NCBI GenBank assembly: GCA_963924555.1
Contig: OZ004582.1
Coordinates: 4,650,001 to 4,714,000 of the forward strand
Length of the DNA: 64,000 nt
Reading direction: 5' to 3'
DNA from: Crambe crambe
Lineage: Eukaryota; Porifera; Demospongiae; Poecilosclerida; Crambeidae
The notes beneath the pieces were generated by a model that saw only the letters and a program-made list of their open reading frames with translations, was not told where the DNA came from and searched no databases. Shown piece after piece: positions 1-64,000 of the stretch; the stretch's first letter is position 1; each line of letters starts with the position of its first letter. Position numbers and translations under genes: made by a program.

Positions 1-906
1 TCTTTGGTGTGGAGTCAGTCAGTGTGTGATTATCAAGTATTTTGATGTCCATAAAGTCATTAGCCTTTTATGAATGTGGTTAAATGAGTCTCAGTGCCAA
101 CCTCAACTCTTTGGTATTGAGCTGTTTTAGTGCAGTACATACAAAGAATGAATGATTAGGTAGTTTGCCAACTAGTGTATAATGACTGTGCCTTATGGTC
201 GAGACCAATGGATATGCTTACTGTAAGAGATGTTCCAATTAGTAGGAATGAACTGTACACTGTCTTTGGAGCAAATTTTGTATAAAAGGGTAGGGATGGG
301 TTTCAAGTAAGTAGCTGTTAGAAGTTCTGGCACAGTAGTATAAATCATCTTCGTCAGGGTGACCCATTGGGATGGTGAGTTGTACATCCGCTGAAGCTGA
401 AATAGCTCATCATTCAGAAGTATCACTGAAGATGATCTCAGGCCCAATATTAGCTGCCCCTCAGATTTTGGTCCTTCAAAATAATATTGTATGCTTTGAC
501 ACCTTGGCATGGTTGGGCAGCCTTATGCATTGAAGATGCCTAATGATGCAGCTGGCCTTACATTAAGTGGGAAAGGTAGTGGCTATTGATCTGATCAGCA
601 GCAGATGTGGTTGAAGTGTGTGTGCTGGCTGTGTACATACAGTGACATGTTCGACTCAAGCAAATGTGCAGCAGAAAGTTAATTGAAAGGGACAAGATAG
701 TACAGCAACCATTACTGCCTTTCCTGGAAGCGACCGTTAGGGTGCCTCAGTTGAGATATGTCATCGTACAGGACTGTACTCATCCTTTCTTTTTTGTAAA
801 TTTTTTAAATATTTGAATTATCATCCCTATGTAATGTATTTAATGTTCTTTATCGCTTGTATACCTCCTATACATTTGACAAAGTCATTTTTCTTCCCTG
901 TTGTAG
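1..906. other. Upstream stretch with no supported gene
   Basis: No exon can be fixed here. The first supported exon of the LIM gene begins at 907 and starts in the middle of a codon, so an upstream coding exon must exist. It may lie in this stretch or left of the window, but I could not find an ORF with a GT donor in the matching phase. A 105-codon open frame on the minus strand (193-510) resembles no family I recognise. Confidence 0.4.
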
Positions 907-6035
<5,129 letters not shown>

Positions 6036-6235
6036 CTTTATACAGTAATCTATAGCAATATCAAACTCTGCACTTTTTTATTTGTCAGCACAGAATTATT
6101 AACAACTGGATCATACAGTTTTTAAATTATTTTTGTTGATGGAGGTAGCCAACTAGGGAAATCTCAAATCATTGTGTATTATTTATTCTGTAGTCCAGAA
6201 CTTGTTTGAAATCTAAAAGTGTCTCCTAAGTAAAG

Positions 6236-6293
6236 GGTCGGCGCCGCCAGACTTGCGCGCGCGGGGGGCCAGATGTGTATTACAAACCCGAAG
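6236..6293 (+). promoter_or_regulatory. CpG-rich 5' end of receptor 2a
   Basis: A short GC-dense patch with many CpGs stands out from the AT-rich surroundings just before the start codons at 6273 and 6294. The paralogue 2b has a longer patch of the same kind at the same relative place. A promoter or 5' UTR role is inferred from position and base content only. Confidence 0.4.
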
Positions 6294-9200
6294 ATGGAGA
6301 ATTTTGTTTTAGCGTTCTTCGTGGCATTAACATCTCTGCCGGTGTGTTTACTAGGTCAACCTAACAGTAAGTTTTCTAACTAGATAATAATTTGCATCAA
6401 GTTTGTGCATGACAGACTAACAAGGGGTGGTCACTCAAACATGAAGTGTGTGTAGCCTGAAACAAGCATATAATGGTAAATTGAAAATGATAGACTAAGC
6501 TGTAGGATAAATTAGCTGTGCCACAAGCTTGATTGGAATCTCAATCAGTGTAGGGTTGATGAGCAGCACACAAATCAGTGCTGATCACCGAACTTGCAGA
6601 CTCCATCCAGAGGTAGTTATTGCAATCTGCACTATTTATAATTATTGCACTCAAGTAGCTAACCACACATTGCTATAGTCTCACGCACCAGACATATTTT
6701 TTTGTGAGGAGGGAAAGGGAAAAATACGTCTGGTAAGTTTCTGTTCTTTCAAAGAGTGTGCATCACGTGACTCATGGGATAATAATTTACCACGTGTGTG
6801 CGCACAATTAAAAATCAGATCCCTGAGATGGCTTCACTGTGGAGAGCTTGTTCATGTGCGGCAACCCCCGAACTCAGGTGTAGTATGGCCGACTCAAGCA
6901 CCAAGAAAGGTTTAACTAAGACAGCGTCATAGCTCTGTTCTATTTTATAAGTAAAGAAATGTCACTGATTTTTAAGCATTCTTTGAGATTTTTTTCACAA
7001 TTGCAGCAGCTAGACTAGCCATTGTCTGACCTAAATTCTCTGTTTTAACTATTTCATGTCCATGGAATGATTGCATACCCTCCATTACTCTTTCCCCTCC
7101 ATACGTAACTACTGCTTAATTAAAAATCACAGTAATGTTTCAAGCAACAGATGATTAACCCTTAACTGTACTAAGCAACAGATGATTAACCCTTAACTGT
7201 ACTAAGCAACAGATGATTAACCCTTAACTCTACTATGGGTGGGACTATGGTAATTTTTTTCAAAACTTTGAAGACTTCTGTCCAGTTATCTCTAAATATA
7301 TAACTATAGTTCAAGTTTGAGATCAGATGTTTTTAAAATAATTCACTAAAATTGATAACATTTGCAGCATGTTATAGGTGAATAATTTTTAGCATTATAC
7401 TGTCAAGTTAGCAGAGTGCATACAAAAGCAGGAAACCACTGATTAGATTGAGTCATGTCATACTTCCTAGCCTTGGAGCTACGAAATCCACAATACAAAG
7501 TCTAGATGTGGTCACATGACCACATGAATAGACATAATATGATAGCTCATGCAAGTAAAAAAGGATGTCCCAAGTGTATCTGTTATTAACCCTCAGCGTG
7601 CATGCGTGAGAGGGTTACAGTAGTCAGTTGTGTGTGTGTGTGTGTATCTGTTACATCCATCATGCTGCCAATAGCGATCAGAATGCTCCAATTTCAGCTT
7701 TAACGATGTCTAGACGATGCTCTCCGGTGTTTAAATGGAGCTGATTTTTAGATAAAGGTTAATTTTTGGATAAAGCGAAAGAAGGGCAAGCATTCCAGTA
7801 ATACTATTATAGCCTATACTCCATATAATGCACACTCCAGATTGCCAACCATTACCTACTCTATCTGAAATGTTTTAGGCTGTGTGAGACTACAAGGTGG
7901 GCTGATCTGCATCTTTTTTTGTGGTGTAGAGCAACAGTATGAATATTAATAATTAGCTGGAGTGTCTCTAGTGACAAATTTACGACGCTCATAACAAGCT
8001 TTATATTAGCTACCTCAGAGTTCTCCAAGCATGTGGACTCTGTAGTAGAAACATGCTAGCTAGCTCAACTGCTTTATAAATGATTGGAAATGAATGATAC
8101 TTTTAAATACCTCCTGCTCATCAGTTATCTGCTCAATATCTGTAATAACTAAGCATTTTCAGTGTACGCTGAGGGTTAGCACTTCGGTGCTTTTCATTTG
8201 AATAGGCAGGCATTGTTACAGGAAGTTTCCTCATTTCGCCTTGCAAAGCCAGAGGTCTTAAAACCACAGTTGATACAAACCTGAGTCACAATGTACATAG
8301 ACCTGGATGATTCCTTTGAGCACAGAGTGCTAGCAGTGGGGAAACTTGCTATAACCTTTTCTGTATATCTTCATTGCAGTAACAACAAGTTTTGGCCGAG
8401 TGTGTGCTGGTGAACGGATAACTGTGTACTGTATTGGTAATAGTTCAATTGAGTGGACTAGTGATTTAGCTATTGGTCGAACCAGTATTTCATTTCAAAT
8501 GGGACTTGATATGCCTGAAGACAGACAAACTAGAAGGAATGCTACTGCACAGCTTGTTAGTGTGGAGATTAGTGCAAGAACTATCAACTCGTCATTGACT
8601 TACAATGCAAATGATGGAGTGGTCATCAACTGTGCTGATGGCAATGGAGAATCTTCAGAATATGTTCATCCATTATATCAGCGTAGGTTATAAACCATAA
8701 TAATATTATGTTAAGTAATATGTACCAGAGTTGAGCTGGTGGAATACATAATGTGAGAACACCATACCTTAGCTTAAATTCGAGAAAACCTCTATTTAAA
8801 AAAATAGTAATCAACTTATTTGTATTTCCAAGCAATTACGCTTTTTAGTAAAAGTTACTCCACGTGCAGTCAATTAATAAGTGCTATAATTATTTTGATC
8901 TTGACAAACAGCAAACAACAGGATAATCAATGCTATGGCAACCTCAGGACTGATAATCATGTTATGGAAAACTGTAGGACAAAAAGTCCTGAAATAATTT
9001 TTGTACATAATTATGTGTATAATGTTCTACTTCTTATTACAAATGATAGGGCCTGGACTTCTTTCACCTTCCTTTGATGATCTGAGTGATCGATATACTC
9101 TATCTTGGAACAAACCAATGAATTCAGAGGAGTACGTCTTTAGGAACTACATCATCACTATAAGAAGAAGTAACTCTGACACACCTCAGACAATTACCAT

Positions 9201-12200
9201 TGAAGATGAAGACACTACTTTTGTAAATGGTGCATTTGAGCGTGGCACTAACTATAGTTTTGCTTTAGTCACTACTAGTTCCTGTGAACAGAGTGAGTCA
9301 GTTCTAATTCGTATTGAAGCAGGTGAAACACCACAGGGACTAACTACTCCTTCACCTGCAGCACCTGGTCTATCATCTGGTGAGTTTTGTTATCCTACTG
9401 TTAAGGTGGGTGGCCTAGGAAATCGTTTCTTCTGTATTGTGTATATGTAAACGTGTCATTATTAGAGTAGCACTGAAGGAAGGAGTTAAGTGTGGCATAG
9501 TGGCATATCAATTAGAGAAACACTGAAGGAGTTAAGTGTGGCTTATTTGTTAGAGTAGCACTAAAGGAGTTAAGTGTGGCATATCAATTAGATTAGCGCT
9601 GAAGGAGTTAAGTGTGGCTTATATATTAATTAGAGTAGCACTGAAGGAGTTAAGTGACTTATATATTAATTAGAGTAGCACTGAAGGAGTTAAGTGTGGC
9701 TTATATATTAATTAGAGTAGCACTGAAGGACTTATATTAATAACACTGAAGGATTTATTTGATTAGATAGGACTGAAGTTAGATGGTGCTATTAACTGAA
9801 GGAGTTATTAATTTTAACACTGAAGGAGTTATATAATTAGAGGAGTTTTGTAGCATATTAAGCACTAAAGGAATTTATGTGTGGAATAGCACTGAAGGAT
9901 TTAAGTGTGCATATTAATCAGAGTAGAACGTCCATTAATTTTTAAATTTGTAGTTTTAGTGCCAAGCTCTAAACCTTCGTCAGAGTGGATATTTGTACAG
10001 AAATTAAAAAAATAATAAATATGACTCACTAAAAATATACTCCTATGTCATAATCGATTATTTCGTAGGTTTTTGCAAATCCAGTAATGAATTAATGATA
10101 CATACTTTGGCCTTCATAAGAGGATCACTGCATAGCATTTTTTTTTTCTCTCATCAGGAGTTATTGCAAGCATTGCTTTTTTTCTGGTGGTGTTGGTGTT
10201 AGCAGCTATTGTTGTTATTCCAGTGGTGGTAAGTAATGAACCGAATGGGTATGAATATGGGGGTTGGGGAGGGGAGGAGCCAATTTTACAGTATAATTTA
10301 AGTATAATGATTACCTTGACGTTTTTATTCATGATGTACCCAAGCCCCCCTTCCCATGGGTGCACAAATAGGGTGATTTTATATGATTTCAGATAATCCA
10401 ATCAGTTTGAACTTTGAACTAACTGAAATTTAGCACCTGTTGGTAATAGTAACCTCAAGGTACCTACCGTATTTCTGTACTGTGATCAGACACTGCATAC
10501 GGGTACTAATTATTTCATTTTGCCAGAGAGGGAGACTACAATTTGAGAGAGGCCACTAAATGGGGCTGTAGTGTTGTTGTTCGTGGCCATTATGTGTACA
10601 AGTCCCCTGCCTTTACATGCTTTTCTGGAAGGCCAAAAGCCATCAAGCGACTCATGAAGCTGCTAAGACCTAAAAAATTACATACTAAAAAAAAAAGAAA
10701 AAAGGATGACTAGTAACTAGCTGTTCTAACCGCTACCGTGAGTTTCAGCCACAACAGAAAAAAAAAATAAAATAAAAATAAGCTGGGTATATCTATATGC
10801 TAGCAGGCCACGTGTTTGTGCATGTGATACAGGAGGGTCTTATTTGAGTGCTGTGTGGGAGGCTATTATTTAAGAGAGGCTACTCAATGGGGGGGGCGGC
10901 GTCTGATCATGGAAATACGGTAGTTGGAAATACGTGCTGTACACTTACATAGATGACTATCACAGCATTATTTTCCCCATGGAATTCTGATGTGCAAGGA
11001 TGGCCCTGAAGTCTAGAACTTGAATCTGAGAGCTAGCTATACCTATTCAACAATATCCAACACACACTCAATCACGTCATCTTGTATCAATGCACATGCT
11101 ACTAATAAGATGTACATATCAGAGAGTACGATAGTACTCTCTAAGTAGGGATGGCACGGATGCTCCATTGGAGTAGTACTTGATATTTTCTTTCATAACT
11201 CCAGAATACTTACCTCCTGCAGTCAGCAACTCCTAACCTGAAGACAGAACACCTTCAACATGCTAGGACTCAAAATATGAAGACCAGAGAACAAAGCAGT
11301 ATCATTTTACAGCGACTTCAAAAATCGCCGTTTTCATCTGGTCGTTCATCATCATCATCATCATCATCACAATCATCAAACAGCTTATTTCAGAAATGGT
11401 TCATTCAAATGCTATAATTCTTATACCAATCTACTCAGAAATGACTGTGCTATAATCCTTTACCTTTAAATCGACATGTTCAAGAATAGCACGTCATTTT
11501 CCAACTCGTAAGCTTTCAACCTACAACGAGGCAGACATTTTTATGTCCCGCCCCGTACACGTGATTCTTGGACCTTGACCTCGCAACTGACTAGTGAATC
11601 TGTCATTAGCTTTCTCGGTCTCTCGATGCTCAGAGCGTAAACCCTAGGCACTAGTCTGGTTATGAATCAACCCTTGATGCAACAGTATATCAGGTACATA
11701 TCAGTAAGTAAAGGCCTTAAAAATTATATACAAAATTAGGTCAATGGCAATCTTATTATAAACTGTAGATCTTCCAGATCAGGCTCATACAATATTATGA
11801 TGAAATCTGCAATGAACTACATAGCTACAACATGTGAACTTTAACTTTTGATAGCATCCAGTTGCCCGTAATAAAATAATAGAGCATTACATCAAAAAAG
11901 ACGATGAACAAGTAAAGGAAAAAATATTTATTCTAAATAAAAAGAGAAATAGGGATGGCTGTGTGCGGTTCAAAAAAGTTCAGCAACAAGAGAGTGAACT
12001 TCAGTCAAGTAACCCCTTACCCATCACCAACTACGAGCCAACTATTCCTACTTCACTCCCTTAAATTATATCTCATCATGCATGGGAATGAAGTAGGAAT
12101 AGTTACCTTGTAGTTGGTGATGGGTAAGGGGTTACTTGACTGAAGTTCACTCTCTTGTTGCTGAACTTTTTTGAACCGCACACAGCCATCCCTACTTCTC

Positions 12201-15095
12201 TTTTTATTTAGAATAAATATTTTTTCCTTTACTTGTCATGGATAGATCTGTAATATATAGTTGTGGTTAGTAATAAATCTCATAGGGTTATACCGTATTC
12301 GTGTGATCAGATGCTGCTCTCAAGAAGTTCCTTGTACTTACACTTCTACAGAAAGGGGAAATTGATGTAAAATCGTTCACTACTCCATTGAAGAAATGAC
12401 AGCTACCCACACACAATTATCATTATAATTATCATTGAGAAATGCAAGAATAATTATAGTAATTAATGTATAAAGGAACTGTAGCCTCCTGCCCTGCAGA
12501 TAGAGTAGCCACAGCATCTGATTGTGTGAATACAGTAATTATATGACGTTGATATGTACCCCCCCCCCCCCTCATGAAGAATTGTCTAAACCCATGTTAT
12601 TACCCAAGCACACTGAGTCTATTATATTAGCAATCTGTAGAGACATACCATGAAACAAATAAGTGATATAAATGCTTTTCTACATGTTTTAGACATCATA
12701 ATAAGCTACCTTCACACTTATTTTGGTCTAACTAGAGTGGGAAATTAAACTAAAACTTAACAGTTCCTTGCCAGTGGAGCTATATAGTGAATGGATTTAT
12801 AGTGTTGCAAGTGGACATCAGAATTTGCATTGTATTTGTGTGTGATTTATGAGAGTGTACAATCCCTTACCAAAACTTTCACTGATTGTGGTGATAAAAT
12901 TCAGACAGAGTTTTAGAGCTACGACTAAAGTAGAAATAATATAGAGCTAAGCTAGCTAGTCACAATGCAAATGCAAATATCATTTTTCTTGGTATGTGAT
13001 TGCCCTCGAAAAACAACAACAAAAGCAAAAACAAACAAACAACAAAAGCAAAAACAAAATGACTATTATCATGGTGATTTTTTCATTTAGCAGATACAGA
13101 GAAAGTTCCAATGGACTACTTATATAATTGTATTTCTATTCCCTCCATGTGCAGGTGTACTACACTGTGTGTAACAAATCAAAGCATAAATCAAAGGAAC
13201 CAGTAAGACTTAGTTGTAATTTCTCAGAAACATTACAGCATGATTACATTTCATGATGAGACTAGCTCATTAATTCCTACATGATGGTATATTTCAGGAT
13301 ATCAAACTGGACAGAAATTATGTACAACAAGTAAGACTAAGAATGCCTTATTAGCATGAATTTAATGCAACCTTTCAAGTAATCACACCTTGCTGTTCAA
13401 TGCTTGAATAGTAGCTGGTTAGCTCATTAGGAATTGCAGCTAAGATCCTGCACCTGCTACTTTGAATGATTCATAGACTCTAAAAGTACAGAAAAGTTGA
13501 AAATCCAATCCGTGAAAGATGAGCTCCTTGAAAGTAAAGTGTTATAGTGTATTTTCATGACTGAAGTTTTAAGTGCACATGTTTCTGAGATCACTATACT
13601 TTTGTCTGTCTTTAGAACTCAGTTACCCATTGGCAGCATTTGATTAACATTCAATTTGTTATTCTTATACTGATGTATCTGTATAAGAATTGAAGTTCTG
13701 TGAATTGTTCATTAAGAGGGTATTATTTTCCTATATAAACCTTTGGGTTAAGAATTCAACTTCTGTATTACTGATAAAAGCTGCCCATTTGTTTCCACAG
13801 GAAGAGGACAAAGGTCATCGGATGCGTGGAGGGCAGCATGGAATGGTATGATCGTAATCATTAAGTTTTGGGTGTTGGTGCACTTACCCAAAAGTAATTT
13901 TTACTTACATCTTGTTAACAGGTGTGAATAAATTTGGGACTGTCTCAACAGTCCATATGCTTTCAGAGTTTTGTATCTTTTACCACATAATAATTATAGT
14001 GCAATTTTTTTCATAGGGTAAATTTTTATGCTTACCCACATAATTTCTATGGCCAATGCGTGGTAAAATTTGCTATTCTATTCTTGAGTGTTACAGAGAA
14101 ATACTGGTTGGGAAAACCATGTGATATGTCAAGTGGTGGTACACATACATGTGCTGTGGGAGTTCTGTTGCTTGGATACCAGGGTCAAAGTTCTCATGAA
14201 TCCATTTGGTGATTCTTACCAGTAGAATCTCTGTAGCCAGTAAATGTATGAACTCTTCCAGGAATGATGATTGTTTCAGTTAGATTTTGACAGAAGAGCT
14301 ATGTAACATCTACAGTAGGACTAGCTGCTTTTCAAACAGAGTACATGATGAAGTGGATATTATGTCGTTTACTTTCGATACCCTAAAATAGTTCAAATTT
14401 TTATAGTGAATTGCCACAACTTACTTGTAGGCAATAAAATAGCATACAAGAAGCTCAGAAGCTAGAAGTAGTAAAGAATCAGTAGTGACAAATATGCATA
14501 TAGAGCCTGGTGTTCACTGAGCTGATTTTTCCAAGGTATCTCAGAATTCAGGTTCTCATTGATGGCCAACCTATTAATCCATTTTTAATAGCTGTAATCC
14601 AATATAAAGTCAGGTTGGCCAATGTGCCAATCCATTTTTTATGTAATCTAATGTAAAGTCAGGTTAGCCTATGTCAGCTGTAAAGTCAGGTTGGCCAATG
14701 TACCAATCGATTTCTAATAGCTGTAATCCAATGTAAAGTGAGGTTGACCAATGCTATAAACCAATGTAAAGTCAGGTTGGCCAATGTACCTAATATCTGT
14801 AATCCAATGTAAAATAAGGTACCAATCCGTTTTTAAATTGTTGTGGCTGTATACATGTAGCGTGAAGTACAAGAAACAGAGTATCGTGTAGAAGTTCCCA
14901 AGACCAAGGTAGAGTTTCAATATCTTGTAGATAACTGATTCGTAATTATTTCAGTGTTGATACATAACATGCATGCCTTAATTTTCATTATGCATTTTGC
15001 TTAATTTCATTCAGGTTGAGAGAATATCTGCAAAATTACTACAATATTTATATGCTGAAGGACTCTTGAAGGAAGGTATTGTCCCCTGGCATTAA
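6294..15095 (+). CDS. Receptor 2a: Ig-FN3 single-pass membrane protein
   Basis: Exons are 6294-6366 (signal peptide), 8380-8682 (Ig-like), 9050-9379 (FN3), 10158-10228 (transmembrane), then tail exons 13155-13202, 13298-13330, 13801-13845, 14861-14908 and 15015-15095 (TAA). This gives about 343 residues. An in-frame ATG at 6273 is an alternative start. The Ig exon has the opening VCAGERITVYC, a Trp (SIEW) and a second core Cys (VVINC). The FN3 exon carries YTLSW and ends in a Pro/Thr-rich stalk. The TM is a 20+ residue Val/Leu/Ile run followed by lysines. Ectodomain exons are joined in phase 1 and tail exons in phase 0. The 3' end is uncertain. The sequence GAAG|gtatt in the last exon is a good donor conserved in 2b, and splicing to 15799ff or 16285-16337 would change the last residues. 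A cell-surface recognition or adhesion role is inferred; no ligand can be named. Confidence 0.8.
7142..7232. repeat. Three tandem copies of a 31-34 bp unit
   Basis: Three consecutive, nearly identical units contain caagcaacagatgattaacc followed by cttaactgtacta. They lie in the 2 kb first intron of receptor 2a. Confidence 0.9.
7587..8178. repeat. Inverted-ended repeat, TAACCCTCAGCGT family
   Basis: The left end TAACCCTCAGCGTGCA is matched in reverse by TGTACGCTGAGGGTTA at the right. Related ends occur at 37,157 (receptor 2b intron) and 40,480 (with GAAGTGCTAACCCTC), so this is a dispersed family. No coding frame is visible. The class (MITE or SINE) is undecided. Confidence 0.55.
9445..9925. 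repeat. Minisatellite, 'gcactgaaggagttaagtgt' units
   Basis: About ten to twelve diverged units of roughly 35-50 bp share the core gcactgaaggagttaagtgt and an AT-rich spacer tatattaattagagta. They fill the intron between the FN3 and TM exons of receptor 2a. The array degrades toward its right end. Confidence 0.9.
10465..10922. mobile_element. MITE with TACCGTATTTC ends
   Basis: TACCGTATTTCTGTACTGTG with nearby TGATCAGAC at the left is mirrored by GTCTGATCATGGAAATACGG plus TA at the right. TA lies at both borders, as expected for a Tc1/mariner-like target duplication. It is non-coding. A lone related end sits at about 12,291. It lies in the long intron 10229-13154 of receptor 2a. Confidence 0.65.
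11345..11371. repeat. ATC microsatellite
   Basis: A run of about nine ATC triplets in the receptor 2a intron. The surrounding 10,923-11,907 stretch shows no other recognisable feature. Confidence 0.8.
11908..12236. mobile_element. 329 bp near-perfect palindromic element
   Basis: The two arms, each about 130 bp, run inward from ACAAGTAAAGGAAAAAATAT to GTTGGTGATGGGTAAGG and are almost exact reverse complements, separated by about 65 bp. This is a foldback MITE. A single diverged end of the same family (aaaggaaaaaatatttgttc) lies at 47,860. No clear target duplication could be read. It is non-coding and lies in the receptor 2a intron. Confidence 0.85.
14560..14835. repeat. Tandem repeat built from an intron end
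   Basis: Five or six diverged 50-60 bp units contain aatccaatgtaaagtcaggt and tggccaatgt. The core AAGTCAGGTTGG(C/T)C also occurs just before two tail exons of the paralogue 2b (40,098 and 42,366). The array therefore appears to have grown from intron sequence shared by both genes. Confidence 0.8.
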
Positions 15096-16460
15096 CTAAT
15101 TTGTGTGCGGGGGGGGGGGGGGGGGGGGGGGGGTGTGCAACACATTGACTAATGTTAAAAAGATGTGGCATTATAGCCTTTGATTCTACTATACTACCTG
15201 GGGGTGGGAGTGAGATCTGAGAAATCCCCCCCCCCCACCACACACACACACAAGCTATATAACTGTTAAATACTACACAATTTACCACGAACTAATACAT
15301 TATGCATGAAACAGTAAAAAGAATATCAATAGAGCACATGGTCTATCCTACGGGTAACTGCTAGCTAAACTTACATATTTCGGTCGACACAATATAGGTA
15401 ACCAAAGAGATTCACATTTGGCTATCTAAAAATGAGCCGATTATAGCAGCTTGCAGACCAGAAATAATCATAACTAAACTGTGGGTCACGTGTGAATTGC
15501 CAAGTGATAGGAAACAGCTTCCTTAGGATATACCCTTTCTGATGCTACCAGACTCCATTAGCGGGAGTGGTCCCCCCTTTCCTAGGACCTAGCCATGGGT
15601 CAGGAGATTAATGTGACCGAACCCATGGTTTAGTGCCCTGACGACTGGTATCAGATGCTGACCAATGGAAAGCATTAGGCTTTACTATATAAAAAGGCTG
15701 TAACTTGGTTCCAAAGTTTTATTTTTTATTTTCATTTTTTGTTTCTGCTTAAAAAAAAACAAAAAAAACCCTCAAACATACACACACACCTCTCCCTAGA
15801 TAAAGAAGATCTGCTCCCTAAGGATGACAGTGAACTCTAAGGTTGGTCAGTTATAGCAGTAGGCTATGGGAACCAAGAGTGCATGATACAGCTAGGGATA
15901 GGATACGAGAGAAATTCAGACCAAGTTAGTGACCTTCTCGATTAGTGGGAAATTTTGTTGGGGAATTTTTTTGTGGATTGCGTAGCTTTGAAATAATGAA
16001 TTTTTGGTTCACACACTTTTTTGCAAAATTCTGAAAAAAATTTACCCCTTGAAATGTCCTGCTATACAACAGCATAGTTTGATGAACAGTTTCAAGCTAA
16101 TCTGTAGAGACTTCTGTAACCCCAATAAGAACTGCATCATGCACCATACCACGTCATGGTATCAGGTTAGTATCACACCACATCATGGTGTCCACACCAG
16201 GTCATGGTGTCAGGCTAGCACAGTCATATGTACATCAAGTGGTGAAACATAATTATAATTGCATGCATGTTTTACTTTCATTAGGCTTGACTCAACTTCT
16301 CCAAAGAAGAATGATTAGTTTTATTCATGAACAGTAGACTGAATTGAAATGTTTAATTTTTATTCTTTTCAACATAGCAACTATTTCCATGTTTGATGTA
16401 ACAAGTAGTCAATAATTAATGATAGCTATTAAACACAACATTAACGACCAACATAAACAT
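15096..16460. other. Convergent intergenic region between receptor 2a and gene A
   Basis: This stretch holds a run of about 27 G (15,107-15,133), a C-run with CA repeat (15,227-15,251) and no supported full gene. Two possible last exons of receptor 2a lie here: 15,799 onward (after CCCTAG) and 16,285-16,337 (after ATTAG). The second is in DNA homologous to 43,880-43,930 behind receptor 2b. Genes 2a and A point toward each other across this gap. Confidence 0.5.
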
Positions 16461-19400
16461 CTAAAATGAGTGTCCATATGCTACATTGTCCTTTAGTTCC
16501 AGTTCTTCTTTAGCTGGGAGTATAATGTCCTCATAAAATGGACCAGGTGGAGGCTGGCTGGGTTGGAGGTCGTGTTTGTCTCTATTACAGCAATATGTGA
16601 CTAGAGAACCACAAGCAATCCCACCAACCAGTCCCACAATAAAAAATGCAATGCTGCATATCACAGTCAGTATAGTTAATGATACTGGAGGAGGAGGAAC
16701 ATCAATACCAGTGGTGGGATTAGCACTATTGACACATATGGCATGTGCAGGATCTGGATTCCAGAAGCCGTTCTGAGAACAGATAGTTCTTATGATAGCA
16801 GTGGGACTCAAGAAGCCATCAGCACAAGTGAAGTTGAAGAAAGATCCTTCAGATGTAGCATTCAAGTCATCATCTATGATCACCACACCTTCACCAAACA
16901 CAGGTGACCCACACTCCCCTGGAATAGGACACACTTGACATTTCATATTATGATAAGGATGAAGAGCTACTTACCTCTGCACATGACACCATCAATATCT
17001 GGACTCCACCTACCCTCAATACATGTGGCATTATCTATGCCATCCAATACTTGATTTTCATTATTGCATGAGAATGAGATGACAGTGCCTTCAGGAGCTG
17101 ATGCCACACCCACAACATCAGTTAAAAATCTCAATCGTGGATTGATGGAGGGGAAGACACAGCGACCTATGTGAATAATATGGAATGGTGCTATATACAC
17201 TGCACATGCTTCTGTGCATGTAGTATAACACAATCTGTATCCTGCTCTGGATGAGGCATTTTCATGGGACTGGTGGGAGAGCAGTATTTGTAGAGCTAGT
17301 ATAGCTTGAGCAAGCATAACTAGTTTATTTTCAGACAGCCTAGCTGTATGGCTGTATGCTGTACATTAGATGCATAAACTCCACTGACTGACAAAGGGGG
17401 CAACAAATTCATAGACTGCAACAGTTAGCAACTGCTTTTTTAATGAAAAGTGGAAGTTCAACAGTCAGCATTAAACTCCAAGTATTAGCTACAGTGAAAC
17501 CTCTCAGCAGACCCTCCCAGAAGTGGACAACCTCTGTAAAACGGACAACCATCCAAGCACCGATTGAATTTACCATAGAACTAGTGTATTTAAAACCTCC
17601 GAGAAACGGACTACCTCCGAACTCCGGACAGCGGACACTGCTTGATGTCCAAAGCAATCAGAATCATTAGGCCATGCCCACAGATTACTTGCTAAACAAG
17701 CGCACGAATGAAATTATTATTATAATGACATAGCTAGCTAAGTCCAGTAGCAGATCTTCTTAGAGGCAGATGACCTTAGAGAGACAGTAAATCCACCTCC
17801 TTCACTGAGTTTTAAGGAAAGCACTCATTTGGCTATGACTACTTTTCTAAACAATCATCAGACACTCATTTTTTGCATGGAAACAATACTTTGTAAAACT
17901 TCCAAGATAAGGACAACCTCCGAGATAAGGACAAAGGTCTTTTCCCCAAAGTGTCCTCTATTCGGAGGTTCCACTATATTTAAGTCTATGAATTTTAGCT
18001 CAATTTTGTATTGTAGCTATTGATAGACAATTTTATGAATAATTCCCTTTGATGTAATGAGGCAACACTTGCTAGGCCTGCAAGTGGTCAGGTATCTACG
18101 GCAAGTTCACCTTTGCATTGCAAAGCCAGAGGTCTTAAAACCACAGTTGACACAAACCTTTTGTTCTACTGAGTCACAGTGTACATAGACCTGGGTGCAC
18201 AAAAGTGTTTGGTCTAAAGGCTCAAGTTCAAAAGTGAGGAAACTTGCTGTATGTGTCACAGGTGGTTTCACATAAAGATCTGTAGTTGTCATAAGACTAT
18301 ACACAGTTTATACTGGGTTAGTGAGTGACTACTCTGTTTACAATAGACACCTGGGCTGGGTATCTATTGTAAACCTTTTTTGCCACACACATAGCTAGGA
18401 CAATATGTGGTTTCCTATCCTGTGCACATAGTCTATATTATCCATGATAACAGTTGCTGACCATTCAAGTATATTAGACTCACTGTAATTTAGTGTGGCA
18501 GATGAAGTGTAGCTGCCATGACATCTGTGAGCCACTACAGTGACATTGTACTGGACATTGAAGGGGACATTGGGTATGATTATGCTAGTCCTTGAAGCAT
18601 TGCTATATGGAATAGGTGGACTAATGAAGATATCGTAGTGAGCACCATCCTGTCGTGTCCAGGACACATTAATAGCTGTAATACTAGTCCTCCCAAATTC
18701 CAGATCCAAGGTAGCAGGGAGTGTCAGATTATATGATGTAGGTACACCTGTATGATATATTAGGCCATGCATGCTGTGATAAGAGTCAGGTAGCTAATAG
18801 TACATGAGCTGCAGTGTAGCTACTTTATGTATCAATTCACATGGGGATAGCTATGTTTGGACAATCACCTGTAACCTTTATGATTGCAGTTTCCTTCCTG
18901 ATCTCTCCTGAAACAAATGTAAGACATTGCACCATAGTTCCATCTAGTCCCTCTCTGGCATTCACACTTATAGTAGTCACTAGTTCCATAGTGGAACTTG
19001 TATAGGACACTGTTCTGAATGTAAATACACCATCATCTGTGGTGAAGGGAGGCATCCTTCCCAGATGAAATTGAGTCAATTCTTGAGTCGGATAGTTCAT
19101 TTGAGGAGTAGTAATATTCCAGCGCAAAAATGTTTGCCTAGCGGTACAAGTGAACTCTACTTCTTCTCCATCACAAGCAAGATGTAAGGGAGGAACCAGG
19201 GTCACTGCAGCACTAGCACCTATGACAACAGTATTAATGTCAGCTCTGAAGTTGTGCTCATTTTGTACATAGCAGAACTCAGGCCTTCATGTTGTTGTTG
19301 CCTTTCTATAGATATGTACGTAGTTTCTACCAACTCTTTTTTAAAATCATTGTCCCTCTGAATTATAACATGTTTTCTTTAGTTGTTTTCCTAGCTAGCT

Positions 19401-19576
19401 AGTTATCTCAATAGAGGAATATTGATGAGCATAGTTATATCTGTTTAGAGTTTATGAGCTTGATTCATAGACCAAAGTTGAGCAGTGCAACTTAAACCAG
19501 ACAACTTACAGTTAGTTGCAGTCCAATAGATCAGCAGGCAAGTCAAGTCAGTAATACAATTATGCAACAGTGCCAT
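16461..19576 (-). CDS. Receptor A: Ig-FN3-CCP-CCP membrane protein
   Basis: Minus-strand exons are 19576-19510 (signal peptide, MALLHN...), 19219-18869 (Ig-like), 18747-18484 (FN3), 17166-16975 (CCP1) and 16918-16461 (CCP2, TM, tail, TAG). Together they give 443 residues with every junction in phase 1. The Ig-like part (about 23-139) has LACDGEEVEFTC, RWN and MVQC. FN3 (about 140-227) has NVSW and the YNVTVVAH strand. Each CCP has four Cys and a Trp before the last (RWSPDIDGVMC; FWNPDPAHAIC). The TM is about 372-400. The tail carries PFYEDIILPAKEELELK and ends DNVAYGHSF. YEDI fits a YxxI sorting or SH2-type site, by pattern only. The gene looks intact. CCP repeats usually bind protein ligands, so a recognition receptor is the best inference. 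Confidence 0.88.
17490..17979. mobile_element. Non-coding TA-flanked element with GTGGAACCTC-type ends
   Basis: TACAGTGAAACCTCTCAGC at the left is mirrored by CGGAGGTTCCACTATA at the right. The interior has several ggacaacctc(c/t)g fragments on both sides, giving a mirrored structure. It is likely a Tc1/pogo-type MITE and lies in the CCP1-FN3 intron of gene A. Similar ends occur near 5.6 kb and 40.24 kb. Confidence 0.6.
18108..18252 (+). repeat. Copy of the 3' end of receptor 2a intron 1
   Basis: About 140 bp beginning GCAAAGCCAGAGGTCTTAAA match 8,233-8,355, which directly precede the Ig exon of receptor 2a. Here they lie inside a gene A intron on the opposite strand to A. This is either a dispersed repeat or a leftover of receptor-2 sequence; the sequence does not decide. 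Confidence 0.55.
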
Positions 19577-19750
19577 TTTCCTTAGTTAGCTACATAGTAT
19601 AAAACCATAGATTTTGAACAGTGGCCATTCCAGCATTTCCAAACTGCACAATTTCTAAACTGCATGTTTACAAAACTTATTAAATTGCTGTTTACAGTTA
19701 TAAACTGCATCAGCTGCGCGCGCTGCACAGGTTTTCCGCACGCGCACGAG

Positions 19751-20317
19751 CGTAAGGTAGGTGTGGGTATTATGAGTCAGCTAAGTATTGTTGCTCTTTT
19801 CTTGGAAATGGACTATCTTAGAATCCTGAAAATTGCTCCAGATATAAAATAGGTTATGTAGAACTAATGTGTGGAGAAAGTAATAAAAATATTGCATCTT
19901 GTAGATAGGAGTTATGATCTTACATAACATACTCAGGAAGGTATTATGAGTCATAGGTATGAATTATGAGTCGCTGGCTTGATTTTTGTCTCTAAAAATT
20001 GATAATGTAGCTAAGATTTCTACAAAATAAAAATAATAACCTTAGATTACTTTAAAATTCATTTTTTACTCCATCTTGTGGCATCATTGCTTCCCTGCGC
20101 TTTTTTTTAATTCAGATTGGTTACGATTGTACCCATTTTTAAACTTCTCATTTAAGATTATGTTTATGCATGAATAAGGCATTTTCTGGATGATTTTATT
20201 TGATCAAAAGACCAAAAAAATGATTAAATTTTCATATCTAAAGTATCAACTCTTGTAGATTCTTATCAAGTGGTGAACCCATAGGGACTGACTCATAATA
20301 CCCACACCTACCCTACG
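19751..20317. mobile_element. MITE with CGTAAGGTAGGTGTGGG ends
   Basis: Twenty-eight-base ends starting CGTAAGGTAGGTGTGGG are mirrored almost exactly at 20,290-20,317, and each inner edge reads TATTATGAGTC or its complement. It is non-coding. It sits just upstream of the gene A start (19,576), so it may lie in that gene's promoter region. Confidence 0.75.
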
Positions 20318-20892
20318 CTTTGCTCTTTGTCGACCTTTTACCGAAGATGCAATAATTGCGGCACTATCTGAAGTTTAGCTCTTCACAGTCTTTTGGATCC
20401 AGTAAGTTTGCTAAAGGGCTCTATATTCAGTATAATATCTAGCTACAAATACTGTGTAGCAGGTGGTAAATTGCATTTGTGTGTATTGACCCTTGCAACT
20501 TTGCATGAAATAGTTGCTTGAGGCATATGCATACTACTTGCACAGTGGATGTCTACTGATTCCAGCCCTGAAAAGGAAAAAAAAGCATATCAGTAATGAA
20601 AGATGGGCAAACTAAAAGATTATGCACACATAATTCGTTTTCAATGGACCCTGTTGACAAACTAGTGCACTAAGAGTAACACCCTGCATATATAGAAACA
20701 AGTGTAGTACACATAAATGGATGGTGTTAGCCTCGTCCCCAGGCTGTCGGAAGGGGGAGGGGGAAGGAAAAGACGGCCTGGTGTCCATTGTCTGCGCATG
20801 CGCAAAATTGTACCAGAATTCCTGGTACATCATTTATTTACAGTAAACTGCACTAGTAAACTACGCACAATTTAAGCTTCTGCCTTTTCTGT

Positions 20893-21980
20893 TTGACTTT
20901 TAAGTTGAAACGTGATGCTCTGCCACCTAGCAAACACAGTGTATGTGTTGTGTTACCCTTAATATCTTTGATGGTAGACCAAGTAACAAACCTTCAGGCT
21001 AATGGCATAGGGTGTGCTATTCTTAGTGGAAGTAGTGGAATGAATGAATCTTTGCTTGCTTCTGAGAAAGGCATCAGATCAGGTGACTATGTCCTCCTGT
21101 ATTGTGCCCCAAAGGCAATAGTAGACAGTGAGCATTGGAGTGGTCACTTCACACAGGAGCCTCTCTGCTCTCAGGTTGTAGCTATAGCAGTGGATGAAGC
21201 ACACTGTGTGTACAAATGGGGTGCTAAATTTCATCCATCCTATGCCAGAATCCATGAGCTTAGGTCTGTATTGCCTGCCAATACTCCCATGTTAGCTACT
21301 ACAGCTACTGTTACTCAAACAATGTTACAGGATATTACTCGGTCATTAAACATGATTGAGTATCAGCTAGTTTATGTTACTCCTGAGAGAAGTAATATTT
21401 TTTATAGAGTAAAGAATCGTACTTTATTGAAAATGATTTAAGACATATTATGAGTGATTTGAAGTTAAATTCCATTAAAGCCAGCAGAGTATTGATTCAT
21501 TGTCAATCACTGAATATTTGCTCAACTCTTTATGCTCACTTTCTTTACGAACTTGGTGACCTTAGTCATTATCCTATTAATGGTGATAAAATAGCTTCTA
21601 ATCGATTGTTTGGAATGTATCATTCAGGAACTGTGGATCACAACAAAAGTGTGTTTATGACAAGCATGGCTGATAATGGCAATGTTCGTGTGGTATTTGC
21701 CATGGTAGCACTTGGCATGGGTGTCAATTTGGCTGGCCTAAATACCATTATACACTATGGGGCCCCTCGCAGTTTAGAAGATTATATCCAAGAGTGTGGC
21801 CGAGCTGGACGGTCTGGAGAGCAGTCCTTTTCTACTATATATTGGTGTGCTTCTGATGCCCCAAAGTATAAAGATATTAGTGATCTACATAGACAAGAAG
21901 TAGTATTTGTTAGGACTTACTTAGAAAATTCAAGTAGATGTAGAAGATTGCAATTATTGGAATACTTTATTGGAGATTAA
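20893..21980 (+). pseudogene. RecQ-type DNA helicase relic of the transposon
   Basis: The frame shows SF2/RecQ landmarks in order: VLPLISLMVDQV (motif Ia), AVDEAHC (motif II), the RecQ aromatic loop CVYKWGAKFHPSY, LATTATV (motif III), VRVVFAMVALGMGV (motif V region) and QECGRAGRSG (motif VI). The Walker A segment expected about 25-40 residues before motif Ia is absent, because the reading opens only 165 bp inside the element end. The frame also shifts once near 21,430 between the two helicase lobes. This copy is therefore N-terminally truncated and broken. In an intact relative the helicase would unwind DNA with ATP, presumably helping transposition; that is inference. There is no ATG at the start, which supports a missing upstream exon. 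Confidence 0.85.
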
Positions 21981-23628
21981 AAAAAAAAAAAAGAACCTGC
22001 TCCAGATATGTGTTGTGATATATATATAATAGTGATAATCGAATTAGTAAGATAAATGACATTGTGTATCTGTGGAATAATAGCAATATATTATTACTCT
22101 GAGTCAGTGTCTTATCAGACTGAGATCTTCAGCTTCCTCAAACTGTTTATATCTTTTGTAATCTGTAATCTTTTTTTTCATATATTCGTTCAATTTTTTT
22201 CTGTCTAATTTACTCAAAGGGTCACTAGGTAATGTTTTGAACATGAGATGTTTGCGACCTCTATGAATCTCCCATAATTTTTCATGCTGGACTACAGCCA
22301 CAACACTCTTTATGTCATCTATCTTCACGTGTGGTAAGTCCACATTGCAGATCAAACTGATTAGACACAGTTGACATATATGTGATGGCCCTTGCAATAT
22401 TTGTGAGAGCATTTTGACTGAAGTTTGCTCCCATGTGATGTATGGCTGCTTTTAGTGCCTTATTAATATGTTCATTACAAATTTCTCCCCAAACCACCAT
22501 GCGTGTTGACGAACCTGTCCTGATGTACCAGAGTTGATGGCAAGCACAAAAGTTGGATTTGTTGCCGCACAGCAGCCAGTGAATACTTTGTCCGTCTTGA
22601 TTCATAAAAGTGTAACAAAAAAAACTTCCAACACCTCATGATTCGATTCCCATCACCCTCATGCCAGGCATCATAAAATTCCAGAGCAAGTGAGGCATAG
22701 TGACAGAGTGATCTTGCATAGTTGTACTTTCCATCACCCGATTCTTTCATTATTTTACCCAATAAGGTATCAGTAATGATTGTACAATTTTCTACAACTT
22801 TCATTGATAAACCAACCATAAATTTCTTTTTTTCTGTGTCAGAAGTAGATCTTACTATTTGGTGGTTGAGATCAGAATCTACATGCAAATGCTAGATGGT
22901 GGCCTTTCAGCACTGTAAATATAGCATCTGTACATGCATTCATATCTTTTTGGCAGCTGGTAATTATCTTAGAAGTGCAAAGAATTGACCAAGAGTTCCA
23001 TGATCACTGGAACTGTCAGTGAAATACCACCTGCATGAATAGGATAATATGAATACAAGACAACTATGTTCTTGCAGTACAGTGTCAGTATCTGCTCTAT
23101 TGTGTAGTATGGCTAATATACTTACTTCAAATAGGCACATTAGTGTATGCCAGTCTTCAATGACTGGCTCAAGTAGGTCAAGCCTGTCTTCCCAAGTGTC
23201 AGAGTCCATTACATGTTGCTGTGCACTTCTTTGCCTTTCACATGTAAGTAAATCACCACCTGATGGGACAGTACTGCTGAAATTTTCCCAAGGTAAGTTC
23301 GCTGGCTTCTCATTATATCAAGCATATCTTGGTGACAGGCCTCATTCTTGTACAGTACATCAAGAACAGCAACCTCTGATTTTGTAGCCATTTCTAGACT
23401 ATGTCTGTGCATTATGTGTTGAGGGATTAGCTTCTTGAATTTTCGAAGATCTTTGATGTAAGTGCACAGAATTCTGCTGACTATAATTGCAAGATTGAGT
23501 CTGATAGAAGCTACATCAGACTCTGATGGTAGAAAATTAGTAATAGACAAGTGTCTAAACGATTGTGGAATAATGCAAGAACTTTTAGGAGGAGAAATTC
23601 TACTTTTCACTACCAACACGCTAAACAC

Positions 23629-24944
23629 TAGTCTCGCGTAGCCAGACCCAATTCTTTCCTTTTTCTTGGGGGCGGGGGAAAGAAAGGGTCTGGTCAACTC
23701 CCGTAGAGCGTTTTGTTCTGAGTGCACCCAAATTCAGGTGCGCGCTAATTGACCACCACTTAGTTAGCGGTAAGGCGATAACCGCCGTGGTTACTATGAA
23801 TCTCATTTGCATTAGCTTGTGCAAAAGTGATCTGAGTTATTTAGGAAAAACTGCATGCATGGAATAACAGGAGCCAGGTAAGAAATGATATCATCACAGT
23901 TAGCTAGCTAACTAACTAATCCTTGCAGCTTTAAGGCTGAGCTGAATGTGCTGTTTAACAAGTTGGTCTTAATGGGTTTGTGGAAACTGCAGACTGTGAT
24001 GCTAGAAGCAACAAAGATGCAATGTCTCACTCTGAGTAGTAAACTAAAAGCCAAAAGAAAGTGGCTATCCCAAGCTAATGCTTCTAGCAGCCTTAAAAGA
24101 ACTGTATCGTAACAACCAGTGGAATCAGAGAGCACTAATAAGAGCACTAATAAACATTCTCCTCCTGTTCATGTAAGTCTTATTGTTATTCTTGTGCATC
24201 ACACTATTTACTTTAACAGGTAAATATTGACTACCATTCAGGACAAAAGAATACACCTTGGAGGAAAAGAACCATCAAAAGAGTTGCACAAAGGAGCTAG
24301 CTACAAGGAGCTACGATTTCTTAGGAGAGACTCTGGGTTAACGAACAGAAGCTGCTTCCCTTGCAACACATTTCTAATTGTTTCAGGGTCATCTTGGGCT
24401 TCACCAATGAAGTTTGTAACAATTCCTTTTGGGGAAAACTTGGCCTTTTGATCGATCATTATAGCTGTCAGAGGACTGATGCACACGACAATACTGCCTA
24501 TAGTAGCACATAAATTGAAGGGGACAGCTACTATAAGTGTGTATGGAAATTGTTCTTACCGTTCAGCTTATCGAAGAGAATAGGTAGGACTCCATATATA
24601 ATAGATTTACTACCCGGATACAAAAGTATCTTTACAAGACACTAATGCCCAATGGCTTCTTTTTGCTTCAGCTTCAATGCATGCAGAAATGGTATCTTCT
24701 AAGGCCTGTGTCAGTGTAACTGAAGGAACATCAGGAGCAACAGAAGGATAAAATGCAAAACAGACTTTAATGAGATTCATAGTAACGGCGGTTATCGCCT
24801 TACCGCTAACTAAGTGGTGGTCAATTAGCGCGCACCTGAATTTGGGTGCACTCAGAACAAAACGCTCTACGGGAGTTGACCAGACCCTTTCTTTCCCCCG
24901 CCCCCAAGAAAAAGGAAAGAATTGGGTCTGGCTACGCGAGACTA
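23629..24944. mobile_element. Nested element with 178 bp inverted ends
   Basis: Ends TAGTCTCGCGTAGCCAGACC and its mirror are followed by about 178 bp of near-perfect inverted repeat. The flanking 9 bp duplication is GCTAAACAC. The element interrupts the DUF6589-type gene between ...AKHLHHV and the VLVVKSRISPP segment, so it inserted after the 6.9 kb element. The interior carries minus-strand RecQ-like fragments, so it is a deletion derivative of a helicase-bearing relative with different ends. Confidence 0.92.
24301..24650 (-). pseudogene. RecQ-like helicase fragment inside nested element
   Basis: Reading leftward, a segment with PGSKSIIYGVLPILFDKLNG ends at a good donor (24,560). This is a weakened Walker A (normally GxGKS) with the residues that usually follow it. 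The next exon has CISPLTAIMIDQ (motif Ia) and LLFVNPESLLRN (motif Ib/Ic region). DEAH and later motifs are absent. It therefore represents the very part missing from the helicase relic at 20,893, though from a different element. Confidence 0.75.
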
Positions 24945-25228
24945 GCTAAACACGTGGTGTAGGTGCTTTGCATGGTCAGATCTTATATCCCTCACACCCA
25001 CTGATACATCGACATTATCACCGATAAATTTGAAAGAAGCTTGTGTTTCAATCCATCTTTGTATCGGGACTTCATTTAACTTGCTTATTGCTAAAGCAAG
25101 CCTTAGAACTGCACTATAGCTTATAGTGATGTTAAGATGATTGAGTCGAGTGATAACCTGCAAGTGTAACAGTATATACATGCAAATGCAATGTAAGCTG
25201 CTGACATGATATTGAGCTGGGAACCTGG

Positions 25229-25990
25229 TAACCTCGTTCCCAGGCTCTCAGTGAAACGGGAAATGTGGGGGCGGAAAGGAAAGCCTGGTTTCTACTGCAC
25301 GCACAGGCGTGTAAATTTTGACCACATAATTATATTCATAACACGATTGATGATGTAATTATTAAGTAAACGTCACAATTAGTACAAACGCGCGTGATGG
25401 ATGCATGTCGCTTGTGTTAGCAGAGTGCAGCTATTGCCTTGTTTAGCAGTTCTGGATTATCATAGAAGTAGGATCAACAAACTCCTGGATGTCCCTGAGC
25501 TAGCTCCAGATGACCCCTTCCCATCACACGTCTGTCAAGCTTGCAAGAGGAGAATAGTTTCCTTGGAGAAGGCAACTGCAAACATTACTAGCTTCAAAGA
25601 GCTGGCCAGATCTTCTTTGTGGAGATCCCTTGAGAGCAGGGGCACGAACACGAACATATCCTTGCCATCAAATACAGCTCGGATAGCCAGCTTCTGCTCT
25701 TCCTTCAGTAACAGTTCGGGTAAACCAAGGCATGGGAAAGCGCTTGCGGATAGTGGGAACTTGAATCACTTGAAGAAACGCTAGAAGAAACACTCTCAGA
25801 AACGAACTCGCCATCTTGCACAAAAAAACGCTGATTAGACAAAAATTATAATTATGATGAAATCAAAAACGGGAAAGTACGGAGGGAATCCAAATCCCCG
25901 GAATGTGAGGGATCCGGTCTGCAGTAGAAACCAGGCTCTCCTTTCCGCCCCCACATTTCCCGTTTCACTGAGAGCCTGGGAACGAGGCTA
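25229..25990. mobile_element. Nested 762 bp element with ZAD-like exon relic
   Basis: Ends TAACCTCGTTCCCAGGCT and AGCCTGGGAACGAGGCTA are followed by about 75 bp of inverted repeat. The flanking duplication GGAACCTGG is 9 bp and perfect. It lies in an intron of the DUF6589-type gene. The terminal motif CCTCGTnCCCAGGCT is shared with the 6.9 kb host element and with 28,460-29,035, so these are one family. Confidence 0.92.
25397..25784 (+). pseudogene. ZAD-like zinc-finger exon relic
   Basis: Starting ATGGATGCATGTCGCTTGTG, the frame reads MDACRLC, hits a stop, and after a frame change continues LLDVPELAPDDPF...HVCQACKRRIVSLEKA. The C-x2-C pairs and the spacing match the ZAD-like first exon of the host element at 27,475. 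No DUF6589 segment follows. It is a broken remnant carried by a non-autonomous element. Confidence 0.7.
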
Positions 25991-26056
25991 GGAACCTGGG
26001 GTCATAGGTTTCCAAATACCATTCATGGCCCTCAGTAGCTAATTGTAGTGCTGCCA

Positions 26057-26057
26057 C

Positions 26058-26099
<42 letters not shown>
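26057..26099. repeat. CA microsatellite
   Basis: About twenty-one CA units next to the donor of the DUF6589-type gene exon. Confidence 0.95.
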
Positions 26100-26101
<2 letters not shown>

Positions 26102-27672
26102 TTTACTTACTTTTTTCTGGACCTGAGATGCATATAGTGCAATGGAAATGAGTGACTGATCCCCACACATTTCTCTGTTTCGTTCCTTCAATAAAATAGC
26201 AATAGCCATACATATGCTCGGCATGTGACATTTTTTTGAACTCATTTCGGTGGTCACTGTGACTGACTACAAGTGAGAAGATCTTAAAAATAGTAGGTGC
26301 TTTCAATTTCAGGTCATCTGCCAACTTATCCCAGGTAAATTCAGGAAGTTTATCGATGGCAATCTTCCGAAAGGGTGAATTTTTTTCGACAAAGTTCTCA
26401 TTTATCAAATCAAGGAATTTCATCAGAACATGCTTCCTGAGTTCCTCATTTGCAAAAATAGCTTTTGCTAAAGATTTCAAATCACCACCGGCAAGCTTTT
26501 TTCCAATTTTTTCCAGACCTCCACTTAGTGTGGACGAGTAGGGACTGGTATTGGATGGTGAATGTACTGTAATCTGTAATAAGTGTATGTATTGTCATAT
26601 TATATCATCTAAGAATGCTTATGATAGCTACCTCAACAGATTTCTGGACCTCTAGTGTAGGGTGTGAAATTTCTGGTCCTATTTTAATGTAGAGAATCAT
26701 ATTATTGAATGCCTGACTTCAAACTCTACCTGCTGATCTCTGCAGGCTGTTGGAGATGCCGGCAAGTGGAGTGCTAGGGCCAATGGTGTTCCTTGCTGAT
26801 TTGTTTAACAAAGATGATTATGTGTATGAAGCAAACTACTATAATATACCTGTATTGGGTTGCTGGATGTTAGCAAGAAGTGTACACCCATCAATATTTC
26901 CCTCTGTAATCATTAGCATAAAGCATTATCTTTATTGTGGGTTAATTTTGTTTTAACAGCTGAGAGTCTGTGGTTACATGTGATTAGCCATGTGGCAAAA
27001 ATGACTCATTTTTTTACTGCTACGTATATAACAAGTAATCCAGGCTCCTTCAGTGGAGAAACCATTGCATATGTACCTGTAATCTCAGTGGCATCACCTG
27101 GAAACAAACATCTTGCTCTACTACGCTTTGCTGCAGGTGGATGGGATCTAGGACTGGAATTCAAATTTGAAGACTGACTTGGTGATTGAATGCTTGAAGT
27201 GGGCCTCTTCCTATTGCTAGCATATATGCTCTGTAGCTGGTCACTGCCTTTTCCCTGAATTCTTCAAGACCTCTTTCCAGAGAGTAAAATCTAGCTATGC
27301 AGCTTCTACATACCCTTCTTGGATAGCCATCATCTTGACTGATATCAATGCCAGTGAGTTGGCAGATTCTCCTTGGGAGATTTTTCTCTAAGCTCTTCTT
27401 GCTGAAGAGGGAAAGATAATGTGGATGTTCAGCTTTACCTAAGCAGATGCGACACAGATATACAGATACAGCCATTCCATCCAGCCAGCTGGCATAACAT
27501 TGCGATCGTGCGGGCGAGTAGGGAAAGGTTTGCTATGCCATTAATCATTCATAATTTACTACTTATTTTACTGAAGTATACTGGAATTTTGGCGCATGCG
27601 CAGACAGTGGACACCAGGCCGTCTTTTCCTTCCCCCCCTTCCGACGGCCTGGGGACGAGGCTAGGATGGTGT

Positions 27673-28073
27673 GTAAGAGTTGTTATGGGACTGTGGTGAG
27701 CGATGCCTGCATGTTCACATGTAGTGTCAATATCCTTGTTGGCAATATTTCATGTGGTTATCATGAATATAGTATCTAGCCATGCACATATTCACCTCTC
27801 CTGTTATTGCCATTTTTTGCTTATGAACAAACACATCATCATAGCTATAAGCATATGTAGAGTTGAACTGCAACAATGTTGGTATGCTGAGCTTATCATA
27901 ATTATTAGTCACCTCTACACTTTCAATGTTGTTTCCTGTTTCACATATAAACCTCATGCAGCATATCAATTAGATTCTCTATGAATGATATTGGAAAAGT
28001 GCATCAGTATTTATAATTATCATGTACCTAGATGACACGTCACACTGACACTCTCTGCCTTACCTTACACAGT
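27673..28073. other. Gap before receptor B, nothing recognised
   Basis: AT-rich DNA between the right target duplication of the 6.9 kb transposon and the signal-peptide exon of receptor B. Both strands have open stretches of 80-90 codons, but none shows a motif, splice logic or family resemblance. The promoter of B presumably lies here. Confidence 0.4.
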
Positions 28074-31000
28074 ATGGAAAAGGGATTGACAAGCATTTTC
28101 CTGCTAACATATTGGATTACTACTAGCTGTAAGTTTTTAAATTAAGTTTAGTTCTTGAGTAGCCCACTAATTTTTTTAAAAAAGTACTGCGATGTCACAT
28201 GATACATCAGGTGGTACACATAATTATGTATGTACTTACATGCATTGCTATGAGCATGTGCAGTTCAAAAACATTGCATTTCTATTGCTTGGACAATGCC
28301 AGTCACTAGCTATTCTGACTGAAATAATGTTCCTAGACATTATCTAGCTAGGCCTGCTCATTTCTGAAAGAGTTCATTCACTTATTGAAAGAAAGAAAGA
28401 AAGAGAAAGAAAGAATACTTCAGCTCAAGTACGTATTGGTAGCCTGCTAGCATCATACCTAGCCTCGTCCCCAGGCTCTAAAATTTTGCGGAGGCGGACA
28501 AAAGAGCCTGGTACCCACTGTTTGTGCATGTGCCAATTTTTCCCCCTAATTGGGGGAAATTGTAATCTCTCAGTAATCTTCATGATGCAATACTGCTGAA
28601 TCAGCACTGCAGCAGACTAGCTCTAGTTCACCAGTTCTTCTTCGCGGACAGAGTCAGCGTGTTTGTGTTTACGTGCTGGGACAATCCCACCTAGTACTGA
28701 ACAAGGAGCAGCAGCAAGCAATTCTTTCCGTTCATTTGTTCGTTGGGGAATAGTGCAGAGCTGAGGCTGTAATCATCTCTTGATTAAAGGAGAGTGGCTT
28801 TCTTGCCACTATGAATAGTTTTAGAAATACCAGTCTTATCTTCTCTTCTCCAGAGAATTTACATTGGTATCTTATGCGCATGCTCATACACGTATTTACA
28901 TGCTGTGATATCACACACCGTCATAAAGTGTAATAGGCGGGACACTTACATAAAATTTTTGGCGCATGCGCAAACAGTGGATACCAGGCTCTATTTTCTG
29001 CCTCCGCATAATTTTAGAGCCTGGGTACGAGGCTAGCATCATACCATTATCACTTTCATAGTGTTTACTCATTTGATTCTGGGGATCATGTTTATGTATC
29101 TCAACATACCATGATTACAACAGTAGTGTGCTATTCTATATTGTGTATCAAGATTCCAATCATAATAAACTAGTGATAGCATGTATGGCTAACCCTCTAC
29201 AAGAACAGTATGGGATGGATATAATATGTACATGTATCTTTGAATCCCATGATGCTTTAGTCTAAAACTTTGGAATAATTATTTATAGTAGATAAAGTAA
29301 TTGGTATAGTGGTCAGGTTGTACTGTCATTAGGGGAGTTCCTAGACCCCCTTGCCCAGTAAAGCAAAAAATTAATTCATATTTTTTGGAAGACCCTATGT
29401 TTTGGCCAATCAGTCACCATTACTTATGAAGTCCTCCACATTTTGAACATCAATTTTACACATGATTGAGCCAACATTTAGCTGGAGTGTGGCGAATTAT
29501 GCTAGAGTGGTTCATTATTTGTCAGAGTATGTGGGCTGGCTTGTAGCTACCTGTGGTCATTTCATTAAATATGCACTGTTTCAGCTTTATCAAGCTGTGT
29601 GTCATTGGTCTGAAGAACCTTGGTTATAGTGCATGCTATGGCCAGTATTATGATAAGTTCATAACAAACATTTCATCATTAATACTGATGCCTCCTTTAT
29701 TAGGTGCTGTGACCCTGTTTCCTCCCGTACATCTTGCTTGTGATGGAGAAGAAGTAGAGTTCACTTGTACCACTAGGCAGAGATTTGTGCGCTGGAATAT
29801 TACTACTCCTCAAATGAACTACCATACTCAAGATTCGACTCAGTTTCATCTGGGAAGGATGCCTCCCTTCACCACACAGGATGGTGTATTTACATTCAGA
29901 ACAGTGTCTTATAATAGTTCCACTATGGAACTAGTGACTACTGTTAGTGTGAATGCCAGTTGGGAACTAGGTGGAACTATGGTGCAATGTCTTGAGTTCA
30001 TATCAGGAGAGATCAGGAAGGAAACTGCAATCATGAGAGTCACAGGTGATTCTGAATACATTCTATAGAACTTTAGTATTTTCTGTCTAATACAAAACAC
30101 TATTATGGATTCTTTCATCCAAATAATAGCTATGTAAATAATTATTGGGAAATTATTGTTATTTTTGTTGTTTACAGCTCACATTTACACTATTTTGTAC
30201 AAGTGATTAATTTTCATTGAACATGACCACAAAAATAAATCAACATCGAAAATTTCCCAATCTATGGTAGTTACCATGTGATACTAAAGTGTGAAACAAC
30301 TAATAATCCAATATTAATGTGACATGGTGTAACATATAGAGCAAAAGTTGACCCCATATCCTTCTTCATCCATACCCTTGTTTGCTTGGTTTTTTGAGTA
30401 ACATATTGCGGGTTATCCTTACATTTTTTTTCCATTTTATTTTTTCCTTTATTTCTACATGCTTGCAGGTGTACCTACACCATTTAATCTGACACTTCCT
30501 ACTACCTTGGATCTGGAATTTGGGAGGACTAGCATTACAGCTGTTAATGTGTCCTGGACACAACAGGATGGTGCGGACTACGATATCTTCATTAGTCCAC
30601 CTATTCCATACAATAATACTTCAAGGACTAGCATAATCATACCCAATGTCCCCTTCAATGTCCAGTACAATGTCACTGTAGTGGCTCACAGATGTCATGG
30701 CAACTACACTTCATCTGCCACACTAAGTTACAGTGAGTCTATGATTTGCTTTATGTAATGAATGGGAAATTTTTATGTACATACATGATTCATTTTGAGC
30801 CAAATTCAAAAGACAGATGAGTGTTGGTTTATTGTTAGCTATGAATATAGAGACCATAATTATGTTGCCCACGGTTACGGACAGAAAATGAGAATGTCTA
30901 TAGGGAAAGTATTTAACTTTAAGTCTATAATATGCACACTGTAATATTTTTGTAGCTCGCTGTATCTTTCCTTCCATCAATCCTACGCGTGTGAGACTGG

Positions 31001-31975
31001 TACCTGATGTTATGGGTGTGGCATCATCCCCTGAGGGCGGTGTCATCTCCTTCTCGTGTATTAGAGCATCTCAAGTACTGGTTGGTATGAATAATGCCAC
31101 ATGTGTTGAGGGCGTGTGGAATTGGCCAGGTGATATTGGTGCTGTAACATGCAGAGGTGGGTCATAGCTACAATGCACAATTGCTTGTGGTATAATAATA
31201 ATGTGGTATGCAGGCGAGTGTGGGCTTCCTGTACTTGGTGATGATGTGGTATTTGTAGATAACTTCACTACTACATCAGAAGGATCTTCCTTCAACTTCT
31301 CTTGTGCTGATGGTTTGAGTCCCACTCCCATCATCAATACGATTTGCACAGCAGACAGTTTCTGGAGTCCAGATCCTGAACATTTCAGGTGTATCAATGC
31401 TAGTGCTATCTCAACCACTACCACTGTTATGACAACTGGTATAAAATGATTTATTTTGAGTATGTAGTTAATAACACTTTATCCCAATTCAACTTCAGTT
31501 TGGCAATTGTACTGAGTGAACTACATGAATGTTCACTCAATGCTTGAATTTTTAGGTACATACAGTAGCTGCTAGATTATTGAATGAATCTGAAATATAT
31601 CTACTTTAACCAAGCAGTTACGTGGACAAATGAGGTGCCAGATAATGAAGCTTGCTTATTGTGTAGAAGATTAAAAAATTATATTATCATAAAGTATAAC
31701 TACATGACTTTTTCTTTCTTTCAGCCCTTATTAACGAAGCACCTCCGATGTCCACATTAACTATACTGACTGTGATATGCAGCATTGCATTTTTTATTGT
31801 GGGACTGGTTGGTGGGATTGCTTGTGGTTGTCTGGTCGCATACTGCTGTAATGGAGACAAACACAACCTCCAACCCAGCCAGCCTCCACTTGCTCCGTTT
31901 TATGAGGACATTATACTCCCAGCTAAAGAAGAACTGGAACTAAAGGACAATGTAGCATATGGACACTTCAAGTGA
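28074..31975 (+). CDS. Receptor B: Ig-FN3-CCP-CCP membrane protein
   Basis: Exons are 28074-28128 (signal peptide MEKGLTSIFLLTYW), 29704-30045 (Ig-like), 30469-30732 (FN3), 30956-31156 (CCP1), 31214-31438 (CCP2) and 31725-31975 (TM and tail, TGA), giving 445 residues. All junctions are phase 1 and no break is seen. CCP1 is three residues longer than in A and E and more diverged (VWNWPGDIGAVTC). CCP2 keeps four Cys and Trp. Unlike A and E, an intron separates CCP2 from the TM exon. The tail has FYEDIILPAKEELELK and DNVAYGHFK. A 576 bp transposon (28,460-29,035) lies in intron 1. B is the most diverged of the intact copies, so it is probably the oldest separate member of the family in this window. 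Ligand and pathway are unknown. Confidence 0.87.
28460..29035. mobile_element. 576 bp CCTCGT-family element in receptor B intron 1
   Basis: Ends TAGCCTCGTCCCCAGGCT and AGCCTGGGTACGAGGCTA, with inner matches including GCGCATGCGCAAACAGTGG at the right. The flanking duplication GCATCATACC is 10 bp on both sides (9 bp in its relatives). No ZAD-like or helicase fragment is recognised inside. It is a non-autonomous relative of the 6.9 kb transposon. Confidence 0.88.
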
Positions 31976-34944
31976 ATTCATTTTAATATTATATTGGTTG
32001 TTAATATTGTGTGTAACATTCATTTTGGACGACATTTCATTATTGTTACGTCAGATATGTTGATAAAAAACATATTAGTAATGCTTGTGCATTCATGAAA
32101 AGGCTTGGTTTGACATGTTAATGAATTAGCTGCATCATTTTTTTGTCTTCTTGAATTATATACCTGTTAGCAAAAATTAATGTCTTCTAGTGAGTTACAG
32201 AAGGCTAAACTATGAAGAACCCAGCTGCAGAGAACCTGATACATAATATACAAGTTCCTGAATTGAATACCAGGAATGCAGGAATTTTAGATAGGTAGGG
32301 TTGCAGGACTGGTGTTTGGGAGTAACATTGCAGTTACATTTCTCCAGGAGTTGGGCTTGCCACTGGAAGGAGTACAGAAATCTCTGTACATTATCAGTAA
32401 AGCCATCACTAAGTCATTCAAGATTCATCCATAACCTATCCTGTCTATTTTTTAATTTTTTTTTTGCGGTTAGCTAGCTAGCTATGTCTATCTTTCATTG
32501 TCTGTGTCAACGCTTTTCATATTTCCCTTTTGTTTTCCTTGTTTGTTTTTTCTTGTGCCCGAATGTAGTTCTTTTTTCCCCTATCCCCCCCCCCCTCCCC
32601 ACTAAGCACTAAATTGTGTGAAAAACAAACTCCAAAACACATCTCACATGTGGTGTTGCATAGTGCACAGGTATGATTGTTAAAGGAAATGGCTAAAAGG
32701 TTTTTTTAATGTGTGACCTTAAAAGTATATTCAGAATGTATCATGAATACATTAGACATTTTCCAAGAGACCTCTTTGAAGCGGTCACAGGTGTGATTGT
32801 TAACAGTTAGTATGCACTGAGTTATCTAATGTGTGACCTTGAAAGTACAAGCCAAAGTACAGTGCAATACAGATGTGTCGTAATATTTTTCCTATGTGCA
32901 TGGTGCAAAGGTGTGATTGTTAAAAAAAATAACAACAGAGTTATCTAATGTCATCTTGAAAGTATAAACCAACTGTACAATAATAATTATGGATGTGTCA
33001 ATCATGTATTCATACCACTTTGACTGCTGTAGGTAGGCCTTAAGATTGTTAAGCCTGTAGTAAGCACATTGGGTCCTAGAAATTTGTAGTTTACATAATC
33101 AGCTATTATGCCTAATGTAATGTTTACATACATGGAACACTGAAAGTAGTGAATCAACACAACCTAACAGTGTATGCATTATGCTGGAAATTCCAGTAGC
33201 TAACACCATTCATCTGTGACCACTACTTTCAATGTTCCACCATCAAAAACAGAAACACAAGTCAAGTAAAATGACTGTGCACCATTTTAGAGGCCTGGTG
33301 CACCATTTTAGAAGCCTGGTTTGGAAACAAAGAGGGGGCATAGTTTTGGAAGACCCATATTGGCTTCACTGGCAGGCTACCGCTTTTGAACTTAAATTAT
33401 TTTGTAATGTCACTAAATAGCTTCTGCACAAACTTGAATCGAAGAATCAAATGGTGTGCATACCCAAAAAATTTTGTTGTAGCACATGCAAAAGTAACAG
33501 GTGTGATCATTATCACAGTTAGCATGCACGAGTTGTGATACACAGACATTGGTAAAATGAATGTGTAGATTCTTTGACAATTTTGCTAAGGCACTTTAGT
33601 TAAGTTAGCCCATACATGTTCATACCACTTTATATAGAGCAGAAACATAAGTTATCAAGGAAAAATAGACGTCACTAAGCAAGTGGGCTAGTTAGTTTAC
33701 TATTGCTCAGATCCAAACAAAACCAAACAAAGCAAAACACAAGAAATACTCACTAATGACTACATAGCATGTTAACGGGGGGGGGGGGGGGGGGGGGGGG
33801 GGGGGAATATGCCAAAGTGACAGTAATACAACAGGTAGCTAAAACACACTGGGTTCCACTAATTGTTCAGCCCCCATATTCATGGAATAGGGATTAAAGA
33901 TGATATAAAAGAGCAAACACAGTAGATATGGTTAAAAAAGGGATCATTTCAGGCACCATGGTTTTGTAGTCGGATATGCATGTTCCTTATTGGTGTTAGA
34001 GTTCCCACAGATCAGCTTAATTTTTTAATTGCCAAGTATACAGTGGAACTTCTAACATGAGCATGAAAAGATAGATGGTTGCTCGGTAAACATCCTCAAG
34101 GAACGGGTAGTTAGCGGAATACTTAATGCTATAGCTATTAGCACTCCTAGTGCCTTCACCAATGTGGACAAGCTGCATGCATTATAACACGTCTTGTAAT
34201 TTCAATTTTGCATGCATAATGTGGTCACTGGTAGCTAGCAGTGTGTCTGGGCTGGATCCAGGATTTTTAGATAGGTAGGGTTGCAGGACTAAGAGCACAA
34301 ACACTGTATCATAAGGAAAGGTGCAAGAAAGAGCATATTTATTTGGAGAAGACCCATGTTGGCTTCACTGGTACTCAAACTCGAAGTGACACATGCAAGG
34401 TCACACCTCAAATCACAGTTAGTATGCACTGAGTTGTGTGACCTTGAAAATGTAAGCCAAAGTGCTCCAAAAGATATCTTTGAAGTGGTCACAGGTGTGA
34501 TCGTAAAAGAAAATCAGTTAGTATGCACCAAGTTATCTCCAATGTGTGACCTTGAAAGTGAAAGCCAAAATGGATGTATCATGTATACATTTTCTTTGAC
34601 CATAGCCTTAGATGATAGAGTAGCTAACCGCATTGGTTCCTAGCTTAGACATGTAACATGTTCTCTCTTCTAATTACATTAATTTAGAGGAGAAACACAA
34701 GTTGCCAAAGAAAAATAGACATGGCTAAGTAAATTGCATTGTCATTTTTTAATAGCCTGGGAACAAAAAGGGGGTTGAATCCCACCGGATCCAGCCCTGT
34801 GTATAAGTGCTACACTCAATACTAATTTTAAGACTGTCTGCAGGCAAGTTTGGGGTAGAAGCTGGAGTGTTTGGGGTAGAAGCTTCTACCCTACCTACCC
34901 CCAGTAGATAGAACCCTGATAATAACTATAGGTTGATTTGCCCT
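31976..34944. other. Repeat-rich intergenic region
   Basis: No gene is supported. Degenerate repeats contain acaggtgtgattgttaa together with atgtgtgaccttgaaagt; they recur near 32,665, 32,785, 32,905, 33,495, 34,385 and 34,490, forming a loose array of 110-170 bp units. A run of about 29 G lies at 33,777-33,805. A motif gataggtagggttgcaggac appears at both 32,291 and 34,271. Confidence 0.6.
34247..34798. mobile_element. Possible element with GGGCTGGATCC ends
   Basis: GGGCTGGATCCAGGAT near 34,249 faces ATCCCACCGGATCCAGCCC near 34,798 as an imperfect inverted repeat. Part of the acaggtgtgat array lies inside. The target duplication is unclear and no coding sequence is seen. Confidence 0.4.
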
Positions 34945-35131
34945 TTCTGCGCACGCGGGATCGGTGCCCGGGCCCCGCCCCCTGAGGGCGGGCGGCGCGG
35001 GCGAGCAAAGTCTAGCGCGCGCTGACCCTTTACCTAGCTACCTAGTACCTAGTACAGGGGCGGGCGCGCGAGACTGCCTTCGATCTTCGATCGGGTCACA
35101 GAACGTCATATGCTTAATATTTTGCCCTGAG
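34945..35131 (+). promoter_or_regulatory. CpG-dense patch upstream of receptor 2b
   Basis: About 150 bp of very GC-rich, CpG-dense sequence (for example CGGTGCCCGGGCCCCGCCCC and GCGGGCGGCGCGGGCG) ends just before the start codon at 35,132, in otherwise AT-rich DNA. It is probably a CpG-type promoter. The shorter patch before 2a is its likely counterpart. Confidence 0.55.
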
Positions 35132-38100
35132 ATGGAGATCTGGTTGAGTTTAGTGTTTTATGCGACAATTGCATCTGTGCCAGTGCCTTTACTTGGTCAA
35201 CCAAACAGTAAGTTTCTAGCTATCCTTGGAGGCTAGTGTGCATGGAAGAGCTGCACAGCTGCACAACATATGCGGACAAGCACTGGTTTGGGGTGTAGAA
35301 CTATTTATATAGCTATCAGCATTGAGTCCTCTTTGGGCCCCCAAAGTCCCTGAAGCTGATCACAAAACATTGAGTCACAGCTGGCTTGTGTACATACATT
35401 ATACAAACACAAGCTTTTATTTATTTATACAATGTCCCCTAGCATTGTGATGGCATGCCCAAACTATATCAGCATGTTTTGCATGTCAAATGTGTGCACT
35501 GAGGCCTCACACTTGGTGCTTTCCATTAATTTCTGTGATGTAGCAAGTCCATCTTTGCCAGTTGGCAAACCCAGGTAGGTGGCACCTAGTCTCACGTAGC
35601 CAGACCCTCTACCAACTCAAGGTCTGGTAAACCTTGTGGTTCTTGCTTAGTCAACAAACAAAAACTAACCAAGCATTAAGCCGCATGGTTATGAATATCA
35701 TTATTGCTCACCACACACTACTATGCATACTAACTGGGTTTATAATTATACCCATTATTTGTTATCCACTTATCTGGTCCGAAAAAATGGTGGACCAGCA
35801 GAACCAATCTGTTATGTGAAGTTTCCCAGACCCTTTCTCTTCTTGAGTTGGTAAAGGGTCTGGGTGGCACCTATGTCTGTCTTAATCTATTTATGCTTAT
35901 AAGCTATATATTAGATCAGCTGTTTAATAACTCCCCATATTTATTATTACACTCACCAGTGGTGAGATGATTGATATTTCACTTGCCTCCAGCTCGTGAA
36001 ATATCTTCCTGTATTTCTAGCTGACTCGTGTAATGTCTATGCATGCATGGTGAGCTCCTTAAATTGGAAGACATGTTCTACAGTGATAATGAAATGTATC
36101 TGCTCAGTAATCATTCAACCATCAAGATTTAATTAGCCCTGGATAAAAGCTGCCATACAAGTGCAAGAATCAGTTGTGTAAAGGTGTCTTGTGTGGTGGT
36201 TGTTAACTTCTGTCTTTCATTGCAGTAAGTATAAGTTTTGGCCGAGTGTGTGCTAGTGAAAGGATAACTTTGTACTGTGTCGGTGAAGAGGCAATAGAGT
36301 GGACTGGTACTCAAGTTATAGGATTAGGCAGTATTTCATTTCGACTAGAAGCTAATACACCTGGACAGACAGAAAGTAGAGGGAATGCAACTGCAGCGTT
36401 TGTGAATGTTACTAACAGAACTATCAACTCGTCATTGACTTACAATGCAAATGATGGAGTGATCATCATCTGTGCTGATGGCAATGGAGAGTCTTCAAAA
36501 TATGTTCATCCATTATATCAGCGTAGGTTATGATTTAGTGATGTACCATAATAATTTCATTATAATGTGGTTCAAAGTCAAGGTTGCCATAGCATTGGCT
36601 AGGTTACCATAACATTTTGTGGCTATCAGTCCCATTTCTTGTTATGCTATAAGTGCTGTATCATATCAACTGATGCCAGAGAGTTATAGCACTCAATTTG
36701 ATTGACTTCACATGCATACATGTATTCTACCAACTAACTCAATACATCTACATGCCAATAATTAACTGTCACAATAATAATTGATAGGGCCTGGACTTCT
36801 TTCACCTTCCTTTGATGATCAGGGTGATCGATATACTCTATCTTGGGACAAACCAATGAATTCAGAGGAGTACATCTTTAGGAACTACATCATCACTATA
36901 AGAAGAAGTGACTCTGACACACCTCAGACAATTACCATTGAAGATGAAGACACTACTTTTGTAAATGGTGCATTTGATCGTGGCACTAACTATAGTTTTG
37001 CTTTAGTCACTACTAGTTCCTGTGAACAAAGTGAGTCAGTTCCATTTCGTATTGGAGCAAGTGAAGTTGAACCACCACAGGGACTAGCCCCTCAAGCTGA
37101 TCTATCACTTGGTGAGTTTGTTATTCTACTATAAAGGGGTTAATCTCCTAGCTAATTAACCCTCAGCACATAAACAAGGGTTATAGTACTCAGTTGTGTG
37201 TCTCTGTCTGTCTGTCTGTCTCTGTTACAGCCACAACCTCAACACTAGCGATAAGAATGCTTCAGTCTATAAAATTGTGTTGTGAATAAAGGCTTAGTTC
37301 CAGAAAGAAAGGTACTGTTGATTTATTTTTGGGGTCATGTTCAACAGCCACATGAAATTTAATTACCTTGTGCTAATTATAAGTAAGCTGTAGCAACGAA
37401 AATGAAAATTGAAAATACGAATTATTATTTCCTGATTTAGCTAATACCTCAACTTCACAGCCAGGTTGCGATTAGAATTCAAATACGAATTATTATTTCC
37501 TGATTTAGCTAATACCTCAACTTCACAGCCAGGTTGCGATTAGAATTCTTCAACTTTACCCTCAACAATATGTAGACAATACCTTCCTGTGTTTTAATTG
37601 CTAGCTTTACTCAGAAAGAAGGCAAGAATGTACAACCCTTGCTCCATTCAATATGTTACTCTATGTTTGTTGACCATTACCTCCTCATGTAATAATATAA
37701 GTGTAGAATGATGCAACTGATTCAAAATGAAAGTGTAGATGGTGTACTTAGCTTCTTCAGCTGATCAATGATCTGATGCCTTCACACACTGATAGTTGCA
37801 CTGTTTTATTTCATTCTATAATGTACTTAGAGAAGAATAAGTGTGGCCTATGATATGATACTTTGCCATTTACAAGAGATGTTAGTATCACTTCATTATT
37901 ATTCTTGATTTTTTAACAGGAGCTATGATTGGTATTGGTGTGGGAGTGGGTGTTCCTGCTGCTCTGGTAGTGATGTTGGTAATAGTCGTGGTTATACTGG
38001 TAAGTAATGAACCTCATGGGTATTACTCAGGAGTAAGGGGAGAGTTAGGTGGGGGGTTTGGAAAACGGTGAAAAAAAAGAAAAAGTTGTCTACACCCATT

Positions 38101-41100
38101 AAAACATTGTAGTATACAAAGGTGAGTGTTATGGTTTATATCTCAATATACATAGTTAATGTCACTACAAGAAGCACAAGTTTACCACAGGAATTTATAC
38201 TGCATAACGTGTAACGTACCCTCTAGAGCTCTAGGGTTCTACATCTCAGCCTTTGTAGCATTCTCCTTTTTGAACATCAAAAAAAAAAAAAAAAAAAAAA
38301 GAAGTTTAACAACAACCAATTTATGGCATTTATATATAGCAGAAATAATGTACAGATTGTGAATTAGTGAGTATAATCGTAGGTCTAGAGAACTGAAGAG
38401 AAGGAGAAATGCTAGAATGCCCATACAAAATAAATTACAATTGTGACAGTCGAGGGTAGAAATCAAACTTTATTCACGTTTTAATTAAAGTTTACTTTTG
38501 TCATGACTGATGCTTTACAATAAAATTTTCTGCCTTTCGAACTTTCTTTTTCAAAAGTAGAAAGCGTGAATAAAATTTGATTTCTACCCTCGACTGTCAC
38601 AATTACTAGTGGTAACAAAAGTCTACATGAAAATTGAATTTCCCGATATAATATGGTGACTACATGTATGTATGCAACAATGTTAAGATCAGTGAATTAA
38701 AGTCTATTCTCTCCATGTTTTCATAACAGGTGTTACGAAAGAAATCTTCGCAGAAGTCAAAAGTGAGACTAGCTGATTACCTAAAACAATTCATGTTACA
38801 TAATCTATGGTTGAAGCTACTTTGATTGGTGATACAGTCGAACCTTGGTTATGCACCTCGGTTATCCAGAACCTCATTTATCCAAATTTGGAAATAGTTA
38901 TTAATACATGTACTACAACAGAGGCAGAGATGGCATTTGAAATGGGGGGGGGGGGGGGGAATAATCAAAAAAATTATTTTTTTTTCATTCATCGTACATT
39001 CCTACAAATTCTTTTGCTAAATTCATAAGCATATTTTGTTTAATCGCTTCAGTCATAGTTGAGTGCATGAAAAAAAAGTTGTGGTGTACGATGCATATTT
39101 TATATGTCTGCATATGAGGCATCATCACTAGTTTGGGGCTCACTTTGCTTGCTCCAAATTATTTTCAGTTATCCAGACTAATTCACTTATCCAGCATCCT
39201 AGAAAAAGTAGGTGTCTGGATACTGAGGTTCGACTGTAATGCATGAAGTTCTGCACTTCCAAGGAGCTTATCTTTCATGGATTGGGTATTGAAGGATTTT
39301 TGCGGAATAGAATTTCATAGTAGTTCCTAGGTTCTGCTGATCTGAGACGGAGATCAAGGTACTAACCAGCTAGTAGCTGATTTACACAAAAAGGTCTGGG
39401 AATGAGGCTAGTAAAATACACTTATTTTTGTGGAACACCTTACATGTACCATGTGTGTATTCCTACATAACCAACCTCACTTCATATAAAAGGCATCTCA
39501 TTAATTTAATTTCAGGAAAAGGATAAAGATGTCTCTCGGAAACGTGGAGGTCCTATCGTGGTATGGTCATAATCATCATTTTTTTTGTGTGTTTGTGACA
39601 ACCTTAATGTGCCCGCAATCCCTAAATTGATTAACTCCTATGATGAACACATTTGCTCTTTTTTAAGATACCTTAAAATGCCACAAATTAGTAATCTTAC
39701 ATAGTGGCAGTTCTACTTACAATACACTCTGTTCCAAAATTTTGGGTTCAGAATTCTACTTCTGTTAAATGTTAATTAAAAGGTATTTTCCATACCCCAC
39801 TTGATATAAGTGTCCCATTTGATTTCACAGGAAGAGGGAAAAGATGTCTCTCAAAGTCTTAAAAAGGTATGATTATTATTTTTGTAATCATCTTAACATG
39901 ATACAATGTGTACTTAGTTTATAATAGAGCAATATTTACTTAACCTGCTAAAGCAGAGGTCATTATATCATATGTGTGGGCCATGATGGTATGGGATAAA
40001 AGTTCTGTCGTCACATGGAAACAATGTTAACTAATAGTTCCAACTGGGACTCTACTTTTTGTTTCTTCCCATAGTTATGTCTCTTATTGCTAATATGAAG
40101 TCAGGTTGGTCTGATTCCTGGTTTTTCATAACATGTAGGAGGAAGAAAAGTTAGAAATGAAAGGGCTTATCCCAGAGAAGAAGGTATAGTTTCAATAATA
40201 TAGTATTGTCTCTTTAAATAAAATGAATATTACTATTATAGTGGAACCTCTAAATGTGGACATCTTTGGGACCAACGAAAAGTGTCCTGATTAGATAGGT
40301 GTCCCCACATTTATATTGTGTTGGGACAAGAAAAAGTGTCCTGATTAGTTGCATTTCAGGGAGTCCACATTTAGGGCTGCCTTTGTTGTTAAAAACAAGG
40401 ACAATGAACAAAAATAAAATGAAGAAAACAAAAACAAAACAAAGTAAAAAGAGAAAACAATGAAAAGCACTGAAGTGCTAACCCTCTGCGCACAATAATA
40501 TAATTGTGCATGTGTTTGTAGATATCGAGCAGAGCACCAATGAGGAGGAGTTTTATTTTGAATCAATCATTTATAAATCATTAATTAACTTGCCTTATAG
40601 TGTAGCCTAGTTGGAGTAGGTAATAGTGAGCAGCACAGATTGTGCATTATATGCACGAGTAGACAGACAGACAGAAAAACATGCGCAGAGGGCAAAAACA
40701 ACCAGCAAAATGCTATGCTTGTCAACCTATAATGCTGAATAAGCTTGATACCCCATATCTATTGCTCTAAACTCTCGGAAAAATGAACTTGAAGTTGAAA
40801 GCTAAAAAGAATCATGGAAATTAATTACCAGTACTTATGGTATGTAAAATATTGTGGACTATGCAACTGCAGGAGATGGGCACAAACATAAAGGACGCTG
40901 AGCTTATAGGATCTGAGCTTTCTGAAAGGCTTATTTTGTGCCTCTGAGTCATGTAAAGATGGAACAATATCTAGCCTGCCAGAGAATCAGTTATTTTTAT
41001 TGCTTCTTATTCAATCTCCTGATCGATCTCAATACCTGTATTTTGCACAGTAATGGTTTGGTGCATGCACAAGCAGCAGATACCAGGTTTTGTAAGAGAC

Positions 41101-42777
41101 TTAAATTAGAGCAGACTTCTGCATGGTAATTAGGTATGGAGAGTTGTAGAATGTTCCATTGCTACCATATGGTCGTACCATTGTCTTACAATCTCCTCAC
41201 AAAAAAAAGTTGTGCAGCTCATAATCATTGTTTACTATGCCCTCAGGCCAACGGCAACCATATCGAAAGTGATGGCTCTATCCCGGTAAGTGCTTAATCT
41301 TAGTTCATCCTGTCATAGTGCTGCCGACTACAGCAGTGCTCAGATTAGTAATTTGAAGTGCAAGGAAGCTATGTCCTTGCACTTCAAAATGGTCCTAATA
41401 TCTGATGAAGTTTTTAAAGTGATATCACAGATGTTGAAATGGCCTCCGGATTGAGGAGGTAACCTTGATGGTGAATTAATATTCCAGAGGGATTGCAAAA
41501 GTGTCATAGAATAGTGTAAGCTACAGTGGAACTTCTAAATAAATGTGGATTTTGGGATTGTGACAACTGCAATTTGGCCTGACGACATCAGATGATGTCA
41601 GACCATTACAGTGGAACCCTAAATATGGGGTGAACTCCCTGAAATACAAAAAAACCTCTTATGATCTTTATGGCAATTAATGGTTGCAATGAGGGTTATG
41701 TACCTTTGGTACTTTGTAGGTTTAGAGATCAAGGGCTTAATCAATGCATAAAAATAGAGTGTTTACTTACATAGCTCCCAAAAGTAGTTACAATCTATAA
41801 CTTTTATCTGGAGCTTTGGGAAGGAAAAAGAAAAGATAACCAAAACAACAACAAAAACATGTAAGTAAAGGCAATTAGATCCTGCAGGTTAATGGGAATA
41901 GTAGTCTCTATGTATCTCCAACTCACCAATATAATCATCTTCAATTTGTGTCATGCCCAGCCCAAGGATCATAGAAGCTTTAAATTATGATAGAGTTTGA
42001 GTATGCTACAACCCACCTATGCACAGGCAAGGGGGCAGTGCCATGGTTTGGCACTGGTAGCTAGGAGCAAGCTGACATGCAGAAAGCCCCCCATGCTGTA
42101 AAGGAAGTTTTCTTTTTTATGCTGCCACCAATGCTTGTTGGGTTTGAAATGTGGAATGTAGTCAATATCACATACAATGTGGTCAATGAATAAACATTAA
42201 TGAAGCAGCTAGCATAAAAGACTAGTTGGTTTACATCAACTAAGTGTTGGAAAAGGTATGTGGTAATGTAGTTAGACACCTCGGCCAATGGTATTTAGGG
42301 CCTTTGGGTTTCTAAATACTGTAATTACAATAAATTCTGTCTGCTCATAACCACATAAAGCATAAAGTCAGGTTGGCCTGATTCCTGGTTTTTCATGTAC
42401 ATGTAGGATGATCCAGTAGCATCGCTCCCAATGAGGTTAGATGATCCAGAAGAAACAAATTATGAGGTAATTTTTTAACAATTGTCTCATAAAAATAATA
42501 GCTGACATTAACAGTGATAGTTGGTGAGTGAAGTGAGCACTTCCATGCTGTCTTACCTATGTAAAGAAACATGCACTTCGAGACAGGAGTACACTGCTTC
42601 ACTCTGCCAATTGAATATGTTACATGAACATACCCTAGTTGTGATATTACATTTTTTTCTCTTCAGCGTCTTCAGGGTATTATTTCGGAAATATCTGAAG
42701 GAATATTTGGATTTTTTCATGATAAAGGACTCCTGAAGGAAGGTATTTGGTCCCCTGGCATTTTCATTATTTGTTAA
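35132..42777 (+). CDS. Receptor 2b: Ig-FN3 single-pass membrane protein
   Basis: Exons are 35132-35207 (signal peptide), 36226-36522 (Ig-like), 36788-37111 (FN3), 37920-37999 (TM), then tail exons 38730-38762, 39516-39560, 39831-39866, 40139-40183, 41247-41285, 42407-42466 and 42667-42777 (TAA). This gives about 381 residues. The Ig and FN3 exons are close copies of those of 2a (VCASERITLYC, VIIICAD, YTLSWDKP). The TM is a Gly/Val/Ile run. The tail is highly charged, with exon pairs that look duplicated (EKDKDVSRK and EEGKDVSQS). As in 2a, the last exon has a conserved internal donor (GAAG|gtattt at 42,742). Splicing from it to 43,891-43,925 keeps frame and ends LQFSKEE. I cannot tell which end is used. 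An upstream ATG (35,110) is closed at once by a stop. Role as for 2a: surface recognition, inferred. Confidence 0.8.
35587..35862. mobile_element. 276 bp TAGTCTC-family element with shortened right end
   Basis: Left end TAGTCTCACGTAGCCAGACC; the right end stops at AAAGGGTCTG without the outer 13-14 bases seen at 24,944. A perfect 9 bp duplication GGTGGCACC flanks it. It is a relative of the nested element at 23,629 and lies in intron 1 of receptor 2b. Confidence 0.75.
37150..37240. repeat. Fragment of the AACCCTCAGC repeat family
   Basis: TTAACCCTCAGCACATAAAC is followed by a CTGT-rich run, matching the left end of the element at 7,587. It lies in the FN3-TM intron of receptor 2b. No right end was found. 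Confidence 0.5.
37413..37548. repeat. Perfect 68 bp tandem duplication
   Basis: Two back-to-back copies of a 68 bp unit (starts AAATACGAATTATTATTTCC, ends GCGATTAGAATTC) at 37,413-37,480 and 37,481-37,548 show no difference by eye. The duplication must be recent. It is intronic in receptor 2b. Confidence 0.95.
38443..38600. mobile_element. 158 bp MITE, copy 1
   Basis: Ends GTGACAGTCGAGGGTAGAAA and its mirror, with a 4 bp duplication AATT. By eye it is identical over all 158 bases to the copy at 50,971-51,128. It is intronic in receptor 2b. Confidence 0.95.
38833..39238. mobile_element. Pogo/Tigger-like MITE
   Basis: TACAGTCGAACCTTGGTTAT at the left and TACTGAGGTTCGACTGTA at the right, with TA on both sides and TTATCCAGA repeats inside each end. 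This is the Tc1/mariner-pogo pattern. No transposase is present; it contains a G-run. It lies in a receptor 2b intron. Confidence 0.8.
40240..40380. repeat. Remnant of GTGGAACCTC-type element
   Basis: TATAGTGGAACCTCTAAATG and two AAAGTGTCCTGATTAG repeats match the ends and interior style of the element at 17,490. The right end is not clear. It lies in a receptor 2b intron. Confidence 0.45.
40456..40694. repeat. AACCCTC(T/A)GCGC family copy
   Basis: GAAGTGCTAACCCTCTGCGC at the left faces ACATGCGCAGAGGG at the right, with CAGA repeats before the right end. It is the same family as 7,587-8,178. It lies in a receptor 2b intron. Confidence 0.5.
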
Positions 42778-45224
42778 TTTGCAGAGTGGAAAATAACTGG
42801 TTTCATTTGCCAAGTCAAATGTCCAACCAAAATGTCTGATTAAAATATCTGGTCAAATCAGGACAATGGGTCATTTGATCAGCAACAAATGTCCTTATCC
42901 AGACAGTTATTTTCTGCTTTGTTGTTTAATATGACACATTGACTAATGCCATATTTAATACTGCACACAAAGCACCAAATTGTGATTCCCAGAACCCTTT
43001 AAAATTATAGTTTCTAGCCTTTATTTTTATCAGACTACATTACCTGTTAGGCCTTCATGTGAGGGGAGGGGGGTGAGATCCTATTAAGGGATGAATGCCT
43101 CCCCCCTCCAAGTGAAGCCCTGCCCTGCCCATGTCCTGTAGTTTTAAGTGTCTCGGTTTCTGTATTCCAAGCATACTTACTGTGATCTCATCTCATTCCC
43201 ATTCCTTTCAATTCTCCCAGAATATGAACGTCTGCTTATCAAGAAGAAATCTTGACAGGTTGGTTAATTTAAAGCATATTGGAAAAGGTAGTGATAGGAT
43301 TATGACATACACACATACCAGTGGATAATTTTGCTTTAGTTATGTAGTTAAATTTTCAAAGATCCATGAACATTTACTCCACAAAAATTTCCCACTAAAT
43401 GTAATAATTGTAGAATCAAGAATCAAGAAGTGTTTGGCTAATTTGTACTGTATCACGAAAATATCCTGCTATAATGGGAATTCATTGAGCAGTAGTTTGA
43501 TTACTGTAGCAGAGCTGTGGGAACCTTCTAGTAGGATTAGGGTATTGTATTAGCTAGCTACAATTATTATAGCTATATAATGACTCAGCTAGTGTTGATT
43601 TTTCTCCATAGCTACTATAGCTATACTGCTAATATAAATGATGGGAGTGTGGAGTATATAGATTTGAATGATCGGTCAACTAGCACAATCTCAACACATC
43701 CAAGTGTTAGGATCTAGTTATATGCATGTATGGCACTAGAGTGCCGAGACCACCATAAAATTAATTGTGGACTCAAACAATGAAAATTAAGCCAATACCA
43801 AGCATAAAGATAATAGCTATAAGTTATTAACTATAGCAGTATCTGCCTGCATGAACAGTATTCAAGAACATTTCTTATTGTTATCTTTAGGTATAGGGTC
43901 ACTCCAGTTCTCCAAGGAAGAATAATTGCTAGCAAAAAACATGTAGCTAATTCAACAGTTCTTGTCAAAAGAGCAATTATTATTTTTTATATACCTCTCT
44001 GTGTGTTTAGTATATGAATTAAAGCTACAATGCATATCCTAATAATCATAGGGTAGTCAAAAATGAATGATAGCACAACATTTATAAATGATGTGCTACA
44101 TCGTCCTGTAGTTCCAGTTTTTCTTAGGCTGGGAGTAATTCTGTATAAAGCTGCCTTGGAGCACTGCTGTAGCTATGTCTGCATGTTGTTTGTTACTATA
44201 TAAAACATGTAAATGAAGGGATAACTAGTTGGAGTTGGAACAAACAAGGACTGAATGGATGAGATAATGCAGATTTCACCTAGTGATCGATTTAAAAATA
44301 TGCATTATGGGAGACAGTAAGGTAAAACAGAGAGAGTATTACTTTGATGTGGTTTTTATTGTCATCTAGCAACACAGATGAGAACGAATATCATTTCTAG
44401 AGAAAGATAAACCTTTATATCTATTCAATAGGATCTAGGAAACAACATTGAAAGTGATGTAGAGATTACTGCATGATAAGAAATAATTATGTAGCTCAGC
44501 ATAGCAACATTGCTGCAGTTCCATATGCTTATAATGTGTTTGTGAATTGATTAGAATAACATCATATCAGGAGAACAAGAAAAATACATGACTAAATAGG
44601 CCAAGAAATATACTTTTTTCATGATGACCAGATGAAATGTGGCCAACTACATATAGGACATTGCTAACATAGGGTAAACTAACTTCACCCACCCCAGCCC
44701 CATTATTTATTAAGTTCATGGAAACTTATGCTAACAAACTTATACCTATGCATGCAGGACAAAATTAAGACTCACTGTCCCATTTATAGAAGCACAGTAC
44801 ACTTCTACAAGAGAAGCCACTAACTATACATATTCTTCAGGGAACACTAGTCTTGTCAATAAAATCCGAATTTTGCATGTGTGCCATGCATGGCTGTAGC
44901 TATTGGGTTTAGCCCATCGTGTATGGTACACTTCAAAATTGTATGGGTTATGATTTTTGGGTGCTGGAATAATAATATTCTGTGCAAATGCTTCGAACAA
45001 CTGATATAATACAAAGTGCACCTGTTACTTGGGCTTAACTACCTGTGATATTAGTTGGACATTATTGAATAGAACACCATTCCAAACTTTCTGGATTCGA
45101 AAACTATAAGCTGTCATTAAGGGTAGATATACCTATGCTCATGTGCATGCTATAGGTAATAAAAATGATGATTTTCTAAACTCCATCATTATAGCCAGCA
45201 GGTTTGCTCTGTATATTAAGGAAA
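42778..45224. other. Intergenic region between receptor 2b and copy C
   Basis: The region holds the candidate last exon of 2b (43,891-43,925) and a minus-strand relic of a CCP-receptor last exon (44,085-44,150). From about 44,341 on it carries flanking DNA that is repeated before copies D and E (TGTCATCTAGCAACA; AATCCGAATT(T/G)TGCATG). 42,930-43,200 is also repeated near 47,925-48,130. Confidence 0.6.
44085..44150 (-). pseudogene. Relic of a CCP-receptor last exon (A')
   Basis: On the plus strand GCTACATCGTCCTGTAGTTC and TTCTTAGGCTGGGAGTAA match, base for base with few changes, the complement of gene A's tail exon (GCTACATTGTCCTTTAGTTC, 16,478 on). The rest of the exon is not recognisable. 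The relic sits downstream of 2b in the same inverted order as A behind 2a, so it marks a duplicated gene pair whose second member has decayed. Confidence 0.75.
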
Positions 45225-47396
45225 ATGGCACAATTGCATGCTGTATTGACTATCCTGCTGATCTATTGGACAGCTAGCTGTAAGTTAATGTATTATTCTG
45301 TATGTTTAGTTATAAGTTAGCTAGTATGCTGCTGACCTGTATCACCATGATGAACTAGAGTCTAGAAGTCAGTAATAATCTCCTTACAAAATGCACCAAC
45401 AATGAACATGGAAGTCTCCACTGTAGCATCTATAGCTAGTTTATGTACACGACTATGATCATTGATTACTGCTATATAGTGTCTTGCTAGATGAACTGAA
45501 TATTCAAAGAGGTTTTTAGGTCTTATCAAGTCACTCTTCATGGTGCAAAATTTAACAGTGCATGGGACTCTGAAATACAGCCATGCAGACTTAACAAAAT
45601 AGCTAGTGCAATGGTGTGTCCAATGGTGGACTGGTTGATGGGTTGTTGAATTGGTACTCTTCTACTCCTCTGTCCCTATCACTTCTGAAAACAACTACGA
45701 GTAGAGGAGTTAACTAGTGCATAATGTGTTGTCAGCTTTTTGTTTCTTTTTAAAAACAATCAGTAGTTATTGATTCAATTACTTCGATTGAACATGGCCT
45801 ATAGCTTATTAGAGGAATAGCTACACTGATAGAGTGATTGAAGTTGTTATGTTACAGTGAATTTAGAAATGCTGCTGCAGTAAGTGACCATTAATTTTGA
45901 TTCTGGTGCATATATAGCTATCACTATTTCATAATATTATTCTATCACATACATAATTATAGAAAAACTTCAATGCTATTTGCAGCTTCACAATATGAAC
46001 TTATGGCAGAGTGATAAATTTGTATGATAAACAAAGGCATACGTATACCTTAGCTATTAAGGGAAGTTTTGATAACTAACCAAATGAAAACAAAAACTTG
46101 CATGTTAGATATTAGCTATAGTTTTGGAGGGCCAATTGCTGGGATGAAAACAATTGGTATGTATCTATGGAAAAAACACAGCAACAGTTAACAACATGAG
46201 GAATATTATGCCTCAAATGAACTACCCAACTCAAGAATTGACTCCATTTCGTCTGGGAAGGATGCCTCCCTTCACCACAGATGATGGTGTATTTACATTC
46301 AGAACAGTGTCTTATACTAGTTCCGCTATGGAACTAGTGACTACTGTTAGTGCGAATGTCAGAGAGGGACTAGATGGAACTATGGTGCAATGTCTTGAAT
46401 TTGTGTCAGGAGAGACCATGAAGGAAACTGCAATCATAAAAGTTATATACAGGTGATTGTCCAAAAATAGAGAGCTATCCCATGTGAATTGATACATACA
46501 GTAGCTACTGTACTATTGGGAGGGCTAGATTACAGCTATTAATGTGTCCTGGACACAACAGGATGGTGCTGACTACGACATCTTCATTAGTCCACCTATT
46601 CCATATATGTAGTAATGCTTCAAGGACTAGCATAATTATACCCAATGTCCTCTTCAATGTCACTGTAGTGGCTCACAGATGTCATGGCAGCTACACTTCA
46701 TCTGCCACACTGAATTACAGTGAGTCTAATCAGAATGGTCAGCAGCTGTGATTACTTATCACTGACTTGTAGTTAGCAGTGTACAATTCTTCCAGAAACC
46801 TTCCATATTCATGTAGGTCACTGTATCTTCCCCTCCATCGATCCAAGTTTGAGATTCTTAACTGATGTTGTGGGTGTGGCATCAGCTCCTGAAGGCACTG
46901 TCATCTCATTCACATGCAATAATGAAAATCAAGTGTTGAATAGCATATTAAGGGTACGTAGGTGGAGTCCAAATATTGATGGTGTCATGTGCAGAGGTGA
47001 GTAGCTCTTTATCCTCATCATGTATGGAATGGTTGAGCATTCCTATTCCAGGGGAGTGTATTTGGTGATGGTGTAGTGATCATAGATGATGACTTGAATG
47101 CTACATCTGAAGGATCTTACTTTGACTTCACTTGTGCTGATGGTTTGAGTCCCACTGCTATCATCAGAACTATCTGTTCTCAGAATGGGTCCTGGGATCC
47201 AGATCCTGCACACGCCATATGTGTCAATACTAGTGCTAATCCCACCACTGGTAAAACTCCTCCTCCAGTGTCAACATTAACCATACTGACTGCGGTATTG
47301 CATTTTTTATCGTGGGACTGGTTGGTGGGATTGCTTGTTGTTCTCTAGTCACATATTGCTGTAATAGAGATGAACACAACCCATTGGTATAGCTAT
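45225..47396 (+). pseudogene. Receptor C: decayed Ig-FN3-CCP-CCP copy
   Basis: The signal-peptide exon is intact (45225-45279, MAQLHAVLTILLIYW). The Ig-like exon has lost its first third: intron sequence joins directly to exon sequence at about 46,200, removing the acceptor and the first core Cys region. The FN3 exon (about 46,515-46,719) lacks its start and carries an internal length change near 46,610. CCP1 (46,819-46,995) has lost the segment with its third Cys. CCP2 (from about 47,052) is shortened and meets a stop at once. The TM segment is frameshifted, and the tail ends early at DEHNP. These breaks make it a pseudogene of the host's own receptor family. Sequence is closest to D and E. 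Confidence 0.85.
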
Positions 47397-49262
47397 ATAT
47401 AATTATAGTGAAACCTGTCTAATCTGAGACCACCCCTCTATTAAGGCCACTCCACCATATCCCAACAGTATGGAATGCCCCAACAAAACTTGTTTACTGC
47501 ATTTTTTTCATAGCTCTTTAATTCTGGAATGAACATTAAATCTTGATCAATGATGGCATGCAAGAGACTGTCAATGGTGTGCTCCAGAGTTAGTAATCGA
47601 TATCTTCCTTGATCTGTGTATAGAATCTGTTCAGTTTGCTCAGTAGGTGTCATGTTGGATAGCAGTGATAACATGATTGAAACCACAGTGAAAATCCTAC
47701 ATTCATTGGTACATAATAAATTCTGATGCAGAACATGTGCAGAGGAAGAAAGGCTGACCAGAAATTGCAATTGGTGAAGATCAGTTTCTCTACCTTATGG
47801 AACAGGGTTTTCATATCAAAGATAATTTCATATATCACCAGTTAATAAGTATACCATAATAAAGGAAAAAATATTTGTTCTAAATAAAAAAGAAAAATAG
47901 GGGTGTAATATGACACGCTCAGTACCAAATTGTGATTCCCAAACCCTTATAGTTTCTGGCCTTTGTTTTTATCAGATTACATTACCTGTTAGGCTTTCAT
48001 GTTAAGGGGAAGGTAAGATCATATCAAGGGATGAATGCCTCCCCCCTCTAAATTCAGCTTCTGTAGACAGTAGTCCATGCATACTGTCTCATCTCACCCC
48101 CCACTCCCTTTACAGAGACAGTGAGCAACTGCCAGAGACAGCGAGCAACTATACCAGAGACAGTGAGCAACTCAAAGAGACAGTGAGACAAGATGTGTCG
48201 TGAGTCTTACATCCAGGAGTAGCCAGAATATTACTTTAATGTGGTTTTTATTGTCATCTAGCAACATACATGATAATGAACTTGTCCCAATGTCATTTCT
48301 AGAAAACGATAAAATTAGAATAACAACCTTTATGTATTCAACAGGAAACAACATTGAAAGTGATGTACAGATTACTGCATGATAAGCTCAGCATAGCAAC
48401 GTTGCTGCAGTTCAACAGGAGAAAATAGGCCAAGAAACTTTATTTATGATGACCAGATGAAATGTGGCCATTGCATATAACCAGACATCACCCACCTCAG
48501 TCCCGTCCCATTATAACCTTTTTTGTTAAGTTCATAGAAACTTATGCTAACAAACTTACCTATGCATGCATGATAAAATTAAGATTCACTGTCCATCTAT
48601 GGAAGCACAGTAGATACTCTAAGAGAAGTCATGAACTAGCTATACATATTCTTCAGGGATACTACTGGGGGGGGGGGGCTCCACAGGGGGGGGGGGGGGG
48701 GGCAAAGGGGCAATTGCCCCTCCAACTTTCAAACATTATATATACATAATCACACATTTACACATCCTTGGATGTTCACTCAGTGTCGTCAAAATTATCA
48801 GTCACTAATAATATTAGTTGGTGCAGTCAAAAAAGTGGGCATGGCCAGGGAGAAACTCTTTTTGCCCCCCCAACTTCAAGTACCTTCCTCCCCCCTGTAC
48901 TAGCTATAGTTTTGTCAACAGAATCCGAATTGTGCATGTGTGCCATGCATGGGTTTAGCCCATCATGTATGGTGTACGCTTCAAAATTGCATGGGTTATG
49001 ATTTTATAGGTGCTGGAATAATAATATTCTGTGCAAATGCTTCGAAAAAGGTGCACCTGTTAGCTACCTGCGATAGCTAGTATAGTTGGACATTATTGAA
49101 TAGAACCCCGTACCAAACTTACTGGATTCAAAAGACTGGGAAGAGCTATACAGCTTGTGTACAGAACTATAGGCTGTTGTCAATGGTAAAGGGTTGATGC
49201 AGAGTAGATATACCTGCTAGGTAATAAAAGTATCATTATAGCTAGCAGGTTTGCTCTGTATA
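47397..49262. other. Duplicated flank between C and D
   Basis: No gene is supported. 47,860-47,910 is one end of the palindromic family seen at 11,908. 47,925-48,130 copies the region behind receptor 2b (42,930-43,200). From 48,239 to the D signal peptide the DNA parallels 44,341-45,224. Four units of about 24 bp with GAGACAGTGAGCAACT lie at 48,114-48,190. G-runs lie near 48,665-48,710. Confidence 0.65.
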
Positions 49263-49607
49263 ATGGCACAATTACATGCTGACTTGACTATCCTGCTGAT
49301 CTATTGGATAACTAGCTGTAAGTTTATGTATTATTCTGCATGTTTAGTTATATGAACTATAGTCTAGAAGTCACTATTATAATCTACTTACAAAATGCAC
49401 CAACATGGAAGTCTCCACTGTAGCATAACTATCTAGCTAGTTTATGTACACGATGAAGGATGTAGCTAGCTATACATGTATAATAACTTGCTATCACTGT
49501 TATAGCGTCTTGCTAGATGAACTGAAAATCCAAGAAATTTTTAGTCACTCTTCATGGTGCAAAATTTAACAGTGGGACTCTGAAATACGCAGGAGTAGAG
49601 GAGTTAA

Positions 49608-50648
49608 AGGGTAACTGACATGAAAAAATTATTTCTCAGTTTATTACATTTTTGGGTTGTTTTGTATGCCTACATTACTGGGAAGAAATATGAGAAGCAT
49701 TGGTGGAAGTCTCACTGAGAAAATAGCAGTAGAAGTTGGCCATTTCATTTATATCCTGTTTGGGGCGGGGCTTACTTGTGATGTCATAGAGGGAACTCAT
49801 TGTACAATCTCTATTGCAAATAATACAAATGTTGGAGTCTGTGTTTCACATAAGGTTTGATACTTCCATTCCAAAGTTTGCACTAACAAATGCTAGGGTA
49901 TGTTAAAGGCTGTAACAAAATTTAAAGTCCATGCCTCTGATCAAAGGTGAGCTATCCTTCACTACATACAAGATGTAAAAACAGGCTTTCTGAGCTGAGG
50001 CCAATCTAAGTATGCTGTAGGTAGGGGGCTAAAAGTCTTAGATAGACTTACTGGAGTATGTGTGAGCTGTCTTAGATATGTGTGAGCTATACAGCACAAA
50101 GATGATGCCTAATGGCTAGGCTAGCTGGCTAGTCAGCTTGTATGCTTAGTTTGACAACCAGTAGGTATGATGCCTTGTGCTGTATAGCTCACACATGCTC
50201 CAGTAAGTCTATCTGAGAATTCTAGCCCCCTACCTACAGCATGATAAGCTGGTCATCAGGTCTGAGAGCTTGTTTCTACATTTTGAAGTGATTCTTTGGA
50301 TATCTCACCTTTGGTAATAGTCATGAACTTCAAATTTTGGTATAACTTTTAGCATACTCTAAGATTAACTTGTGCAAAGTTTGGAGGGAATACACTGAAC
50401 CATGTGTGAAATACAGATTCCAGCATTTGTATTATTTTCAATAGAGATTGTACAATGAGTTCCCTCTATGACATCACAAGTAAGCCCCGCCCCAAACAGG
50501 ATGTAAATGAAATGGCCAACTTCTACTGCTATTTTCTCAGTGAAACTTCAACCAATGCTTGTCATATTTCTTCCCAGTAATGTAGGCATACAAAACAACC
50601 CAAAAATGTAATAAACTGAGAAATAATTTTTTCATGTCAGTTACCCTT
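49608..50648. mobile_element. 1.04 kb palindromic element with TTAA duplication
   Basis: Ends AGGGTAACTGACATGAAAAA and its mirror are flanked by TTAA on both sides (49,604-49,607 and 50,649-50,652). The arms are about 480 bp each, diverged, with a short centre near 50,110-50,160. The paralogous block before copy C shows the empty site GAGTTAACTAGTGC near 45,710. TTAA targets are typical of piggyBac and Kolobok elements; no transposase is present to choose between them. It lies in intron 1 of receptor D. Confidence 0.92.
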
Positions 50649-50970
50649 TTAACTAGTGCATAATGTGTTATCTTATTACTTTAGCTTTTTATTTCTTTTT
50701 AAAAACAATCAGTAGTTATCCATTGAAAATGCCCTATAGCTTATAGGAATTTTCAGAGGAGTATATACACTGATAGAGTGATCAAAGTTGTTAAGTAGCT
50801 ATGCTACAGTGAATTTAGAAATGCTTCTGCAGTAAGTGCCCATTAACCTTATACGTAGTATTAAGGTAAGTTTAGATAACTAGCTAGTAACAACTCGCAT
50901 GTTATTAGCTATAGTTTTGGAGGGCCAATTGCTAGGGAAGGTAGCTACATTTTGGGATTTGTATGTATCT

Positions 50971-51128
50971 GTGACAGTCGAGGGTAGAAATCAAACTTTA
51001 TTCACGTTTTAATTAAAGTTTACTTTTGTCATGACTGATGCTTTACAATAAAATTTTCTGCCTTTCGAACTTTCTTTTTCAAAAGTAGAAAGCGTGAATA
51101 AAATTTGATTTCTACCCTCGACTGTCAC
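50971..51128. mobile_element. 158 bp MITE, copy 2
   Basis: By eye identical to 38,443-38,600, with a 4 bp duplication ATCT. The empty site GTATGTATCTAT is preserved before copies C (46,159) and E (56,964). It lies in intron 1 of receptor D. Confidence 0.95.
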
Positions 51129-51183
51129 ATCTATAGAAAAAATACAGCAACAACAACATGAGGGTCCTGATGCATTTCATTTA

Positions 51184-51798
51184 TAGTCTGGCATAGCAGC
51201 GACCCTTACCAACCCAAGGGAAGAAAAAGGGTCTGGGGATATTAGCATCAACGACTTGTGTCTCACGTCAAGATTTTGACGTGACCAATCAGATCGCTTG
51301 ATGGATGCATTTTTGTGACATACACATGATGTATAATAATGAACGCGCAGCCTTTAAGCTTTTCAATGCTCAAGGCCGATTGCAGAGACATGGATTGTAT
51401 AGGCTGCGGTGAGCTCACGCAGAAGGGATTTAGAAGAATCATATCTGACTCCACAGACATTCTTCCTATGTGGGAGGAAGCATTGAAGAAAATTTGGAAG
51501 AGACAAGGGCCAAGAAGATGATAGATTTATGTAGAAAATGCTTTAATAGCTATGTCAAAGTTAAGAAAGAACTAGAGGTATCTAGTCAAAGTTTTAATAT
51601 AGCTATCTAGTTATATTTAGCAACTTCACTACAGGTCATCCACCAGAATTGAGCAAGGCACTTGATGCACGCAAAATTATGATTATACTGTGCACGTGAT
51701 AATCTTGTTGTAAATTAACGTTCCTGGAATTCCAAAGTGACAAGTCGTTGATGCTAATGTCCCCAGACGTTGGTAAGGGTCGCTGCTATGCCAGACTA
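51184..51798. mobile_element. 615 bp TAGTCTGG element with ZAD-like relic
   Basis: Ends TAGTCTGGCATAGCAGCGAC and GCTGCTATGCCAGACTA, with matching inner parts (GACCCTTACCAAC; GTTGGTAAGGGTC). Flanks read TTCATTTA and TTCATTTTA, a 9 bp duplication with one base lost, against the empty site at about 57,012-57,025 before copy E. It is a non-autonomous member of the 9 bp duplication group and lies in intron 1 of receptor D. Confidence 0.85.
51339..51600 (+). pseudogene. ZAD-like exon relic in MITE
   Basis: A frame gives MDCIGCGELTQKGFRRIISD and reaches a stop at 51,521. The overlapping frame continues LCRKCFNSYVKVKKELE. The C-x2-C / C-x2-C layout matches the ZAD-like exons at 25,397 and 27,475. 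It is broken and isolated from any DUF6589 segment. Confidence 0.65.
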
Positions 51799-53389
51799 TT
51801 CATTTTATGGGTAAGAGGTTTTGCTACAGGTGAAGGTGACAAAATAGCCAACATCATAATACATAGGTGCTAGTGCTGTGACCCTGGTTCCTCCCTTACA
51901 TCTTGCTTGTGATGGAGAAGAAGTAGAGTTCACTTGTACCACTAGGCAGACATTTATGTGCTGGAATATTACTATGCCTCAAATGAACTATCCGACTCAA
52001 CAACTGACTATGTTTCATTTGGGAAGGATGCCTCCCTTCACCACAGATGATGGTGTATTTACATTCAGAACAGTGTCTTATACTAGTTCCACTATGGAAC
52101 TAGTGACTACTGTCAGTGTGAATGCCAGAGAGGGACTAGATAGAACAATGGTGCAATGTCTTACATTTGTTTCAGGAGAGATCAGGAAGGAAACTGCAAT
52201 CATAAGAGTCACAGGTGATTAAATAACTGCAGACGAAATAAATCATGTTTCTATAATTATAATAGCTATAGCTATCCTATGTGAATTAATATGTGCAGTA
52301 TAGCTACTTGCAGCTCAGTAGCATTGTATGCTGTAGAATATAGTTTATCTATGCAGGTGTACCTACATCATTTAATCTGACACTTCCTGCTATCTTGGAT
52401 TTGGAATTTGGGAGGACTAGCATTACAGCTGTTAATGTGTCCTGGACACAACAGGATGGTGCTGACTACAATATCTTCATCAGTCCACCTATTCCATATA
52501 GCAATGCTTCAAGGACTAGCATAATCATACCCAATGTCCCCTTCAATGTCCAGTACAATGTCACTGTAGTGGCTCACAGATGTCATGGCAGCTACACTTC
52601 ATCTGCCACACTCAATTACAGTGAGTCTAATCAGGATGGTCAGCAGCTGTGATTATTCTTATCACTAACTTGTAGTGAGCAGTGTACAATTCTAATTAAC
52701 TTCCACAAACCTTCCATATTCATGTAGGTCGCTGTATCTTCCCCTCCATCGATCCAAGTTTGAGATTCTTGACTGATGTTGTAGGTGTGGTATCAGCTCC
52801 TGAAGGCTCATTCTTATGCAATAATGAAAATCAAGTATTGGGTGGCATAGATAATGCCACATGTATTGAGGGTAGGTGGAGTCCAGATATCGATGGTGTC
52901 ATGTGCAGAGGTGAGTAGCTCTTTATTGTCATCATATGGAATGATCAAGTATTCCAGGGGAGTGTGGATTGCCTGTATTCGGTGATGATGTGGTGATCAT
53001 AAATGACTTGAATGCTACATCTGAAGGATCTTCACTTGTGTTGATGGTTTGAGTCCCACTGCTATCATAAGAACTATCTGTTCACAGAACGGCTCCTGGA
53101 ATCCAGATCCTGCACACGCCATATGTGTCAATACTAGTGCTAATCCCACCACTGGTATGTAACTCCTCCTCCAGTATCAACATCAACCATACTGACTGTG
53201 ATATGCAGTATTGGATTTTTTATTGTGGGACTGGTTGGTGGGATTGCTTGTCGTTCTCTGGTCGCATGTTCCTGTAATAGAGATGAACATAATCTCGAAC
53301 CCAGCCAGCCTCCACCTGATCCATTTTATGAGGTCCCAGATAAAGAAATAAAGGACAATGTAGCATACGGACACTTCCAAGTAAGTTAA

Positions 53390-56277
53390 TTTTCCATCAA
53401 CTGGATGTTTACGTTGTTATGTTAATTCATTTTTGACCTTTCATCGTAACCTTTCATCATGACCTCTTTGGTATAGCTATATATAATTATAGTTGAAACC
53501 TGCCCTTATAATGAGACCACTCCACCATAACTTCACAGTCACTAATCATTATAGACATACACTATTCACCAGGAAAATCACACAGCAACGGTTTCTCACC
53601 TGACGTGAACTCAAGACTTTGCACCATAGTTTCTTCAATGCACTTGCTGGTATACTAACAGTACTTACTAGTTTCAAGTAAAAGATCCCCTTAATGCTAT
53701 GTGTGCTCCACAAGGGCATACATTGATCATGCATGTGTTCCCTTGTGGTATAGCTTAGTAGAGTACCTAAAGGAAAAAATCATTATGTGACGGACAAAAG
53801 TGCCAATTTTTGTCAGAGTATTCCTTTAGGTATGTAGCTAATGTCAGGAAAATATCGGCTGCAAAAAATCAGTATTAAATGTGGTGGCTAGCTTTTCCGC
53901 TAGGAAGCATCTCAAAGTTGCTAAACCCTCTCTTTATTGTGATTGCAGCCACTTTCTAGTGATCATAGTCTCATCCCATGTCCATGCACCGAGAAACTTA
54001 GATTGGACTTATCATTAGAGCCAGCTAATTTATTTCAACAACAAAATTGATACCAAGTCCAGAAATGAGAGCGATCTTCTCCATACTGGCCCTCTGCCCT
54101 CTACAGTGCTGATTAATAGACCAGGGCAAAAATTAGGATCAGCTTTCATTTTTCTATTGTAACTGGTATTATGGGAGCACTATCACCAATGAGTGGGTGT
54201 TTTGTATTTTAATTAAGCAAATTAGTGGAAGTGTGGTGATGTTCTAACACAGTGGAACCCCTCACTGTGGACTCTCTGTATCAGATGTTTAAATGTTCCA
54301 GTCTGATGAATAAACTCATCAACATATTTATATTGTGTTAATTCATTTTTGACCTTTCATCATGACCTCTTTGGTATAGCCAAAATTATAGTGAAGCCTG
54401 TCTAATTGGACTCCTTATAATGAGACCACCCCTCTACTAAGGCCACTCCACCATATCCCAAGTAACTTCACAGTCACTAATCATTATAGACATACACTAT
54501 TCACCGGGAAAATCACAGAGCAACAGTTTCTCACCTGACATGAACTCAAGACTTTGCACCATAGTTTCTTCAAGGCACTTGCTGGTATACTAATATTAAT
54601 TACTAGTTTCAAGTAAAAGATCCCCTTCACAATAATAAGTTGTAGCTATGTGTGCTCCATAAGGGCATACATTGATCATGCGTGTGTTCCCTTGTGGTAT
54701 AGCTACTTCAAATGTACGTACTTGCATCACTGACCATGAGAGAGAATATGCAAGGGGTGGTTATGTCCCCTTGAAATATAGAGCAGGGGGATATGACTGT
54801 GCTTCTTGCTCTCTGAATGAACTAGCTTCTATGCAGGGATCTCAATGACGTCATCTCACAATGTGGTTCAATTTTCCATTTCCAACCCCTCCTTCCTCCT
54901 TAGCTATCTATGGATTAACCAACTTGCTTTTGCTTTCTTCAGTACCTAGGTTCTCCCCAGGTATCTTGAGGGCATAATGGGACATTATGTTGTTTTTGTT
55001 TTCTTTAACCGAATGGCTGATGAGGAATTTACAGGCCCCATGGGACTAATGGCCAGCCGCCTTCATCCCTTTCAAAGGATGCAGTGTCTTTACACTTCCT
55101 CAATTGAGGAGTGGAGCTGAGTGGACTCCATGATTCAGTAGATCCTGCCGGCTTGGTGGGAGTAGTGATCTAGGTCCATGAACTCACCACCATCACACTT
55201 GCACTGACCAACCAGGGTCACCCATCCATGCACTAACAAACTGCAGCTCCCCCTATTCTTATGAAATGATGGTAACTCAAGTCAGTATTAAATGTGGTGG
55301 CTAGCTTCTCTGCTAGGAAGCATCTCAAAATTGCTAAACCCTCTCTTTTATTGTGATTGTAGCCACTCTTTCTGGCTAATTTTAGCTCTGGTCTATTAAT
55401 CAGCACTTGTAGAGGGCAGAGGGCCAGTATGTAGAATATCGCTCTCATTTCTGGACTTGGTATCAATTTTGTTGTATGAATTAAACTAGCTGGCTCTAAT
55501 GACAAGTCCAATCTAAGTTTGTTGGTGCATGGACATGGGATGAGACTATGATCAGGATCAGCTTTCATTTTTCTATTGTAACTCGTATTATGGGAGCGCT
55601 AGCACCAATGAGTAAATCTAATTAAGCAAATTAGTGGAAGTGTGGTGATGTTCTAACACAGTGAAACCCCTCACTGTGGACTCTCTGTATCAAAGACACC
55701 CTCTATCCTGGATTCCCATACTAACATAGTGGAACTTCTCATTGTGGACTCACTGAGCCACTGTATCAAGGACACCCTACTATTAGCTATACTCATGGAG
55801 CAGAGATAGTGATATTTGCAGTATATAGCTATAAACTTGGTTTGTACACATATATTATGCTTTATTAAAACTATAAGGGAGTAGGAGGCATCACTATATA
55901 TTATGCTTTAGCAAGGAAGAAACAATATATCGAGGAAGATATAGTCTCCATTTATACTTCTATAAGAGAAGCCACAAACTATACATATTCTTAAAAAACA
56001 TTAGTCTTGTCAACAGAATCCGAATTGTGCATGTGTGCCGTGCATGGGTTAGCCCATCATGTATGGTACGCTTCAAAATTGCATGGTTTTTGTAGATAGT
56101 TAGAAAAGACTGGGAAGAGCTATAGAGCTTGTTACACAAAACTATAAGCTGTTATTAATGGTAAAGGGTTGATACAGAGTAGATCTAGGTAATAAAAGTG
56201 TAAACTCCATCCTGTAAATTGTTATAGCCAGCAGCAAAGCCTATGGTTTTTCTCTGTATATTATATGACTAAGGAAA
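53390..56277. other. Duplicated and partly inverted flank between D and E
   Basis: No gene is supported. 53,417-53,760 and 54,330-54,720 are direct copies (TTTGCACCATAGTTTCTTCA in both). 53,870-54,190 and 55,275-55,590 share both outer parts in the same orientation, but the central 180 bp or so is inverted between them. From about 55,950 the DNA parallels the blocks before C and D. A minus-strand open frame of 111 codons at 55,233-55,568 spans the inversion and shows no known motif. Confidence 0.65.
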
Positions 56278-58875
56278 ATGGCACAATTGCATAATTTTAT
56301 TGCTGACTTGACAATCCTGCTGATCTATTGGACAACTAGCTGTAAGTTAAAGAAGTCTGTATAGCTTTTAGTTGTTATAAGTAGTTAGCTACGTAGTATG
56401 CTGCTGACCTGTATCACCATCATGAACTATGGTCTAGAAGTCACTACTCACAAATGGAAAAAATGCACCAATTAACATGGAAGTCTCCACTTTAGCATAA
56501 CTAGTATCTAGCTAGTTTATGTACATGAAGGATGTAGCTAGCTATACATATGATCATTGACTGTTTAATTGATACTCTTCAGTCAATTACCTACTCCTCT
56601 GTCCCTATCACTTCTGAGTTAACTAGTGCATAATGTGTTGTCGTATTGCTTTAGCTTTTTTTTTCAAGAACAATCATTCAATTACACTTCTTAATATTAA
56701 CAGAGAATTATATTAGCAGAGATCACTTATTCAAATAGTGATATGTGCCAGGATCAAATGGGCACTTACTGCAGCAGCATTTCTGAACTCACTGTTGCAT
56801 TACTTAACAATTTCAATCACTCTATCACTGCATTCCTCTATTAATTCCTAGCCAAGTTTAGATAACTAGCTATTATAATGAAAAACAACACACATGTTAT
56901 ATAGTTTGGAGGGCCAATTGGTTTGGGAAGGGTAGCTACTACATTTTGAGATGAAAACAAGTTGGTATGTATCTATAATACAGCAGCAACAACAACATGA
57001 GGGTCCTGATGCATTTCATTTTATAGGGGAAATGGACTTTAGGGACTTTGAGTAGTGTGGTATAATAATTATACCATTTCTGAAATAGCTAGCTAATGGC
57101 GTGAAAGATGATGAATGACCAGGATTTTAGAATCGCTGAAAAATGACACTGCTTATCTTCTGCTCTTCATACTTGAGTCCTAGCACATTGAAGGTGTTCT
57201 GTCTTTGAGACAGAAGTTGTTGATTAACATCATAAGCATCTTAATACAATTATCATAGGTGATGGTGCTGTGACCCTGTTTCCTCCCTTTTATCTTGCTT
57301 GTGATGGAGAAGAATTAGAGTTCACTTGTACTGCTAGGCAAACATTTGTGCGCTGGAATATTACTACTCCTCAAATGGACTACCCGACTCAAGAATCAAC
57401 CAAATTTCATGTGGGGATGCCTCCCTTTGCCACACAGGATGATGTATTTACATTCAGAACAGCGTCTTACAATAATTCCACTATGGAACTAGTGACTACT
57501 GTAAGTGTGAATGCCAGAGAGGGACTAGATGGAACTATGGTGCAATGTCTTACATTTGTGTCAGGAGAGACAAGGAAGGAAACTGCAATCATGAGAGTCC
57601 CAGGTTATTACAGATAAATCATGTTTTCATAATAGCTGTAGCTATATCCCATGTGAATTAATAAATGCAGTACATAGATAATTATGCTAAGGGTATATAG
57701 GTGTTTAGGATTATTATTATTACTGACTGTGTGACTACGGTACATCAATTATGTACTACAACATGCATGGCTGTACAATATTAAGATTAGCTGTATCTAT
57801 GCTTGCAGGTGTACCTACACCATTTAATCTGACGCTCCCTGCTACCTTGGACCTGGAATTTGGGAGGACTAGTATTATAGTTGTTAATGTGTCCTGGATT
57901 CAACAGGATGGTGCTGACTATGATATCTTCATTAGTCCACCTATTCCATATAGTAATACTTCAAGGACTAGCATAATCATACCCAATGTCCCCTTCAATG
58001 TCCAGTACAATGTCACTGTAGTGGCTCACAGATGTCATGGTGGCTACACTTCATCTGCCATGCTGAATCACAGTGAGTCTAATACAGCAGCTGTGATTAT
58101 TCTTATCACTAACTTGTAGTTAACAGTGTACAATTATTCCAGAAATCTTCCATATTCATGTAGGTCGTTGTGTCTTCCCCTCCATCGATCCAAGTTTGAG
58201 ATTCTTAACTGATGTAGTGAGTGTGGCATCAGCTCCTGAAGGCACTGTCATCTCATTCTCATGCAATAATGATAATCAAGTATTGGATGGCATAGATAAT
58301 GCCACGTGTATTGAGGGTAGGTGGAGTCCAGATATTGATGGTGTCATGTGCAGAGGTGAGTAGCTCTTTATTGTCATCATATGGAATGGTTGAGTGTTCC
58401 TATTCTAGGGGAGTGTGGATTGCCTGTATTTGGTGATAGTGTGGTGATCATAGATGATGACTTGAATGCTACATTTGAAGGATCTTACTTCAACTTCACT
58501 TGTGCTGATGGTTTGAGTCCCACTGCTATCATAAGAACTATCTGTTCTCAGAACGGCTCCTGGAATCCAGATCCTGCACATGCCATATGTGTTAATACTA
58601 GTGATAATCCCACCACTGGTATTGACGAAACTCCTCCTCCAGTGTCAACATCAACCATACTGACTGTGATATGCAGTATTGGATTTTTAATTGTGGGACT
58701 GGTTGGTGGGATTGCTTGTCGTTCTCTGGTCGCATGTTCCTGTAATAGAGATGAACACAACCTCCAACCCAGCCAGCCTCAACCTGATCCATTTTATGAG
58801 GCCATTATACTCCCAGATAAAGAAAAATTGGAACTAAAAGACAATGTAGCATATGGACACTTCCAAGTAAATTAA
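56278..58875 (+). CDS. Receptor E: Ig-FN3-CCP-CCP membrane protein
   Basis: Exons are 56278-56341 (signal peptide, MAQLHNFIADLTILLIYW), 57259-57603 (Ig-like), 57809-58072 (FN3), 58164-58355 (CCP1) and 58409-58875 (CCP2, TM, tail, TAA), giving 443 residues, all phase 1. The Ig part has LACDGEELEFTC, RWN and MVQC. CCP1 ends RWSPDIDGVMC; CCP2 has SWNPDPAHAIC. The TM follows PPVSTSTILTV. The tail carries FYEAIILPDKEKLELK and DNVAYGHFQVN. The donor after the Ig exon is gttatt, where other copies have gtgatt; the same gttatt donor is used in the tail of F, so it may still work. The gene looks intact. Gene F starts 480 bp downstream without its own 5' exons, and the FN3 donor of E is in phase with the CCP1 acceptor of F. 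Confidence 0.87.
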
Positions 58876-58971
58876 TTTTAATCAACTGGATGTTTATGTT
58901 GGTTGTTAATATTGTGTTCATTCATTTCAGACTTTCATTATGACCTCATTGGTATAGCTATATATAACAAG

Positions 58972-59249
58972 TGAGAGTAAAAACATTTCATCTAAATGAA
59001 AGAGTGATGTAGGCTACGGAAACAAGGTGCTAGTATATACTTCATAAGCTCTACAGAATTGACAAACCCTACATTGACATAAACCTACATAGCTGCTGCC
59101 ATATTATCCTTTTGGCTGCACCTTGCAGCAATGTAGGTTTATGTCAATGTAGGGTTTGTCAATTCTGTAGAGCTTATGAAGTACATACCAGCACCTTGTT
59201 TCCGTACGTTTTATAGTCATGTACTCAAGCCTAAATGTTTTTACTCTCA
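58972..59249. mobile_element. Palindromic element between E and F
   Basis: TGAGAGTAAAAACATTT at the left is mirrored at the right end. Inner arms of about 90 bp starting ACGGAAACAAGGTGCT and including AATTGACAAACCCTACATTG are near-perfect inverted repeats. It is non-coding. It ends about 100 bases before the point where the truncated FN3 copy of F begins. Confidence 0.88.
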
Positions 59250-59354
59250 TTGTTTGCATACTTTTTCAAGGGGCGTGGCTAAGGATGTCGAGAACGACCC
59301 TTTACCAAATAAGCTTACCACGCCCACCGCAACTCAGCAGGACAGTTTTTTTCT

Positions 59355-62300
59355 CCATTTAATCTGACGCTCCCTGCTACCTTGGACCTGGAATTTGGGA
59401 GGACTAGTATTATAGTTGTTAATGTGTCCTGGATTCAACAGGATGGTGCTGACTATGATATCTTCATTAGTCCACCTATTCCATATAGTAATACATACCC
59501 AATGTCCCCTTCAATGTCCAGTACAATGTCACTGTAGTGGCTCACAGATGTCATGGCAGCTACACTTCATCTGCCACACTATATTATAGTGAGTCTAATC
59601 AGAATGGTCAGCAGCTCTTCCAGAAACTTTCCATATCCATGTAGGTCACTGTATCTTCCCCTCCATCGATCCAAGTTTGAGATTCTTAACTGATGTTGTG
59701 GGTGTGGCATCAGCTCCCGAAGGCACTGTCATTTCATTCTCATGTAATAATGAGAATCAAGTATTGGATGGCATAGATAATGCCACATGTAATGAGGGTA
59801 GGTGGAGTCCAGATATTGATGGTGTCATGTGCAGAGGTAAGTAGCTCTTCATCCTTATCATAATCATATGAAATGGTTGAGCATTCCTATTCCAGGGGAA
59901 TGTGGGTTACCTGTGTTTGGAGATGATATGGTGATCATAAATGATGACATCAATGCTACATCCGAAGGATCTTCCTTCAACTTCACTTGTGCTGATGCCA
60001 CTGCTATCATCAGAACCGTCTGCTCAGCAAACGGCTCCTGGAATCCAGATCCTGCACATGCCATATATGTCAATTCTAGTGCTAATCCCACTACTGGTAG
60101 TATTCATAATAATATGACAGCAGGAGCGGATGACACAATCATCATTATTGGTATGATGCATTACACCTTACAAGTTCTGCTTACACATCTCCTTTAGACT
60201 TTCTGATTATTATATTAGGAGTTGTAATTGCAAGAACTATCAATTAGAATGCCATAGCTGCCCCTAAAAATATCGATTATAATGGTACCAAGATTTAACA
60301 ATGTTTTCTAGGGGGAAAACAGTATGTAATGCCCATAAAACTAATGTCACTCCATATATAACTTTGTTATGATCTCCACCCCCTAAACATTTCCTTTATC
60401 TGAATCATGGTCACACATTCTGCTCTGCCAGCATAATGTGCCTCTTTATTGCTGTAGGAGGAGCAGTCGCTGGTGGGATCATTGTCGTGATCTTGGTCGT
60501 TATCATGGTGATATCTCTTATACTATTGAAGAAAATTAGAAGTAATATTTTTATGCTTTGTAAACCACCTCTTTCATCTTGTAGGTGAGACAAGAAAGAA
60601 AAGAAGGTTATTATGTAATAATTAAGCGCACCCTAAGCAAATGTCAAGTGGCAATTCTTCAATCACGCTTTTGTGGATTAATTGTGAACTATTGTGTCCC
60701 TCACATGTTTTCTATTATTTAGGACTGTGGAGCAGCATAATTATCAAGGTGTCAATTTTGAGGTAATCATAATAACATAATGTATAAATTAATAACCGAG
60801 TTATGAATAAGCATTGTTTCATTTCATTGATAATGAAACCATTTCTTATGTCAAGCATACAATGATTAATCTTGTATAATATCAATTCATAAGATGTTAC
60901 CGAGTGAACACAGCAGGACTGTACATGATGTTCCTGTTAGTCCTGCACCCCAGTCTTCTTCACAAGAAAATGTACTAACTGTATGTAAACTTATAATCCT
61001 GTACATAGATATTGCTAAGCATACTTATTTTTTGTGTTCTATCATTCATAAGATGTTATCGAGTTCACATGATGTTCCTGCAGAGTACAGCACCATCAAT
61101 CATGCTCGTACAGCCAAATCTTCAAAAAGAAGTCCTACAACTGTACGTACATACGTCATACGTCAGCATCTATAACAGTTGCTATTTCATAAATAGGTAT
61201 TATATTATGTGCTCCATACAGTCTTTTTAGGGAGACTATTTTGATGGTATGTATCTGCAGAGGCATAACTCTATGCTATATGAGTGATTCATGTGTAATT
61301 TGTATGGCCATTAAGGTAACACTTGGTGAACGTGCCGGTAAGCAAGTGTCATTTCAAGGGTATGTCATTCAAGGGTATGTCAGCATTGCAATAGATTCAA
61401 TTGTAAAAGGGCTGTGGTCTCTGCCATTTTGTAGGCAGAAAAACACTGCTATATAATATCCATTAGTAGCTAACTAGCTAGATTCAAATAGTTTTTATGG
61501 TAGCAATCACATCACTTTTACTGAATTGGAGATAGTACCAAAGATACAGTTACAGCTACTTCTATTTCTTTCAGAAACTCCGTAGTACTGCCAATCCATC
61601 CAGTGAGGATAAAGTTTTAGACACTAGTGGTTTGATATATGCTGATCTTGCTTCCACCAAGAAGAAACCTTCTGTTATTACAATGCCACCCCCCATCATT
61701 GAGCCTGTAGTTTATTCTGACATAACTGGAACCATTCCTCTTAAAACTGCTGCAACTGCACCTCCTAGCAGGCCACAGAAAAATCCAGGTAATAAGGGTA
61801 TAGCTGTTTTAATGTGTTTACAAGGTTGTAGACAAAAAAGATAATGTGGGGAGGGGGACTTTTGACATTAATAAACACTAGTTAGTTATTGGCTATGAGG
61901 TGGGGCTATCTAATTGCTGTGATTTAACAGATGCAGCATGATATTATCCCAGAAGCCCCCCCAAGTCCCCCCTTGTATACAGCAGTGGTTTATTCTACAC
62001 CTACGTACTACGTATACTTATTAGAACTTGTAGACTAGTAAAATCCTTTGGTTAATTATTAGCTATGATTTTCAGATTCTCTACTGGATCTTAATATGTT
62101 GCTAATCCAAATTCGTGAAGTGACATCTGATTGGTATTCATATACAAAAGCCATTGGAGTACCTGCCCAAATGATGGATGAGATTGATAACATGCAGCTA
62201 AATGACTATCACAAACTAGTGGAGGCACTGGATTACTGGTTCCACATCCATTCAAAAGATCCTGCCCCTACTTGGAGGGAGTTGGCACATGGGTTAAAGG

Positions 62301-63029
62301 TCATTGGTCATGCAAAGCTTGCTGATGATATTATGAAAGTATACACCACAGGTAAGAATTTATATTAGAAATCTCTGATATAAAGGCTGGACTGTTTCCA
62401 AACAGAACTACTGGTTATCATAAGTTATGGTTTGGGATTAGCTACTGAGATTGTATCTCTCTGGGGATTATTGCTGAATTGAAATTTGAAAACATGTTTA
62501 TGGCCATGGTAAAGTCTGTTTCAATATTAGTGTGTACAGTCTCCATGGAAATTTAAGCAACCTTGTGCCTGGTGTATACTTGCTACAGTACAACCTCTTC
62601 ATCTGGAACCTTATCCTGGAACCTTGTCTATCATTTATTGGGATTAGGAAATATGTACTATAAACATTTATTGACAGTGGTTTGCACAACAATCAGTAGC
62701 AGCTACACCATTCTGGCATGTTTGTGCTAGCTACGAAAACATAAATACCGGTAGTGCAGCATAACCACAACATTAATACTTCAGTTATCAGGACTGTAGC
62801 ACTTATCAGACAGCCTGGGAAATAGTTTGGATAAAGATGTCCAGATAACCGAGACTCCACTGTAATATGAACGTTGTTTTGTGACTACTTATGTATACTG
62901 GATGGCTAACACTGTTGTTCATTAATAGGTGACCTTCCCATAGTGGTGGATGATAGTAGTCTACCTCCTTCTACTCGGCGAACTTCAGAATCCCCTCCTC
63001 CTATACCTCCAAGATTAGATAACATTTAG
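59355..63029 (+). CDS. Receptor F: CCP-CCP-TM with ITIM pair and Death domain
   Basis: A truncated FN3 copy (59,355-59,587, no acceptor, about 20 bases missing inside) is followed by good exons: 59645-59836 (CCP1), 59896-60150 (CCP2 plus stalk), 60458-60541 (TM, IIVVILVVIMVISLILL), 60585-60606, 60723-60762, 60894-60980, 61053-61142, 61575-61788, 62076-62351 and 62929-63029 (TAG). All phases agree. The exon at 61575 holds LIYADL (61,632) and VVYSDI (61,707), both fitting the ITIM pattern [SIVL]-x-Y-x-x-[ILV], 25 residues apart. Exon 62076 encodes a Death domain: SDWYSYTKAIGVP, MDEIDNM, LVEALDYWF, TWRELAHGLKVIGHAKLADD. The last exon ends in SPPPIPPRL, an SH3-ligand type motif. CCP2 lacks its fourth Cys (HAIYVN). 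There is no signal peptide or Ig of its own; it probably uses the 5' exons of E (677 residues in total) or is expressed from an unseen start. A signalling receptor, inferred. Confidence 0.8.
62584..62864. mobile_element. Degenerate pogo-like MITE in F intron
   Basis: TACAGTACAACCTCTTCATC at the left and CCGAGACTCCACTGTA at the right, with TA borders and CCAGATAAC near the right end. It is similar in type to 38,833-39,238 but more decayed. It lies in the last intron of F. Confidence 0.6.
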
Positions 63030-63071
63030 TTATGTTTCAATCCTTGATTTAGATACCAACTAGCTGTCTAC

Positions 63072-63137
<66 letters not shown>

Positions 63138-63739
63138 GAGTGTTAGTTGTTTACATAATTCTGATTAATGGTATGCAATTTATTTAATTGCTAAGATTCC
63201 AGACATAATAGCTAAGTGATTCATTCATGGACAGAAAAAAAGCTCTGCCAATAACAAGGACCAAGTAGCTAGCTAGCTGAATAAGTAGAGCCTGAAAGCC
63301 TGCTGAGCTAACTGTATACATGTAGGAATGAAAGCTGCATGGCTAATACATGTAAATAAATACGTATGTCAAGGAGTATGTAGAAACTGATTGATACAAT
63401 CATCCTTCACAAGGATGCTAGTAGCTACATATAAATGTGAACCTGTAATGCTTGCCATAAAGCACTTAGCTAGCTAGATAGTGTAGAGGTGACCTACTAG
63501 GCCAACAATTCACTCAAATGCTTACAATCCACTTTGATAAAAGGTAGTGGCAGAAAAAGTGCTATGCACACAACACTGTTATTACAACGTGGGCAACCTG
63601 GGCATGATATAGTAACCATATATAAAAATGCTGACCACATGACAAACATAACAACCACTCCAGCATTTCCCATAATTAGATATCTACAAAAGCACATGAC
63701 TGAAATTCCATAAGGAAAGAATTTCCTGACAGCATCTTC
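63030..63739. other. 3' flank of F with ATT microsatellite
   Basis: The stretch includes an uninterrupted ATT repeat of about 21 units (63,073-63,137). Nothing else is recognised. Confidence 0.6.
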
Positions 63740-63946
63740 ATGGAAAAGAGCTCTGTGGCCATTATCTTTCTTCTAATCACCATAACATATTTCACTCCTA
63801 GTCTTTCATGGAGTCCAAGTGAGTCAAGACACCAGACTACAGAAGCTGCCACTCGAGCTTACCAAGCACTTGAAGGCATCTTTAACTACTACTGGAAATC
63901 TGATCCTCTTGCCACCAAAATCAAGTTCCTGTTCATATGTGGACAA
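63740..63946 (+). CDS. First exon of a secreted protein (runs off window)
   Basis: ATG at 63,740 opens MEKSSVAIIFLLITITYFTP, a good signal peptide. The following residues include AATRAYQALEGIFNYYWKSD and FLFICGQ, then a donor at 63,947 (gtaggt) or 63,951 (gtgggt). The aromatic and Cys-Gly-Gln pattern reminds me of secreted glycoside hydrolases such as family 76, but one exon is too little to be sure. It does not resemble the receptor families next to it. Confidence 0.5.
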
Positions 63947-64000
63947 GTAGGTGGGTGGGGGAAACCGCGTTCAGAGAATGAATGCAGTTGTAATGATCAT

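Follow-up and report, generated by a model that had tools for sequence, protein, structure and literature searches.

Exons of the receptor tail and ectodomain in the window

The window, the whole stretch of 64,000 nucleotides that was analysed (C3:4650001-4714000, in a genome whose 119 contigs total 143 Mb), carries tandem related receptor units near its right end. The tail of interest belongs to unit 3 and, like all the exons described in this section, is encoded on the + strand. It starts with a transmembrane (TM) exon in phase 1 (60458-60541) and runs through two short juxtamembrane exons (60585-60606, and 60723-60762 with NYQGV), exon e4 (60894-60980) and exon e5 with AEYSTI (61053-61142) to the ITIM exon (61575-61788; phase 0 to 1), which is bordered by the acceptor tctttcag and the donor gtaata. 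LIYADL (61632-61649) and VVYSDI (61707-61724) both lie in this exon and both satisfy the ITIM rule that was applied, [SIVL]xYxx[ILV]; the distance of 25 residues between the tyrosines, given in a preliminary description of this DNA, was obtained again on recalculation. In-phase joins then lead to the predicted Death-domain exon (62076-62351; phase 1 to 1), assigned by Pfam and profile comparison, and to the last exon (62929-63029), which ends in ESPPPIPPRLDNI and a stop codon (PPPIPPRLDNI in summary form). The proline-rich end that had been described is therefore present as PPPIPPR, which fits PxxPxR and which we take to be of the SH3-ligand type. When joined, the unit 3 tail is one open frame with GT-AG borders, and both other frames contain stops.

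Two exon-like pieces in the tail (61231-61246, 16 bases, and 61316-61337, 22 bases) were rejected for joint use, as stops come in when both are included. The tyrosine pair was also considered as an ITAM and rejected: the tyrosine motifs of an ITAM are spaced by 6-12 residues, and a spacing of 25 is too wide. The tyrosine exon of duplicates B and C, described below, is absent from the window, where the DNA at 61341-61362 is without a matching stretch. A run of ATT repeats was noted by eye directly behind the gene's stop codon (about 63072-63137).

Upstream of the tail, unit 2 is complete, with a signal-peptide exon that ends in phase 1 (56278-56341), an Ig-like exon (57259-57603), an FN3-type exon (57809-58072) and two CCP exons (58164-58355 and 58409-58618). 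The CCP repeats that had been attributed to the gene found support from Pfam in this unit, where Sushi scored 22.2 bits in the second exon, above the cut-off of 20.7, and 19.9 bits in the first, just below it. Unit 3 has two CCP-type exons homologous to those of unit 2 (59645-59836 and 59896-60150), but these, the ones nearest to the tail, were unmatched in Pfam up to E 5. The second of them has lost its last cysteine to tyrosine (AIYVN, where the other copies have AICVN), and they are preceded by an FN3-type exon with an interrupted frame (59352-59581), which was excluded from the model; the interrupted exon and the cysteine loss are both common to duplicate B. Between units 2 and 3 an inverted repeat, seen by eye at about 59010-59205, may be a small mobile element beside the unit 3 break. 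The Ig-like and FN3-type exons of unit 2 were also without Pfam matches up to E 5. Their counterparts in the relative on C13 described below gave Ig_3 at E 0.19 and fn3 at E 0.0011, under the cut-off, the latter exon being 69% identical to that of unit 2. 'Ig-like' is thus a weak label, given the lack of a Pfam match in the window and the E value of the C13 copy. For the family as a whole, membership of which also includes the Ig-like and FN3-type exons, Sushi was supported in unit 2, on C13 and on C5, and fn3 was above the cut-off on C5 only and below it on C13.

The window copy is the untidiest of the family, with its broken FN3-type exon, lost CCP cysteine and missing tyrosine exon, and for a usable ectodomain it would have to rely on the adjacent unit 2. 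The phase-1 exons of that unit join the unit 3 TM exon without a stop, either directly or via the unit 3 CCP exons (662 or 811 residues). The second CCP exon of unit 2 has a phase-1 donor at 58618, or can be read through to 58866 (58409-58866) into a TM segment and short tail of its own, which gives 441 residues and is open at the end. Judged from the exon phases, the locus may therefore produce two tails on one ectodomain by alternative splicing.

The probable Death-domain exon and the extent of the family

The preliminary description had placed a Death domain in the exon after the ITIM exon and had proposed that this be compared with Death, DED and CARD profiles. The exon is in phase, and with the exon alone Death was the only Pfam match (E 0.00085, profile positions 4-82 of 86), neither DED nor CARD being among the matches; however, its score of 19.9 bits is below the curated cut-off of 22.6 bits for Pfam Death (PF00531), and the assignment stands as a sub-threshold one. 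The same was true of the Death exons of duplicate B, copy C and the C13 relative (17.9, 13.6 and 14.7 bits). Within the whole window tail Death scored 16.0 bits (E 0.013), nothing in Pfam matched the Death-like exon on C5 up to E 5, and in the whole C13 and C5 model proteins Death was unmatched up to E 1. The window exon was also absent among the 150 Death matches that were scored genome-wide, out of 965 candidates.

Comparison of profiles added further evidence. A profile built from five family members was aligned by hhalign with one built from five other Death-like domains in this genome, and the probability was 97.5% over 71 columns; both profiles are shallow, the E value of such a comparison is not that of a database search, and at least three of the five other domains lie above the Pfam cut-off. 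In a local search of 13 domains, partly picked by earlier matches, the five-member profile clearly matched L029, L036, L037, L035 and L033, and matched L001-L008, the strongest Pfam Death loci, at best weakly. Against solved structures Fas was top at E 0.13, short of significance, and a DnaJ protein was next at 0.19; when the profile was widened to seven members, a thioredoxin protein took first place (E 0.016), and Fas, RIPK1 and FADD were in a group of 21 weak matches. From these scores the last-but-one exon is likely, though not proven, to be a Death domain.

The ITIM-Death receptor is not a single gene but a family on three contigs. The relative on C13 lies on the minus strand (C13:716194-701682) and was modelled with 16 exons and 760 residues, in the order candidate signal peptide, Ig-like, FN3, CCP, CCP, TM, tyrosine sites, Death, PPPLPPK and PPPVPRK. 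Its tyrosine sites are, in order, EEYSTL, EEYSEI, EQYSVL, EQYSVI, LVYADL and VVYSDI; the last two are the counterparts of the window pair, LVYADL standing for LIYADL and VVYSDI having the same letters, and their tyrosines are 24 residues apart. All the inner borders of this model are AG and GT, with a few weak donors (gttagt, gtatct, gtcaga), and it may miss exons in the 2.7 kb between two of its tyrosine exons. The C5 relative (C5:8572088-8575481) was modelled with 12 exons and 627 residues, its very short exons x5-x7 being uncertain, and has a signal plus Ig-like exon, FN3, CCP, TM, four tyrosine sites, a Death-like exon and a last exon with PPPIPPK. Its FN3 and CCP scored 32.5 and 21.6 bits in Pfam, both above the cut-offs, its Death-like exon is about 30% identical to the other Death exons of the family, and its four tyrosine sites (SEYSIL, LRYAEV, VEYAAV and VEYAAV) are all canonical ITIMs. 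The phases of the ITIM, Death and last exons are equal in the window and in the C13 and C5 relatives, and with this third locus, on C5, we find the architecture convincing. An ITIM pair and a Death domain in one receptor tail, as had been proposed from the window, are thus conserved in these two relatives, which keep order and phases alike. The conservation of both tyrosines that had been suggested as a check was likewise found, as LVYADL/VVYSDI on C13 and as ITIMs on C5, its scope being relatives inside one genome.

Closer to the window, duplicate B lies at C3:4.83-4.84 Mb and copy C at C3:4.871-4.882 Mb, and both have the extra tyrosine exon (VEYNTL in B and AEYNTL in C). In copy C the roughly 12.7 kb that precede the CCP exons yielded neither an Ig-like nor an FN3 exon, so that its ectodomain is only partly accounted for. 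The stretch 54417-64000 is duplicated at C3:4.829-4.843 Mb with an identity of 95.2% over 54417-58956, 99.2% over 58956-61341 and 94.1% over 61362-64000, which looks as if the middle tract had recently been converted.

Tail searches in which 124 of 124 and 116 of 151 candidates were scored placed the ITIM exon at four loci (the window, B, C and C13), and the proline motif recurs in the window, in B, C and locus D, at the C13 loci and on C5. Of the 36 copies in the Ig-like exon family, C3 has 9 and C13 has 27. Other Ig-like copies may carry other tails, an arrangement that would presumably recall the paired receptors of vertebrates. Two C13 loci, F and G, were rejected as members, their Death exons having no splice acceptor and no recognisable ITIM exon being present in about 6 kb upstream; H, a last exon on C13, and D, with half a Death exon on C3, were also kept outside the family count, and all four are read as remnants.

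An SHP-type phosphatase, conservation of the ITIM pair and rival explanations

A search of the same genome for an SHP-like phosphatase, suggested in the preliminary description, was successful. A gene on C18 encodes SH2-SH2-phosphatase, of which 518 residues were translated (the C-terminal tail lies outside the model). The protein has two SH2 stretches and a Y_phosphatase domain with the active site HCSAGIGRTG, and scored 660 bits over 516 residues against residues 1-526 of PTPN11 and 572 bits against PTPN6. By these matches the gene is an SHP-type phosphatase. SH2 exons are numerous in the genome (135 matches), with a dense array at C5:1468041-1522148, and large clusters of tyrosine-phosphatase exons were seen on C9, C12 and C13. 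Together with the SHP gene, the abundance of SH2, PTP and Death exons marks the genome as that of an animal, and our impression is of a sponge-like one.

Both the ITIM exon and the Death exon are under constraint. Between the window and the C13 relative dS was 1.30 and dN 0.19 for the ITIM core (36 aligned codons of the 71-residue exon), and 1.29 and 0.21 for the Death exon; such low dN values at these values of dS are what translated exons under constraint should show. In the ITIM exon 34 of the 63 aligned positions are identical, and identity is concentrated in the motifs, at 11 of 12 motif positions against 23 of 51 in the rest of the exon (hypergeometric P 0.003).

These figures bear directly on whether the ITIM pair next to the Death domain arose by chance. 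When each tail was counted alone, shuffling the window tail 100,000 times produced at least two ITIMs in about 1.4-1.5% of cases, the observed number was reached in 4.2% of shuffles of the C13 tail, and the four ITIMs of the 156-residue C5 tail were reached in 1 of 100,000. The window copy alone is thus only moderately surprising, and it is conservation that makes the case. A control with 11 other Death loci gave single ITIM-like matches upstream in sense exon-like pieces at 6 loci and in antisense at 4, and two different motifs at 2 (L004 and L065); antisense matches also occur upstream of the window and copy C. A lone ITIM-like motif therefore means little, and what stands out is the presence of at least two ITIMs in the exon directly before the Death exon and their conservation in relatives. 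Although the shuffles and the control leave some room for coincidence, the motifs form islands of conservation in sequences whose synonymous divergence is close to saturation, and on C5 four sites occupy the same exon context; we regard a chance origin as very improbable. One of the control loci, L065 (C9:2088526-2091768), has the ITIM-like VEYSAL in an open stretch that precedes its Death exon, with unclear exon borders. A second explanation would accept the family as real and take the window copy to be decaying, a recent duplicate whose tail is no longer joined to a working ectodomain. This would account for the broken FN3-type exon, the lost cysteine and the missing tyrosine exon, and the comparison with duplicate B, which gave six non-synonymous and no synonymous differences, points the same way and may mean relaxed constraint in young duplicates. 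However, the tail is open with GT-AG borders, it is joined without a stop by the complete phase-1 exons of unit 2, and over the tail dN against copy C is lower than dS (0.034 and 0.087; from e4, e5 minus its first two residues, e8 minus indel residues, e9 and e10, leaving out the TM and two short exons). Over 61534-63080, introns included, the window and copy C are 82% identical. Decay of the window copy seems improbable to us on this evidence.

The main rival concerns what the tyrosines do. The array could be a strip on which SH2 adaptors or kinases dock in general, in place of SHP; the receptor would then activate, acting as a scaffold together with its proline motif and Death domain, and the name ITIM would be misleading. 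Four further sites of the C13 relative (EEYSTL, EEYSEI, EQYSVL and EQYSVI) fail the ITIM rule at position -2, the window has a similar site in AEYSTI, and the abundance of SH2 exons and the recurrence of the proline motif in the family would also fit an activating scaffold. Against this, both of the sites with the best conservation are canonical ITIMs, as are all four on C5, and a phosphatase of SHP type is present in the genome. We hold the scaffold explanation to be unlikely, less so than decay or chance.

Proposed working of the receptor and its relation to known systems

The reading that we prefer, with a probability of roughly 0.55, is that of a receptor family with an Ig-like/FN3/CCP ectodomain and one TM, in the tail of which a tyrosine array with at least two ITIMs is followed by a Death domain and, at the C terminus, by a proline motif, and the output of which is most likely braked by SHP. 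The support for it is made less firm by the Death scores and the non-canonical C13 sites. Binding of a ligand would cluster the receptor, upon which a tyrosine kinase would phosphorylate the tyrosine array. The ITIM pair would then dock the genome-encoded SHP-type phosphatase through its two SH2 domains and open it, and the Death domain beside the ITIMs would recruit a Death adaptor, so that SHP, placed adjacent to the Death complex, would set the output, most likely as a brake. Phosphorylation, docking of SHP, the sign of the signal and a Death partner are all steps that we infer, and the interpretation given in the preliminary description is partly supported.

The nearest known systems share parts of this design. 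According to PMC8631942, Y257 and Y282 of BTLA are spaced by 25 residues, its motif is IVYASL, and alanine at pY+1 is given for BTLA and several SHP1-recruiting receptors; for PD-1, PMC7078208 gives Y223/Y248 as the tyrosine pair. Receptors of the BTLA/PD-1/SIRP-alpha type resemble the present one in having a single TM, an Ig-type ectodomain and two tyrosine motifs, here 24-25 residues apart, with an SHP-type enzyme also encoded in the genome. LIYADL and LVYADL also share alanine at pY+1 with the BTLA motif, a resemblance of sequence only. In contrast to that type, the tail here continues with a Death domain and then a proline motif, and the ectodomain has FN3 and CCP. Fas/CD95 is alike in being a single-pass receptor with a cytoplasmic Death domain, and was the top, non-significant, match among solved structures, but here the ITIMs are on a separate exon before the Death domain and the ectodomain is of the Ig-like/FN3/CCP kind. 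Membership of the TNFRSF was rejected, as Pfam gave Sushi and fn3 and zero TNFR cysteine repeats.

Some contact between ITIMs and Death domains is already known, since an ITAM/ITIM-like site around Tyr291 inside the Death domain of CD95 is reported in PMC4572867. For two sponges PMC6208332 describes genes that combine FnIII and Sushi, genes with a DEATH domain and one in which Ig domains occur with a CARD; unlike the present family, these immune-type genes had neither an ITIM tail nor the combination of ITIM and Death in the sections of that article available to us. In the accessible literature on ITIMs with a Death domain, on sponges, on invertebrates and on amphioxus, no such receptor was found, nor any description of an ITIM array that precedes a Death domain as a separate element; subscription journals are thinly covered there, and this is weak evidence of absence.

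A wider reading is possible, though we hold it more tentatively than the preferred one and at somewhat less than even odds: that an early-branching animal has BTLA-like ITIM-SHP signalling wired to a Death domain in one tail, as an SHP-gated Death receptor, with related ectodomains on ITIM-Death and other tails, like the paired receptors of vertebrates. The receptor would then be an early animal one, as had been supposed in the preliminary description. If this is true, the logic of ITIM and SHP is not bound to vertebrate-style immunity, inhibitory tyrosine signalling and Death-domain assembly are united in one molecule, and the origin of checkpoint-type signalling is open to direct test. The 36 Ig-like exons and the four loci with an ITIM exon raise the question of paired receptors outside vertebrates. 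The Ig-like exons on C3 and C13 form a candidate paired-receptor-like cluster.
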